DNA of 55,008 nt from an uncultured Thiodictyon sp. Lineage in GTDB: Bacteria > Pseudomonadota > Gammaproteobacteria > Chromatiales > Chromatiaceae. Positions within the stretch are counted from its first letter, which is position 1; the number at the start of each line of letters is the position of its first letter. The stretch covers positions 1 through 55,008 of the forward strand of contig NZ_CAJAXH010000035.1 in assembly GCF_903946935.1 (NCBI RefSeq). Reading direction: 5' to 3'. The notes under the pieces were generated by a model, which saw only the letters and a list, made by a program, of their open reading frames with translations, made no database searches and had not been told where the DNA came from. Positions 1 through 55,008 of this stretch are shown in pieces. The translations under genes were made by a program, and so were the position numbers.

Positions 1-14
1 GACAACTGCTCTTT

Positions 15-136
15 CTAGCAGGCTGTCGGACTTAGTGATGCAACCGATTGAATGCAAAGAGTTTCCTCTTTTGCGCCAAAAAGTCGTTTTCCTGTTTAAT
101 CAATCGGTTACGCCATCAAGTCCGACAGGCTGCTAG
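15..136. mobile_element. MITE-like element with terminal inverted repeats
   Basis: Positions 19-50 and 101-132 are near-perfect inverted repeats: the outer 15 bp (CAGGCTGTCGGACTT) pair with one mismatch, and a further 10 bp (AACCGATTGA) pair after a short unmatched stretch. CTAG stands on both sides (15-18 and 133-136), as expected for a 4-bp target duplication. The 114-bp body has no reading frame, so it looks like a non-autonomous miniature transposable element. A CTAG target is typical of part of the IS5 family, but I could not compare the ends with a reference set. It ends 42 bp before the start codon of the CHAT protein gene, so it may carry or separate that gene's promoter. Confidence 0.7.
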
Positions 137-174
137 GATCATCGCACCAGGTGCAGGGTAACAGGAGCCCCCTC

Positions 175-3100
175 ATGTCCGCGACCGTCCTGATCGAAGT
201 CGCCGGCTTTCGCTTCCTGGACGGCACCGTGCCGGTCGGCCCCGCCCGCGCGCTCGACGCCGCGGCCCTGGGGGAGCTGCGCTCGCTCGCCGCCCGCTAC
301 TGGTCGCTGGAGCAGCGCCCGGACGCGGCGGCGGCCCTGGCCATCGGCCGGGATTTCTACCGCAGCGAACTGGACTACGAGAACGAGGAGGCGGCCATCC
401 TCACGGCCGTCGGCGACACCGGCCTGGACCTGCTGGTGGATGAGAGCGGCGAGGCGTCCGCGCTCGCCCGGCACCTGGCCGAGGTCGGGGGGCTCCCGGT
501 GCTGCACCTCTCCTGCCACGGACACCACGCCTGGCGCGACGGCCCGGGGTCCGACCCCAGGCCCGTCCTCCTGCTGGAGGACGGCGGCTACGGCCAGGCG
601 CCGACCGACGCCGCGGCCCTGGTGCGCGCGCTGCAATCGGCGCGGCCCCGGCTCCTGTTCCTCTCGGCGTGTCTGAGTGCCGCCGCGCCCGAGCGCCCGG
701 GCACGGCCCTGCCGCCCGGCCCCGGGGCCAAGGCGGGTCCGGGGCCGGCCGCGGCCGGGGGCCTGGCCTGCCCGCTCGCCGCCGCCCTGGTCCAGGCCGG
801 CCTGCCCGCCGTCATCGGCTGGGATGGCGCGGTCGCGGACATCGCGGCCACCCGCTTTGCCGCCCGGCTTTACCGCCGACTCGCCGACGGCGTCCCGTTG
901 GCGCTCGCCGTCGCCGAGGCCCGCCTGGCCCTGCTCGCGGACCCGGACCCCGGGGTCAGCCGCCACTGGCACCACGCGCGGCTCTGGCTCGGCGACCAGG
1001 GGTCGGGACTCGCCGCGCTGGTGGGCGGCGGGCGCAAGCGCTCGCTGCGGCCCGCCACCCACGACCAGAAGGAATTCCTCGGCAAGGAGGTCCCGGTGGC
1101 CGCCCATGCCCTCTTCGTCGGGCGCCGTCGCGAGATCCAGCAGGCCCTGCGGGTGCTGGAGGGTGGCGACCATGCCGGGGTTCTGATCACCGGCATGGGC
1201 CGGCTCGGCAAGTCCAGCCTGGCGGCGCGCATCGTCAACCGCCTGAGCGCCGGCCGGGCGCTCGCCGTCCTGCACGGGCGCTTCGGCGTCCGCGACCTGC
1301 TGGAGCGCCTGGCCGAGGCCCTGCACCCCCACGCGGCGGCCCGCGACTGCCTGCGCGCCGGCGAGGCGCTGGTGCGCGCCGCCGCAGAGACCGGTCCGGA
1401 GGCCGCCGTGCAGGCGCTCGGCGACCTGCTGACCGACCTGCTGAGCGGCCCCTGCCGGGAGCGCGGCCCCTGCCGGGAGCGCGGCCCCGCGGCCCCGGCC
1501 CTGCTCCTGGTCCTCGACGACTTCGAGCAGTTGCTGGAGGAGGCCCCCGGGGTGCGTCCGGTGCGCACCGCGCAGGCGGGGCTCATCGCCGCCATCCTGG
1601 GCGCCTTCGACCCGGCCACGACCGACAGCCGGCTCATCGTCACCAGCCGTTTCCCCTTTCGGCTGACCACGGGGCGCGCGGACCTCGCCGGGCGGCTCGC
1701 GCGCATCGAACTGCCGAGCTTCCAGCCGACCACCGAGCGCAAGCTCCTGCTGCGCCAGGAACAGTCGGCCACGCCCGCCCGGCTCGCCGCCGTCACGGCC
1801 CCGGCGGACGACCTGCTGTCCCGCGCCCTGGCCGCCGCCCGCGGCAACCCCGGGCTGCAAGACCTCCTGATCACCCGGCTGCTGCTCAACGCGGCCGTCC
1901 CGCTCCCAGCCGCCGCGGAGGCGCTCGCCCAGATGGAGGCGTATCTCGCGGGCGGTGACCTCCCCGGGGACGAGACCGTGCGCGCCCTGCTGGAGGGGAT
2001 CGCGGTCGATGCACTGATCGCCCTGGCCGGCGACGGCGGCCGGGTCCTGCTCCAGGCCATGGGCCTGTGCGACCTGCCGGTGCCGCGCACCCTGGCGGCT
2101 GAACTCGGCGGGGACCTGCAACGCCTCACCGACCTGGCCCTGGCCGAGCCCGGCGAGGACCCGGTCACCGGCGCCCGCGACGCGGTGCGCCTGAGCCCGC
2201 TGGCGCGCGCCCGGCTGCCGGCCCTGGGCGAGGCGGACCGGGCCGCGGTGGCGCGCCTGGCCGTCGGACCACTGTATGCCGCCTGGGGCGGTGCCGGGGG
2301 CGAGCGGCCCTGGGTGGCCGACTGGCAGCTCGGCGCGCTGGCACTCGCCGCCCGGGATGCCCTGATCGCCGCCGACTGCGGGGCCGCGACCATCTGCTGG
2401 CTGGAGGATGCCAGCTATGCGGCGGCGGCCGGGTTCGCCGGTGAACTGGTCGGGCTGATCGAGGGCGCCGGGGAGCCGCTGCCGCCCCTGCTGGTGGCCC
2501 AGGCGGCACGGGTGATCGGCGCCGCGGGGAACGGATCCGGCGCGGATGCGCTGCTGGCGCAAAGGGTAGCGGCGCTGGGGCGGGGCGGGGGGGAGATCGA
2601 GGCCGGCGCGCTCCTGCTGATCGACGCGCATGCCAGCCGGCTGTTTCAGCGCGGGGACCTCGACGCGGCACTGCGCATCCGGAGAGAGGTGGAACTTCCG
2701 GTGTACCAGCGCTTGGGCGACGTGCGCTCCAAGGCCGTCACCGAGGGCCAGATTGCCGATATACTTACTGTCAGAGGTGACATCGGCGAGGCCCTGCGCA
2801 TCCGCACCGAGGAGCAACTGCCGGTCTACGAGCGCTTGGGCGACCTGCGCGCGAAGGCTATCACCCAGGGCAAGATCGCCGACATCTTCAAGGCTCGCGG
2901 GGACCTCGACGCGGCGCTGCCTATCTATACCGATGAGGAACTGCCGGTCTACCAGCGCTTAGGCGACCTGCGCTTAGAGGCCGTATGTCAAGGCAAGATC
3001 GCCGATATCCTTCAGACCCGCGGGGACCTCGACGAGGCCCTGCGCATCCGTACCGCGGAGCAACTGCCGGTCTACGAGCGTCTGGGCGACGTGTGCGAGA

Positions 3101-3423
3101 AGGCCATATGCCAGGGCAGGATCGCCGAAATACTGGCGGCCCGCGGGGACCTCGACGCGGCACTGAGCATCCGCACCCTGGATGAACTGCCCGTCTACGA
3201 GCGCCTGGGCGACGTGCGGGAACTCCTCGCTTGCCGTACCAACATCGCGATCATATTGCTGAAGCGCTTGGCCCAGACCGGCCGCCGCGAGGATGCCCCG
3301 GAGGCCAACCGGCTGCTCTGTCTGGCACTCGCCGAGGCCCGCCGTCTGCGCCTCCCGATGGAGGCCGGAGAGATCGAGTCGATCCTGCAACAGGTCGGGA
3401 TGCAGTGCCCGGACCCGTCCTGA
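175..3423 (+). CDS. CHAT domain - STAND NTPase - TPR repeat protein (putative conflict/immune effector)
   Basis: The 1082-residue protein has three parts. Residues 1-275 are a CHAT (caspase-like) protease domain with the catalytic pair visible: His115 in SCHGHH and Cys166 in LFLSACLSA. Residues 330-560 form a STAND-type NTPase with a P-loop (GMGRLGKSS, Lys346) and a Walker B strand ending in Asp448-Asp449. Residues from about 822 to 1035 are five TPR-like repeats of 40 residues containing LPVYxRLGD and RGDLDEAL. The architecture resembles NLR-like sensors, in which the repeats detect a trigger, the NTPase oligomerises and the protease is activated; that role is inferred. I chose ATG 175 because AGGAG precedes it at a good distance; an in-frame GTG at 151 has no such site. 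An 18-bp in-frame tandem duplication (CRERGP twice) lies at 1447-1482. The CHAT segment before His115 seems short, so an internal deletion is possible. A small membrane-anchored gene follows 76 bp downstream. Confidence 0.85.
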   Translation: MSATVLIEVAGFRFLDGTVPVGPARALDAAALGELRSLAARYWSLEQRPDAAAALAIGRDFYRSELDYENEEAAILTAVGDTGLDLLVDESGEASALARHLAEVGGLPVLHLSCHGHHAWRDGPGSDPRPVLLLEDGGYGQAPTDAAALVRALQSARPRLLFLSACLSAAAPERPGTALPPGPGAKAGPGPAAAGGLACPLAAALVQAGLPAVIGWDGAVADIAATRFAARLYRRLADGVPLALAVAEARLALLADPDPGVSRHWHHARLWLGDQGSGLAALVGGGRKRSLRPATHDQKEFLGKEVPVAAHALFVGRRREIQQALRVLEGGDHAGVLITGMGRLGKSSLAARIVNRLSAGRALAVLHGRFGVRDLLERLAEALHPHAAARDCLRAGEALVRAAAETGPEAAVQALGDLLTDLLSGPCRERGPCRERGPAAPALLLVLDDFEQLLEEAPGVRPVRTAQAGLIAAILGAFDPATTDSRLIVTSRFPFRLTTGRADLAGRLARIELPSFQPTTERKLLLRQEQSATPARLAAVTAPADDLLSRALAAARGNPGLQDLLITRLLLNAAVPLPAAAEALAQMEAYLAGGDLPGDETVRALLEGIAVDALIALAGDGGRVLLQAMGLCDLPVPRTLAAELGGDLQRLTDLALAEPGEDPVTGARDAVRLSPLARARLPALGEADRAAVARLAVGPLYAAWGGAGGERPWVADWQLGALALAARDALIAADCGAATICWLEDASYAAAAGFAGELVGLIEGAGEPLPPLLVAQAARVIGAAGNGSGADALLAQRVAALGRGGGEIEAGALLLIDAHASRLFQRGDLDAALRIRREVELPVYQRLGDVRSKAVTEGQIADILTVRGDIGEALRIRTEEQLPVYERLGDLRAKAITQGKIADIFKARGDLDAALPIYTDEELPVYQRLGDLRLEAVCQGKIADILQTRGDLDEALRIRTAEQLPVYERLGDVCEKAICQGRIAEILAARGDLDAALSIRTLDELPVYERLGDVRELLACRTNIAIILLKRLAQTGRREDAPEANRLLCLALAEARRLRLPMEAGEIESILQQVGMQCPDPS
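2640..3240 (+). repeat. 120-bp tandem repeats encoding TPR units
   Basis: Five copies of a 120-bp unit run in frame through the 3' part of the CHAT gene. Each contains a near-identical stretch coding for RGDLDAAL and, further on, LPVYERLGDVR. Nucleotide identity between units is high, which suggests recent expansion or homogenisation by recombination rather than ancient divergence. In NLR-like proteins the repeat arm is the sensing part, so changes in copy number could alter specificity. Confidence 0.8.
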
Positions 3424-3499
3424 CCCCGGGCGCGCCGCCCGCCCCAACCCGTCCCAACCACCCCGGCAGCCCCGGGGCCACCCACGGAGACCCCAAGCG

Positions 3500-3868
3500 A
3501 TGCGAGACCTGGAACTGATCCTGACCGGCGCCGCGCCCGAGGCGGCGGCGCGTACACTGGCCGCGGCACTGGACGACGCGGGCCTGACGCTCACCCCGCG
3601 CCCGCTCCCCGCCGCCGCCCCCGGCCACAAGGCGGTGGACCCGGTGGCGGTCGCCGGCCTGATCCTGGCGATCCCGGGTGCGGTGCTCACCGTGCTGGAC
3701 ATCGCCGACCGCATCGCCAAGCGCCGCCGCGCCAAGGCCCTGGTGGAGGCCGCTGCGCGCATCCGCATCGAGCACCGGGTGGAGGTCCTGACCGTCACCC
3801 TGGACGGCAACCGCCCGCTCGCCGACCTGGACCCGGACGCCCTGTTGGAACTGGTCGGGCGGGACTGA
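3500..3868 (+). CDS. Small membrane-anchored protein, EACC1-like partner of the CHAT protein
   Basis: The 122-residue product begins MRDLELILTG, has a single hydrophobic helix near residues 50-70 (VAVAGLILAIPGAVLTVLDI), a basic patch (AKRRRAKA) and then a short alpha/beta C-terminal part. A small beta-alpha domain plus one membrane helix next to a CHAT/NTPase gene matches what I recall of EACC1 (effector-associated constant component 1) proteins described from bacterial conflict systems. That assignment is by context and shape, not by a search. It follows the CHAT gene by 76 bp on the same strand and is probably co-transcribed. The start ATG has GGAG upstream. Confidence 0.6.
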   Translation: MRDLELILTGAAPEAAARTLAAALDDAGLTLTPRPLPAAAPGHKAVDPVAVAGLILAIPGAVLTVLDIADRIAKRRRAKALVEAAARIRIEHRVEVLTVTLDGNRPLADLDPDALLELVGRD

Positions 3869-3971
3869 TCCGCACCCGACCCCGCCGGGGGGTATAGTGT
3901 GTCGGCCTTTTCGCCCTCGTCCCCACGCGCCGCGTCAATGCCATTAAGTTAAGCGCCGACGGCTCGGCTTC

Positions 3972-4079
3972 TCGTTCCCACGCTCCCGCGTGGGAATGCC
4001 GCGCAGGCGCTCTGCGTCCGGGCTAGCTATTGGACGCGGAGCGCCCGCACTTGCTCCCACGCAGGAGCGTGGGAGCCAG
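3972..4079. repeat. Interspersed palindromic repeat, copy 1
   Basis: A 108-bp element made of nested inverted repeats: TTCCCACGCTCCCGCGTGGGAA at one end, GCTCCCACGCAGGAGCGTGGGAGC at the other, and an inner pair (GCGCTCTGCGTCC / GGACGCGGAGCGC). It occupies most of the 290-bp gap between the EACC1-like and DUF1015 genes. A second copy in the opposite orientation lies at 13999-14106. It codes for nothing and resembles the large REP/BIME-type repeats of gammaproteobacteria. Confidence 0.8.
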
Positions 4080-4158
4080 GTCGCCTTAACTTAATCGCAG
4101 TGACGCGGCGCGTGGGGACCAGATCGGCTACGACTTTGTGATTGCCGGATTTTGGATC

Positions 4159-5400
4159 ATGCACCTGATTGCCCCCTTCGCCGGTCTGCGCCCGGCCCCC
4201 GGACGCGCGGCCGAGCTGCTCGCCCCTCCTTATGACGTGATGGACGCCGATGAGGCGCGCGCCCTGGTCGCCGGGCGCCCCTGGAGTTTTCTGCACCTGT
4301 CGCGCCCGGAGGTGGACCTGTCGCCGGACCTGGACCCCTATGACCCGGCCTGCTATGCCCAGGCCGTGGCAACCCTGGAGCGCATGCGCTCGGCGGGCCT
4401 GCTGGAGCGCGATGGGCGCCCCTGCTATTACGTCTATCGGCTGACGCGCGGGCCGCAGGTCCAGACCGGGCTGGTGCTGGCGGCCTCGCTCGCGGCCTAT
4501 CGCGCCGGGCGGATCCGACGGCACGAGGTCACCCTGGCCGCCAAGGAGGACGACCGGGTGCAACAGATCGCGGCCCTGAACGCCCAGACCGGCCCGGCCT
4601 TCCTGATCCATCGCCGCGACCCGGCGATTGACGACACTCTGGCGGCCGTCGCCCAGGGCACACCGGCGATCGACACCCTGGCCGCGGACGGGGTGCGGCA
4701 TACACTCTGGGCGGTAGCGGACCAGCCGACCATCGACCGACTCACGGCCGGCTTCGATGCGCAAGAGCGGCTCTATATCGCCGACGGTCACCACCGCACC
4801 TCTGCCGCCGAGCGCATCGGCGCCGCGCGCCAGGCGGCCAACCCGCAGCATACCGGCGCCGAGTCCTACAACCGCTTCCTGGCCGTCAGCTTCCCGGGCG
4901 ATGAACTCCAGGTGCTGGCCGTCAACCGGCTGGTGCGCGATCTCAATGGGCTGGACGCGGCGGCCTTCCTGCGGCAGGTCGCGGAACGCTTTAGGGTGGT
5001 CGGCAGTGCCGTGCCGGTTGCGCCCACGCAGCCCGGCGAGTTCGGCCTATACCTGGACGGCGCCTGGTCGCGTCTCACGCTGGACCCGGAGCGCGTCCCG
5101 CGGCACGACCCGGTGGCCCGCCTGGACGTGCGCCTGCTCCAGGACCAGTTGCTGACCCCGATCCTGGGCCTGGGTGACCCCCGACACGATCCGCGCATCG
5201 ACTTCGTCGGCGGTATCCGCGGTCTGGGCGGGCTGGTCCAGCCGGTGGACAGCGGTATCATGCGCGTGGCCTTCTCGCTGTATCCCACCCCGCTGGCGGA
5301 CCTGATCGCGGTGGCGGACCTGGGCGAGACCATGCCGCCCAAATGTACCTGGTTCGAGACCAAGCTGGCGGATGGGATGGTCAGCCTGGTCCTGGACTGA
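4159..5400 (+). CDS. DUF1015 family protein
   Basis: The 413-residue protein matches the DUF1015 (COG4198) pattern: an N-terminal block IAPFAGLRPAPG, then APPYDVM, a central YIADGHHRT motif at about residues 211-219, and a C-terminal part with FVGG. The function of the family is not established; the conserved His-rich centre suggests an enzyme. ATG 4159 is preferred to an in-frame GTG at 4138 because family members normally begin just before the IxPFxxLRP block. There is no clear ribosome-binding site. The gene stands alone between a repeat and the histidine kinase gene 24 bp downstream. Confidence 0.85.
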   Translation: MHLIAPFAGLRPAPGRAAELLAPPYDVMDADEARALVAGRPWSFLHLSRPEVDLSPDLDPYDPACYAQAVATLERMRSAGLLERDGRPCYYVYRLTRGPQVQTGLVLAASLAAYRAGRIRRHEVTLAAKEDDRVQQIAALNAQTGPAFLIHRRDPAIDDTLAAVAQGTPAIDTLAADGVRHTLWAVADQPTIDRLTAGFDAQERLYIADGHHRTSAAERIGAARQAANPQHTGAESYNRFLAVSFPGDELQVLAVNRLVRDLNGLDAAAFLRQVAERFRVVGSAVPVAPTQPGEFGLYLDGAWSRLTLDPERVPRHDPVARLDVRLLQDQLLTPILGLGDPRHDPRIDFVGGIRGLGGLVQPVDSGIMRVAFSLYPTPLADLIAVADLGETMPPKCTWFETKLADGMVSLVLD

Positions 5401-5424
5401 CGGCGCCGATCTGGAGAATCCACG

Positions 5425-8328
5425 ATGACCGATGACCATTCACTTCCACGCGGGGCGGGGAACTCCGGCTGGCGGCGCCTGCTGCTGGCCGTGGGTATCG
5501 TCATCGTGCTGTGGCTCTTGGCGGCCTGGCAGATTGCCGGTGTCCTCACTGAGCGGCGGGCGCACGACTCGCTGGCCGCGGGGCAGCGGCGTCTGGAGCA
5601 AAACCTGTCCGGGTTGTCGGTGGGTGTGGCCAACCAACTCAAGCTGATTCACGGGATTCCGGCCGCCTTGGGGCGCAGTCGTGAGATCGCGGAGATGCTC
5701 GAGCGTGCTCCCGATACCGCCGGGGCCGCACCGCTGCCGGTTGCACAACGACGCGCGCAATGGACCCTCGACCCGGTTCTGCACCCGGTCGACCAGTTGT
5801 TGGAGCGGTCGGCGGCCGATATGGCGATATTGAGCGTCATCTGGGTGATGAACCTCGATGGCTATTGCATCGCCGCCAGCAATTGGCCGCTGGTCGAAAG
5901 CTTTATCGGCACGGACTACCATGACCGGGACTATTTCAGTCAGGCGATGGCCGGCGGCCTCGGTCAACAATTTGCCGTCGGGCGCAAGACCGGCATCCCC
6001 GGACTGTTCTTTTCCGCCCCGGTCGAGGACGATGGTCGGGTGCTGGGCGTCATTGCCGGTAAGATCGATCTGTCGGTGCTGAGCCATTGGCTCGGACAAG
6101 CGGACTCATTCATCGCCGATCGCTTCGGGGTGGTGATTCTCGCCAGAGATAAGACGCTGGAATTCAGTGCATTACCTGGTAATACCCTGGGCACGCTGAG
6201 TGCTAAAGCGACCGAGTCACGCTATGCCAGGAAGGACTTGAAGGCGCTGCCTATCGAGCCCTGGGGCGATCCCCGTTATCCCCAGTTGATACGTTTCAAT
6301 GGCGGTGAGGCGCCGGTGTTGCTCGCCCAGTCGTCATTGCCGCAGGAGGGGGTCAGCGTGTATGTCACTGAGGCCCAGCCCGATATCCTCGTCCTCGATC
6401 GGGATCGTCAGTGGCTGGCGCTCTTGCTGGCGCTGCTGGGGAGCGCTGTGATCGGCTGCGTGGTGGCGGTCTGGATCTATGTCCGGCAGATTACCCAGGC
6501 CCGCCACGCCTTGAGCGTGCAGCTGGTCGAGCTCAATCAGGCCAAGGAGGCGGCCGAGGCGGCCAATATCGCCAAGAGTCAGTTTCTGGCCAGCATGAGT
6601 CATGAGATTCGCACCCCGATGAATGGCGTGCTGGGGATGTTGGAGCTGCTCAAGGGGACTGAATTGAGTGCCGAGCAGGGGCATTATGTAGACGGCGGAA
6701 TCGCCTCCGCCGAGGGGCTATTGGATGTCATCGGGGGCGTGCTGGACTTCTCCAAGATCGACGCCGGTCGGATGGAGCTTGAACATGCCGTGTTCAACCT
6801 CCCGGAGTTGGCGGAGGAGACCATGCAGATGCTCGCGGGTAAGGCCCTGGCCAAGGGCCTGGAGGCGATCTGCGATGTCGCGGCACAGGTGCCCACCGCC
6901 GTCATCGGCGACCCCACCCGGTTGCGCCAGGTGCTGGTCAACCTGATCGGTAACGCCATCAAATTTACCGAGCAGGGCGAGGTGGGGTTGCGGGTCTGGC
7001 TGGAGCCGTCAGCGGCCGCGCCCCAGCGCATCGGGTTCGCGGTCTCCGACACCGGTATCGGGGTGGACCCGGCGGCGCGCGCGCACATCTTCGAGGCCTT
7101 CCGTCAGGCCGACAACACGACCACCCGCCGTTTTGGCGGTACCGGTCTGGGGCTCGCCATCAGCAACCAACTGGTGCAGATGATGGGCGGCAGCCTGGAG
7201 CTGGAGAGCCCCCCGGGGCAGGGTAGCCGCTTTTGCTTCGTGATCCCCTTGGAGGCTGCCCCGGCGGCGGCGGCCCCGCCCTGGCGCCCGGGGGACGTGG
7301 AGGTCTTGGCCGGGCGGCGCGTCCTGATCGTCGACGACAACGCCACCAATCGGCTCTATTTGAGTGGTCTATGCCGCGCCTGGGCGATGGTGTCCGAGGA
7401 AGCGGCGAGCGGCCCGGCGGCCCTGGAGCGACTGGCCGCGGCGCAGGCCGCCGGGGTGCCCTTCGAGCTGGTCCTGCTGGACCGGATGATGCCGGACGTG
7501 GATGGGTTCGAGGTCCTCACCCGGCTGCGCGCGGACCCGGCCGGGCGCAAGATTCGGGTGGTCATGCAGACCTCGATGGACGAGGTGGGGGAGGGGCGCC
7601 GCGCGCGCGCGCTCGGCGCCGACGACGCCTTGGTCAAGCCCGTGCGGCGCCGTCCGCTCTTGGAGTCGCTGTCGCGCCTCTTCGGTGGTGCCGCCGCGGA
7701 GCCCGCCGTGGGGGTGCGCAGCCCCGAGCGCATCCGACTCGACGGTTGCCTGATCCTGGCCGTGGAGGACAACAACATCAATCAGCAAGTCCTGCGCGGC
7801 ATCCTCAATCGGGCGGGCTGCCGCGTCCAGGTGGCCAGCGACGGGGCCGAGGCCCTGGAGATCCTGACCCAGCGGGCCTTCGACGTGGTGCTGATGGACT
7901 GCGAGATGCCGGTGCTGGACGGGTTGTCCGCCACCCGGGCCTTGCGTGAGCATGAGCGCCGGCGCGCCAACGGCAGACACCAGGTGGTGGTGGCCCTGAC
8001 CGCCCACACCTTCGCGGCGGAGCGGGACCGTTGTCTGGCGGCCGGGATGGACGATTATCTATCCAAGCCGATCCGTGCCCCCGACCTGCTCGCCACCCTG
8101 GACCGCTGGTGGACCCGCGTCGCGCCGGCCACGCCAGCGGCGGCGGAGCCGGCCCCGCCGGTGGGCGCCATGCCCGCGGCTGGGTCGCCGTCCGTACCGC
8201 CGGGCGAGGCCCAGTCCGCCCCCCCGCTCGACGCGCGGGTCATTGCCGACCTGGAGACCGAGACCGGCCGCGTCCTGCCGGCGCTCGCGCAGTTGCGGGA
8301 GACCGGGGGCGGCGACGCGCCATGCTGA
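5425..8328 (+). CDS. Hybrid sensor histidine kinase with two receiver domains; Hpt truncated
   Basis: The product has 967 residues. A transmembrane helix at about 16-38 and another at about 330-352 enclose a roughly 290-residue periplasmic sensor of Cache/PDC type. Then come a HisKA domain with phospho-acceptor His393 (SMSHEIRTP), an HATPase domain with N-box [19 protein letters not shown] and FGGTGLGL, receiver 1 with Asp686 (LLDRMMP) and receiver 2 with Asp825 (LMDCEMP). After receiver 2 a Pro/Ala-rich linker leads to about 30 residues ([20 protein letters not shown]) that look like the start of an Hpt domain, which then stops. Kinases of this layout usually finish with a complete Hpt, so the phosphorelay is probably shortened. 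The stop overlaps a decayed response-regulator fragment. The start is ATG 5425, preceded by GGAG. Confidence 0.9.
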
Positions 8329-8539
8329 TGGCCCCCCGCGACCAGCCCTACCGCGCCCGGGTGGTGGACGACGACCCGGTGCTGCGCGGATCGCCATCCA
8401 TCAATTGGCCGTCCTCTTCATCGACCTGGACGGTTTCAAGGGGATCAACGACTTCTCGGTGAGGAACGAGCTGGTCGGTTCCTCGCAAGCGGCCGTGGCC
8501 TCGTCGCGGCTGAAGCCGCACCCACGGGAGATAGGGTAG
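8322..8539 (+). pseudogene. Remnant of a response regulator/GGDEF gene
   Basis: From ATG 8322 the frame reads as the start of a receiver domain (YRARVVDDDPVLR) and then loses sense. In the next frame, from about 8389, LAVLFIDLDGFKGIND appears, the conserved opening of a GGDEF diguanylate cyclase domain, followed by unrelated sequence to a stop at 8539. The start of a receiver joined out of frame to the start of a GGDEF domain within 220 bp indicates a gene that has lost most of its middle and its 3' end. The parent was probably a REC-GGDEF output protein for the kinase just upstream. Confidence 0.75.
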
Positions 8540-8576
8540 GAGCGGGGGCGGGATGCCCCCGATCCTTTTCGTCGGG

Positions 8577-9884
8577 CTAGTTGGCGGCGGGTGCGGGCGG
8601 CGTCTGGTCCTTCGCGGCGGGTGCCGCCATGTCACCGTCCTGCGTATCCGCCGGTGCATCCTGGTCTTCGGCGGGCGCCACATCGCCCTCTGACTCGGCC
8701 TCCGGCGGGGCCTCGTCGCCCTCGGTCGCGGCGTCCGGTGTCGGCTCGTCGCCGGCCGGCGCATCCGCATCCTCTATCCCGGCCTCCAGCGGGACCGGCT
8801 CAGCGGCTGGCGCATTCGCGTCCGGCGTTCCGAGCGCTGGCGGGGCCTGATCGCCGGCCGGCGCACCCGGCGCCGGGCCGCCCGTTGCCGCTCCCTGTGG
8901 CGCGGCGGCCGGCGGTGCGACCTTGGGTGCGATGCCTAGCAGCTTGTCGCGGTTCAGCCCGAGCAGCCCCTCCAGGTCAAACTCCGAGAGCTTGAAATAC
9001 CAGGGCCGGTCGCCGGCCTTGAGCACATAGTCCTTGCTATCCTTGGCCTGGGCGATGCGATAGACGTGGCGGCTGCCGTCGGCCAGTTGCACCGTCAGGT
9101 CCAGCGCCGGGGTGGCCAGGTTGTATTCTGGCTTGTCCTCGATGCCCAGCACGCCGCGATAGCCCAGGTTGCCGACGCGCGCCAGCAGGCCGGTGACGGC
9201 CGCGGCAGTCGGCTTGTCGGTGGTGCCGGCCAGGTGCCAGCCGTCCTTGTCCTTGGTCAGAGTCCAGTCGGCGGTGGCGATCGAGTCGATCTTCTCCTCA
9301 TCCAGTTTCAGGGTGTCACGCTGCAACCAGTCATCGCGGCGGTTGGAAACCTCGAACAGCGGCAGGTCGAGATCGTAGACCGCGGCATCGCCGGCCGGGC
9401 GGGCGAACTCGCGCTTGAACCCGGGCGAGTCGCCCAGGAGCAGGGTGGCGACCGGCTTGCCGCCCGCCTCCAGGGTCAGCTTGCGCTCGAATCCATCGTC
9501 CGCCACCTTGTGCCGCCGCTGGGCGGCCGCGCTGGTGGCGACCGGCAGCGGGCGCTTGAGCCCGGCCAGCTTGTCCAGCAGCGCCTCGACCTTGGTGCCC
9601 TCGACCGGGAAGTCCTTGAGGTCCGCGATCGCCCAGCCCTGTTTGCCGCGGCTCAGGGTGAGGGTCTCGCCGGCCCCCTCAATGCGCACGCTGGCGATGG
9701 CCTTGGGGTCAAAGGTGAGCAGTCGGCCCTCCCCGACGCTCGGGTCCAGGGTGCCGCGGGCGGCCCAGGTCAGGCCGATGGCCAGGACGATCTGGGCGCC
9801 GAGCAGGATGGCCGGGTAGAAGGCCACCGGGGTGCGCAGGCTGACGAGCCAGTCGCGGACGGTGTTAGACAGGCGTGGTTCCAT
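8577..9884 (-). CDS. DUF4340 protein of a Gld-type ABC transport system
   Basis: The 435-residue product has one N-terminal membrane helix (about residues 21-43, including AILLGAQIVLAIGLTWAA) followed by the DUF4340 beta-rich repeat domain (FDPKAIASVRIEG near the start and LSEFDLEGLLGLNRDKLLG near its end). About 110 C-terminal residues are low complexity, rich in Ala, Pro, Asp and Glu, and probably disordered. DUF4340 proteins regularly follow GldG-like genes and are thought to be extracytoplasmic parts of the same complex. I took ATG 9884 rather than TTG 9890; it lies 2 bp after the stop of the upstream gene, so the two are very likely translationally coupled. Confidence 0.85.
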   Translation of the reverse strand: MEPRLSNTVRDWLVSLRTPVAFYPAILLGAQIVLAIGLTWAARGTLDPSVGEGRLLTFDPKAIASVRIEGAGETLTLSRGKQGWAIADLKDFPVEGTKVEALLDKLAGLKRPLPVATSAAAQRRHKVADDGFERKLTLEAGGKPVATLLLGDSPGFKREFARPAGDAAVYDLDLPLFEVSNRRDDWLQRDTLKLDEEKIDSIATADWTLTKDKDGWHLAGTTDKPTAAAVTGLLARVGNLGYRGVLGIEDKPEYNLATPALDLTVQLADGSRHVYRIAQAKDSKDYVLKAGDRPWYFKLSEFDLEGLLGLNRDKLLGIAPKVAPPAAAPQGAATGGPAPGAPAGDQAPPALGTPDANAPAAEPVPLEAGIEDADAPAGDEPTPDAATEGDEAPPEAESEGDVAPAEDQDAPADTQDGDMAAPAAKDQTPPAPAAN

Positions 9885-9886
9885 GA

Positions 9887-12817
9887 TCAAGCCCTCCCTG
9901 CGGACTTGGCGGGGGTGAGATAGCGTGCCTGGGCCAGGTCACGACGGGTGCGCGCGCGGCGGGCGAGCCCATAGAGGAGCCCGAGACCGGCCAGGGCGAG
10001 CGCATAGTTCAGGTACTCGACGACCATGCGTCCCTCGCGGCTCAACGGGGTCAGGAGTCGGCTGAACTGGCCGCGCCCGCGCAGCGCCAGCAGGCCGCGG
10101 TCCTCCAGTGACCACTCGACCGCGTTCTGGATCAGCTCAATGGGTTTCAGATAGCGGCTCTGGGTCGCCTCGCTGGCCAGGCTGATGGCGGTGTCGGTGA
10201 GGAAGCTCTGCGAGCCGATCAGGATCAGGCGCGCCGTGTCCGGGGAGGACTCGATCACGCCAGCGGCCACCGCCTGTTTGCCATCGTCCTTGGCGTCCGG
10301 TTGTTCGGGCGCTGCCTTGGGGTCCGCCTTGGGGTCCGCCGGCTTGAGTGCCGCGGGGGCGGCCGCCGCCAGGGGCGAGGGCTTGCCGGCGAAGGCCGAT
10401 TCAAAGCGCCCCTCCAGCGCGACGCCCAGCACCTGGGTGCCGCGATCCTTGCCGCGCGCAAAGCCGAGTTTCCCATGGGCCTTGAAGTCCGGTTGCAGCG
10501 CAGTGGAGTCGCTGGTCCAGGCCGCGGGCGAACTGTGGATCAGGGTGGTGACGGTGCGCCCCTTGGTCTTGGCGGGGTCGATCTGGATCGGCGATGACCA
10601 GTTCATGGTGAGCTGCCCCAGGTTGGCCGTGATCCCTGAGTCGGCGGCGAGGCCATCGGCACGCACGTCGGGGAAGTAGGGGTAGTCGACCATCTGCAAC
10701 TCCTCCACCATGAAGCCGGCCAGGTTGCGCTGCACCGGGATCGGGAAGGGGGTGTTCTGCGGGTCGAGCACCAGCGACTTGCCCAGGGTGATGCCCTGGA
10801 CCGCGAACCAGTCCTCCAACCCGGTGGTCTGGGGTCGGGCGTTGATGCCCCCGCGGCCCAGGTCTACGTTGAAGCTGGCGGCGGCCACCAGGGTGGTGCC
10901 CCCCTGCATCAGGAACTGGTCGATGGCGAACTGCTGTTTCTGATCGAGGTTTTCCGGCCCCAGGACCAGCAGCAGGTCGGTGTCCGCCGGGACTTGGCCG
11001 GACTTGAGATCGGTCTCCTTGAGGTTGAAGCCGTCACGCAGGCGCTGTTCCAACTGACCGAAGGCGGCGGATTGCCGGGGCGGCCTCCCGTATTGAGGGG
11101 CGGCCTGGGGCGGGGTATAGACCGCCAGGGTGCGCAGTACGCCCGGGGCGAAGCGTTTGATCCCGGCCTCGATGGCGCGCTGCAACCCCGCCTTGTCCAA
11201 CGACTCAGGCAAGGCCACCGGCTCCGCCCGCCCGCCGGACTCCAGGACCAGATAGAAATAGAAGGGGTTCGGATTGAGCAGGCCGGCCACCATCGGCTTG
11301 AAACCGAAGCGCTCCTTCACCTCGCGGGCCAGGGCCTGGTCGGTGCCCGGGTCCTGGACCTGGAAGCTGAAACGGCCATTGGACTTGGCCTGCATCTCGG
11401 TGAGCAACGCGGTGAGATCGGTGCTAAGGCCGGGCAGGGGCTTGGGCAACTTGGCGGAGATGAAGGCACGCAGCTTCACCGGGGCCTTGAGCCCGCCGAA
11501 CAGGTCGCCGCCGCCTTGATAGCCATAGAGGACCTTCTTGATGGCCCGGGTGATGTCGTACTCGGGGTTGCGCAGGCGCACGTCCAGTTCGGTCTCACCG
11601 CGCGACTTGACGTCGATCAGGTCCTGGAAGCCCAGGTGCTCGAATTGGTCGCCATATTTCACCACCACGTCGAAATAGGAATTGACCACGCCTGCCTGGT
11701 ACTTGCTGGCGGTCTGGAAGGCGACTGGGTGGATGCCGTATTGCTCGCCGGCCTCCCGCTCCAGGTCCGGGTGGTCCGCCGGGTCGATGAACTCCACCCG
11801 CACCCGGCCGCCCCCGGCCACCTGATATTCCTTGAGCAGGTCGCGGATCTGGGGCACCAATGGGGCGAGCAGCGGATGGGTCTGGGCGCTGAAATAGCCG
11901 CGGATCAAGAGCGGTTCCTGGAGCTGGCCGAGATAGCCGCGGGTCGCCTCCGAGATGGTGTAGAGCTTGCCCTGGGTGAGGTCCGCCCGGGCGCTGTCGA
12001 TCGAGTTGAGCCACAGATTGGCGGCCAGCAGGTTGGCGGCGGCCAGCACAGTGAACAGTGTGAGTCGGCGATGCCCCTCGGGCTTGTCGCTGTCGGCCGC
12101 CCAGCGCAGGCGCTCCAGGCTGTAGGTGGTGAGCGCCAGGAAGGTGCCGACGATGCTGATGTAATAATAGAGGTCGCGCAGGTCGATCACCCCGCGGGTG
12201 ATCGAGTCGAACCGCGAGCCGCTGCCCAGCAGGCGCAGGACCTCGGCCCCGCGGTTGCCGAACAGGTTGGTCAGTGCGTCCGCGCCCAGCAGATAGAAGA
12301 TGGCGCACAGCAGCACGCTGCCGATCAGTGCCACGATGGGGTTATCGGTCCGGGAGGAGACGAAGAGCCCGATGGACAGATAGGCCGCCGCGAGCAACAG
12401 GGTGGCCACATAGGCGCCGATGACCGGACCCCAGTCGAGCGGCCCCAAGAGCGCGATGGTCGCCGGTAGCGGCAGGGTGAGTACCAGCGCGATGGCCACC
12501 AGGGCGAGCGCCGCCAGGAACTTGGCCGTCACCAGTCGCCAGGTCGGCACCGGCAGGGTGAGCAGGGTCTCCAGCGTCCCGGCGCGGCGCTCCTCGCTCC
12601 AGAGGCGCATGGTGAGCGCGGCGCAGAGGAAGATCAGCAGGACCGGCATCCACTCGAAGAGCGGGCGGGCATCGGCGATGTTGCGTGCGAAGAAGGCGGC
12701 GACCCAGAAGAACACGAAGAGACACACGGCCAGGAAGGCGCCGATAAAGATATAGGCGACCGGGGAGCCGAAGAAGACGGACAGCTCCTTGCGGGCGATG
12801 CGCAGGATGTCAGACAT
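9887..12817 (-). CDS. Fused ABC permease/GldG-type substrate subunit
   Basis: The 976-residue protein joins two units that are separate in gliding bacteria. Residues 1-245 are an ABC-2 type permease (GldF-like) with about six membrane helices and the motif MRLWSEERRAGTLETLLTLPV. From about residue 260 comes a further membrane helix and then the large extracytoplasmic GldG-type (ABC_transp_aux) domain with IRGYFSAQTHPLL and LLKEYQ, followed by an Ala/Pro/Lys-rich insert and a C-terminal helix (YLNYALALAGLGLLYGLARRARTRR). ATG 12817 follows AAGGAGG at good spacing and overlaps the end of the ATPase gene by 8 bp. The open frame upstream to 13036 is only an extension into the ATPase gene. Substrate unknown; homologous systems occur in many non-gliding Proteobacteria. 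Confidence 0.88.
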   Translation of the reverse strand: MSDILRIARKELSVFFGSPVAYIFIGAFLAVCLFVFFWVAAFFARNIADARPLFEWMPVLLIFLCAALTMRLWSEERRAGTLETLLTLPVPTWRLVTAKFLAALALVAIALVLTLPLPATIALLGPLDWGPVIGAYVATLLLAAAYLSIGLFVSSRTDNPIVALIGSVLLCAIFYLLGADALTNLFGNRGAEVLRLLGSGSRFDSITRGVIDLRDLYYYISIVGTFLALTTYSLERLRWAADSDKPEGHRRLTLFTVLAAANLLAANLWLNSIDSARADLTQGKLYTISEATRGYLGQLQEPLLIRGYFSAQTHPLLAPLVPQIRDLLKEYQVAGGGRVRVEFIDPADHPDLEREAGEQYGIHPVAFQTASKYQAGVVNSYFDVVVKYGDQFEHLGFQDLIDVKSRGETELDVRLRNPEYDITRAIKKVLYGYQGGGDLFGGLKAPVKLRAFISAKLPKPLPGLSTDLTALLTEMQAKSNGRFSFQVQDPGTDQALAREVKERFGFKPMVAGLLNPNPFYFYLVLESGGRAEPVALPESLDKAGLQRAIEAGIKRFAPGVLRTLAVYTPPQAAPQYGRPPRQSAAFGQLEQRLRDGFNLKETDLKSGQVPADTDLLLVLGPENLDQKQQFAIDQFLMQGGTTLVAAASFNVDLGRGGINARPQTTGLEDWFAVQGITLGKSLVLDPQNTPFPIPVQRNLAGFMVEELQMVDYPYFPDVRADGLAADSGITANLGQLTMNWSSPIQIDPAKTKGRTVTTLIHSSPAAWTSDSTALQPDFKAHGKLGFARGKDRGTQVLGVALEGRFESAFAGKPSPLAAAAPAALKPADPKADPKAAPEQPDAKDDGKQAVAAGVIESSPDTARLILIGSQSFLTDTAISLASEATQSRYLKPIELIQNAVEWSLEDRGLLALRGRGQFSRLLTPLSREGRMVVEYLNYALALAGLGLLYGLARRARTRRDLAQARYLTPAKSAGRA

Positions 12818-13772
12818 GGGCGGCCTCCTTGGGCGCGGCGATGGGATTGAGCGGCGCCGACTCGGAGATGGCCCGGAACAGGGCCTCCAGGTCGCGGCGC
12901 TCCGGCTCCAGTGCAAAGAGGTCCCAGCCGCGCTCAGCAACGGCACGCGCCACACCCGGGGCCGCGGTCTGGGCATCGGGTAGGGTGAGGGCGAAGCGGT
13001 GATAGGCCGAGTCGCTGTCGAGCAGGGTCGCGGCACTCACCCCCGGGATGGCGGCCAACAGTGGTTGGGCCTCTGCCGCCGGGCGATCCAGGGTCACCAA
13101 GAGGCGAGGGCTGCGCCCGACGGCGTTCAGATCGCTATCCAGCGCCAGGCGCCCGCCGCTCATGATCAGCACCCGTTGGCACACCGCCTCGACCTCTTGG
13201 AGGATGTGGGTGGAGACGATGACGGTGGCATCCCGCGCCAGCTCCTGGATCAGTTCGCGCATGTGCTGGATCTGGGTCGGGTCCAGGCCATTGGTGGGCT
13301 CGTCCAGGATCAGGATCTTCGGGCTGTGCAGGATGGCCAGTGCCACCCCCAGGCGCTGCCGGTAGCCGCGCGAGAGGGTCGCGACCTGCGCACTCGCCTT
13401 GGCCTCAAGGGCCGTGCGCTCCACCGCGCGGCGGATGGCGGCCGGGCGCTCGCCGGTCGGCAACCCGTGCAGCACCGCCTGGTACTGGAGCGAGTCCAGC
13501 ACCGTCATCTCCGGGTACAGCGGGCAATTCTCCGGCAGATAGCCGACCCGGCGCTGGACCTCGCGGCGGTGCTCGGCGAGTGCGAGCCCGTCGATGCGGA
13601 TGGTCCCGCCGCTCGGCTCCAGGTAGCCCGTCAGCATCTTCATGATGGTGGTCTTGCCGGCCCCGTTGTGGCCGAGCAGCCCGACGATCTCGCCGTGGCC
13701 GATGTCGAAGGAGACCTCCGACACGGCCTTGAGCGTGCCGTAGCTCCGGCTTAAGTTTCGAACCTCGATCAT
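12810..13772 (-). CDS. ABC transporter ATP-binding protein (GldA-like)
   Basis: A 320-residue ABC ATPase with Walker A GHNGAGKTT (34-42), Q-loop region VGYLPENCPLYPEMTV, a degenerate signature LSRGYRQ (133-139, where LSGGQ is usual) and Walker B ILILDEPT (153-160), followed by the H-loop STHILQE. LSxGxRQR is common in the GldA and ABC-2 drug-export branch. A C-terminal region of about 100 residues after the core is typical of that branch. It is the first gene of a three-gene operon on the minus strand with the fused permease/GldG and DUF4340 genes. Confidence 0.92.
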   Translation of the reverse strand: MIEVRNLSRSYGTLKAVSEVSFDIGHGEIVGLLGHNGAGKTTIMKMLTGYLEPSGGTIRIDGLALAEHRREVQRRVGYLPENCPLYPEMTVLDSLQYQAVLHGLPTGERPAAIRRAVERTALEAKASAQVATLSRGYRQRLGVALAILHSPKILILDEPTNGLDPTQIQHMRELIQELARDATVIVSTHILQEVEAVCQRVLIMSGGRLALDSDLNAVGRSPRLLVTLDRPAAEAQPLLAAIPGVSAATLLDSDSAYHRFALTLPDAQTAAPGVARAVAERGWDLFALEPERRDLEALFRAISESAPLNPIAAPKEAAHV

Positions 13773-13998
13773 GCATTGACTCCCGTGTCCGGTTCTGTGG
13801 ATGGGTGGCCAGGTCCGCGCGGCAGACCGGCCGAAACGTCAGGGTGCCATAGAGTCGACAGCGGCGCGGGCGGGGTCAAGTGACTAAATGTTTAGGTTCT
13901 GCCCGCGGGAGTGGCATCTGGTCGCGATCCGGCCTCGGGGGGTGCGCAGGCGCCGCGGCGCGGCCAGGTAATACCCGACTGCTTTTCTCTGTTGTCTT

Positions 13999-14106
13999 CT
14001 GGCTCCCACGCTCCCGCGTGGGAGCAAGTGCGGGCGCTCTGCGTCCAGTGCCAAGACCGGACGCGGAGCGCCCGCACGGCATTCCCACGCTGGAGCGTGG
14101 GAACGA
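13999..14106. repeat. Interspersed palindromic repeat, copy 2 (inverted relative to copy 1)
   Basis: The reverse complement of this stretch matches 3972-4079 over its full 108 bp with a modest number of differences, including the outer TTCCCACGCTCC arms and the inner GCGCTCTGCGTCC pair. The two copies face each other across about 10 kb that contains the DUF1015, kinase and ABC transporter genes. Confidence 0.85.
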
Positions 14107-14113
14107 GAACGTT

Positions 14114-14237
14114 CGTAGGGTGGATAAGGCGCGCCACAGGTGGTTTGGGATTGGGCAGGGCGGTTGGGCGCGCCGCATCCACCAGGCGCGGTGGCAGCGG
14201 GCGGGGTGGTGGATGCGCTTCGCTTATCCACCCTACG
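14114..14237. repeat. Inverted-repeat element with CGTAGGGTGGATAAG ends
   Basis: CGTAGGGTGGATAAG at the left is matched by its reverse complement CTTATCCACCCTACG at the right, enclosing about 95 bp with further pairing (GCGCGCC, GCATCCACC). Sequences with GTAGGGTGGAT ends are a common intergenic repeat in Proteobacteria. It has no coding potential. Confidence 0.75.
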
Positions 14238-14350
14238 GCGGTCGGCGAATGGTGGGAGCGGACGGTTATACCTGACCGTTCGATAGCCACAACCCCGGCC
14301 TTCGCGCTACAATCCGCGACGCCTACCACAACACGAAAGGAGCTTTGCCC

Positions 14351-15166
14351 ATGCGTCGCACCGCCCCCGTCACCCTGGCCGTCGCCTCGCTGACCCTGTT
14401 GGCGGCGGTCAGTGTCCACGCCGAGTCCCCGCCCCAGACCTATCGCAACAGCATCGGCATGACCTTCGCCTTGATTCCCGCCGGGTCCTTCACCATGGGC
14501 TGCAACCCCATTTTTGAGCGCGGCGGTAACGAACTCCCGGACCACCCGGTGCGCATCGGTGAGCCCTTTTACATGCAGACTACGGAGGTGACCCAGGAGC
14601 AGTGGATGGGGCTCATGTCCTCCAACCCCTCCAAGTTCAAGGGGAGCAGCAACCCGGTGGAGCAGGTCAGTTGGGACGACATCCAGGTGTTCCTCAAGGC
14701 GCTGAAGGACCGCGAGGGGTGCGGTGCCTGCTACCGGCTGCCCAGCGAGGCGGAGTGGGAGTACGCCTACCGCGCCGGTTCCACCAGCACCTACTACTGG
14801 GGCGACGACGCGGATTCACTGGGCCAGTATGCCTGGTATAGCCAGAACTCGGGCGAGAAGACCCACCCGGTGGGCCAGCTCAAGCCCAACGCCTGGGGGT
14901 TGTACGACATGGCCGGTAACGTCTTCGAGTGGGTGGCGGACTGTTACCATGAGAGCTACGCGGGCGCGCCGGGTAACGGATCCGCCTGGACGGGAAGTTG
15001 TTACCGGCGGAGCGATGGGGTCATGCCCCGGGTGCTGCGCGGCGGGGCTTGGGGCGACCTCCCGTACGGCTGCCGCGCCGCCTACCGCATCTACGTCACC
15101 CCCGCCGACCGCGACTACCTCGTCGGGTTCCGGGTGGTGGGAGTTGTTTCGGCGAGGACTCCGTAG
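14351..15166 (+). CDS. Secreted SUMF1/FGE-fold protein
   Basis: The 271-residue product starts with a signal peptide (residues 1-25, cleavage likely after HAE or VHA) and is otherwise one SUMF1 (formylglycine-generating enzyme-like) domain. Landmarks are IPAGSFTMG, PVEQVSWDD, RLPSEAEWEYAYRAG, GLYDMAGNVFEWVADCY, RVLRGGAW and GFRVV at the end. Most bacterial proteins of this fold are not true sulfatase activators. The paired active-site cysteines of real FGE are not obvious here, so the fold call is firm and the enzyme call is not. ATG 14351 follows AGGAG; an in-frame TTG two codons earlier is less likely. Confidence 0.88.
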   Translation: MRRTAPVTLAVASLTLLAAVSVHAESPPQTYRNSIGMTFALIPAGSFTMGCNPIFERGGNELPDHPVRIGEPFYMQTTEVTQEQWMGLMSSNPSKFKGSSNPVEQVSWDDIQVFLKALKDREGCGACYRLPSEAEWEYAYRAGSTSTYYWGDDADSLGQYAWYSQNSGEKTHPVGQLKPNAWGLYDMAGNVFEWVADCYHESYAGAPGNGSAWTGSCYRRSDGVMPRVLRGGAWGDLPYGCRAAYRIYVTPADRDYLVGFRVVGVVSARTP

Positions 15167-15270
15167 CCCTTTACCCTTTTCCCCTCTTGCCTTGTGCGAG
15201 AACCTTGAGTAACGGGTAAAGCACCTGGGCACAAACAACACCAATTTAACCACACCCTGGATGGACTTCC

Positions 15271-15594
15271 ATGAAAAAGACGCTCTTTCTGATTGGCGGA
15301 CTGGCCGCCCTGATCGCGACCGGCCCGGCCCTGGCCTGCGGTATTCAAGGCTCCGCCGCGCGTACCGATGGCTCCAAGGTGGATGGCACGGCGACCGTCT
15401 CCACCAGTTGGAACAGCACCAAGGCGTATCCCAAGAACGGCGGCTATCAGCTCGATATGGGATCGTCGGCCTGTGGCCAATCGGCGGATGTCTATGTCAA
15501 CGGCAACAGCCTTGGACGCCATTCGATCCCCTCCAGTGGTTATGCAACCGTCAATTTCACCTTGAAAGGCTCGTCGGATTCTCCGGTGAGGTGA
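15271..15594 (+). CDS. Small secreted protein of unknown function
   Basis: A 107-residue product with a clear Sec signal peptide (MKKTLFLIGGLAALIATGPALA) and a mature part of about 85 residues rich in Ser, Gly and Thr with alternating beta-type hydrophobics (DGTATVSTSW, SADVYVNGNSLG). The mature chain has two cysteines, which could form a disulfide. The pattern suggests a small beta-sandwich like carboxypeptidase regulatory domains, but I do not recognise a named family. A strong hairpin follows the gene. Confidence 0.75.
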   Translation: MKKTLFLIGGLAALIATGPALACGIQGSAARTDGSKVDGTATVSTSWNSTKAYPKNGGYQLDMGSSACGQSADVYVNGNSLGRHSIPSSGYATVNFTLKGSSDSPVR

Positions 15595-15604
15595 GTCACC
15601 CTGG

Positions 15605-15653
15605 GCCGGACGGGGCAATCGCCCCGTCCGGCGCGAGGGTTCGCGATTTTTTG
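15605..15653 (+). terminator. Probable intrinsic terminator
   Basis: GCCGGACGGGG and CCCCGTCCGGC form an 11-bp stem with a 6-base loop (15605-15632). A second small stem, CGCGA/TCGCG, is followed by ATTTTTT (to about 15653). It lies just after the small secreted protein gene and ahead of the DUF4160 gene. Confidence 0.6.
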
Positions 15654-15662
15654 GAGGCGTTC

Positions 15663-15932
15663 ATGCCGGCGATCAGCATGTTTTACGGCATCATCATTCG
15701 GATGCTGTTCATGGATACCAAGCAGCACAACCGGCCGCACATCCATGTGGAATATCAGGGGATGCAAGCGGTCTTCGCAATCCCCGAGGGCGAGTTGCTC
15801 GAAGGAGACCTCCCGTCGAAGAAGGCCCGTCAGGTCCAGGTCTGGATCGACCTGCACGAGGAGGAATTGATGGCCAACTGGTCCCTGGCGGTTCGCGGCG
15901 AGCCGGTCTTCCCGATCGACCCATTGCGTTGA
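15663..15932 (+). CDS. DUF4160 domain protein
   Basis: An 89-residue protein with the DUF4160 signature: start MPAISMFYGIIIRM, then the HNRPHIHVEY motif near residues 24-33, then an acidic and Trp-containing C-terminal half (QVWIDLHEEELMANW). ATG 15663 has GGAGG upstream. The gene is directly followed by a DUF2442 gene with 1 bp between stop and start. These two families are very often neighbours and have been suspected to be a toxin-antitoxin-like pair, without firm proof that I know of. Confidence 0.85.
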   Translation: MPAISMFYGIIIRMLFMDTKQHNRPHIHVEYQGMQAVFAIPEGELLEGDLPSKKARQVQVWIDLHEEELMANWSLAVRGEPVFPIDPLR

Positions 15933-15933
15933 G

Positions 15934-16188
15934 ATGTCCATCATGTTTCCTGCCGTCGTCGCTGTTACCCCGGAACCCGACCACTGGTTGCACCTGACCT
16001 TCGCCAACGGCGAGCGTCGCCGCTTTGACATGACCCCCTATCTCGGCTACCCGGTCTTCCAGCGCTTGCGCAACCCCGGATTTTTCGGCCTGGCGCAGGT
16101 GGACTACGGCACCGTGACCTGGCCCGGCGAGATCGATATCGCCCCTGAGACCCTTTATGCCGAGGCGCTGCCGGAGCACCCACCATAG
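15934..16188 (+). CDS. DUF2442 domain protein
   Basis: An 84-residue product with DUF2442 features: PDHWLHLTFANGERRRFDM at the start, YPVFQRLRNPGFF in the middle, and VTWPGEIDIAPETLY near the end. ATG 15934 overlaps nothing but sits 1 bp after the DUF4160 stop; a second ATG at 15943 is also possible. Translational coupling with DUF4160 is likely. The function is unknown. Confidence 0.83.
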   Translation: MSIMFPAVVAVTPEPDHWLHLTFANGERRRFDMTPYLGYPVFQRLRNPGFFGLAQVDYGTVTWPGEIDIAPETLYAEALPEHPP

Positions 16189-16192
16189 GCGA

Positions 16193-17770
16193 TCATTCGC
16201 GCCCCGGATGCCTGAGGGTCTCCGCCCAAATCCCGCGACAGCCTGCGAGTGCTGCCGCATCGTCCAGCCCGGAAAAGCCGAAGCCGTTCCAGCGATAGGC
16301 GGCGATCCGGGTGCGCGTGGTCGCCGGGTCCGGCACCAGAAAGGAGTCGCCCCGGTGCAGTGCGCACAGGACTGCTGGGTCGTCCGGTGCGAGGGTGGCG
16401 TCGAGCAGCGGCCAGGCCAAAGCACTGCCGCGCCAGCGGGCAATCAGGCCCTTGGGCGCGAGTTCATAGACATACGGGCGCGGGTCATCCGCGTGATCGA
16501 GCGAGGACGGGTGGCGCTCCAGGGTCAACAGCAGGGGCGGACCCGCCGGCCCCGCGAATCGGCTTGCGTCCAGGCCCAGGAGTTCCAGCGGGCGGGTCTG
16601 CCAACGCGGTTGGTCGGACTCAAAGGCCGCGAGCGCGATCCGCGCGGGTGCGCCCGCCGTGTCCGCGGCGACTGACACCGGTCGCAACGTGAGGCCAGCC
16701 ACGCTGAAAGCTGGACCTAAGGCGACGGTGCAGGCGTCGAGCGGCGAGGGGGTCTGCGCAGTCGTCGCGACCAGCCGGGGAAAGGCGTCCCCGGCCGCAG
16801 TCTGGGTGCCGATCGGGTGGCAGCGCAGTCGTCCATCGCCGATCCGGCAGTCGGCCAGTACGCCCTCTTTGGTGGACGGGTATTTCTGGTCGAAGACATG
16901 ATTGCCGAGCGAATAGAAGACCGGCTTGCCGTTCAGACATTCAGCCGGTTGGACCACATGGGGATGGTGGCCGACGATCAGGTCCACGCCTTGGCTAATG
17001 AGCCAGCGCGCCGCTTGGCGCTGCTCGGTGGCGGGCCAGTCCAGCAGCTCGGTCCCCCAATGCACATAGACCACCACCAGGTTCGCCAGTCGGCGGGCCA
17101 GGCGCAGCCGCTGCGCGAGGAGCCACGACGGCAGGTTGAGGCGTCGGCCCTGCGCATCCGGCACCATCGAGAAGGCCACCAGGCCCAGGGTTACGCCGCC
17201 CAGGCGAACAAAGCGCGGCGAGCCGGCGAAGTCGATACTGTCCAATCCGGCGCGCGCCAGTGCCTCAGTGGTGGCCCTGAGCCCCGGCTCGCCCAGATCT
17301 GCGGCATGGTTGTTGGCGAGCCCCAGGGTACGAAAGCCCGCCGCGCTCAGGTATGGCACCGCGGCTGCCGGGATGGCAAAGCAGGGGCGGGGCGTCTGAG
17401 CGCAGTCGGCGCCGTCACCCACCGCGCCCTCCAGATTGCCCAGGACCCAATCGGCCTGGCGCAACAGCGGCGGCCAACCGTCCCAGGGCCCTCGGCCGGT
17501 CTTTTGCATCTGCGCCTGGACGTGGCGGGACAGGAGGATATCGCCGGTGAAGAGTAGCTGGACCTCACCGGCCACGCCCGCCAGGCCGCGGCGATCCTCT
17601 CCGGCGCTGGCCCAGAATGTGTACGGCAGCAGGACCAGGACGAACACGGTCCGCTTGAGCGTGAAAGTCGCGCCGGGAGCGCGGTCCAAGTCTCCGCCCC
17701 CCCTTGTGGGGGAGGGCGGGGTGGGGGAACGGCCGGCGCCCGCCACTTTCAACGGAATACGCACTTTCAT
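16193..17770 (-). CDS. CapA family (poly-gamma-glutamate synthesis-like) metallophosphoesterase
   Basis: The core has all CapA/PGA_cap motifs in order: LLFTGDILLSRH, LGNLEG, LGLANNHAADLG, VYVHWGTE, LIVGHHPHVVQ and FYSLGNHVFDQ. These give a metallophosphoesterase-like fold. The protein is probably exported or membrane-anchored through the hydrophobic stretch VFVLVLLPYTFWASAG. The open frame allows ATG 17770 (525 residues), but the first 35 codons run through a GC-rich hairpin sequence typical of intergenic repeats. GTG 17647, just before the hydrophobic segment, may be the true start (484 residues). The specific substrate cannot be told, and there are no capsule genes nearby. Confidence 0.82.
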   Translation of the reverse strand: MKVRIPLKVAGAGRSPTPPSPTRGGGDLDRAPGATFTLKRTVFVLVLLPYTFWASAGEDRRGLAGVAGEVQLLFTGDILLSRHVQAQMQKTGRGPWDGWPPLLRQADWVLGNLEGAVGDGADCAQTPRPCFAIPAAAVPYLSAAGFRTLGLANNHAADLGEPGLRATTEALARAGLDSIDFAGSPRFVRLGGVTLGLVAFSMVPDAQGRRLNLPSWLLAQRLRLARRLANLVVVYVHWGTELLDWPATEQRQAARWLISQGVDLIVGHHPHVVQPAECLNGKPVFYSLGNHVFDQKYPSTKEGVLADCRIGDGRLRCHPIGTQTAAGDAFPRLVATTAQTPSPLDACTVALGPAFSVAGLTLRPVSVAADTAGAPARIALAAFESDQPRWQTRPLELLGLDASRFAGPAGPPLLLTLERHPSSLDHADDPRPYVYELAPKGLIARWRGSALAWPLLDATLAPDDPAVLCALHRGDSFLVPDPATTRTRIAAYRWNGFGFSGLDDAAALAGCRGIWAETLRHPGRE

Positions 17771-17788
17771 CCTAAATCCGGAACTTGC

Positions 17789-17918
17789 TCACGCCAAGGC
17801 GCCAAGACGCCACGAAAAATCAAGAGTATGTGGACAGCATCCGAATCACCCGACGGGTGAGTTACCACGCGGCGATAACGCATTGTTAACCCTTGGCGAG
17901 CTTGGCGCCTTGGCGTGA
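17789..17918. repeat. 130-bp inverted-repeat element, copy 1
   Basis: TCACGCCAAGGCGCCAAG at the left end pairs with CTTGGCGCCTTGGCGTGA at the right end. The inside has GCATCC and GCGGCGAT blocks that recur in the copy at 20827-20957. The element fills most of the gap between capA-like and DUF3160 genes. It has no reading frame of note and is probably a non-autonomous mobile or REP-type repeat. Confidence 0.8.
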
Positions 17919-17977
17919 GAACTGCTTTTTCCAGGTTCATCGTTCGAGGTGGCGCTCGGGAGCCATGGCGGTTGTGG

Positions 17978-20788
17978 TCAGAACGGGTCCTCCTCGGGCA
18001 GGCCTTGCCGTGACACGAAGGGGGCGATCCAGGCCGGATGGGCCTGGCTCCCGAGCATCTCCCGCCAGGCGGCGTCATCCAAGAGCTGCGGCGAGGCAAA
18101 CTCATAGAACGAATAGACGCCCCCCTTGACCAGTTGCCGGCGTCCATAGAATGGCACCAACCGATCCCACTCCATGGGGCGGCCCACCGCGGCCATCAGG
18201 TAGGGACCGTCGCCCGCCACGTCGGCGATCTTGGGCATGGGGTCCGGGTTCGACAGTGCCAGTTCCTTGTTGGCCAGGCTCTTGAACACCAGGAAATGGT
18301 GCTCGGCGACCCTGGCCACATGATAAATCGCCTCGTAGTCCGCGCTGCTCAGTGCCTCGCCGCGTCCTTGTCGTTCGGCGATGTCCTTGAATCGCCTGGC
18401 CTCGTCCGCGCTGCCGCGCAGCCGCACGGACACCGCCTGGCGCACGGGCTCCAGGTCGCCCAACTCCTCGGTGGCCATCTCGCCGCGCAGAATGCCCTGG
18501 TTGTCGTCCACCAGAGCGACGAGCGCATCAAACAGTGCGGCGATGGCCTCGAAGGTACGGGGGTCCGGCTCCACCGCGCCGCGTGGCGGGCTGAATACGA
18601 TGTTCTCGAAACCGGACTCGCCGGCCTCGGCGGTGATCCGCTCGTTGACCAGCACGGTGGCGTGGCGCAGCGTCGCCCAGGAGGCCAGGCCGGTCTGTAG
18701 CCGCTTGGCCTGCCATAAGGCCCCATCGCCCTGGCCGGGTGCCTTCAGGTCCCCCGCCCATTGCATCGCCAGTGCGTCGATCCAGCGGTTGTAGAGGTCG
18801 CCGCGCGTCCCCGCGGTCCGGCGTTGCGCCAGTTCCCCGAGGACCGCTCGTAGCGGCGGATAGCGGTCGAGGTCGTCCCGCAGCAGGCTGGCCGCCAAGG
18901 GGCTGCCCAGGACCGCGGCGATGTCGAGCGCCGAGGGGAGCATGCGCGGACCCGTGGGGCCGGCGATCTGCTCCGCCGGCGGCCACTGGGGGTGAAAGAC
19001 AGTTGAGAGCAGTATCTCGTTGTCGAACCCCCAGGAGAGCGGGAACAGCGCCGCATCATCGGTCGGATGCCGGGCGTAGGCGGGCAGGGCGTTGCCGCCA
19101 CCCCAGACCAGCGGGGCGCGCGAGGGTGCGATGAAGGCGCGGTAGGGCGCTATCCAGCGCGCTGCCTGCTCGCTCACCGCTGGCGGCAGGCCCCGCAGGT
19201 CTGCCACGGGGGTGCCCGTAGGCGCGAGCTTGGTGAGATAGGTGAAGGCCTTGAAATAGGTCTGGAACTCCGGGTCCGCGCCATAGTGTCCGCGCGGTAG
19301 GAGTTCGCCGTAATTGAGCCGCACCCCCAGGGCCGGCGACAGCTCCTCCCCTTGGGCGCGCCGGATCAGGGCGACCTCTGCGTCCGCTGCTTTGGGGTCG
19401 CGCAGCGCGGCGAGCGTGGCGAAGACCCGCGCCCAGGGCGAGGTTGAGCCCGCGCCCCGGTAATAGCGGTCGGCCGCGGTCACCAGGTCCCAGAAGGCGG
19501 GGATCGTCTGGTGCCGCTCGGTGCTGATGAAGAGCCCTTCATAGGCGGCCGCCAGCAGTTCCCAAAAGATGTCGGTCGTGACCAGATAGGGACGCGCCGG
19601 GGTCGGCGCACCCCAGTCGTCCATGGAATAGGACTCTGTTTCATAGAGGCTGTAGACCTGATCCAGGTCCAGGTCGCGCAACAGCCCGCCGCGTTGCTCG
19701 ATCAGTTCGCGATCCGGCGCCGCCTGGGCAAATAGCCAGGCGTTGGTCACGTCCGCCAGCGGGACGGCGATCGGGCAATAGACCAGGCGGGAGCCCGCCT
19801 CCGTGCGCTCGACCCCGACCAGGCCGCGACCGTCCGGGACCGAGGAGGGCGTGCCGGCGAAGCGATGCCCCGCGCACTGGGCGGTCCTGGTCCGCCCCCG
19901 GTCGAGGATGACCGTTACCCCATCGGTCCCGGGCCGCCACTGGATCAGCCCCAGCCCGTTGGGCGTCGGGGTGACTGAGCCCCCCTGCAAGGTATCCTCG
20001 AAGAGGACCCGGGCGCTGGCCCAGTGGTCCCCGGCATAGTTGGCCACGCGGAAGCGATGCCCCTGGTCTTCCCACAACAGTAGATGGCCGCCGGGGTGGA
20101 AGGCCAGCGGCAGGGCCCAATTGGCCGTGATCTCGCTGGGTGGGCCGTCGGTGTCCGGTACGCGCGCGAGGCCGCTTTTGGGTCCGAGCACCTGATAGCC
20201 GCGCCGTCCGTCCTCGGTGATTGAGCGGATCGCATAGCGCCCGTCCGCCCCCTTGAGCCCGAAGAACAGGCGATAGGCCAGGACCGGGTTGCCGGCCTTG
20301 TCGCGCCCGGTCTCGAAGGGGCGGGGACCGACCAGCAGGCGCCGAATCTCGCGCGGCGAGCGATAGACGATCTCCATCTGGCGGTGTTTCGGGTCGGCCG
20401 CGATCCGGGCGATGACCTGTTCGTCGCCTTGGGTACCGGCCAGAAAGAGGTGTTCCCCGCGCGGGTGCCAGGCCAGTGCCCGGGCTTTGAGGCCGGCGGG
20501 GAGCGCCCAGTCGGCGACCGGCCGGGTCCCGTCCAGGGTCCAGAGTCGCAGGACCAGCCCGGCGTCAGCTCGCCGTACCAGGACGGCGACCGTGGCGCCC
20601 GCCGGCGAGACATCGGTGTCGATCGCCGTCTCACCCGCGCCCAGGGCCAGGTTGGTCTCGGCCGTGGGTGAAGGGCTGACCGTGAGCGGTGGGGGATCGA
20701 AGCGATCCGCCGCCGCTGCGCCCGCCCCGGCGAGCAGGGCGAGTACGGCGAGTACGCCCAGGGTCAGGAAGTGCCGATGTTTCATCAT
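17978..20788 (-). CDS. Large secreted DUF3160 protein
   Basis: The 936-residue product begins with a signal peptide (residues 1-27, ending AGAAAA). Residues 50-370 look like a beta-propeller (repeated short strands such as GATVAVLVRRADAGLVLRLWTLD and HPRGEHLFLAG). From about residue 385 follows the DUF3160 domain, recognisable by SYSMDDW, PYLVTTDIFWE, YNRWIDALAMQW and WATLRHATVLV. The domain occurs in bacterial and archaeal secreted proteins without known activity. It is a single-gene unit, flanked on both sides by copies of the same 130-bp inverted-repeat element. Confidence 0.85.
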   Translation of the reverse strand: MMKHRHFLTLGVLAVLALLAGAGAAAADRFDPPPLTVSPSPTAETNLALGAGETAIDTDVSPAGATVAVLVRRADAGLVLRLWTLDGTRPVADWALPAGLKARALAWHPRGEHLFLAGTQGDEQVIARIAADPKHRQMEIVYRSPREIRRLLVGPRPFETGRDKAGNPVLAYRLFFGLKGADGRYAIRSITEDGRRGYQVLGPKSGLARVPDTDGPPSEITANWALPLAFHPGGHLLLWEDQGHRFRVANYAGDHWASARVLFEDTLQGGSVTPTPNGLGLIQWRPGTDGVTVILDRGRTRTAQCAGHRFAGTPSSVPDGRGLVGVERTEAGSRLVYCPIAVPLADVTNAWLFAQAAPDRELIEQRGGLLRDLDLDQVYSLYETESYSMDDWGAPTPARPYLVTTDIFWELLAAAYEGLFISTERHQTIPAFWDLVTAADRYYRGAGSTSPWARVFATLAALRDPKAADAEVALIRRAQGEELSPALGVRLNYGELLPRGHYGADPEFQTYFKAFTYLTKLAPTGTPVADLRGLPPAVSEQAARWIAPYRAFIAPSRAPLVWGGGNALPAYARHPTDDAALFPLSWGFDNEILLSTVFHPQWPPAEQIAGPTGPRMLPSALDIAAVLGSPLAASLLRDDLDRYPPLRAVLGELAQRRTAGTRGDLYNRWIDALAMQWAGDLKAPGQGDGALWQAKRLQTGLASWATLRHATVLVNERITAEAGESGFENIVFSPPRGAVEPDPRTFEAIAALFDALVALVDDNQGILRGEMATEELGDLEPVRQAVSVRLRGSADEARRFKDIAERQGRGEALSSADYEAIYHVARVAEHHFLVFKSLANKELALSNPDPMPKIADVAGDGPYLMAAVGRPMEWDRLVPFYGRRQLVKGGVYSFYEFASPQLLDDAAWREMLGSQAHPAWIAPFVSRQGLPEEDPF

Positions 20789-20826
20789 AAGGCTCCCAAG
20801 GATTTAAGCCGAAATCCGGTCATTGC

Positions 20827-20957
20827 TCACGCCAAGGCGCCAAGCTCGCCAAGCAATACGAAAAGGGCCGGCCCGGCATCCAGACGATGCGCCGCGTGGG
20901 CTCCCCAGCAGCGATCAGCGACTGAGAAACCTTGGCGGGCTTGGCGCCTTGGCGTGA
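20827..20957. repeat. 131-bp inverted-repeat element, copy 2
   Basis: The same ends as at 17789-17918 (TCACGCCAAGGCGCCAAG and CTTGGCGCCTTGGCGTGA) and nearly the same length, in the same orientation, with partly matching interior. It lies upstream of the DUF3160 gene, in the 350-bp gap before leuA. The rest of that gap (20958-21138) shows no hairpin, leader peptide or other signal that I can support. Confidence 0.8.
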
Positions 20958-21138
20958 CAACGATGAATCTTACGGCGAAACCGGGGGCGCGCAAGGCATC
21001 GGTTAGCGCTCAATGGGGTCGTCGCTGGAAAATTAGCAGGAAGTTGCGCGACTGATCGGCTTGGCGACCGAAATGGCAATCCACTGGCGTGCCTTTCGGC
21101 GTAACCTTTGCCTCGTCAGCCAACCAAGCGAGCAGCCC

Positions 21139-22833
21139 ATGATCCCCTTCGACCACCGCAAATATCGTCCAGGTCCGGTGTTGGCCATGCCGCAGCGGCA
21201 GTGGCCAGACCGTACCATCCTCAAGGCGCCCGTGTGGGCCAGCGTGGATCTCCGCGACGGCAATCAGGCCCTGTTGGAGCCGATGGGGCCGGCGCAGAAG
21301 CGGCGCTTGTGGCAGCTCCTGGTGCGCTTGGGACTCAAAGAGATCGAGGTCGGTTTCCCGGCCGCCAGCGAGCCGGACTATGCCTTTGTGCGCTGGCTCA
21401 TTGAGGAAGACCAGATCCCGGCGGATGTGACCATCCAGGTCCTGGTGCAGGCGCGCGAGGAGCTGATCCGGCGGACCTTCGAGTCGCTCGTCGGGGCGCC
21501 GCGGGCGATTGTCCACCTCTACAACTCCACCTCCCCGGTGCAGCGGGACTGGGTGTTCGGGAGCGACCGGGCGGGCGTGAAGGCGATTGCCGTGCAGGGC
21601 GCCCGCTGGGTGCGTGAGGCCGCCGGCCGGTATCCGGACACGCACTGGTCATTCCAGTATTCGCCAGAGAGCTTCACCAACACGGAGCCGGACTATGCGT
21701 TGGAGGTCTGTGAGGCGGTAATGGCGGTGTGGGAGCCGACCCCCGCGCACCCCTGTATCATCAACCTGCCGGCGACCGTGGAGGTGGCGAGCCCCAACCG
21801 CTTTGCCGACCAGGTGGAGTGGTTTGCGACCCATGTGAGTCGGCGCGACGCGCTGATCCTCTCGGTCCATACCCACAACGACCGGGGCGGGGCGGTGGCG
21901 GCGGCCGAGTTGGCACTGCTCGCTGGGGCGGACCGGGTGGAGGGGACCCTGCTCGGCAACGGCGAGCGCACCGGGAATATGGACCTGGTGACGCTTGCGA
22001 TGAACCTCTATAGCCAGGGGATCGACCCGGGGCTCGATCTCAGCCACCCGGACGAGATCCTGGCGGTGGTGGCCGACTGTACCGGGATCGCGACCCACCC
22101 CCGACACCCCTGGGTGGGCGAACTGGTCTATACCGCCTTCTCCGGCAGTCACCAGGACGCGATCCGCAAGTCGCTCAAGCGGCAGACGGCGGACGCCCCC
22201 TGGCAGGTGGCCTATCTGCCGATCGACCCGCGGGACCTCGGTCGGTCCTACCAGGAGGTGGTGCGGGTCAACAGCCAGTCCGGCAAGGGCGGGGTGGCCT
22301 TCGTGATGGAGCGGGAGTATGGTCTGAACCTGCCCCGCTGGCTCCAGGTTGAACTGGCCCAGTTGGTGCAGCGCGAGAGCGAGCGCAGCGGCGGCGAGGT
22401 CGATGGGGTGGGGATCGAGCGTCTGTTTCGGGAGCATTTTGTGCGCGAGGACGGGCCGCGTCGGCTCTTGAGCTATCGGTTGATCCGTAACCGGCACGAC
22501 CAGATCGAGGTGCGGATCGGCGACCCCACGGGCGATTACACGCTGCGCGGGGACGGCCAGGGGGCGATTGCCGCCTTTGTCGATGCCTGGATCGGCCGGG
22601 CGGGTCAGGCCATTCAGGTGCTGGACTACCAGGAGCACGCCATCGGTGCCGGGACCGATGCCGAGGCCGCGGCCTATGTGCTGCTCAACCTGGACGGCGC
22701 ACGGGTGGCCGGGGCGGCCATCGACCGGGATGTGGTCGGGGCCTCGCTCAAGGCGGTCCTGGCCGCCCTGAACCGGGCGGTGCCGGTGGCCGCGGTGGAC
22801 GCGCCGGCGCTGGATGAGGCCGTTGCGGCCTAG
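21139..22833 (+). CDS. leuA: 2-isopropylmalate synthase, long (LeuA type 2) form
   Basis: This enzyme condenses acetyl-CoA with 2-oxoisovalerate, the first committed step of leucine synthesis. The 564-residue protein carries the metal-binding DLRDGNQA motif (Asp37-Asp40), HTHNDRGG (His244, His246), GNGERTGN, and a C-terminal LeuA regulatory domain (RIGDPTGDYTLRGDGQGAIAAF region) that binds leucine in the family. The length and the MIPFDHRKYRP start match the longer form also found in actinobacteria and fungi. ATG 21139 is chosen on that basis; the frame is open back to 21061. No attenuator-like leader is seen. leuB, leuC and leuD are not in the window; the ilv genes lie 15 kb downstream. Confidence 0.93.
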   Translation: MIPFDHRKYRPGPVLAMPQRQWPDRTILKAPVWASVDLRDGNQALLEPMGPAQKRRLWQLLVRLGLKEIEVGFPAASEPDYAFVRWLIEEDQIPADVTIQVLVQAREELIRRTFESLVGAPRAIVHLYNSTSPVQRDWVFGSDRAGVKAIAVQGARWVREAAGRYPDTHWSFQYSPESFTNTEPDYALEVCEAVMAVWEPTPAHPCIINLPATVEVASPNRFADQVEWFATHVSRRDALILSVHTHNDRGGAVAAAELALLAGADRVEGTLLGNGERTGNMDLVTLAMNLYSQGIDPGLDLSHPDEILAVVADCTGIATHPRHPWVGELVYTAFSGSHQDAIRKSLKRQTADAPWQVAYLPIDPRDLGRSYQEVVRVNSQSGKGGVAFVMEREYGLNLPRWLQVELAQLVQRESERSGGEVDGVGIERLFREHFVREDGPRRLLSYRLIRNRHDQIEVRIGDPTGDYTLRGDGQGAIAAFVDAWIGRAGQAIQVLDYQEHAIGAGTDAEAAAYVLLNLDGARVAGAAIDRDVVGASLKAVLAALNRAVPVAAVDAPALDEAVAA

Positions 22834-22873
22834 CACACCGCGGGCGTGTCCGTTCATCCTAGAAGAGTATTTC

Positions 22874-23027
22874 GCCGCCAATGAACGCAAGAGAACGCAA
22901 ATAAATATAATGGGTTATCCGCTGTTCGCTGAGGTGGGCAGTGTGCCCGGCGGGCGCGCCGAGCTTGCTCGAGGCAAACCAATAGGCCACTTATTTATTT
23001 TGCGTTTCTTTGTGTTCATTTGCGGCT
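22874..23027. repeat. Inverted-repeat element with GAACGCAAATAAA arms, copy 1
   Basis: The left arm, GCCGCCAATGAACGCAAGAG and onward to AACGCAAATAAAT, is matched by the reverse complement of the right arm (ATTTTGCGTTTCTTTG, then TGTTCATTTGCGGC). The two arms are each about 32 bp and enclose about 90 bp. The arms are markedly AT-rich against the surrounding DNA. A related element is at 40354-40555. The right arm lies inside the reading frame of the polysaccharide deacetylase and encodes its hydrophobic N-terminus. Confidence 0.8.
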
Positions 23028-24352
23028 TAACTGCTCTTCTTGGATCCGACCTGCTCGCCCTCGCGTTCGACCCAGACCAGGGCGGGACCGCACGCGCGTC
23101 GCTGCCCTGGTCCAACACCCCACCAGGTGCGCAGCGGGTCGTCGACGTGCCCCAATTCGTTTCTATTACCTCCGACGACAACTTCGGCGACGAGGCGGTG
23201 TATCGCCCGGTGGGCGGTATGCAGGGCTATCTCGACCTGCTGGCGGACTGGAAGAATCCGGTGGATACGAAGGGCCGGATGCCATTCGATGCAACGCCCG
23301 TGCGGGGTACCTTCTTCTTGACGACCCGATATATGGATGCCCAGTGGAAGCCATCCAACGATCTGCCCGTCTGGCGCGCGGGATTTGCCGCTGGACATGA
23401 GATGGCCAATCACACCTATGCCCATTACAATGGCGGGTCCTGGGTGCTCGGCATGGAGTTGAACTCGGCCAATACCTCAGGCCTCCCCGGCGAGGAGGAG
23501 AATTGTTGCGGCGCTCGCGATTGGTCGATTGGGCAGTGGACCACCGAGATCAAGAAGGCCAACGACATGCTGTTGGGTCAGGCTGGCGTCGGTGCGACTC
23601 AAGCGGACATCGGCGGATTTCGCGCCCCGTTGCTTGGGTATAACGACGCGGCCTTGAGCTCGCTCTCCAGGCTCGCCTATCGGTACGATTCGAGCATACC
23701 CAACTGCTTCGGTAAAGGCGATGACGGCAGCCAGTGCTCCTGGCCCTATACTCTGGATGAGGGTAGTCGGGATGCAGATGCCATGACGAAAGCGTTCGGG
23801 TGGGCGCCGGTGGGTGCGCACCCAGGGCTTTGGGAAGTGGGGCCGACGACCTTTTTCGTCCCCGCTGACGCGCTCGCGACTCGGTACGCATTCCGGGCCG
23901 GGCTGGGTCGGCGTATTGCGAGCGCCATGCGCCACAACGCGGTTGTCGGCGCTAACGCTCGCCCGCTGACCGGTCGCTTCAGCTATCCCACGGTGTTCGA
24001 TCCAACCACCGGTGCCTTCTCCGGGCTCGACTACGGCTTGCTGATCGACGCCGGGGTGACACCCGCTGAGATGCTCGCGATCCTGAAATATACGCTCGAT
24101 CGACACCTGGCCGGCAACCGGGCGCCATTCATCCTCTGCACTCACTCATTCCTCTATGCCTTCGGCCGGGTCCCCAACGCCGCGGGCGAGATCGAAAACT
24201 CAGACACCCCGACCCTGGCTATCCGCGACGCTCGTTGGGCCGCGTTGGCGGCCTTCATGCGCTACGCCCACGCCCAGCCCGCGGTGCGGATGGTCCCGGT
24301 GAGGGCGGTCGTGTCCTACATGACGCATTATGCGATTAGCCGTCCGCAATAG
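22910..24352 (+). CDS. Polysaccharide deacetylase-like (CE4/NodB fold) protein, probably exported
   Basis: The catalytic region shows the NodB-type metal triad: SITSDDNFGDE supplies the aspartates and AGHEMANHTYAHYN supplies the two histidines; GGFRAPLLGYND resembles motif 3. The family deacetylates N- or O-acetylated sugars of cell-wall or exopolysaccharide chains. The product is up to 480 residues from ATG 22910. The N-terminus is unusual: LRFFVFICGLTALLG, which would serve as a signal peptide, is encoded by the right arm of an interspersed repeat. TTG 23000 directly before this segment is another possible start (450 residues). The frame remains open to 22814, but that part overlaps leuA. 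The protein has several cysteines (NCCGARDW, SIPNCFGKGDDGSQCSW) that could form disulfides outside the cytoplasm. Confidence 0.8.
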   Translation: MGYPLFAEVGSVPGGRAELARGKPIGHLFILRFFVFICGLTALLGSDLLALAFDPDQGGTARASLPWSNTPPGAQRVVDVPQFVSITSDDNFGDEAVYRPVGGMQGYLDLLADWKNPVDTKGRMPFDATPVRGTFFLTTRYMDAQWKPSNDLPVWRAGFAAGHEMANHTYAHYNGGSWVLGMELNSANTSGLPGEEENCCGARDWSIGQWTTEIKKANDMLLGQAGVGATQADIGGFRAPLLGYNDAALSSLSRLAYRYDSSIPNCFGKGDDGSQCSWPYTLDEGSRDADAMTKAFGWAPVGAHPGLWEVGPTTFFVPADALATRYAFRAGLGRRIASAMRHNAVVGANARPLTGRFSYPTVFDPTTGAFSGLDYGLLIDAGVTPAEMLAILKYTLDRHLAGNRAPFILCTHSFLYAFGRVPNAAGEIENSDTPTLAIRDARWAALAAFMRYAHAQPAVRMVPVRAVVSYMTHYAISRPQ

Positions 24353-24363
24353 CTGATCGGCTC

Positions 24364-24939
24364 TCAGGGGTTTACCAGCACGCGCTCATACATATCGCCC
24401 AAGCGTAGCCGACACTCCAGCGCGGCCAGGTCGATGCTCTCGTCGATCTCCCGATATTCGGTCAGCAGCCAGCGGTTATTGGACTCACGGACGTAGTGCT
24501 CTACCCGGCATTCGCTTTGTGCGACCAGCAGATAATGGCGCAATGATGCCACGGTACGATAGTGTCGGAACTTGGCGCCGCGATCATATTGCTCAGTCGA
24601 GTCGGATAGCACCTCGATGATGACTACCGGGTTGAGCAGGGTGTCGACTGCGGCGTCCTCGAATTGTGGCTCGCCGCAGACGGCTGCGATATCCGGATAG
24701 GTATACATGCCGGTCTTGCTGACCTTGACCCGCATGTCGTTGTTATAAACTTCGCAGGGTTTGCCGCGCATTTGGGTATGCAGACTGGCAGCGATATTGA
24801 GGCACACTAAATTGTGTTCCCGGCTCGCCCCGGTCATGGCATAGATCTCGCCATCGAAATATTCGTGGCGGGTTTCCTGTTGGCGTTCCCAGACCAGATA
24901 GTCCTTGGGTGTCAGGTGTGGTTTCGGCTGTGTGTTCAT
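24364..24939 (-). CDS. Uma2 family (DUF820) putative PD-(D/E)XK endonuclease
   Basis: A 191-residue protein with the Uma2 pattern: LTPKDYLVWERQQETRHEYFDGEIYAMTGAS at the N-terminus and the nuclease core YPDIAAVCG, then VIIEVLSDSTEQYDRGAKFRHYR, giving the Asp, Glu and Lys expected of the PD-(D/E)XK fold. The family is very common in cyanobacteria and Chromatiaceae and its role is unknown; a link to mobile DNA has been suggested. I chose ATG 24939; the frame extends to 25011 without a ribosome-binding site. It converges with the deacetylase gene, 11 bp apart. Confidence 0.87.
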   Translation of the reverse strand: MNTQPKPHLTPKDYLVWERQQETRHEYFDGEIYAMTGASREHNLVCLNIAASLHTQMRGKPCEVYNNDMRVKVSKTGMYTYPDIAAVCGEPQFEDAAVDTLLNPVVIIEVLSDSTEQYDRGAKFRHYRTVASLRHYLLVAQSECRVEHYVRESNNRWLLTEYREIDESIDLAALECRLRLGDMYERVLVNP

Positions 24940-25402
24940 GCATGCACCCTGGAAGCGGAGATGGGCGATTGTATGCCTCGCACCGGGGATTGGGTAACCT
25001 GTCTCGCGCACACGCTAAGGCTGGTGCTGTTGGCTCCGGTTCGCCGACTGGCCGGCAGCGCCAACAGAACCTCGCCGCAACGCCGGGCGTGTGCCTAGTG
25101 TCGGCCGCCGGGGCACGAGGCGCGCAGCGCCTGACACATGCGTGCCACCGCTGGAGCGGTGGCGCGAGCACCGGGGGGCGCGGCCGAAATGCTGATCAAG
25201 GCCGCAATGCACCGCTTGGTCCGCCTTCGCCGTAAACAATGCGCGCGCGAAACCCTCTCCTAGAGGCGCGACCCCACCCCCACCACCGACCGTCCAGGCT
25301 GCCAGTAAAGCGCGCGCGCAAGGAACCTGGCAAACTGCACAGTTCCGAGGAGCCGCCGGCACCCGCCCCGACTTCTGCACCCACCGACGAGGCCCGAGAT
25401 CC
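24940..25402. other. 463-bp intergenic region without a recognisable gene
   Basis: The gap between the divergent Uma2 and trpB genes. One clear hairpin is GCCACCGCT-GG-AGCGGTGGC at 25144-25163 (9-bp stem). There is no poly-T after it, no tRNA shape, and no open frame that I can support. Both promoters should lie here. Confidence 0.5.
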
Positions 25403-26764
25403 ATGAGTGACACGGTCAAGTACCTGCTCGACGAAGCGCATCTGCCCAAACAGTGGTACAACATCAACGCGGACCTGCCGGTCCCGCTGGACCCGGTGCT
25501 GCACCCCGGCACCCAGCAGCCGATCACGGCGGACGAGTTGGGGGTGATCTTCCCGCGGGCGGTGATCGAGCAGGAGATGAGCACGGAGCGCGAGATCGAT
25601 ATCCCGGAACCGGTGCGCGAGGTCTATCGTCAGTGGCGCCCTTCGCCACTGTTCCGCGCCCGTCGACTGGAAAAGGCCCTGAACACCCCGGCCAAGATCT
25701 ATTACAAGTACGAAGGGGTTAGCCCCGCCGGCAGCCACAAGCCCAACACGGCGATCCCTCAGGCCTTTTACAACAAGATCGAGGGTGTCAAGCGCATCGC
25801 TACCGAGACCGGCGCCGGTCAGTGGGGTTCCTCGCTGGCGCTCGCCGGGTCCTTCTTTGGGCTTGAGATCGTCGTCTACATGGTCAAGGTGAGCTATAAC
25901 CAGAAGCCCTACCGGCGCGCCTTCATGGAGACCTTCGGCGCCCAGTGCATTGCAAGCCCCTCGGACACGACCGCCTCCGGCCGCGCCATCCTGGCCGAGC
26001 ACCCGGACAGCACCGGCAGCCTGGGGATCGCGATCAGCGAGGCGGTAGAAGTCGCCGCCCAGCGCGACGACACCAAGTATGCACTGGGTAGCGTGCTGAA
26101 CCACGTCCTGCTGCACCAGACGGTGACCGGGATCGAGGCCATGCAGCAGATGGAGATGGCCGGCGACCATCCGGACATGGTGATCGGCTGCACCGGCGGG
26201 GGCAGCAACTTTGCGGGCCTGGCCTTCCCCTATCTGGGCAAGCAACTGCGCGAGGGGGGCAACATGCAGTTCATCGCGGTGGAGCCCTCTGCCTGCCCGA
26301 CCCTCACCAAGGGGCTGTTCGCCTACGACTTCGGCGACACCGCCCACCTGACCCCCCTATGCAAGATGTTTACGCTGGGCTCCAGCTTCGTGCCCCCGGG
26401 CTTCCACGCCGGCGGGCTGCGCTATCACGGTATGGCCCCGCAGGTCAGCCACCTGGCCAAGCTGGGTTATATCTCGCCTCGCTCCTACAACCAGTTGGAG
26501 TGCTTTGCGGCCGGCATCCAGTTCGCCAAGGCGGAGGGGATCATCCCGGCCCCCGAGTCAAACCACGCCATACGTGCGGCGATCGACGAGGCCATCAAGT
26601 GCCGGGAGACCGGGGAGGCCAAGACGATCCTGTTCATGCTGTCCGGTCATGGCGACTTCGACATGCAGGCCTACACCGACTATCTGGGCGGCAAGCTCAA
26701 GGACTTGGTCTACGCCGAGTCGGAGGTGGCCATGGCCCTGGCCGGATTGCCAGTGGTCGGCTGA
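25403..26764 (+). CDS. trpB: TrpB2-type tryptophan synthase beta chain (TrpB-like PLP enzyme)
   Basis: A 453-residue PLP enzyme that condenses indole with serine. The PLP lysine is Lys113 in [12 protein letters not shown], and the phosphate-binding loop is GCTGGGSN. Its length and the N-terminal block [11 protein letters not shown] identify the TrpB2 branch, which differs from the ordinary TrpB found next to TrpA. There is no trpA or other trp gene in this window. TrpB2 enzymes may work alone, for example salvaging free indole. The LysM gene follows 1 bp after its stop and is probably co-transcribed. Confidence 0.92.
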
Positions 26765-26765
26765 G

Positions 26766-27761
26766 ATGGGACAGACCCGCGGTGGACAGGGGCCGGCACC
26801 CAGGCCGGGCGGTTGCGGTGCCTCGGGGCGCTGGTGTGCCTTGATCCTGCTCGCCGTCGGCATGCTGCCGCTCCCGCTGGGGCAAGGCGCGCGGGCGGAT
26901 GAGCCTGCGGTAGCGGGTGCGGCCCGGCCGACCCTATCGTCGGAGCAGGTGCGAGGGCCGCGCGATCCGGCGCCCCGGGTGGAGGCGCTCAACGAGCGTA
27001 TCCATGGCCTGGAAGGCAAGCTGTTGGAGTCCGCGGCGGCGCGCAAGGCGGCGGATCAGGCGCGCATGGAGGCGGAGCGGCGGCTGGCGGAGGCCGTCCA
27101 AGAGAGCGACCTGTTGCGTGAGGCCAAGACCGCCCTGGAGACCCGTCTGAAAGATGCCGAGGAGCAACTCGCCGGGGCCGAGGAGCAGATTCGCCGTCTC
27201 GGCGCCGAGACCGCGGCCCAGGCCCAGCGCGGCGCGGCCCTGGAGGGCCAACTCGAAGAGCTCAAGGGCGACCGGCAGCGGCTGGAGGAGGGTTATCAGG
27301 GGCGTCTGCATGAGGCGGAGCTGTCCCAGGCGGACCTGAGCGCCGAACTGGCCGCGAGCAAGACGGCGCGGGAGGCGCTCGCGGACCAGCTAAAGGCCCT
27401 GGGCGCGCTGGTCCCGGCGCCCGCTGGCGGTGCCCTGACGCTAGAGGCGGCCCAGGCCCAGTCGGCCGCCGCGGCGGCCGCCCTGCGCGAGGCGCTCGCC
27501 CGGGTCGAGGCCGGCGGCACTAGCCAGGCGCGGGAGGCGCTGCGGGAGGCCGAGCAGCGGCTACACCGCAACCAATTCGCCGCCGCCCAGATGGCCGATG
27601 CGCGCGGTCTTTACCAGGTTCGGCCCGCCGACACCCTGGTCCTGATCGCCCGCCATTTCTATGGGGATGGTTCGCGTTGGCGAGCGATCAGGGAGGCCAA
27701 TCGCGATGTCCTCGCCGACGCCAACCGATTGATACCCGGGCTGACACTCGTGATCCCCTAA
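26766..27761 (+). CDS. Exported coiled-coil protein with C-terminal LysM domain
   Basis: The 331-residue product has an N-terminal hydrophobic segment (residues 24-40, CALILLAVGMLPLPLG) that should act as signal peptide or anchor, then a long Ala/Glu/Arg-rich coiled coil (about residues 65-270), and a C-terminal LysM domain (YQVRPADTLVLIARHFYGDG, then IREANRDVLADANRLIPG). LysM binds peptidoglycan, so a cell-envelope role is likely. ATG 26766 lies 1 bp after the trpB stop. The open frame upstream of it is a shadow of trpB. The reason for the pairing with trpB is not evident. Confidence 0.82.
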   Translation: MGQTRGGQGPAPRPGGCGASGRWCALILLAVGMLPLPLGQGARADEPAVAGAARPTLSSEQVRGPRDPAPRVEALNERIHGLEGKLLESAAARKAADQARMEAERRLAEAVQESDLLREAKTALETRLKDAEEQLAGAEEQIRRLGAETAAQAQRGAALEGQLEELKGDRQRLEEGYQGRLHEAELSQADLSAELAASKTAREALADQLKALGALVPAPAGGALTLEAAQAQSAAAAAALREALARVEAGGTSQAREALREAEQRLHRNQFAAAQMADARGLYQVRPADTLVLIARHFYGDGSRWRAIREANRDVLADANRLIPGLTLVIP

Positions 27762-27786
27762 ACCTGACGCGTCGCGGGTGGCCGGC

Positions 27787-28635
27787 TCAATAGCCGCTCG
27801 CATCTAGTGACAGTGGCTCGGGGTAGGCCGGCAGGCGCACCACCCGGGTCGTCAGTTGGCCGTCGGGATGCAAGCACAGTTCCCGATAGCCGGGGGGGCG
27901 GTCGTCCAGGGCGAATCCCTGGCTGCCGGGTCGGAACTGGAAACAGGTGGAGGGGGTGCCGAGGATCTGATAGTGCCCTTGATGCTGTGCAAACGCTTGG
28001 TGGATATGACCAAAAATTAGTGACTTGAGTTGCGGGTGACGGTCGCAGACGGCCAGCAATTGGGCGCCATTGGCGAGCCCCATGGTGTCCAGCCAGGCGC
28101 TGCCGATCGGGACCGGATGTTGATGGAGGAAAATCAGGCAATGGCGATCGGGGTCGCGCTCCAGCAGGGTGTCCAGGTGATGGACCTGACGCGCGGTGAG
28201 TCGTCCGCCGTCCTCACCCGGCAGGGTCGAGTCGAGGAAGATCAGGTGCCAGCCGTCGATGCGATTGTCGGCGACCGGCCCCATCGCTGCCGCCCCCAGC
28301 CACTGCTCCATCAGCGCCCGGCGGTCGTGGTTGCCGGGAATGCAGAAGCAGGGCAGGCCGGTGGCCTCCAACTCCCGGGCTAGATAGGCATAGCCCTCGG
28401 CCGTCTCGTCTTGGACCAGGTCGCCGGTCATCACCACTGCGTCGGCGGGCGTGTCCCCGTCCAAGGCCAGGGCCAGCACGGACTCGAAGGTGCGTCTGGT
28501 ATTGAGTCCCAGCAGCCGGCCCGCGGCGTCGGCAAACAGATGCGAGTCGGTGAGCTGGATCAGTCGCAGGGGACGCGGCGGCGACTGGGTCTCGGGGATA
28601 CCCGGGTCTGGCTGGGATGCTACTGCATGTTGCAT
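27787..28635 (-). CDS. cpdA: 3',5'-cyclic-AMP phosphodiesterase
   Basis: The 282-residue metallophosphoesterase has all five CpdA/Icc motifs: LIQLTDSHLF, VMTGDLVQDE, IPGNHDRR, IFLHQHPVPIGS and FGHIHQAF. CpdA hydrolyses cAMP to AMP and so lowers CRP-type signalling; the length matches the E. coli enzyme (275). The first 22 residues are a flexible, Pro-rich tail. It is transcribed alone, convergent with the LysM gene (25 bp apart). Confidence 0.9.
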   Translation of the reverse strand: MQHAVASQPDPGIPETQSPPRPLRLIQLTDSHLFADAAGRLLGLNTRRTFESVLALALDGDTPADAVVMTGDLVQDETAEGYAYLARELEATGLPCFCIPGNHDRRALMEQWLGAAAMGPVADNRIDGWHLIFLDSTLPGEDGGRLTARQVHHLDTLLERDPDRHCLIFLHQHPVPIGSAWLDTMGLANGAQLLAVCDRHPQLKSLIFGHIHQAFAQHQGHYQILGTPSTCFQFRPGSQGFALDDRPPGYRELCLHPDGQLTTRVVRLPAYPEPLSLDASGY

Positions 28636-28834
28636 GGTAGTGTCGGCGTTTGAAATAAGGGTCTCCTGTCAGGAGTCTTGTAGCAAGGCGGCGCCATGCC
28701 CGTACGGCATCCGATCACAGTTCAGCCATGGGGCCGGTTCCTGAGGCGTTGGGAAATTCGCTGCGCGCCACCATGTTCGCCGCGCAGGTGCGCACAACCC
28801 CATCCAACCGCCTCATCCAACCGAGGAGACCGCT

Positions 28835-29254
28835 ATGGAACTGAAGGGCAGCAAGACCGAGACCCATCTCAAAGAGGCCTTTGCGGGCGAGTCCCAGGCC
28901 AATCGCCGTTATCTGTATTTCGCCGCCAAGGCCGACGTGGAAGGCTACAACGACGTGGCGGCCGTGTTTCGCTCCACCGCCGAGGGCGAGACCGGCCACG
29001 CCCACGGCCATCTGGAATATCTGGAGGCGGTCGGCGACCCCGCCACCGGGCTGCCGATCGGCCCCACTGCGGCCAATCTCAAGGCCGCCATCGCCGGTGA
29101 GACCCACGAGTATACCGACATGTATCCCGGCATGGCCAAGTCCGCCCGGGCCGAGGGTTTTGAGGAGATCGCCGACTGGTTCGAGACCCTGGCCAAGGCG
29201 GAGCGCTCACACGCCAACCGCTTTCAGAAGGCGCTGGACCATCTCGAGACCTGA
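28835..29254 (+). CDS. Rubrerythrin-type diiron protein lacking the rubredoxin domain
   Basis: The 139-residue protein is a four-helix diiron bundle: [16 protein letters not shown] carries the first Glu ligand, [17 protein letters not shown] the ExxH pair, then [17 protein letters not shown] and [14 protein letters not shown] the second set. The cysteine-rich rubredoxin tail of full-length rubrerythrin (about 190 residues) is absent. It reduces peroxide in the cytoplasm in anaerobic and microaerobic bacteria. Good GGAG site upstream of ATG 28835; a strong terminator follows 40 bp after the stop, so it is a single-gene transcript. Confidence 0.9.
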
Positions 29255-29293
29255 TCCGCGGGGCGCGTAGCCGCGTTGCGTGGCGCGAACCGA

Positions 29294-29319
29294 AGGGGCG
29301 CTGGGCGCCCCTTTTTTTT
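29294..29319 (+). terminator. Intrinsic terminator of the rubrerythrin gene
   Basis: AGGGGCGC-TGG-GCGCCCCT forms an 8-bp GC-rich stem with a 3-base loop, followed directly by a run of eight T. Confidence 0.9.
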
Positions 29320-29365
29320 ATGACATTGGCAAGCCGGTCATGAATCAGCCTTGAAGCCTAGGCGT

Positions 29366-31951
29366 TCAGCGCCGCCCCCGCAGCCCATCCTCAATCTGTT
29401 GAGGGATGCTGCGGCCTCTGGCCGTCTGCGCCGAGTCGCCGATCCACAGGAAGAGTCCCTGCCCCTGCATGGCCCGTTCCCAGGCCAGGCCGATCTGCCG
29501 TTTGGCGTGTTCGTGAGGCTCCAGGTGGCTCCCCTTATATTCCAAGACCAACCGGCGGTTGTCGCCCAGGCAGGCCACGAAGTCGGGATAAAACCAGTCC
29601 CCTTGCTCGGTGGGGCAGGGCAGGCGGAAGGCTTGCGGGGGTCGGTCGGGATTGCGCAGCCATACCGCGATCTCGGGGTGACTGTCGAGCGCATCCGCCA
29701 CCTCCATCTCCGGCCCGTTCAGCGCGTCGACGACCGGATACAGATGCCGTTTGAAGACCCGCCCCTGCACCGGCTTGGTCGGCGCATAGTCGGTTTGTGC
29801 GGTGAACGCGATGAAGACCTCGGGGACACAGACGAGCGGCGAAGGCCGCGCGCTCTCCTGTAACGCGAACAGGTCGTCCATCCCCTGCCGCGCTGCCCGC
29901 AGGGCGCATTGGTCCAGGCAGTGTTTCAACTGCGCCTGTAAGCGATATTTGTGGACTGTCAACGCGGCCAGTCCATGGGCCTCTTCCAGGCGGTCAATCC
30001 AGCCGGCAAGATAGGCGATCATGTCCGCCTCGGTGGTATCGTTGCGCCGACATTCCCGGGCCAGCCAATGAATCAACCAATCGCGGTCCCATTGTGCGCT
30101 GAGTCCGGGTTGTTGGAAAACGCTGCCGGTCCCGGTATGGATCTGCAAATGGCCGGCGGCATCGGCGTCGATTTCTTTGGTCGTGGCCCGTTGCTGCGGC
30201 TCCCACTGGCAGTCGTGGGACGGACAGTCGCGCGCCGAAAATCGCCCGTGCTGGCGGATCTCCTCGGCCGTCGCCTCGCCCAAGAGCAGATCGCCCTGGC
30301 GCCAGGCCAACAGCGGTAAGGTCAGAGACTCGCCCCGTTCGGCCGGACAGCGTAAGGTCAATGCCTCGCGGTAGGCATCGCGCACCGGCTGACGCTGATT
30401 GGCGGGCAGCCGTTCGCACAGCCGTTCGATGGCCGCCGGGGTGGTGTCGGGGCCGATGCGCAAGGTCGTCCGATCCGGGCGTTGATCCTCCACGGCGATT
30501 CCGAGTAAAGCATCGCCAGGCACCCCGGACAAGGCGGGCGGGGGGCCGGCCAGGATGACTGTGGTACCGCGCCGCTGTGCCACCAAGTCATCCTCAAAGG
30601 GCAGGGGCGTTTGGATCGCCTCGGCGGCCTGAGGACGATCGAAGCCCAGCGTCACCAAGGCATCGCGTAATTGGTTGGCGGTTTCGCGAAAACTGGCTTG
30701 GGCGACATGGGCATAGGCGCGGTTGAGGGCGTCGAAGCGGCTCGTCTGGGCAGCGGGCATGCGCAGCACGCGCCCCAGCAGTTGCTCGATATCCTTGGAC
30801 GAGCGGATATTGGCCACCGAGCAGAGCACATAGGCCCAGGCACAGTCCCAGCCCTCCTTGAGCGCCTGCACCGTGATGATATGGCGGATCGGACAGTCGG
30901 CCCGAAACAGGTCCTGCCCATCGATCCCGCGCTCGGTGCCGGTGGCGATGGCGATCTGTGCCTCGGGGATGTTTTCATTCTCCATCAGATTGGCGCGGAT
31001 GATCGCGGGGGTTACCACGCCATCCTTGCGCTCGGCCTGATAGAGGACGATCGGACGAATGCCGCGCCCGTCCTGACGGGCCAGGTCCTCCAGTGCGGCA
31101 CGCTCGCGCACCGCGCCCGCCACCGTGGCCTGCCAATCGCCCCCATACTCGGTGACCACCACCGGCAGCTTGATCATATTGCCGTCGCGCAACTCGCGCG
31201 CTGAGACCCGCACCAGCACATTGCTGCCGCTCTTGGGGTCGAGTGCCGGGGTGGCGGTCAATTCCAGGATAAAGGCCGGGGCGAAGCGCTTGAGCGTATC
31301 GAACGAGAGCGGCGTGCGGGCATTGTGCGCCTCATCCACCACCACCAGCGGGGGCCAGGCGCGGCATAGGTTGACGAAGGAGGCCAGGACCTTCCCATCT
31401 TGATCCCGGTCCATGCCGGGCAGGTCCGGCAGGCGCTCGAAGGCGGGGTCCAGGTCCTCATGCCCATCATAGACCTTGCGCGTGTCGGTCTTGTCCACCC
31501 GCAGTGCCTGGGTGGTACTGACCACGATCAAGGCCTTCTGCCTCAGGTCTTGGGGCCGGATGCCGGTTGCCCCTTCCAGGTTCAGCACCTGCACCCGCTC
31601 GATGCCGAATTGCGCGTTGAGCTGTTCGCGATAGGGGTGTTGCGGATCGCGCAGTTTGGCGGCGGTCTGATCCAGGATCGCCTTGCTCGGCACCAGCCAC
31701 AGGGTCAAGGGATAATCCTGCCCCGCGAAGCGGCGCAAGAGGGGAATCGCATCCGCGGCCAACAGCGTCTTGCCCCCGCCGGTCGGCAGGCGCAGACAGC
31801 AATAGGGTATGGCGCCAAAGCCTTGATCGCGGTAGGGCGGCTCATGCGGGGCGAGTTCGGCGAAGGCGCGGGCCGGGCCGATCTGCGCGGCCAATTCGGC
31901 AAAGTCGGCCAGGGCCTTCAGGGCAATCTTCTGATAATCCTTGCGGTCCAT
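29366..31951 (-). CDS. DEAD/DEAH-box restriction subunit of a type III-like R-M system (Res)
   Basis: The 861-residue protein has a superfamily 2 helicase core: LPTGGGKT (Walker A, 56-62), VVVDEAH (Walker B, 206-209), ELTATPA (motif III) and IEQLLGRVLRMP (motif VI). The C-terminal domain contains a PD-(D/E)XK nuclease site, with Asp790 in WFYPDFVACL and EYK at 804-806. In type III systems Res translocates or diffuses along DNA and cuts when two Mod-bound sites are engaged. It follows mod with stop and start overlapping by one base (TAATG), so the two are one operon and made in linked amounts. The gene appears intact. Confidence 0.88.
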   Translation of the reverse strand: MDRKDYQKIALKALADFAELAAQIGPARAFAELAPHEPPYRDQGFGAIPYCCLRLPTGGGKTLLAADAIPLLRRFAGQDYPLTLWLVPSKAILDQTAAKLRDPQHPYREQLNAQFGIERVQVLNLEGATGIRPQDLRQKALIVVSTTQALRVDKTDTRKVYDGHEDLDPAFERLPDLPGMDRDQDGKVLASFVNLCRAWPPLVVVDEAHNARTPLSFDTLKRFAPAFILELTATPALDPKSGSNVLVRVSARELRDGNMIKLPVVVTEYGGDWQATVAGAVRERAALEDLARQDGRGIRPIVLYQAERKDGVVTPAIIRANLMENENIPEAQIAIATGTERGIDGQDLFRADCPIRHIITVQALKEGWDCAWAYVLCSVANIRSSKDIEQLLGRVLRMPAAQTSRFDALNRAYAHVAQASFRETANQLRDALVTLGFDRPQAAEAIQTPLPFEDDLVAQRRGTTVILAGPPPALSGVPGDALLGIAVEDQRPDRTTLRIGPDTTPAAIERLCERLPANQRQPVRDAYREALTLRCPAERGESLTLPLLAWRQGDLLLGEATAEEIRQHGRFSARDCPSHDCQWEPQQRATTKEIDADAAGHLQIHTGTGSVFQQPGLSAQWDRDWLIHWLARECRRNDTTEADMIAYLAGWIDRLEEAHGLAALTVHKYRLQAQLKHCLDQCALRAARQGMDDLFALQESARPSPLVCVPEVFIAFTAQTDYAPTKPVQGRVFKRHLYPVVDALNGPEMEVADALDSHPEIAVWLRNPDRPPQAFRLPCPTEQGDWFYPDFVACLGDNRRLVLEYKGSHLEPHEHAKRQIGLAWERAMQGQGLFLWIGDSAQTARGRSIPQQIEDGLRGRR

Positions 31952-33474
31952 TAGGCGTTCGCCTGATAGGGCAGTTGGCGGAAGCGCAGATCGAGCGCGG
32001 CCAGCTTGGACTCGTGGAGCCGGCAGGCCTCGCCGAAGACCACGCGCGGGCCGTCATGGGGGGCCAGGCAATCCAGCAGCACCGCCGTCAGCACGTTGCC
32101 CCCTGCGGGCCGGCGGTCGCCCAGAATCCCATTGAACAACAGATAATAGGCCGTGCCTTGATGGACCCCGAGCAGGGGCGTCGCGGGCGCCTCGGCCAAC
32201 GGCCGCCGGGTCTCCCGATACCAGACCCAACGGGCCAGATCGGCAAAGCCAACCCCCGGCCGGATGCTGCCGTGGCCGTCGAACACCGGCTCACCCAGGC
32301 GGCAGAAGCGGAAACCGCCGCCGCCCTGCCAGTTGACGTCCTTGCTGATACCGCCCTGCTCCCCGGCGATGACCTTGCGCAGCCGCGCGGCGCAATGGGT
32401 TTCGGCGTGCTCGCCCAGCTCGATGCCGATCCAGCGGCGGCCCATTTTGTGGGCGACGGCGGCGGTGGTGCCGGAGCCTAAGAAGCTGTCGAGAACGAGA
32501 TCATTTGGGTTGGTGGCAATATGAATAATTCTATTCAATAATCCTTCAGGTTTAGGCGTTGAAAAAGGAGTGTCACCGGGAAATAAACTTACAATTTCCA
32601 ATTTCGCTTGAGCATTAGTTCCCACATCTTGATAAGACCAAAAAGAAGATGGCACTAAGCCAGCCTGGACTTCCGACAAGAATTTCTTTACACGCGGAAC
32701 ATTAGCGCCATCAATGCCAAACCAGATACGCCGATCTTCGACCATCTCATTGAATCGGGGCTCGGTATAAAGCCAACAACGGCCGGCTGGTGGATCAACC
32801 GTTCGGCCAGACGGGGTAGTTACAGTGAAAAATTGCGCCTGCCTGCGACCCTTTTCTGCTTTCGCGTGGGCGGGCAGCGATGCCCAAACGCCGCGAAAAT
32901 CATTGTCCGGATTGGTAAAGCGTTCTAACTGACTCGTCGAGGCGGGAAGAGCATTACGCACTTCTTTCCATAGATCGCGTTTTTTGGCAAATAGCAGGAT
33001 ATGATCATGAACTGCGGAAAAGTCCGTTCTGTTTTCTCGTGTTGGTGTTTTCTGCCAGAATACGTTGGCCACAAAATTTCTACGTCCAAACACCTCATCC
33101 ATTATGACCTTCAAATAATGCCCCTCATTGTCATCGATCGTCACCCAGATCGATCCATCCTCGCTCAACAGTTCGCGCAACAGTTCGAGCCGTGGATACA
33201 TCATCGACAACCAGATGGAATGCTCCCGGTTGTCGTCATAATGCTCGAAGGCGGAGCGGGTGTTGTAAGGCGGATCGATGAAGATGCACTTCACTCGCCC
33301 GGCATAGACCGGCAAGAGGCTCTTGAGCGCGTCCAGGTTGTCGCCCTGGATCAGCAGGTTCTCAGTCTGCGAGTCGCCGTCGCTCAAGTCCGGCACCGCC
33401 ACCAGTGGGCGGTAGGGAACGTCGCGGATGGCCACCACGGCGGCGTCTTTTCCTGTCCAGTGCAGAGCGGGCAT
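31951..33474 (-). CDS. Site-specific DNA methyltransferase (Mod) of the type III-like R-M system
   Basis: A 507-residue beta-class amino-methyltransferase: the catalytic DPPY motif (67-70, CIFIDPPYNTRS) comes before the AdoMet-binding FLGSG motif (331-335, LVLDSFLGSGTTA). N6-adenine methylation is likely for this group. Between them, residues 121-325 (33110 to 32500) form the target-recognition part. This segment is clearly richer in A and T than the rest of the gene and its neighbours, which suggests a recombined specificity module. The gene is the first of the mod-res operon. ATG 33474 is preceded by a GGGGCGGGCTT region on the other strand and lacks a strong ribosome-binding site. Confidence 0.9.
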   Translation of the reverse strand: MPALHWTGKDAAVVAIRDVPYRPLVAVPDLSDGDSQTENLLIQGDNLDALKSLLPVYAGRVKCIFIDPPYNTRSAFEHYDDNREHSIWLSMMYPRLELLRELLSEDGSIWVTIDDNEGHYLKVIMDEVFGRRNFVANVFWQKTPTRENRTDFSAVHDHILLFAKKRDLWKEVRNALPASTSQLERFTNPDNDFRGVWASLPAHAKAEKGRRQAQFFTVTTPSGRTVDPPAGRCWLYTEPRFNEMVEDRRIWFGIDGANVPRVKKFLSEVQAGLVPSSFWSYQDVGTNAQAKLEIVSLFPGDTPFSTPKPEGLLNRIIHIATNPNDLVLDSFLGSGTTAAVAHKMGRRWIGIELGEHAETHCAARLRKVIAGEQGGISKDVNWQGGGGFRFCRLGEPVFDGHGSIRPGVGFADLARWVWYRETRRPLAEAPATPLLGVHQGTAYYLLFNGILGDRRPAGGNVLTAVLLDCLAPHDGPRVVFGEACRLHESKLAALDLRFRQLPYQANA

Positions 33475-33898
33475 AAGGGGCGGGCTTCATGTCGAAAGGG
33501 GGATTAGGATGCGGGACGCGGGCCAGCCTGTAAAGGTCCATGTCGGGTCGTTTGGCCATGCGGCGGGGCGATGGCCGTTTGAGGTCGCGTCGCGGCTAAC
33601 GGCCATGGAAGGGGGGCCTGCCACCCCTGACCATGAAAGTCTTTCAGGCTAACGGGGCGCTCCTGCGCCCTCTTGTGGTTTTCGCGTGAAACCTACTTCA
33701 CAGACATCGGCTTACGGCGACTTTCACGGTAAAGCCGCTCCCACAGGGGCACGCCGTCGCTTTCACGGCAAAACCTCTACGTTTGGTTGTGGAATCCCCT
33801 GCGAAGACGCGGATCTGCCCTTGACATTTCTTTAGGATCGACTACTTTGATAGTCAGCGGCGGGGGTGTTTCACCAGCGGATAGGCGGGAGAATCATC
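33475..33898. other. 424-bp intergenic region with repeat fragments and a possible promoter
   Basis: It lies between the divergent mod gene and the following unknown gene. It contains two related stretches, GACTTTCACGGTAAAGCC and GCTTTCACGGCAAAACC (33719-33776), around TCCCACAGGGGC, which look like a REP-type repeat. No reading frame is supported. Confidence 0.5.
33821..33851 (+). promoter_or_regulatory. Possible sigma70 promoter
   Basis: TTGACA at 33821-33826 is a perfect -35 box. The -10 is weak: TTTGAT at 33846-33851 with 19-bp spacing, or TACTTT at 33843-33848 with 16-bp spacing. The stretch is locally AT-rich and lies 48 bp before the next start codon. Confidence 0.4.
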
Positions 33899-34366
33899 AT
33901 GTCACTGAGCCATATCGATACCGTCTTGACCGACGAGCAACGCAACAAGGTCAAGGCAGCCTTGGCGACCGTGTCCGAGGAGCTGAACTTCCTGGTCGAC
34001 CTGAACCCCAAGGAGCGCGCCGAACGTCCGAAGTTCGGCGAAAAAAATCGCTCCTTCGTCGCCAAGGCCGTCGCCATCGCCGAGGCCAATCCGGAAATCT
34101 TGCCGGGCGGTTTCAACATCGCGGAATTGCGTAACGATGTCCAGATGGTCGAAGCGCTTTATCCGATCCTGCATACCATCCGCGACCTGCTGGGCAAGGT
34201 CGAGGATACCTATTTCGCCGCGGGCAGCGGGGCCTATGCCGACGCCTTGCTGATCTATCAGTATGCCAAGCTGCGCAATATCGCCACCGGCGCCCTGGAG
34301 GACAGCCTCGGCGACTTGGGCCGCCGCTTCGCCCGCAAGAGTCGTAAGGTGGCTGCCGCGGCTTGA
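33899..34366 (+). CDS. Conserved all-alpha protein of unknown function
   Basis: The 155-residue protein has no signal peptide or membrane segment and is predicted by eye to be mostly helical. Distinctive blocks are LTDEQRNKVKAALATV, LVDLNPKERAERPKFGEKN, ALYPILHTIRDLLGKVEDT and LIYQYAKLRN. It ends in a basic tail (RRFARKSRKVAAAA). I believe similar proteins occur in several phyla but do not know a family name or role. ATG 33899 follows GGGAG; an upstream in-frame start at 33866 lacks a site. A TTGACA box lies close upstream and the gene is probably a single transcription unit. Confidence 0.8.
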   Translation: MSLSHIDTVLTDEQRNKVKAALATVSEELNFLVDLNPKERAERPKFGEKNRSFVAKAVAIAEANPEILPGGFNIAELRNDVQMVEALYPILHTIRDLLGKVEDTYFAAGSGAYADALLIYQYAKLRNIATGALEDSLGDLGRRFARKSRKVAAAA

Positions 34367-34497
34367 GGCAGACGCCTTGGGCTAAGTAGGCCGAGTACCC
34401 GCCGCGCCTGGAATGCCGGCCTCGCGCCCATCGGCGACCGCTGCGCTCGATGGGGCGGCCGGCCCTGGAAACCCAAAGATGGATGCCGTAGAGGGAT

Positions 34498-34770
34498 CGT
34501 TCCGTTCGCGGCACAGAGCCGCCGATCTGCGGCATACACCGTTCGATTCGCATGATAGAGCCGCCGATTGGCGGCATCGAGCCTTCGATCCGCGGCATCG
34601 ACCCTTCGATTGCCAGCATGGAACCGCCGATCTCCGGCACCGATCCTTCGATCCTCAGCATAGAACCGCCGATGTCCGGCATCGATCCTTCGATCTCCAA
34701 CATGGAACCGCCGATGTCCGGCATCGATCCTTCGATCCGCCGCATAGAACCGCCGGTGTCCGGCGTCAAT
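34498..34770. repeat. Minisatellite: thirteen 21-bp units without length variation
   Basis: Thirteen consecutive units of exactly 21 bp follow the pattern CC(G/T)(C/T)CGATnnnnnCATnGAn. Two unit types mostly alternate: CCGCCGATGTCCGGCATCGAT and CCTTCGATC...ATGGAA-type. Because 21 is a multiple of three, the array is open in several frames on both strands. On plus it reads as heptapeptides (PPMSGID, PSIRRIE), and on minus as (IEGSMPD, IGGSMLR). The unit sequence varies while the length is kept. On the plus strand the frame opens at 34492 with the first ATG at 34552 and runs to 34905, but it runs into a separate inverted repeat. I cannot show that it is translated. Confidence 0.85.
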
Positions 34771-34792
34771 CGTCTTCTGGCTCCCGCGCGGC

Positions 34793-34910
34793 CTCGATCA
34801 AGATTCCGGCCACTTGGGTTCGCCCGGTGCGTAGTCAGGCCATTTTGTCCTGACACCGTCAGGGCTGGACGCCCTGACTACGCACGCCGCTGGCCGGGAT
34901 TCTGATCGAG
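34793..34910. repeat. 118-bp inverted-repeat element
   Basis: CTCGATCAAGATTCCGGCCA at the left pairs, with a few mismatches, with TGGCCGGGATTCTGATCGAG at the right. Inside, TGCGTAGTCAGG pairs with CCCTGACTACGCA. It is non-coding and sits between the minisatellite and the terminator ahead of fabA. It looks like another non-autonomous repeat family. Confidence 0.7.
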
Positions 34911-34959
34911 GTCTCCCGCCCCTACGCGCGGGTTTCAAACCCGCCCCTACAACAGCATG

Positions 34960-34991
34960 TTTTTTTCTTGACCGGGAGGTCAAGAAAAAAA
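34960..34991. terminator. Bidirectional terminator between the minisatellite region and fabA
   Basis: TTTTTTTCTTGACC and GGTCAAGAAAAAAA form a 14-bp perfect stem around a 4-base loop (GGGA). The A- and T-runs on the two sides let it act in both directions. It lies immediately after the fabA stop codon on the minus strand. Confidence 0.75.
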
Positions 34992-35507
34992 CTAAAAACC
35001 CTCGGTGGAGGTGAACAGCCCCACCCGCAGGTCCTTGGCGGTATAGATGGTCCGCCCGTCGACCTGGACCACGCCGTCGCCGATGCCCAACACCAGCTTG
35101 CGGCTGATGACCCGCTTCATGTCGATGTGATAACTGACCTTGGACGCGGTGGGCAGGACTTGCCCAGTGAACTTGACATCGCCGACGCCTAAGGCGCGGC
35201 CATGGCCCGGATTGCCGACCCAGGCGAGATAGAAGCCGACCAGTTGCCAGAGTGCGTCGAGCCCCAGACAGCCGGGCATGACCGGGTCGCCGGGAAAGTG
35301 ACACTGGAAGAACCACAGTCCCGGGTTGATATCGAGTTCCGCGAGGATCTCGCCCTTCATATTGGCGCCGCCGTGATTCGCGATCCGGACCACCCGGTCC
35401 ATCATCAGCATATTGGGGACCGGCAGTTGGGCATTGCCCGGGCCGAACATCTCACCGTGACCGCAGGCCAGGAGTTGATCGCGATCGAAAGAGGCTTCTT
35501 TAGGCAT
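34992..35507 (-). CDS. fabA: 3-hydroxydecanoyl-[ACP] dehydratase/isomerase
   Basis: The 171-residue protein is full length for FabA (E. coli 172). The catalytic residues are present at the same numbers as in E. coli: His70 in [14 protein letters not shown] and Asp84 in GLDALWQL. FabA dehydrates 3-hydroxydecanoyl-ACP and isomerises the product to the cis-3 form, which starts unsaturated fatty acid synthesis; fabB is not in the window. FabA is confined to Proteobacteria, mainly gamma and alpha, and this supports the taxonomic reading. Confidence 0.95.
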
Positions 35508-35543
35508 GGAGGAGGTCTGGAGTTCCTGTTGAATCGTGAAATA

Positions 35544-37268
35544 TCAGGCCGCGGGCCGGAGCCGCTCGCTCAGAAAGGCGACGATCTCCGCGAGCGGGAT
35601 CAATTGCATGTCGGCATCGCGCCGACCCTTGTATTCGACCATGCCGTCATCTAGGCCCTTGTCGCCGACCACCACCCGGTGCGGGATGCCGATCAGCTCC
35701 ATGTCGGCAAACATGAACCCGGGGCGGGCGTCGCGGTCGTCAAGCAGGACCTCGATCCCGGCCGCCTGCAGGTCTGCGTAGAGCTGCTCGGTGGCCTCGC
35801 GCACCCGGTAGGACTTGCCGAGCTTCATCGGCAGCAGGGCGACGGTGAAGGGGGCGATGGGGGCGGGCCAGCAGATGCCGCGCTCGTCATGGTTCTGCTC
35901 AATGGCGGCGGCCACCACGCGGGAGACGCCGATGCCGTAGCAGCCCATGGTCATGGTGAGCGCACGGCCGTCCTCGCCCAGGACCGTCGCCTTCATGGCC
36001 GCGCTGTATTTGCGCCCGAGCTGGAAGATGTGACCGACCTCGATGCCGCGGGCGATGCTCAATGTTCCCGCTCCGGTGGGGCTTAAGTCGCCTTCCACCA
36101 CGTTGCGGATGTCAGCGACGGCGGGCAGGGGTAGGTCGCGACCCCAGTTGAGGCCGAACCAATGCTTGCCGTCCGCGTTGGCGCCGACGGTGAAGTCGGC
36201 GGCGACGGCCACCGCGCGGTCGGCGATGCAGGGAAGCGTAAGCCCCTGGGGGCCCAGCGAACCCGGCCCGGCGCCGATGGCGGCACGGATCTCGCCCTCA
36301 CTCGCCATGCGTAGTGGCACGGCCACCTCGGGGAGCTTGGCGGCCTTGACCGCATTGAGTTCATGGTCGCCGCGCACCAGGAGCGCCACCAATCCACCCG
36401 GGACGCCCTCGGCGGCGGCCACTACCAGGGTCTTGACGGTGCGCTCGCTGTGTACGCCGAACTGTTCGACCAGGTCGGCGATGGTGTGGGCGTTGGGGGT
36501 GTCCACCAGCCGTGCCTCCTCGGTCGGTGCTGGTGCCTGCGCGGTGGGGGCGAGCGCCTCGGCCAACTCCACGTTGGCGGCATAGTCGCCGTCGGACGAG
36601 AAGGCAATGGCGTCCTCGCCGGACGAGGCCAGTACATGGAACTCGTGCGAGGCATTGCCGCCGATGCTGCCGGTGTCGGCCTGGACCGGGCGGAAGTCGA
36701 GCCCGCAGCGGGTGAAGATGCGCGAGTAGGCCGCATGCATCTGCGCGTAGGTCGCGGCCAGCGACTCATCGTCCGCGTGGAAGGAGTAGGCGTCCTTCAT
36801 CAGGAACTCGCGGGCGCGCATGACGCCGAAGCGGGGCCGGATCTCGTCGCGGAACTTGGTCTGGATCTGGTAGAGGTTGATCGGCAACTGCTTGTAGCTC
36901 TTGAGCTCGTTGCGCGCCAACTCGGTGATGATCTCCTCGTGCGTGGGGCCGAAGCAGAACTCGCGCTGGTGGCGGTCCTTGAAGCGCAGCAGCTCCGGGC
37001 CATACTGCTCCCAGCGCCCGGATTCTTGCCACAACTCTGCGGGTTGCACCGCCGGCATCAGGACTTCGAGGGCGCCGGCGCGGTCCATTTCCTCGCGCAC
37101 GATGCGCTCGACCTTGCGCAGGACCCGCAGGCCGAGCGGCAACCAGGTGTAGAGGCCAGCCGCGAGCTTGCGGATCAGGCCCGCGCGCAGCATGAGTTGG
37201 TGACTGATGACCTCGGCGTCGGCCGGGGTCTCCTTGATGGTCTGGAGTGGAAACTGCGAGGTGCGCAT
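35544..37268 (-). CDS. proS: Prolyl-tRNA synthetase
   Basis: A 574-residue class II synthetase of the bacterial (ProS type 1) form. The N-terminus [20 protein letters not shown], motif 2 region ([19 protein letters not shown]), the insertion editing domain (about residues 225-405, with TVKTLVVAA and [17 protein letters not shown]) and the anticodon-binding domain (VALLPM to the C-terminus) are all present. The editing domain removes mischarged alanine. It is followed on the same strand by fabA after 36 bp, possibly in one transcript. Confidence 0.96.
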
Positions 37269-37350
37269 GGGGCCGGGGTGCCGAGATAAAAGGGCGCTAG
37301 TCTATGGCCCGCGACGCCCGGACACAAATCCGGCGACGGCGGGTGCCGGT

Positions 37351-37821
37351 CTACTTGCAGTTCGCCTCGATTTGCTGCTGCGCCTGCGCCTTGAGTTTGG
37401 CGAGTTCGTCCGGCGCCAGGACGCCGATCTTGCCGTCGGCGGTCCGGATCGGCTCGTTGCCATGCTTGTCCAAGGTTTCCAAGTTTTTGCGTGCCGCCGC
37501 ACAATTGGCCTGGCGGGTCTGCTCGGCGGTGCGGGTCTGCTGCTCCTGCCGATCGGCAGCCGCTGCCGCCTGGTCAGTGGCCGGCTCGACCGTCGGCGGC
37601 GCCCGGTCCAGCTTGATCGTCTTGGCGGTCGTCCCCGGGGGCGGGCGCTGCGAGTAGACCGTGGTGCCGGTCTCGTCCACCCAGCGGTACAGTTGTGCCC
37701 CGGCCAGATAGGGCGGGGCGGCCAGGCAGGTGCAAGCCGCCAGCGTGTAGGCCAGGGTCCGGGCGCGGCGGTTGGGTCGGGGCCGCCCCGCGGTGTCAGT
37801 GGGTTGGGATCGCGCAATCAT
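37351..37821 (-). CDS. DUF4124 domain protein, exported
   Basis: A 156-residue product with a basic N-terminus, a hydrophobic export signal (about residues 21-42, TLAYTLAACTCLAAPPYLAG) and the DUF4124 motif AQLYRWVDETGTTVYSQRPPPG immediately after it. The rest is a Gln/Ala/Glu-rich helical region ending in NCK. DUF4124 proteins are common in the gammaproteobacterial envelope and have no known activity. It lies upstream of proS on the same strand, 82 bp away. Confidence 0.83.
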   Translation of the reverse strand: MIARSQPTDTAGRPRPNRRARTLAYTLAACTCLAAPPYLAGAQLYRWVDETGTTVYSQRPPPGTTAKTIKLDRAPPTVEPATDQAAAAADRQEQQTRTAEQTRQANCAAARKNLETLDKHGNEPIRTADGKIGVLAPDELAKLKAQAQQQIEANCK

Positions 37822-37929
37822 GGCGCCAATTATGACCCCCGGGGGGGACGATGGGAACGCCCGACGTTGATATCCGCCAACATGGGCGGGTCGGCGACCG
37901 ACGCCCGGACGGCGGTCTGCTGCCGGGTG

Positions 37930-37959
37930 TTGACCCTGGATGCACCTCTCCTGTAACTT
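37930..37959 (+). promoter_or_regulatory. Possible promoter of the ilv genes
   Basis: TTGACC (37930-37935) and TAACTT (37954-37959) with 18-bp spacing are acceptable sigma70 boxes. The 140 bp between here and the ilvB start shows no leader peptide rich in Leu, Val or Ile and no clear attenuator. Confidence 0.35.
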
Positions 37960-38102
37960 GAACCCCTTTTGAACCAGCTCTCTTACTGCTTCGCCAGTCT
38001 GCGGCCCCGGCCACTGCGGTCACCGGCCCGTCCCCATCCGCGGGCACGGGTCGATCCGCTCGGCGGCGCGGCGCGACTGGTCTTAACTGGAGGTCGCCTA
38101 AG

Positions 38103-39851
38103 GTGGAACCGAACGCGGTGCAGCTCAGCGGTGCCGAGATCCTCGTACAAGCGTTGATCGACGAGGGGGTCCAATATGTCTTTGGATATCCCGGCGGGTC
38201 GGTCCTGCACATCTACGATGCCCTGTTCAAGCAGGATCAAGTCAAACATATCCTGGTTCGGCACGAACAGGGTGCCACCCATGCCGCCGACGGCTATGCC
38301 CGGGCGACCGGCAAGTGCGGTGTCTGTCTGGTGACCTCCGGGCCCGGCGCGACCAATGCCGTGACCGGGATCGCCACCGCCTATATGGACTCGATTCCGC
38401 TGGTGTGTATCACCGGCCAGGTGCCGACCCCGGTGATCGGCAGCGATGCCTTCCAGGAGGTCGACACCGTCGGCATCACCCGTCCCTGCGTCAAGCACAA
38501 CTTCCTGGTCAAGGACGTGCGTCACTTGGCGACGACCCTGCGCAAGGCGTTCTATATCGCCACCACCGGGCGCCCGGGGCCGGTGGTGGTGGACATCCCC
38601 AAGGATGTGACCGACCCGAACATCAAGATCCCCTACGCGTACCCGCGCGACCTGCGGATGCGCTCCTACCATCCCACGGAGAAGGGGCACTTGGGGCAGA
38701 TCAAGAAGGCGCTCGAGCTGATGCTCCAGGCCAAGCGCCCGATCCTCTACACCGGGGGCGGCGTGGTCATGGGCGAGGGGTCCGCGCAGTTGACCGAACT
38801 GGTGCGCCTGTCCGGCTTCCCCATTACCAGCACGCTGATGGGGCTGGGGGCCTATCCCATGACCGACCCTCAGTTTCTGGGGATGCTCGGGATGCACGGG
38901 ACCTATGAGGCCAACATGGCCATGCACGAGACCGATGTGCTGATCGCCATCGGCGCCCGCTTCGATGATCGGGTGACCGGTAAGATCGAGCAATTCTGTC
39001 CCCATGCCAAGGTCGTCCACATCGACGTCGACCCGTCCTCGATCTCCAAGAACGTGCGGGTGGACGTGCCGGTCGTGGGCCAGGTGGCGAGCGTTCTGAC
39101 CGAACTGTTGCGCCTGTGGAAGGAGCAGGCCCCAGCGCCGACCGGCACCACGCGGCCGCTCGCGGATTGGTGGGAGAAGATCGACGCCTGGCGGCGCGTG
39201 GACTGCCTGAGTTACGACCGCACGAGCGCTAAGATCAAGCCCCAGTTTGCGGTCGAGACGCTCTATCAGGTCACGGGCGGCGACCTCTATCTGACCTCCG
39301 ATGTGGGTCAGCACCAGATGTTTGCCGCCCAGTTTTATCCCTTCGACAAGCCGCGGCGCTGGATCAATTCGGGCGGCCTGGGCACCATGGGCTTCGGTCT
39401 GCCGGCCGCCATGGGGGTGCAGATCGCCTTTCCCGAGGCGGCGGTGGCCTGTATCTCAGGCGATGCCAGTATTCTGATGTGTATTCAGGAGATGGCGACC
39501 TGCAAGCAATACAATCTGCCGATCAAGGTCATCCTGCTGAACAATGGCTATATGGGCATGGTGCGGCAGTGGCAGGAGTTCTTCTACGGCAGCCGCTATT
39601 CCCATTCCTATGTCGACGCACTGCCTGACTTTGTGAAGCTGGCGGAGAGCTTCGGTCATGTCGGGATGCGGGTCGAGCGCCCCGGCGACCTGGCGGCCGC
39701 CATGCAGGAGGCGTTTGCCATGAAGGACCGTTTTGTATTCCTCGATGTGGTCGTCGACCCCACCGAGAATGTCTATCCGATGATCGCGGCAGGCAAGGGG
39801 CATCACGAGATGCATCTGGCGCCCAGTCTGTCCGAGAGGGAGTTGGCCTGA
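38103..39851 (+). CDS. ilvB: Acetolactate synthase large subunit
   Basis: A 582-residue ThDP enzyme making 2-acetolactate or 2-aceto-2-hydroxybutyrate, the first common step of valine, leucine and isoleucine synthesis. Features: FGYPGGSVLHIYDALF with the nearby catalytic-type Glu in LVRHEQGATHAADGYAR, central domain with IGARFDDRVTGK, and the C-terminal ThDP motif SGDASILMC...NNGYMGMVRQWQ. The size and the partner match the IlvI/IlvH (isozyme III) type. The start codon is GTG 38103, preceded by GGAGG at about 9 bp. It overlaps nothing; the small subunit starts 1 bp after its stop. Confidence 0.94.
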   Translation: MEPNAVQLSGAEILVQALIDEGVQYVFGYPGGSVLHIYDALFKQDQVKHILVRHEQGATHAADGYARATGKCGVCLVTSGPGATNAVTGIATAYMDSIPLVCITGQVPTPVIGSDAFQEVDTVGITRPCVKHNFLVKDVRHLATTLRKAFYIATTGRPGPVVVDIPKDVTDPNIKIPYAYPRDLRMRSYHPTEKGHLGQIKKALELMLQAKRPILYTGGGVVMGEGSAQLTELVRLSGFPITSTLMGLGAYPMTDPQFLGMLGMHGTYEANMAMHETDVLIAIGARFDDRVTGKIEQFCPHAKVVHIDVDPSSISKNVRVDVPVVGQVASVLTELLRLWKEQAPAPTGTTRPLADWWEKIDAWRRVDCLSYDRTSAKIKPQFAVETLYQVTGGDLYLTSDVGQHQMFAAQFYPFDKPRRWINSGGLGTMGFGLPAAMGVQIAFPEAAVACISGDASILMCIQEMATCKQYNLPIKVILLNNGYMGMVRQWQEFFYGSRYSHSYVDALPDFVKLAESFGHVGMRVERPGDLAAAMQEAFAMKDRFVFLDVVVDPTENVYPMIAAGKGHHEMHLAPSLSERELA

Positions 39852-39852
39852 G

Positions 39853-40344
39853 ATGAGACACATCATTGCCGTATTGCTGGAGAATGAGGCCGGCGCACTC
39901 TCGCGGGTGGCTGGATTGTTCTCGGCCCGCGGGTACAATATCGAGTCGCTGACCGTCGCGCCGACGGATGACCCGACCCTCTCGCGCATGACCCTGGTCA
40001 CCACAGGGAATGAGGAGATCGTCGAGCAGATCAAGAAGCAGCTCAATAAGCTGATCGATACGGTCAAGCTACTGGATCTCACCGAGGGACCGCACATCGA
40101 GCGTGAGATGATGATGATCAAGGTTCGCGCCGAGGGGGAGAACCGCGAGGAACTCAAGCGCTTGACTGAAATCTTCCGCGCCAAGATCATCGACGTGACC
40201 GATGTGAGCTATGTCGTCGAACTCACCGGCGCCTCGAAGAAGCTGGACGCCTTCATCGACGCCGTGCCCCAGGGTCTGATCGTCGAGGTGGTCCGCTCCG
40301 GCCCCACCGGCATCGCCCGCGGCGAAAAGGGCCTGACCCTTTAA
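39853..40344 (+). CDS. ilvN: Acetolactate synthase small (regulatory) subunit
   Basis: A 163-residue protein, the size of E. coli IlvH. The N-terminal ACT domain (MRHIIAVLLENEAGALSRVAGLFSARGYNIESLTV) binds valine for feedback inhibition. The second half (MMMIKVRAEGENREEL to the end) is the ALS small-subunit C-terminal domain that activates the large subunit. ATG 39853 follows the large-subunit stop by 1 bp, giving coupled translation. Confidence 0.94.
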   Translation: MRHIIAVLLENEAGALSRVAGLFSARGYNIESLTVAPTDDPTLSRMTLVTTGNEEIVEQIKKQLNKLIDTVKLLDLTEGPHIEREMMMIKVRAEGENREELKRLTEIFRAKIIDVTDVSYVVELTGASKKLDAFIDAVPQGLIVEVVRSGPTGIARGEKGLTL

Positions 40345-40353
40345 TTTGTTCAG

Positions 40354-40555
40354 TCCGCAAATGAACGCGAATGAACGCAAATGAATTTGAGTGGTAAGTT
40401 CGTGGCAGCGTTGCAGGCGCTGGCCGCGTTGGCAACGAACCGGCCGTGATGCTGTACCGGCGGGCCGGCGCGAATCGCAGGGTATCGCTGAACCTTGTGT
40501 CTGGTGCAGGTTTTCCAGTCTTTTTCATTGGCGTTTATTTGCGTTTATTGGCGGA
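40354..40555. repeat. Inverted-repeat element with GAACGCAAATGAA arms, copy 2
   Basis: TCCGCAAATGAACGCGAATG and onward to AACGCAAATGAA is matched by the right arm ATTGGCGTTTATTTGCG then TTTATTGGCGGA. The 202-bp element fills the gap between ilvN and ilvC and belongs to the same family as 22874-23027. It may split the operon or carry a processing site, since it can fold into a long hairpin in the transcript. Confidence 0.8.
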
Positions 40556-40578
40556 CAAAATTCTTCACTTCACTTTAG

Positions 40579-41610
<1,032 letters not shown>

Positions 41611-41634
41611 TCCGTTTCCCGCCGGGCTCCCGCC

Positions 41635-42288
41635 ATGATTAAGGTGATCATCGTCGACGACCATGCCCTGTTCCGGGCCGGACTGCGGCTCATCCTCGCG
41701 CAGCAGGACCAGATCGAGGTGGTCGGTGAGGCGGCGAGCGGCGAGGAGGCCCTGCGGCTGGCGAAGCGGCTGGAGCCCGACATCTGTCTGATGGACGTGC
41801 AGATGCCGGGGGGGATGGGTGGCATCGAGGCGACCCGCCGACTGTCGCGTCTGCTCCCCAACTGCCGGGTGATCGCACTGACCATGCTGGGCGACGACCC
41901 CTTTCCGGCCCAACTGCGGGAGGCGGGGGCCATGGGCTATCTCACCAAGGGATGCCCGGCGGAGGAGTTGGTGAAGGCGCTGCGGCTGGTGGCGAGCGGT
42001 CATCCCTATGTGGATTCATCGGTCGCCCAGGCGCGGATGCTGGCACAGTGGGGCGGCGAGACGGGCAGCCCGTTCAAGGAGCTCTCGGCCCGCGAGTTGC
42101 AGGTGACCATGATGATCCTGGACGGCCAGCGCACCCAGGACATCTCCGCGACCCTCTCACTGAGCCCCAAGACGGTCAGCACCTATCGGACCCGCATCTA
42201 CGAGAAGCTCGCGGTGCAGACCGACGTGGATCTGACCCGTCTGGCGATGCGCCACGGCCTGATCAATGACGGCTCCAAGGACACCTGA
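41635..42288 (+). CDS. uvrY: Response regulator of the UvrY/GacA family
   Basis: A 217-residue NarL/FixJ-type regulator: receiver domain with Asp8, Asp9 and phospho-acceptor Asp54 ([10 protein letters not shown]), Thr/Lys positions in ALTMLGDD and LTKGCP, then a LuxR-type HTH ([43 protein letters not shown], residues about 148-190). Placement directly before uvrC identifies it as the UvrY/GacA orthologue, which in other gammaproteobacteria answers BarA/GacS and drives Csr/Rsm small RNAs. Its 3' end overlaps the uvrC start by 23 bp. Confidence 0.9.
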
Positions 42289-44149
42289 GCCGGCGGCGTC
42301 CGAGCGGGTGCCGGCCGCGCCTTTCGACCCCCGCGAACGACTGGCGCAGTTGCCCGAGGGGCCAGGCGTCTACCGGATGGTGGATGCGGCCGGCACCGTC
42401 CTGTATGTCGGCAAGGCGAAAAACCTCAAGCGCCGCGTGTCGAGCTATTTCAGTCGCGCATTGAACAGTCGCCTGTTGCTGATGGTCGGGCAGGTGGCAG
42501 AGATCGAGGTCACCGTCACCCGCAGCGAGGGCGAGGCCCTGCTCTTGGAGAGCAACCTTATCAAGTCGCTCAAGCCGCGCTTCAATGTCCTGCTGCGCGA
42601 CGACAAGAGTTACCCCTTTATCCGTTTGACCACCGAGGACGCCTTTCCGCGTCTGGCCTTCTACCGCGGCCCGCGTAAGGGTCCCGGGCGTTTTTTCGGC
42701 CCCTATCCGAGCGCCTGGGCGGTGCGCGAGACGCTGCAACTGCTCCAGCGGCTGTTTCCAGTGCGCCAATGCGAGGACAGTTTCTACCGCACCCGTTCGC
42801 GTGCCTGTCTCCAGTACCAGATCAAGCGCTGCACCGGGCCCTGTGTCGGACTGGTGAGCGAGGCGGTCTATGCACAGGATGTCGCCCATACCGCCAAGTT
42901 TTTGGAGGGGCGCACACAGGAGGTCATCGGTGAGCTGGGGGAGGCCATGGAGCGGGCGGCCGCCGCCCTGGACTTCGAGCGGGCGGCGGTGCTGCGCGAT
43001 CAGATCGGGACCTTGCGCCGGATTCAGGAGCGTCAGTATGTGAGCGGGGAGGGCGGCGATCTCGACATTGTCGCCACCGCCCAGGAGGGGGGGCAGAGTT
43101 GCGTTCAGGTCTTCTTCGTTCGCGGTGGGCGCAATCTGGGCAACAAGGCATTTTTCCCGCTGGCCCCGGCGGACACGGACGAGGGCGCCTTGCTGGCCGG
43201 GTTCCTCGCCCAGTTCTACGTGGACAAGGAGGTCCCCGGTGAGCTGGTCTGCTCTGCGCTGCCGGACGATCTGGACCTGCTGGAGGCGGCGCTCACCGAG
43301 CGGGCGGGGCATCGCGTGGAGATCCGCGCACGGGTGCGCGCCGAGCGTGCCCGCTGGCTGGAGATGGCCCGGGGCAACGCCGTGGTCGCGCTCAAGGCGC
43401 GGCTCGGCAGTCAGGCGGGTTATGCGCGGCGCTTGAGCGCCCTGCGCGAGGCCCTGGCCCTGCCGGAGCTGCCCGGGCGCATGGAGTGTTTCGATATCAG
43501 TCATACCATGGGCGAGCGCACCGTGGCCTCCTGCGTGGTGTTCGATGACGCGGGTCCGCGCAAGTCGGACTATCGGCGCTTCAATATCGAGGGCATCACC
43601 CCCGGCGACGACTATGCCGCCATGCATCAGGCCCTGACCCGGCGCTACACTCGGGTCCAAACCGGCGAGTATCCGCTGCCTGATTTGGTGTTTATCGACG
43701 GTGGGCGCGGCCAGCTTGGCGCGGTCGCAGAGGCGCTCCAGGCGCTGGGGCTCCAAGGGCTCACGCTGGTCGGTGTCGCTAAGGGTCCGGACCGACGCCC
43801 CGGCACCGAACAGCTTTGGTTGTTGGGGCAGGGGACGCCCGTTATACTCCCGGCCGACTCCCCGGCACTGCATCTGATTGCGCAGATCCGCGACGAGGCC
43901 CACCGCTTCGCCATTACCGGCCACCGTCAGCGCCGGGCGCGGGCGCGTACCGCCTCGGTGCTGGAGGAGATCGGCGGCATCGGTCCCAAGCGTCGGCAGC
44001 AGCTTTTGCTGGCCTTCGGCGGCATGCGCGGTCTGGCCCAGGCGGGGGTCGAGGACATCGCCCGGGTCGAGGGCATCAGCCGCGACCTGGCGCAGCGTAT
44101 CCATGACACGCTGCACGACGCCTTACACCAGCCCATTCCTGCCCCCTGA
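42266..44149 (+). CDS. uvrC: Excinuclease ABC subunit C
   Basis: A 627-residue nucleotide excision repair nuclease that makes both incisions around a lesion with UvrB. Domains: GIY-YIG nuclease (GPGVYRMVDAAGTVLYVGKAKNLKRR, residues about 32-57), cysteine cluster CEDSFYRTRSRACLQYQIKRCTGPC, UVR motif (AALDFERAAVLRDQIGTL), RNase H-like UvrC domain with FDISH and FIDGGRGQ, and C-terminal helix-hairpin-helix pair (EEIGGIGPKRRQQLL). The first 20 residues are a Pro/Ala-rich tail, and the ATG overlaps the end of uvrY by 23 bp, so translation is probably coupled. Confidence 0.95.
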   Translation: MTAPRTPEPAASERVPAAPFDPRERLAQLPEGPGVYRMVDAAGTVLYVGKAKNLKRRVSSYFSRALNSRLLLMVGQVAEIEVTVTRSEGEALLLESNLIKSLKPRFNVLLRDDKSYPFIRLTTEDAFPRLAFYRGPRKGPGRFFGPYPSAWAVRETLQLLQRLFPVRQCEDSFYRTRSRACLQYQIKRCTGPCVGLVSEAVYAQDVAHTAKFLEGRTQEVIGELGEAMERAAAALDFERAAVLRDQIGTLRRIQERQYVSGEGGDLDIVATAQEGGQSCVQVFFVRGGRNLGNKAFFPLAPADTDEGALLAGFLAQFYVDKEVPGELVCSALPDDLDLLEAALTERAGHRVEIRARVRAERARWLEMARGNAVVALKARLGSQAGYARRLSALREALALPELPGRMECFDISHTMGERTVASCVVFDDAGPRKSDYRRFNIEGITPGDDYAAMHQALTRRYTRVQTGEYPLPDLVFIDGGRGQLGAVAEALQALGLQGLTLVGVAKGPDRRPGTEQLWLLGQGTPVILPADSPALHLIAQIRDEAHRFAITGHRQRRARARTASVLEEIGGIGPKRRQQLLLAFGGMRGLAQAGVEDIARVEGISRDLAQRIHDTLHDALHQPIPAP

Positions 44150-44164
44150 GCCGCGGTCCGACCC

Positions 44165-44737
44165 ATGTGGAATACACCTAATTTGCTGACGATGCTGCGG
44201 ATCGGTCTGATCCCCGTGTTCGTCGGCGTGTTCTATGTGGAGGCACCCTGGGCGTCCTATGCCGCTGCCGGGATCTTCGGTATGGCGGCGGCCACCGACT
44301 GGCTGGACGGTCATCTGGCCCGGCGTTGGGACCAGACCTCGCCGCTGGGGGCCTTCCTCGATCCAGTCGCCGACAAGCTGATGGTCGCGGTGGCCCTGGT
44401 CCTGCTGGTGCAGGCGGACCCGCGCACGCTGGTGGTGCTGCCCGCCATGGTCATCATCGGCCGGGAGATCACGGTCTCGGCGCTGCGCGAGTGGATGGCC
44501 GAGGTTGGCGCCCGTGCCCAGGTTGCTGTATCATCAGTGGGTAAGTTCAAGACCACCGCGCAGATGGTGTCGATCATCCTGATGTTGCTGTGGCACTCCG
44601 CCCTAGGCCCCTGGGTCTATTGGCTGGGTCTGGTGCTACTGTATGTGGCGGCGGTGCTGACCCTGTGGTCGATGGTGATTTATCTGCGCGCGGCCTGGCC
44701 CAGCCTGTCCGGCCAGGTGAGTCACGGACCCAGATGA
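44165..44737 (+). CDS. pgsA: CDP-diacylglycerol-glycerol-3-phosphate 3-phosphatidyltransferase
   Basis: A 190-residue integral membrane enzyme of phosphatidylglycerol synthesis. The CDP-alcohol phosphotransferase motif is complete: D-x2-DG-x2-AR-x8-G-x3-D-x3-D in ATDWLDGHLARRWDQ and GAFLDPVADK. Four to five membrane helices are visible. The order uvrY-uvrC-pgsA-tRNA-Gly is the same as in E. coli. Confidence 0.94.
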   Translation: MWNTPNLLTMLRIGLIPVFVGVFYVEAPWASYAAAGIFGMAAATDWLDGHLARRWDQTSPLGAFLDPVADKLMVAVALVLLVQADPRTLVVLPAMVIIGREITVSALREWMAEVGARAQVAVSSVGKFKTTAQMVSIILMLLWHSALGPWVYWLGLVLLYVAAVLTLWSMVIYLRAAWPSLSGQVSHGPR

Positions 44738-44766
44738 ACGTCCGGCAAATGGATGAGAAACGATGC

Positions 44767-44794
44767 TTGACAGTTTCGACTAATAGACTATAAT
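44767..44794 (+). promoter_or_regulatory. Promoter of tRNA-Gly
   Basis: TTGACA (44767-44772) and TATAAT (44789-44794), both perfect consensus boxes, are separated by 16 bp. The predicted start is at about 44801, 8 bp before the mature 5' end of the tRNA. The whole promoter overlaps nothing and drives the tRNA independently of pgsA. Confidence 0.85.
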
Positions 44795-44808
44795 AATCTG
44801 CTTCCAAA

Positions 44809-44884
<76 letters not shown>

Positions 44885-44986
44885 AATTTTTGTAGGGTGT
44901 TGATTCTCTTAGGTAGTGCGCCCCCACGGCGAACAGGCGACCCTTGTACTAGGGTTCTGATCGTTTTGCACTGTCGAGGAATCGCA

Positions 44987-45868
44987 ATGGCCACCCTTGC
45001 CGCCGTGATTGACGCCTTTGTCGCGTCGCGCGAACACGACCGAGCGACGCTCGGTCGGCTCGCTTTCTGGGCTGATCGTCTGGGCAGTCGGGAACTCGCC
45101 GAGATCGCCCCCGAGGACGTCGATACCGTCCTGGTGCAACTGGCCGAGCGCGGCCGACTCAAGCCACGCCGCGGTCAAGACACCGCGTCCGCGGGCGTTC
45201 CGCTGGCCGGTTCCACCCTGAACCGCTACATATCCCAACTCCAAAGCATCTTCAAGTACGCCCGCCGTCTGCGGCTGCTGCCGCGCGCCCATGTGCCGCC
45301 GACCCGCGGCTTAGAGAAGTCCCCCGAACGCCCGGACCCCAACCGCTATCTTCGCCCGGAGGAGGTTGAGCGGCTGTTGAAGGTCGCCCGCCTCTTAGAT
45401 ACCCGCTGGGGCCGGCTGTCGGCCCTGATCCTGACGGCCTTTCATACTGGCTTGCGGATCGGGAACTTGCAGGCCCTCTGCTGGTGCGACATCGATCTTG
45501 AAAAGCGCACGGTCACGGTCGCCAAGACCAAGAACGGTCAACCCATCGTATCCGCCCTGTCCGAGCGCGCCGCCGCCGAACTGGCCAAGCTCCCAGGCCA
45601 GACCCCTGATGCCCTGGTGTTCGCTGGCCGCCGCGGCTGTCCCCACCACTTCCGCGCCCTCTGGACCAAGGTTTGCACCGAGGCCGGCTTGCCGGGTCGC
45701 AACTTTCACCAACTGCGCCACGGTTGCGGGTCGGCACTCGCCACCGCCGGAGTCGGGCAAGCGCAGATTATGGCAATCATGGGCCACCGGACCTTGACGG
45801 CTTCGGCCCGCTACATGCACCAGAACGCGAGCGACAAGCTTGCTGTGGTTGATAGGGTATTCAGATGA
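44987..45868 (+). CDS. int: Tyrosine-type site-specific integrase
   Basis: A 293-residue recombinase with the catalytic set Arg157 (TGLRIGN), Lys near 182 (TKNGQP), His241 and Arg244 (HQLRHG), His267 (GHRTL) and nucleophile Tyr276 (ARYMH). The N-terminal SAM-like core-binding domain covers about residues 5-100. ATG 44987 is chosen; the open frame further upstream runs through the tRNA. It lies 102 bp after tRNA-Gly, whose 3' end should be its attachment site. It probably controls its own element and overlaps the next gene by 4 bp (ATGA). Confidence 0.92.
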   Translation: MATLAAVIDAFVASREHDRATLGRLAFWADRLGSRELAEIAPEDVDTVLVQLAERGRLKPRRGQDTASAGVPLAGSTLNRYISQLQSIFKYARRLRLLPRAHVPPTRGLEKSPERPDPNRYLRPEEVERLLKVARLLDTRWGRLSALILTAFHTGLRIGNLQALCWCDIDLEKRTVTVAKTKNGQPIVSALSERAAAELAKLPGQTPDALVFAGRRGCPHHFRALWTKVCTEAGLPGRNFHQLRHGCGSALATAGVGQAQIMAIMGHRTLTASARYMHQNASDKLAVVDRVFR

Positions 45869-46476
45869 GCGACGTTAAGAATCAGGCCGACTCAAGGCCG
45901 AAGATTATTGTTGATCAAGTGCTAACGGCTTATAACCGGGCAGCGTATTTGTTTCAAGTGCAGCGCATGGATTCATTGCGTGACAGGATAGGGTTACTAC
46001 GGGAATGGTACCCAGAATTAGAATTTCCTAATAAAATGCTGGAGATAATTACTAAGTTATGGGGTCCCGATATAGATTACGATAATCCCGACACGGACCC
46101 CACTAAACGCGAGTATGTTCTTGGTCAATTAGAGCTTGTCCTGACACGCTTCGGGATGCGCGAACAATTTCTGTCACCGTGCGTACAGGGAGGGGCCATG
46201 GAATCAGAGGCTTCCAGCCGCGAACGAGATCAAGTTAAGCCGTTCTTCGATAGGGCTGATCGCGCCATGTTCGTTAAGCATGGCCGGCACCCGGGGGGCG
46301 GATGGCTGTTGGATGAAGCCGAGAAAATATTAGATGAAGATTTGAAGCGCGCAGGGAGTGAGGAAGAACGCGACGCGCTTCTTGAGACTCGCAAGCTTCT
46401 TACCGAAACCCGTGCCCGGGCCTATGTGAAATTGCGCAAGGCCAAGCCTGACCACGCAACAACGGGAGGGGCCTAG
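45865..46476 (+). CDS. Unrecognised protein following the integrase
   Basis: A 203-residue soluble protein, mainly helical and charged, without a motif that I recognise. Blocks include VDQVLTAYNRAAYLFQVQRM, LREWYPELEFPNKMLEII and a C-terminal Glu/Arg/Lys-rich helix (EEERDALLETRKLLTETRARAYVKL). The DNA is noticeably more AT-rich than the neighbouring genes, especially in the first 300 bp, suggesting a different origin. The start overlaps the integrase stop (ATGA), so it is translated with it. Confidence 0.7.
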   Translation: MSDVKNQADSRPKIIVDQVLTAYNRAAYLFQVQRMDSLRDRIGLLREWYPELEFPNKMLEIITKLWGPDIDYDNPDTDPTKREYVLGQLELVLTRFGMREQFLSPCVQGGAMESEASSRERDQVKPFFDRADRAMFVKHGRHPGGGWLLDEAEKILDEDLKRAGSEEERDALLETRKLLTETRARAYVKLRKAKPDHATTGGA

Positions 46477-46572
46477 GGTTCTCCCGTCGCCGAAGTGGCT
46501 CGCCACTGTGCGACCCGGTAATTTATCGCCTGACACTTCGCCGTGGGGGCGAACTACCGGAGGCACTACACT

Positions 46573-46860
46573 ATGGCGAGCAACGTGGCAACACCGGTTG
46601 CCGAGGATACAACTGATCGATTCGCGGGATACCAGCCTTTGCGCCCGTGGGTGGCAAAGCATGGTGGGCATATCTTCGCGAGCTTTTCCGCCGCCGAATG
46701 GTTCATTCGGGGGCACCGCGCCGAACTGGTCCGCTCTGGCCAGCTCATTGTTCGGCGAGGGGCGGCCGGGAGTCTGGTCGGCCCGCAGTTCGAGCGCGTG
46801 GTGTTGGACATCCTGCGGACTGAGAGCCTGCGGACCCTGGAACAGGAAGCCGCAGCATGA
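46573..46860 (+). CDS. Small protein of unknown function, possible DNA-binding regulator
   Basis: A 95-residue product. The middle part reads RPWVAKHGGHIFASFSAAEWFIRGHRAELVRSGQLIVRRGAAGSLVGPQFERVVLDIL. The spacing of helices, and the small size next to an integrase, would fit an excisionase- or regulator-like protein, but no diagnostic HTH is evident and I do not name it. ATG 46573 has GGAGG at 46558-46562. The stop overlaps the next start (ATGA). Confidence 0.65.
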   Translation: MASNVATPVAEDTTDRFAGYQPLRPWVAKHGGHIFASFSAAEWFIRGHRAELVRSGQLIVRRGAAGSLVGPQFERVVLDILRTESLRTLEQEAAA

Positions 46861-47030
46861 GCGCCCGTTCACAAGCGCGCCGCGCATCCAGGCAAGACAA
46901 GGCCAGCCGCCGCTGGCCCAAAAACGAGAAAGCCCAGACCCGGGGGACAACCGGCAATCTGGGCAGCGAGGTGACCGACAAGAAACTGAAATGCCGTCGC
47001 GATAGGCCCCAGCAAGGGCCTACCACGTAA
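46857..47030 (+). CDS. Very small basic protein (57 residues)
   Basis: It starts inside the stop of the preceding gene (ATGA) and ends at TAA 47030. About a third of its residues are Arg or Lys (SRQDKASRRWPKNEK, DKKLKCRRDR), which suggests nucleic-acid binding or a disordered tail. Two hairpins lie in the coding DNA (GCCCAGA/TCTGGGC and TAGGCCC/GGGCCTA at 47003-47022), so the stretch could also act as a structured RNA. The evidence for translation is the overlap only. Confidence 0.45.
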   Translation: MSARSQARRASRQDKASRRWPKNEKAQTRGTTGNLGSEVTDKKLKCRRDRPQQGPTT

Positions 47031-47144
47031 AGACCGCACTACCGGTCACCGGCCCCACCATTGTACCGCGTCCGCGCGGCCCATGGTGCGCGCCCCTGCC
47101 CGCCCGCGTGCGGTCAAACCCCAACCAGTCCCGGAGTTTGACCC

Positions 47145-47435
47145 ATGGCCACGACCAAGAAAACCGCGCCCCCCACGACCACCCCGGGCGAATCCTTACC
47201 CGACTTGCTGCCGCGGGACATTTTCTCCGCAAGCACCGATCTTGAAGAGCGCCTGAGGGAATTGCACGCGCTTGCCGTCTTGCTGTCAACGGATGCGGTA
47301 ACCGAGCTGGAAGGCGGTTCGTCAGTGGCGCTGCGCTACCGCGTCGGCGCCACGATGCTCTGTGACAGACTCGCGGGTGAGTGCGTCGAACTGTTCCAGC
47401 GCGCGCACGACGAGCTGAGGGGGAATGCAGCATGA
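47145..47435 (+). CDS. Small helical protein of unknown function
   Basis: A 96-residue product with a Thr/Pro-rich start (MATTKKTAPPTTTPG) and a helical remainder (TDLEERLRELHALAVLLST, ALRYRVGATMLCDRLAGECVELF). No family recognised. It is the first of four genes joined by 4-bp overlaps up to the primase gene, so it belongs to the replication operon. Confidence 0.65.
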   Translation: MATTKKTAPPTTTPGESLPDLLPRDIFSASTDLEERLRELHALAVLLSTDAVTELEGGSSVALRYRVGATMLCDRLAGECVELFQRAHDELRGNAA

Positions 47436-47683
47436 CTGGCCCCCGCCGCACGCTGACCGAAGCCCTGGACACAGTGGCGGCCCTACGCGCCGATGTCGCA
47501 TTGCTTGACGGTCTTGTCGCCGAAGCTGCCCGCCCCAGTGCGAGCTTAGACGGGGCCGCGCTGCTCGGATTGTCAGCAACACTAGGGCGCTGGGCGGATA
47601 GCCTCAGCGACCTTTCAGAATGCCTTGGCGCCCTGGCCAGTTCCGCCACCCCGGGAACCGCTCCACCGGAGGTGCAGCTATGA
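47432..47683 (+). CDS. Small helical protein of unknown function
   Basis: An 83-residue, mostly helical, acidic protein (LTEALDTVAALRADVALLDGL, LGRWADSLSDLSECLGAL). Start and stop both overlap neighbours by ATGA, linking it to the preceding small gene and to the ParB-like gene. No family recognised. Confidence 0.65.
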   Translation: MTGPRRTLTEALDTVAALRADVALLDGLVAEAARPSASLDGAALLGLSATLGRWADSLSDLSECLGALASSATPGTAPPEVQL

Positions 47684-48600
47684 CCGACCCCGCCCGTAGC
47701 CCCCGGCGCGGTATCAAGCCGGCCGCGAACCTTTCTGAAACCGCTTTCCCCCATGCCCCGGTGCGGCCCGACTCGCCGCCCGAGGTGCATCCGGTCTGCC
47801 TGTTGTTGCCGTCCATGGGTGACGCGGACCTCAAGAACCTGGTGCAGGACATCAAGACCAATGGCCAGCGACACCGGGTCTTGCTCTTTGAGGGCAAGAT
47901 CCTTGACGGCCGGCACCGGGCGCGAGCCTGCAACGAGCTGGGCATCGTCCCCCAGTATGAGGAGTGGTCGGGTTCCGATCCCGTGGCCTTCGTCCTCAGC
48001 GAGAACCTACATAGGCGACACCTAGACGCATCGCAGCGTGCCGCCGTAGTGGCTGCCGCAGAGTCCTACAGCACGCGCGAGGCAGAGGCCGCGGCCCGTG
48101 AGAAGGCCGGAAAGAAACACGAAACGCTAACCCTAGCGCCACGTGGCGCTAGGGTTAACGAAACGGGTAAGGCCGCCGCCGTCGCTGCCACCACTGCCGG
48201 TGTTTCGACGCGGACAATGGAGCGCGCCCGCAAGATCGCGAAGCAAGGCACCCCTGACGACGTGCGCGAAGTCATAGAGGGCAAGGTGACTGTTACCACC
48301 AAGGCCCGCGAGATCGACGCCCGCAAGCGTCCGCCCGTTTCCCAGGAAACGCCCGCCGCCACGCCAGTGACTGCCGGCCCGGCCCCGGCGCCTGAGATCC
48401 TCGAGCCTGATCCGGCCGACGATTCTGTCAATGTGCCCGTGGTCCTCAAGTTCACTGATCGCGAATGGGAACGGCTGCGCGCAATCGGTAAGAGGTCCTG
48501 GAACGGATACCGGGTGCAGGCCATTGTTCGGGCGTTCGTCTTGCTGCGACTGGAAGACGAAGAAGATAGGTTGGAAGAACGCGCGAGGCCCGCCCGATGA
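47680..48600 (+). CDS. ParB-like (ParB/sulfiredoxin-fold) DNA-binding protein
   Basis: A 306-residue protein. Residues about 34-115 form a ParB N-terminal domain (HPVCLLLPSMGDADLKNLVQDI, GKILDGRHRARACNELG, VLSENLHRRHLDASQRAAV). An HTH-like part follows near residues 165-205 (AAATTAGVSTRTMERARKIA). A Pro/Ala-rich linker leads to a C-terminal ribbon-helix-helix-like segment (VPVVLKFTDREWERLRAIGKRSWNGYRVQAIVRAFVL). No ParA is visible nearby, so it may act in replication control or regulation rather than partition. A 30-bp perfect palindrome lies in the coding sequence at 48128-48157. The gene overlaps its neighbours by ATGA on both sides. Confidence 0.82.
   Translation: MTDPARSPRRGIKPAANLSETAFPHAPVRPDSPPEVHPVCLLLPSMGDADLKNLVQDIKTNGQRHRVLLFEGKILDGRHRARACNELGIVPQYEEWSGSDPVAFVLSENLHRRHLDASQRAAVVAAAESYSTREAEAAAREKAGKKHETLTLAPRGARVNETGKAAAVAATTAGVSTRTMERARKIAKQGTPDDVREVIEGKVTVTTKAREIDARKRPPVSQETPAATPVTAGPAPAPEILEPDPADDSVNVPVVLKFTDREWERLRAIGKRSWNGYRVQAIVRAFVLLRLEDEEDRLEERARPAR
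48128..48157. repeat. 30-bp perfect palindrome with a CACGTG centre
   Basis: Two 15-bp arms, TAACCCTAGCGCCAC and its exact reverse complement, meet without a spacer. The centre GCCACGTGGC contains CACGTG, which is also the core of chromosomal parS sites. It lies inside the ParB-like gene, in codons 150-159, in a part likely to be a linker. It could be an operator or partition-type site for the encoded protein; this is inference. Confidence 0.8.
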
Positions 48601-49157
48601 GCGCCCCATCGTTCGCCAAGGTCAAGGCCGCCGCCCGTGGCCACTGGCTGGGCATCCTTCAAGCTCAAGGTGTTCCTGATGCCGTGCTGGACGGCCGGCA
48701 CCACCCTTGCGCCTGTGGCGGTCGCGACCGTTTGCGCTGGGACAACAAGAACGGTGACGGCTCATTCATTTGTGGGGGTGGAGGTGAGCCTACGGCCGGC
48801 GATGGGTTCGCCTTCATGGCTCATTACCTGGGGATGACCCTAGCCGAGGCCCTTGCCGCCGTCGCCCAATATCTTGGCGTGGTGGGTGACGATACCCCGG
48901 AGGCGCGACAGGAAGCCCGTAAGCGCGCGCAGGCCGCCGACCGTGTCGAGATCGAGGCCGAACTGTTGCACGAGCTGTATGTTCTCGTGAGTGTCATTCA
49001 GGCCCGGGTGACGAGTCGCACCATCGCCCGGGATGCCAATTTCCGCGCGTTGCGGCCCGACTGGCGGCCCTTCCCAGATGGCGACTGGGAGCGGGAGCGC
49101 CTGGCCGCCCGGCGCATCGGCAACGGCTTGGAGGCCCTGTATGGACGCGGCCGTTAG
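48597..49157 (+). CDS. Primase zinc-binding domain protein (P4 alpha N-terminal type)
   Basis: The 186-residue protein contains the Prim_Zn_Ribbon-like pattern HHPCACGGRDRLRWDNKNGDGSFICGGGG, then GDGFAFMAHYLGMTLAEAL, as in the N-terminus of the phage P4 alpha protein. The usual CxxC...CxxC set is incomplete: I see CxC and a single later Cys, with neighbouring His. In P4 this domain is joined to the primase and helicase in one chain. Here it stops after 186 residues and the helicase is a separate gene overlapping by 17 bp. No catalytic primase (TOPRIM) domain is evident. Confidence 0.8.
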   Translation: MSAPSFAKVKAAARGHWLGILQAQGVPDAVLDGRHHPCACGGRDRLRWDNKNGDGSFICGGGGEPTAGDGFAFMAHYLGMTLAEALAAVAQYLGVVGDDTPEARQEARKRAQAADRVEIEAELLHELYVLVSVIQARVTSRTIARDANFRALRPDWRPFPDGDWERERLAARRIGNGLEALYGRGR

Positions 49158-50499
49158 TTCGATCCTTGACCGGGTGCCGCGTGGCGGCAAGAAGCCGCCG
49201 AACCCGGCGCCTGCCGATGAGGCGCCGACTCATTACGACATCGCCGTGGATTGGATCGGGCGCCAAGGGGAGTTGGCGCCAGTGGCAGACGAGGGGCGGT
49301 TGTGGGTCTACAGCCAGAGGAGCGGACTGTTTGAGGCGATTGCGCCTGAAACCATACACACCGAAATCGGTAAGCGGTACCGGTCAAAGAACTGCAAGAA
49401 GTACTCGGATTACAAGGCCGTCGCCGCCCTGGTGCATGACATGACCGCCTCCCCTGGATTCTTCCGGGATGCGCCCACGGGATGCATGACGCCTGCCGGG
49501 TTCTTCGATGTGAGCGGGGCGCATGTGCGCCACCGGGAACCATCGCCGGACCTGCGACAGCGGTTTGCTATGGCGGTCACACCGACCGACACGGACGCCA
49601 GCCGCTTCGATCAGTTCCTTGATCAGACCTTCAGGCATGACGACTTGGACACGTCGCTTGCCCAACAGCGCCTGCTCCAAGAGATTGTCGGCGCCGCCCT
49701 GGTCGGGACGCTCTACCGCTACGAGAAAGCCGTTCTCCTACACGGCAAGGCACAGGCCGGCAAGTCCACCATTCTGCGGCTGATCGAGGCCCTGTTCCCG
49801 CCGCAGTTCGTCGGCTCGGTGTCGCCCTTCACCTGGTCAGACGACTACCACGCGGCGGCCCTGGCTGGCTTGCGCGTCAACCTGGTGGGTGAACTGCCAG
49901 CGGATAAGGAGTTGCCCGCCGCCGCCTTCAAGCTGATCACGGGGCGCGACGCGGTACAGGGGCGGCATCCCTTCGGCCGGGTGTTCAGCTTTCGCCCGAC
50001 CTGCGGACACATCTTCAACGGTAACGACTTCATCACGACGCGAGATCAGCACCCGGCATTCTGGCGCCGCTGGCTGTGTCTGGACTTCCTCAACACGGTG
50101 CCAGAGTCAGACCGCGATGAAGCCTTGGACGAAAAGATTATTCGCGAGGAACTTCCTGGGGTTGCCTGGTGGGCCTTGGAGGGTGCCCGGCGCCTGGTAG
50201 AGCAAGGGCACTTCAGCGATTCACCGGCACACCACGCGCTGATTGAGCGCTGGCGCCAGTCTTCCGACTCGGTTGCTGAGTTCGTTGCCGATGTTGACGC
50301 GGTGCGCGTTGCCGCCGCTGCAGTCGCCGTCCGGGGCGATGCTTACAAGGCGTTCTGTGTGTGGTGCAAGGACAACGGCCGACAATCGCTAGCCAAGAGG
50401 AAGTTCTTCAGCAGAATCGAGGGGTTGGGGTATGTTATTTCGCAATCCAGCAAGGGGTATTGGGTCATTCGAGGTATGGAGTTGATCCCCCCCAGATAA
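49141..50499 (+). CDS. SF3/D5-type replicative helicase (P4 family)
   Basis: A 452-residue protein with a D5/P4 helicase core: Walker A LHGKAQAGKSTILRLIEALFP, motif B GLRVNLVGELPADKE, motif C with HIFNGNDF, and the arginine finger FWRRWLCLDF. An N-terminal D5_N-like region (about residues 40-190) precedes it, and a winged-helix part (FCVWCKDNGRQSLAKRKFFSRIEGLGY) closes it, as in proteins that load at an origin. It probably unwinds the element's own origin. ATG 49141 overlaps the zinc-domain gene by 17 bp. Confidence 0.88.
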   Translation: MDAAVSSILDRVPRGGKKPPNPAPADEAPTHYDIAVDWIGRQGELAPVADEGRLWVYSQRSGLFEAIAPETIHTEIGKRYRSKNCKKYSDYKAVAALVHDMTASPGFFRDAPTGCMTPAGFFDVSGAHVRHREPSPDLRQRFAMAVTPTDTDASRFDQFLDQTFRHDDLDTSLAQQRLLQEIVGAALVGTLYRYEKAVLLHGKAQAGKSTILRLIEALFPPQFVGSVSPFTWSDDYHAAALAGLRVNLVGELPADKELPAAAFKLITGRDAVQGRHPFGRVFSFRPTCGHIFNGNDFITTRDQHPAFWRRWLCLDFLNTVPESDRDEALDEKIIREELPGVAWWALEGARRLVEQGHFSDSPAHHALIERWRQSSDSVAEFVADVDAVRVAAAAVAVRGDAYKAFCVWCKDNGRQSLAKRKFFSRIEGLGYVISQSSKGYWVIRGMELIPPR

Positions 50500-50515
50500 C
50501 TTGATGGGTATGTGT

Positions 50516-50628
50516 ACAGAAGAAACAGAAGAAACAGAACGAAAAACGCCCCTTAAAGCCATCTACGCGCGCGGGCGCACGCACACACGGGGCCGGCGTC
50601 GCCGCGATCCTTCTGTTTCTTCTGTTCT
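50516..50628. repeat. Iteron-like direct and inverted repeats after the helicase gene (possible origin)
   Basis: Three 9-bp direct repeats ACAGAAGAA, ACAGAAGAA, ACAGAACGA (50516-50542) are mirrored by TTCTGTTTCTTCTGTTCTG (50611-50628 region), which contains the same 9-mer on the other strand. Between them are 68 bp of GC-rich sequence. A partial copy (GAAGAAACA) follows at 50711. Short repeats next to a helicase gene suit a replication origin or an autoregulatory site. Translation of this stretch gives no recognisable protein. Confidence 0.55.
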
Positions 50629-50719
50629 GCGACCGGGTATCCCGGGCACAGGGCGAGCCGACAGGGCATCAACCACCCGCCGGACAGACAACGAACGCGG
50701 ACCAAAGCGAGAAGAAACA

Positions 50720-50830
50720 ATGGCCTTAATCCAGCGACACGAGGCGGTCCTGCCTGACAGGTGCCAGGTCTGCGGCGCATGGTGCCCAATCGACCCGCTT
50801 GGAACTCCACCGACTGAGGTGCGCCAGTGA
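50720..50830 (+). CDS. Very small protein (36 residues) with a CxxC motif
   Basis: ATG 50720 starts the frame MALIQRHEAVLPDRCQVCGAWCPIDP, which ends in an overlap with the next start (GTGA at 50827). The three closely spaced cysteines could bind a metal. A purine-rich GCGAGAAGAAAC precedes the start. The evidence is the coupling and the Cys pattern only. Confidence 0.4.
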   Translation: MALIQRHEAVLPDRCQVCGAWCPIDPLGTPPTEVRQ

Positions 50831-51471
50831 ACGCTATTGCACGCCTGACCGCCACGGAAGCGACGCGCGCGGCACTGACCGCCGATGCCGCCGCGATCCT
50901 ACGAACGGCAGTCGCGATGCAAGGCCCTCCTGCATTGGCTAATACGCGGGACCATGCAGCGCACCACGAGGCCGGACACGCGATCCAGCACGCGGCCGAA
51001 GGGCACCACGTCTTAGGCGTGGGGGTCTATCGGCGCGGCGCCGATTGGCTTGGGGGTGTCACTGTGGCGGGTCCGGGCTGGCGCATCGACAGCGACACCG
51101 ACCCACGGGCGGACCTGGTACGTGCGCGCGTCCTGCTCGCTGGCCCCCTGGCGGAGTGGCTGCACTGCGCCAGCCCTGCGCTTGGGGCAGGGGTTGACGA
51201 GATCGCCTTGGCGCGGGGAATCGTCGCGTCGGTTGCCTGTAAGCTGTCGATCGACCCCGAGGCATTGCACACCCGCACAGTGTGCGAAGTCATAGAAACC
51301 TTTGCTTGCCATCGTCATGCGTTCAATGGATTGGCCGCTGCCTTGATGGTTCATCGCAAGGTGAAGGGGTTTCAATTACTTCGGCTCTTGGAGAACGGCG
51401 GTATGGTCAACCCGCCGGGCGTTGCACGGTGCGGACAAGCGAGTTTGAAGCAACCGACTAGAATCATCTGA
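50827..51471 (+). CDS. Free-standing FtsH-like (peptidase M41-type) zinc protease domain
   Basis: A 214-residue protein with the zincin motif HEAGH at residues 47-51 (AHHEAGHAIQHAAEG). It is followed by RARVLLAGPLAEWLH and GAGVDEIALARGIVASVACKL, where Asp124 is placed like the third zinc ligand of FtsH. There is no AAA+ module or membrane helix, so it is the peptidase fold alone. Its targets are unknown; a role against host or helper-phage factors is possible but unproven. The start codon is GTG, overlapping the preceding small gene by 4 bp. Confidence 0.78.
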   Translation: MNAIARLTATEATRAALTADAAAILRTAVAMQGPPALANTRDHAAHHEAGHAIQHAAEGHHVLGVGVYRRGADWLGGVTVAGPGWRIDSDTDPRADLVRARVLLAGPLAEWLHCASPALGAGVDEIALARGIVASVACKLSIDPEALHTRTVCEVIETFACHRHAFNGLAAALMVHRKVKGFQLLRLLENGGMVNPPGVARCGQASLKQPTRII

Positions 51472-51517
51472 TCGTATCAACATTGAATGCGCAACAACAA
51501 CCCGAGAGGTTAATGAC

Positions 51518-51904
51518 GTGACTGATACCAGAGACAACACCACTACTCAGGAATGGGGCTACAGCGAACTTGACTTGCCGAACTTCGCCGCCCCCCTGGA
51601 CTTCACCGACCCCCTGCTGGCCATGGACTTCACCGACCCCCTGCTGGCCATGGACTTCACCGACCCCCTGCTGGCCATGGACGCCCTACCGGACTTCACC
51701 GCCCCCCTGGACTTCACCAACCGCCTACTAGACGTGGCTGAACTGACGAGAGGAAAGAGCCGACCCAAGAGACCAAGAAAACCAAAGAATGGCTACTCGC
51801 GAAAGAGAGACCCGCGTAAGAGTCCAGCGGTACGGGCCGCCAAGAGGCGCGCGCAAGTGTGCCGCCGGCTTGGTTCTGCTGAAGCTCGGACGCTGACGTC
51901 CTGA
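51518..51904 (+). CDS. Nonapeptide-repeat protein with a basic C-terminal tail
   Basis: A 128-residue protein starting at GTG 51518 with GAGAGG upstream. Residues about 19-73 are six nine-residue units: LPNFAAPL-type, three identical DFTDPLLAM, then ALPDFTAPL and DFTNRLLDV. The last 50 residues are very basic (RGKSRPKRPRKPKNGYSRKR), suitable for DNA or RNA binding. An acidic repeat part with a basic tail is unusual. I do not know a family. Confidence 0.65.
   Translation: MTDTRDNTTTQEWGYSELDLPNFAAPLDFTDPLLAMDFTDPLLAMDFTDPLLAMDALPDFTAPLDFTNRLLDVAELTRGKSRPKRPRKPKNGYSRKRDPRKSPAVRAAKRRAQVCRRLGSAEARTLTS
51599..51679 (+). repeat. Three identical 27-bp tandem repeats
   Basis: GACTTCACCGACCCCCTGCT plus GGCCATG occurs three times without a mismatch (51599-51625, 51626-51652, 51653-51679). 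Diverged copies flank them on both sides. Perfect identity suggests recent expansion by slippage. Confidence 0.95.
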
Positions 51905-52090
51905 GAAAGGATCGCGGTCTGTGTTCGCGGGTCCCTCTGGGGCTTTCCCTCTGTGCCCCGCGCCGCGAGCCGCGGTTCTTGGCAGAGTTTCGATACGGTC
52001 TAGGTACATTGTGATGTGTAAATAATAGGCTTTACCTATCATTAGGCGCTGTTAAACAGGTATGCCCTATCAATCGCACGAGGTTCCGAC

Positions 52091-52549
52091 ATGCTTGACA
52101 CATGGAATTCTGCAGAGGCTCTGGTTCGGATCGCCGCCGCCTTGGAGTCTGGCCGCCTACCGCCGGTAGGGGATCGCGCCTTCCTTGCTTGCGCGATTCG
52201 CCGCTGGCTGCAAGAAGACGAACCCATTGATCGCGCGCTTGGGCTGGGTGGAGGGCAGGGGCTACGCAAGGCGCGCACCACCTACCTGCGGGAGTGCCGA
52301 AACGCGGCCCTGCGGAAGGCTCACACCCTGGTTGACGGGCCTTCAGCGTGGCAGCGATCCGTGGCGCTTGCCGCAGAGGTCCGCCACTTCAACGCGAGCA
52401 TCTGGCCGTGCTGGGGGGGCCTTGATGAGCCGCCCACGGGGTTTAGCGACTTACGGGCGGCCCTGTTTGAGGCCGCCAATCTAGGCGCCCTGCCGGAGAC
52501 GCCGGAGGGGCTACACCGCATCTGTGGGCCGTTTGCGCACGACTTGTAA
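52091..52549 (+). CDS. Unrecognised protein of the integrative element
   Basis: A 152-residue soluble protein. The N-terminal half (SAEALVRIAAALESGRLPPVGDRAFLACAIRRWLQE) and the block RKARTTYLRECRNAALRKAHTL look helical and partly basic. The second half holds Trp and Pro (FNASIWPCWGGLDEPPTGF). No family recognised. The 186 bp before it contain an AT-rich stretch (about 52005-52045) that probably holds its promoter. Confidence 0.6.
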   Translation: MLDTWNSAEALVRIAAALESGRLPPVGDRAFLACAIRRWLQEDEPIDRALGLGGGQGLRKARTTYLRECRNAALRKAHTLVDGPSAWQRSVALAAEVRHFNASIWPCWGGLDEPPTGFSDLRAALFEAANLGALPETPEGLHRICGPFAHDL

Positions 52550-52758
52550 GCCCCCTTTTCGCTTCGGAATAAACGCGGCACGATGGCGATTCTCTGGGGT
52601 TTGAACCTCCCCCGAGAATGGAGCCGCTTCGATCCTGGTGAAACGGAGCAAGCCGCGAGGTGCTTAGACACCACCATCACGGAAGTCGGAAGTGAGACAC
52701 CCGGCGCCGTCGCCCCCCGGTCAACGGGGGCACCCTATTCGCCATAAGTGGAGGCCCT

Positions 52759-53016
52759 ATGATCTACACCGCCGTTCGCCACCCCGGCGCCGCCGCCCGT
52801 ATCCAAGGGGCTACGGCCCCGGCTTCGGTTGCGCGGCTAAACCCCATTGCTGAGAGAATACTTGCCAACTATCGGCTAATCATCGGCACGCATCCCCAAT
52901 CACCCGCAGCCACAAACCTAACGGCTGCGCGCATTCTTTCCAGTTATCGCGGTGTTATTGGCCCCGGGATTGCGCGCAACCTGCTTGCCCCGATCCGGGC
53001 ATTCGGGGGCGCTTAA
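52759..53016 (+). CDS. Small protein with a duplicated RIL-x2-YR motif
   Basis: An 85-residue protein in which one motif occurs twice: AERILANYRLIIG (about residues 31-43) and AARILSSYRGVIG (about 56-68). The rest is Ala/Pro-rich. ATG 52759 has GGAGG at 52749-52753. The next gene begins 2 bp after its stop. The motif resembles the repeats in the last gene of the window (AAIYAARRPL). Function unknown. Confidence 0.65.
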   Translation: MIYTAVRHPGAAARIQGATAPASVARLNPIAERILANYRLIIGTHPQSPAATNLTAARILSSYRGVIGPGIARNLLAPIRAFGGA

Positions 53017-53018
53017 TC

Positions 53019-53255
53019 ATGGTCACAGACTTTTCAGATGTGCTTGCTTCCCTGGCCGGCGCCCGTCAAAAGTATGATGAGGCTCGCAAGGAGTTGGAGA
53101 GCATGAAGCGCCGCCGTGAAGATATCGCCGCCCGTTCTGCCGTGTTGCCAGAACTTGACGCGCGAATTGGTCAAGCCGAGGTAGACCTTGCCGAAATGCT
53201 CAATGCAGCCAATCGGATGGGAATCACTATTGACAGAGGCGTCATAATTTCATAG
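53019..53255 (+). CDS. Small coiled-coil protein
   Basis: A 78-residue product dominated by a heptad-type coiled coil (LASLAGARQKYDEARKELESMKRRREDIA and LDARIGQAEVDLAEML). It follows the preceding small gene by 2 bp, so they share a transcript. No family recognised. Confidence 0.65.
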   Translation: MVTDFSDVLASLAGARQKYDEARKELESMKRRREDIAARSAVLPELDARIGQAEVDLAEMLNAANRMGITIDRGVIIS

Positions 53256-53334
53256 CTACCCAGCATCATCGAGCCCACATAAGCGGCATAGCCGCTCGAT
53301 GTTCGGCACCCTTCGCCATTGAGAGGAAAAAGAT

Positions 53335-54021
53335 ATGTTCACCAAAAAACCAGTTGAAAACGGCGATCTTCCGGCACTGCTGAATGTCAAAACCAGTACG
53401 GAGGCCCGCGCCAATATCGCCAAGTCCGAAACGTGGACGGCCGACACCGCGCGCGAAATCGAGCGCCTTGAAGCCGAGCGGACTTCGGCCCTGTTGAACG
53501 GTTCTGACGAGGATGTTGACGCCTTGGACGGCGCGCTACAAGCCGCCCGACGCCGCCGGGATCGCCTGGCCGCCACGATCCAGCGGCTTGGCGAGCAAGC
53601 CCTGGATCTGGAAGCCGCAGAACTGCGCACGGCTGCCCGCGAGGCCATTGCCAGGGCGAAGGCTGGGCATAAGAAGTACCCCGCCATGCTGGACAAGTAC
53701 CAAGCTGCCGCCAATCTTATCGGCGCTTTGGTTGCGGAAACGATTGAGCTTAATCAAGTCGCCTTTGATGCCCGGAAATTGGCGAAGGAAGCGGGGCTTG
53801 ATAATAGCGAGTGGGATCACCTGACGACCCCGGCCGGGATGATGTCGACTCCCGATCAAAAGGTTGTGAAGGATGTTCCCGGCGGAGTGGAAGAAGGCAC
53901 AATTAAAGGCCGACACGTTCTTGACTTGGAAAGGCCGCCATGGCTCCAAGGAATCTCTTTGCCTGCTCCATTTGGCGGTGCGATGATCGTCCAGCGGGGT
54001 AATTTCCCCAGCCATTACTGA
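53335..54021 (+). CDS. Coiled-coil protein of unknown function
   Basis: A 228-residue protein: a coiled coil from about residue 30 to 150 (ARANIAKSETWTADTAREIERL, QAARRRRDRLAATIQRLGEQAL) and a C-terminal part with Pro and Gly (TPAGMMSTPDQKVV, WLQGISLPAPFGGA). GAGAGG precedes ATG 53335. The shape would fit a scaffold or assembly protein of a phage-like element, but nothing in the sequence proves it. Confidence 0.65.
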   Translation: MFTKKPVENGDLPALLNVKTSTEARANIAKSETWTADTAREIERLEAERTSALLNGSDEDVDALDGALQAARRRRDRLAATIQRLGEQALDLEAAELRTAAREAIARAKAGHKKYPAMLDKYQAAANLIGALVAETIELNQVAFDARKLAKEAGLDNSEWDHLTTPAGMMSTPDQKVVKDVPGGVEEGTIKGRHVLDLERPPWLQGISLPAPFGGAMIVQRGNFPSHY

Positions 54022-54169
54022 TCGGGAATACACGTCGGCTTGCACCGAGTGCATCAAAGGGTCGCTTTTCAAAATCGACCCTTCCAAGTCTGCTGAATTG
54101 CTCCTGATTCAGTGCCGCGCAGCCCTCATACATCTTAAAGCCACACAACGCAATCACAGGACAGAACCC

Positions 54170-54592
54170 ATGTCATTGAGTAATGTCGACGTAGCCGCCA
54201 TCTATGCCGCTCGCCGTCCGCTAGCTGCCACCCAACGCAATACGCAACCTGCCCCGGGTGCCTTGATCGACGTAGCCGCCATCTATGCCGCCCGCCGTCC
54301 GCTGGCTGCCCCCCAACGCAATACCCAACCCGCCCCGAGTGCCTTGATCGACATAGCCGCCATCTATGCCGCTCGCCGTCCGCTGGCTGCCCCCCAACGC
54401 AATACCCAACCTGCCCCGCGTGCCTTGATCGACGTAGCCGCCATCTATGCCGCTCGCAGCCATCTGACTGGCACCCAACGCAATACGCAGACTGCCCGGG
54501 GTGGCTTGATCGACGCAGACGCCATTTATGCCGCTCGCCGTCTTGGGTTGGGCCAGTCCGAGCACGTTCCCTCTAACTGCGGCTGGCGATGA
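54170..54592 (+). CDS. Tandem-repeat protein with DVAAIYAARRPLA units
   Basis: A 140-residue protein made of five 27-residue units, each with [VI]AAIYAAR, then QRNTQPAP and a Leu-Ile-Asp end; the last units are more diverged (DADAIYAARRLG). There are no hydrophobic helices. ATG 54170 is chosen because it lies directly before the repeats; the frame is open to 54098. The regular, short exposed motif suggests binding several copies of one partner. Family unknown. Confidence 0.65.
   Translation: MSLSNVDVAAIYAARRPLAATQRNTQPAPGALIDVAAIYAARRPLAAPQRNTQPAPSALIDIAAIYAARRPLAAPQRNTQPAPRALIDVAAIYAARSHLTGTQRNTQTARGGLIDADAIYAARRLGLGQSEHVPSNCGWR
54191..54592 (+). repeat. 81-bp tandem repeats, five units
   Basis: The unit starts GTAGCCGCCATCTATGCC and recurs at 54191, 54272, 54353, 54434 and 54515 with constant 81-bp spacing. 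The first four are highly similar; the fifth is partly diverged. Confidence 0.9.
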
Positions 54593-54668
54593 TCGCCGGG
54601 GCTTGTGGTCGGCTGCATCAAGGCGCCCTTTACCAAGGTCCGGGGCACCCCCAAGGCCCTGGCACTGG

Positions 54669-55008
54669 CGCCGCGGTCGGATCGAGGTCCGGCCGGTACT
54701 GACGGGCGGTCGGCTTCCAGGATCGCCCCCGGCTGCACCTCCTGGCCCTTCACCCATGGCGATGGGCACCGGCTGCACCTTCGTCACTGGCGCCGATGAT
54801 CGAGGTCGGCAAGCTCAAGGCCGTGTGGCGTCCGGGTGGAGCTGCGCCGCGGTCGGATCGAGGTCCGGCCGGTACTGGCGGGCGGTCGCCTTCCAGGATC
54901 GCCCCCGGCTGCACCTCCTGGCCCTTCACCCAGGGCGATGGGCACCGGCTGCACCTGGCCACTGGCGCCGATGATCGAGGTCGGCAAGCTCAAGGCCGTG
55001 TGGCGTCC
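54669..55008. repeat. 176-bp tandem duplication running into the window end
   Basis: The sequence from CGCCGCGGTCGGATCGAGG (54669) to GGCCGTGTGGCGTCC (54832) recurs at 54845-55008 with about 176-bp offset, one 1-bp indel and a few substitutions. No gene with recognisable motifs is visible in 54593-55008 on either strand, although several frames are open. It may be the start of a longer array. Confidence 0.8.

Follow-up and report, generated by a model that had tools for sequence, protein, structure and literature searches.

Much of what is known about phage satellites stems from a few examples in clinically relevant bacteria (PMC10803314). The Gram-negative PICIs are depicted in PMC6092414 with an integrase at one end, a single gene direction, a primase/initiator followed directly by an origin with two iteron sets around an AT-rich spacer, and no virion set. 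An AlpA regulator has been reported for all E. coli PICIs, and the criteria given for Gram-negative PICIs include an att site that is never used by prophages as well as phage-dependent induction and packaging. PICMIs, as presented in PMC10803314, are found in Vibrionaceae, average 6.7 kb there and are inserted at fis; they have a PF00589 integrase, a DUF5906 or DUF3987 primase/helicase and an AlpA (PF05930 or PF12728). In that account a gene overlaps int in 21 of 35 PICMI subfamilies, most often by ATGA, and the gene up2 confers phage defence.

The island described here lies at the right end of the window, i.e. the whole 55,008-nucleotide stretch of DNA that was analysed, and its host is probably a purple sulfur bacterium. 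All listed genes are on the + strand and run rightward from int in the order int, a gene overlapping it by ATGA, small genes, a ParB-like gene, a zinc-ribbon primase gene, an SF3 helicase gene and two mutually inverted iteron sets. The integrase at one end, the single gene direction, the primase and helicase followed directly by two iteron sets (an origin by layout in the island) and the lack of a recognised virion set are shared with the PICIs as described in PMC6092414. The island differs from that description in its GC-rich iteron spacer, the replicase split into two genes with a ParB-like gene ahead, the M41 domain and the probable purple sulfur host, and no AlpA was detected in it. With the PICMIs of PMC10803314 it shares the PF00589 integrase, the DUF5906 primase/helicase, the ATGA overlap and the lack of a recognised capsid-remodelling gene, while its site at tRNA-Gly, the undetected AlpA (no match to PF05930 or PF12728 up to E 0.1 in the 15 ORFs), its larger size and a host outside Vibrionaceae set it apart. 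The first-pass annotation, made from the sequence alone, could not match the gene set to a named family. This holds for AlpA, fis and the spacer, which is not AT-rich, but the overall plan resembles that of PICI and PICMI as described in PMC6092414 and PMC10803314. The island is best read as a phage satellite built on the PICI/PICMI plan and falling outside some of the definitions of these families that were tested.

Both ends of the island were observed directly. It starts in a tRNA-Gly(gcc) gene (44809-44884, ARAGORN), the integration target, with the attL core (44838-44887) at its 3′ end and, as the first-pass annotation had noticed, the tyrosine integrase gene (44987-45868) close behind. 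A second copy of the tRNA-Gly 3′ end, which that annotation had proposed to look for as attR, was located outside the window on contig C64 (1297-1346) as an exact 50-bp match, with a terminator-like hairpin just past it. The window contig, C35, and C64 have a common end repeat but are separated by a gap, without overlapping; for this reason the size is given as at least 11.5 kb. GC-rich end repeats with a unit of about 175 bp, in which no gene was recognised, occupy 54668-55008 (no strand assigned) and resume at the start of C64. No known RNA was found in their window part up to E 0.1. Occupied and free sites were seen directly as well: of seven other genomes of the genus, two (G142 and G156) carry kin of the island in this tRNA gene and four (G168, G127, G107 and G079) have it free, G035 remaining without a call.

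A 22-bp site beside attL (44912-44933) recurs inverted, with one mismatch, just upstream of orf3 (46537-46558, − strand). This is the sole inverted pair with at most one mismatch across 44885-54600, and none appeared in 30 triplet shuffles. The corresponding position holds the site in G142 (0 mismatches) as well as at the G156 tRNA-Gly (2 mismatches), and the second copy in G142 is likewise upstream of orf3, with one base missing. Allowing up to five mismatches, it is absent from loci L005, L072, L019 and L058 and from the four free-site loci L065, L067, L068 and L069. It is likely an Int/Xis site. The integrase itself (293 aa; PF00589, E 7e-25) is 91% identical in G142 and 84% (171 aa) in G156, both at the same tRNA. 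Its ATGA overlap with orf2 (45865-46476) is present in four of the five members with a script-recognised int; orf2 is a positional analogue of the PICMI gene iolg, and a corresponding function may be proposed by analogy with the account in PMC10803314. The protein of orf3 (46573-46860, 95 aa), 89% identical in G142 and without a match in Pfam, PHROG or NCBIfam, is a candidate excision or regulatory protein; the similarly placed proteins of G156 and G118 had no Pfam match in the AlpA search. The small protein of orf3b (46857-47030, 57 aa) is conserved, at 71% in G142 and about 50% along a 33-aa stretch in G140a and G140b, and Pfam and PHROG scans gave no assignment for orf4 (47145-47435, 96 aa) and orf5 (47435-47683, 82 aa). 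The four-base overlaps of small genes noticed at first pass are found at 45865/45868, 46857/46860, 47680/47683 and 48597/48600.

The ParB-like protein (47680-48600, 306 aa) has its best PHROG match in a family of unknown function (3e-21), followed by a ParB-like PHROG (5e-11), with TIGR00180 below its cut-off (0.0008); it is 58% identical in G156 and 64% in G142. Next come the zinc-ribbon primase (48597-49157, 186 aa), with PF08273 barely over its cut-off, phrog_510 at 4e-27 and 74% identity in G156, and the SF3 helicase of the P4-primase C-terminal family (49141-50499, 452 aa), which matched TIGR01613 ‘P4 family’ over cut-off (6e-36) as well as DUF5906 (PF19263) and is 80% identical in G156 and 46% in G118. 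These matches bear out the three genes as initially read. The accompanying label of a P4-type replicon survives for the helicase family only. Pfam holds models for the psu, sid and delta families; none of them was found in Pfam scans of the 15 ORFs, and P4-like membership was rejected on this ground. The P4-like satellites of PMC8628076 thus share with the island the family of the replicative helicase, and the island departs from that description in its separate primase and helicase genes as well. The putative origin (50516-50626) lies directly 3′ of the helicase gene and consists of repeats in 9-bp steps around a 70-bp spacer, a direct set at 50516-50539 and an inverted set at 50610-50626; this layout, observed directly, agrees with the iteron-like repeats reported earlier. 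Two of 200 shuffles reached the count of the most frequent 8-mer. The spacer has 70% GC compared with 62% for the element, and 38% and 47% in G118 and G140a, respectively. Iterons were found 3′ of the replicase in six of eight regions tested and were absent in two.

Related genomes provided seven islands with both att ends (G118, G140a, G140b, G320, G156, G122 and G142), five of which lie on one contig and measure 9.7-14.4 kb. Scans of selected ORFs assigned one or more virion or packaging genes to each of them, and the fragment was directly seen to differ by island: HK97 capsid in G118 and G140a, a ClpP-capsid fusion with minor tail Z in G320, an S49 protease in G156, GpA large terminase in G122, small terminase phrog_57 in G122, G142, G140b and G320, and a tape measure in G142. 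A shared gene is orf12 (52091-52549), with 35-45% identity in five of the seven; in G156, G140a and G320 it has S49 or capsid genes downstream of it, and its predicted structure (pLDDT 48) was not usable. The comparison of synteny suggested at first pass has revealed partial virion gene sets. In gene content, the lone tape-measure gene of G142 resembles the PLE of Vibrio cholerae as described in PMC12987554; in the window's copy no tape measure was recognised. A likeness to capsid-forming PICIs lies in the single head genes of some relatives; the capsid-forming PICIs, according to PMC10690885, carry all head and packaging components, which no island here was seen to do.

In agreement with the initial claim that structural and conjugation genes are missing, Pfam, PHROG and NCBIfam scans of the window ORFs recognised no virion gene, and no ParA or relaxase family was found in the window scans. 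No terminase or capsid-redirecting gene was detected in the window's copy. PF05065, PF05876 and PF03237 had no match in the island's own genome, which therefore holds no resident helper of those families. An ordinary, complete tailed prophage was rejected for the assembled part, short of the C35-C64 gap, where neither a virion set nor a complete head and packaging set was found, the three families being absent genome-wide. The viral contig set gave no relative with the helicase or ParB query and one distant relative (38%) with the primase query. Helicase relatives in phage records have about 24% identity among the matches listed, and ParB relatives occur in six phage records, the matches covering at most a third of the protein. 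A search of genome contigs returned only two relatives, both already found, and no paper in the open-licence texts, supplements excluded, was recognised as describing this island.

The right half begins with an FtsH-like M41 peptidase domain without the ATPase domain (50827-51471), carrying HEAGH and an invariant Asp, which we take to be the third zinc ligand. The sequence match is weak (0.0027, under the Pfam cut-off), and the lone M41 domain of the first reading is backed by an AlphaFold model (pLDDT 82) with FtsH as top PDB match (E 7e-5); from the M41 fold of the model, HExxH and the downstream Asp, the protein is a predicted peptidase. The gene occurs also in G132 at L041, a region read as Mu-like from its ORFs, and an alignment search of the viral contig set gave two relatives (47% and 32%), including a distant one in L042, so that its range extends beyond such islands. 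Three tandem-peptide proteins had been claimed, two of which have real arrays: rep1 (51518-51904), 9-aa repeats followed by a basic tail (27 bp x 3.2 at 51597-51682), and rep3 (54170-54592), 27-aa repeats (81 bp x 4.4 at 54186-54542). No tandem array was detected in rep2 (52759-53016, 85 aa). Two further proteins are coil-like by eye. The short product of orf14 (53019-53255) is homologous to both ends of a 215-aa G156 protein by two collinear BLAST pieces (6e-7 and 1e-4, ten-protein set), a score reached by none of 60 shuffles. That of orf15 (53335-54021, 228 aa) was found only in its own genome among 194 family genomes and had no match in phages; its likeness to a 267-aa G140b protein has E 0.066, yet none of 60 shuffles reached the score, while 17 of 60 did so for the G156 protein.

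Because the island has its own copying machinery and no recognisable particle genes, and its relatives carry differing handfuls of these, it is most likely a virus parasite, and we assign a probability of roughly 0.7 to a helper-dependent phage satellite. The integrase would insert it at the 3′ end of tRNA-Gly and excise it with the help of the orf2 and orf3 proteins, if their presumed roles are correct. The excised island would be copied by the primase and helicase from the iteron origin, as the layout suggests. Packaging in particles of an infecting helper phage is proposed since no virion genes of its own were recognised. The right half (M41 domain, orf12, orf14, orf15 and the tandem-peptide proteins) may be a hijack or interference cassette, a reading based on the capsid, protease, terminase or tape-measure genes that sister islands carry there.

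A remnant left by the decay of a small prophage or once fuller satellite, stripped of virion genes and now inert, would also explain a window without recognised virion genes, the repeat-rich right end and an orf14 shorter than its G156 homologue, of which it matches just the two ends. We consider this unlikely: the ORFs for integration and replication are uninterrupted, several with 4-base overlaps, the identities of int and orf3 in G142 are high (91% and 89%), and the six relatives with measurable ends are about as small as the island. The first-pass annotation had left the choice between a satellite and a plasmid-like element dependent on another element, and the related islands favour the former. 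An integrative plasmid-like replicon, kept by replication and ParB independently of phage, would fit the ParB-like gene, the replicase with iterons and the P4-family replicases on plasmids (about 25% identity among the matches listed); it is nevertheless improbable in view of the missing ParA and relaxase families, the lack of an M41 match at E 0.01 among 72,556 plasmid records, the virion genes of sister islands, the att repeats and the free sites in kin. More improbable still is an island of the chromosome devoted to defence or cargo, with the M41 and tandem-peptide genes as its purpose and mobility as incidental. A metalloprotease with repeat proteins is unusual cargo and up2 offers a precedent for defence (PMC10803314), but of ten proteins compared with PADLOC only orf15 gave matches, weak ones to JetC, and integration and replication genes make up much of the element.

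For the helper-dependent satellite, a broader proposition can be put forward only tentatively: a satellite lineage of purple sulfur bacteria and other gammaproteobacteria may swap single virion genes beyond the origin, around orf12, on a related backbone, each island hijacking a different assembly step of its helper, and an ATP-free FtsH-type protease, such as the one in the window, might cleave proteins of the helper or the island. In purple sulfur bacteria and their kin, a series of islands with a PICI-like plan would widen the range of satellites, the partial virion sets (capsid, protease, terminase, tape measure) would be natural tests of which assembly step satellites take over, and the M41 domain would be an unusual tool for a satellite.

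The frame of orf9 (50501-50830) spans the iterons and is for this reason doubted as a gene; a fifth four-base overlap, at 50827/50830, is valid only if it is real. Likeness to the relatives is confined to two short pieces of this frame, a C-terminal one that resembles a frame in G142 and an N-terminal one that resembles a frame in G156.

The ends, the size, the gene order, the origin layout and the partial virion cassettes of the relatives point to a phage satellite, as judged by sequence comparison. The host, whose 6.0 Mb draft genome contains the window as the entire contig C35, is probably a purple sulfur bacterium, the group to which the genus Lamprocystis belongs. No published description of this island was recognised among the open-access papers searched.

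The island adjoins tRNA-Gly(gcc) at 44809–44884, the sole tRNA of the window. The first-pass annotation had proposed that a second copy of the tRNA 3′ end would be found beyond the window, and this was borne out by C64, another contig of the same genome. The attL core at 44838–44887 has an exact 50-bp copy at C64 1297–1346, which is followed by a hairpin and T-run, terminator-like by eye, and ARAGORN found no tRNA on C64. The end of C35 and the start of C64 carry the same GC-rich repeat (87–90% identity), and the adjacency of the two contigs was deduced from this repeat and the att copy. Because the contigs share the end repeat with no exact end overlap of at least 15 bases, the island size is given as 10.1 kb on C35 plus 1.35 kb on C64 plus the gap between them. 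The GC-rich repeats (window 54668–55008 and extracted loci L005:197-394, L033:180-314 and L049:8770-9201) were seen at the right end of this island and at contig ends of the relative G142, and they occur in two of the eight genus genomes.

The tRNA-Gly site was surveyed with pgsA (our reading of that gene) and the tRNA as queries in eight genus genomes including the host's own. An integrase follows the same tRNA in G142 and G156, 91% and 84% identical to that of the window, the G156 match being limited to 171 residues. The gene that comes after the attR copy in G142 is also the one found there in the window's genome (90%), and we read it as glutathione-transferase-like. In G168, G127, G107 and G079 the tRNA runs directly into a terminator-like hairpin and the site is therefore free, the tRNA of G107 and G079 lacking an adjoining pgsA. 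With no tRNA copy resolved in G035 (1/8), the site is occupied in three of eight genomes, own included, and free in four.

Seven relatives with both ends were compared. Five are on single contigs and have exact tRNA repeats of 45–58 bp (at least 45 in G118), with sizes of 9.8 kb (G118), 14.4 kb (G140a), 10.7 kb (G140b), 12.3 kb (G122) and 9.7 kb (G320); in the last three, the integrase is at the end distal to the whole tRNA. The tRNA-Ser island of G156, ~9.6 kb or more, is on two contigs having 40 bp in common within a repeated stretch, while the tRNA-Gly island of G142 consists of two contigs and a gap. Two unlike islands of this kind were noted at different tRNAs in G140 (L036, L037) and in G156 (L019, L064), the second G156 island being known in part only.

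The virion-gene scan covered selected ORFs, so the gene list is a minimum. It includes an HK97 capsid in G118 and G140a, a ClpP-capsid fusion with minor tail Z in G320, an S49 peptidase in G156, the GpA large terminase in G122, the small terminase phrog_57 in G122, G142, G140b and G320, and a tape measure in G142. The phrog_57 match of G320 is mainly over the DNA-binding part, which other HTH families match too. No full head or tail set was found among the scanned ORFs of any island, and no capsid gene was recognised among those of the G156 tRNA-Ser island. The S49 gene of the latter (L019:3-1040 and L058:3233-3436) has its C-terminal segment repeated. The tape measure gene (L072:1357-3990, 878 aa) stands alone near attR of the G142 tRNA-Gly island. 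That island retains the integrase, orf3, orf3b, the ParB-like gene and orf12 and, in place of the SF3 helicase of the window, encodes one that combines a DnaB N-terminal domain with AAA_25 (L071:2159-3760); the replication part is therefore also variable. The replacement is seen although its integrase, orf3 and ParB are close kin of the window's.

The left half of the window's island reads integrase, orf2, orf3, orf3b, orf4, orf5, ParB-like, Zn-ribbon primase and SF3 helicase, the latter assigned by profile searches to the P4-primase C-terminal family. The overlap of the integrase with orf2 was tested by a script that recognised the integrase in five of eight members. An ATGA overlap was found in the window's genome, G142, G156 and G118, and orf2 of G140a starts one base past the integrase; the three unrecognised members are G140b, G122 and G320. 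For these last three, ORF coordinates put the overlap of the integrase with its neighbouring gene at 4 bases (G320) and at up to 86 (G140b); in G122 the two genes abut. According to passages of PMC10803314, iolg, a PICMI gene in an orf2-like position, is required for excision. A 22-bp site occurs once adjoining attL and once inverted, with one mismatch, directly upstream of orf3; it is the sole such pair in the element (0 in 30 triplet shuffles). The attL-side copy recurs in G142 and the tRNA-Gly element of G156 and was not detected at eight further loci, and the orf3-side copy is present in G142 minus one base. The site is a putative binding site of the excision complex and orf3 a candidate regulator. 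No profile match was obtained for orf3 in Pfam, PHROG or NCBIfam, and no AlpA was detected.

Direct repeats lie immediately 3′ of the helicase gene, with inverted copies 70 bp further. The count of the commonest 8-mer was compared with 200 shuffles in eight regions. Iteron enrichment was observed in six (0, 0, 0, 0, 2 and 6 shuffles reaching the observed count) and not in G122 (44/200) or locus L041 (145/200). Five of these six regions favour a step of 9 bp, while steps of 9 and 10 tie in G118. The repeat sequence varies between islands: the window's genome and G156 have one in common, and G118, contig C357 of G142, G140a and G140b have one each of their own. Passages of PMC6092414 place the Gram-negative PICI origin in the same position, with two iteron sets flanking an AT-rich region, and state that such a layout occurs in no other known bacterial replicon. 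The window's island resembles PICI in the two iteron sets 3′ of a replication gene but differs in the AT-rich feature, since its spacer is 70% GC (38% in G118, 47% in G140a). Within the spacer, a TAYGCGCG stretch (50565–50590) is common by eye to the window's genome, G156 and G118 (L019 and L021 spacers).

In the right half, the M41 domain (50827–51471) has HEAGH and a later Asp conserved across all six aligned members. Against the PDB its structure model (pLDDT 82) matched FtsH (E 7e-5), and against BFVD a phage protein of 214 aa with an M41 domain (E 1.6e-4). Including the host's own, the gene was found in 5/194 family genomes (E 0.001) and 2/369 class genomes (alignment query, E 1e-10); it was also found in two viral contigs (47% and 32%) and in no phage or plasmid record by tblastn (E 0.01). 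Four of the seven two-ended relatives carry it (G140a, G140b, G122 and G320), and G142 has a 78% identical copy on the unplaced contig C357. M41 is not confined to islands of this kind, because a relative occurs in G132 (L041) in a region read as Mu-like from its ORFs. Five of the seven relatives share orf12. In G156, orf14 matched the two termini of a 215-aa protein but lacks its middle, and it also matched a 104-aa protein of G142, while orf15 was found in the own genome only among 194 family genomes. Both orf14 and orf15 appear coil-like by eye.

As to the helper, the own genome has no match to PF05065, PF05876 or PF03237, the families searched, which were found in 4, 3 and 6 of 14 control genomes, respectively. 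No helper of these families being resident, an infecting phage would be needed, as it is for PICMI. A paper on PLE (PMC12987554) reports satellites that build chimeric tails with a tape measure of their own, and it mentions tmp genes in putative satellites outside Vibrionaceae; the tape measure gene of the G142 island fits this. Redirection of capsids by Ccm, a satellite capsid homologue, is reported in PMC8569155, and a lone capsid gene may work in this way. For the hijack step of the window's copy, M41, orf12 and orf14 are candidates.

Two of the tandem-peptide genes are real arrays. In rep3, variable columns among the four units compared number 4 at position 2, 6 at position 1 and 7 at position 3; coding selection is unproven, because the changes are not concentrated at third codon positions. 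In the chromosomal part of the window, an array with a 123-bp step, perhaps protein repeats, lies at 2650–3218, and a tandem array with a 21-bp step, open on both strands, at 34508–34771.
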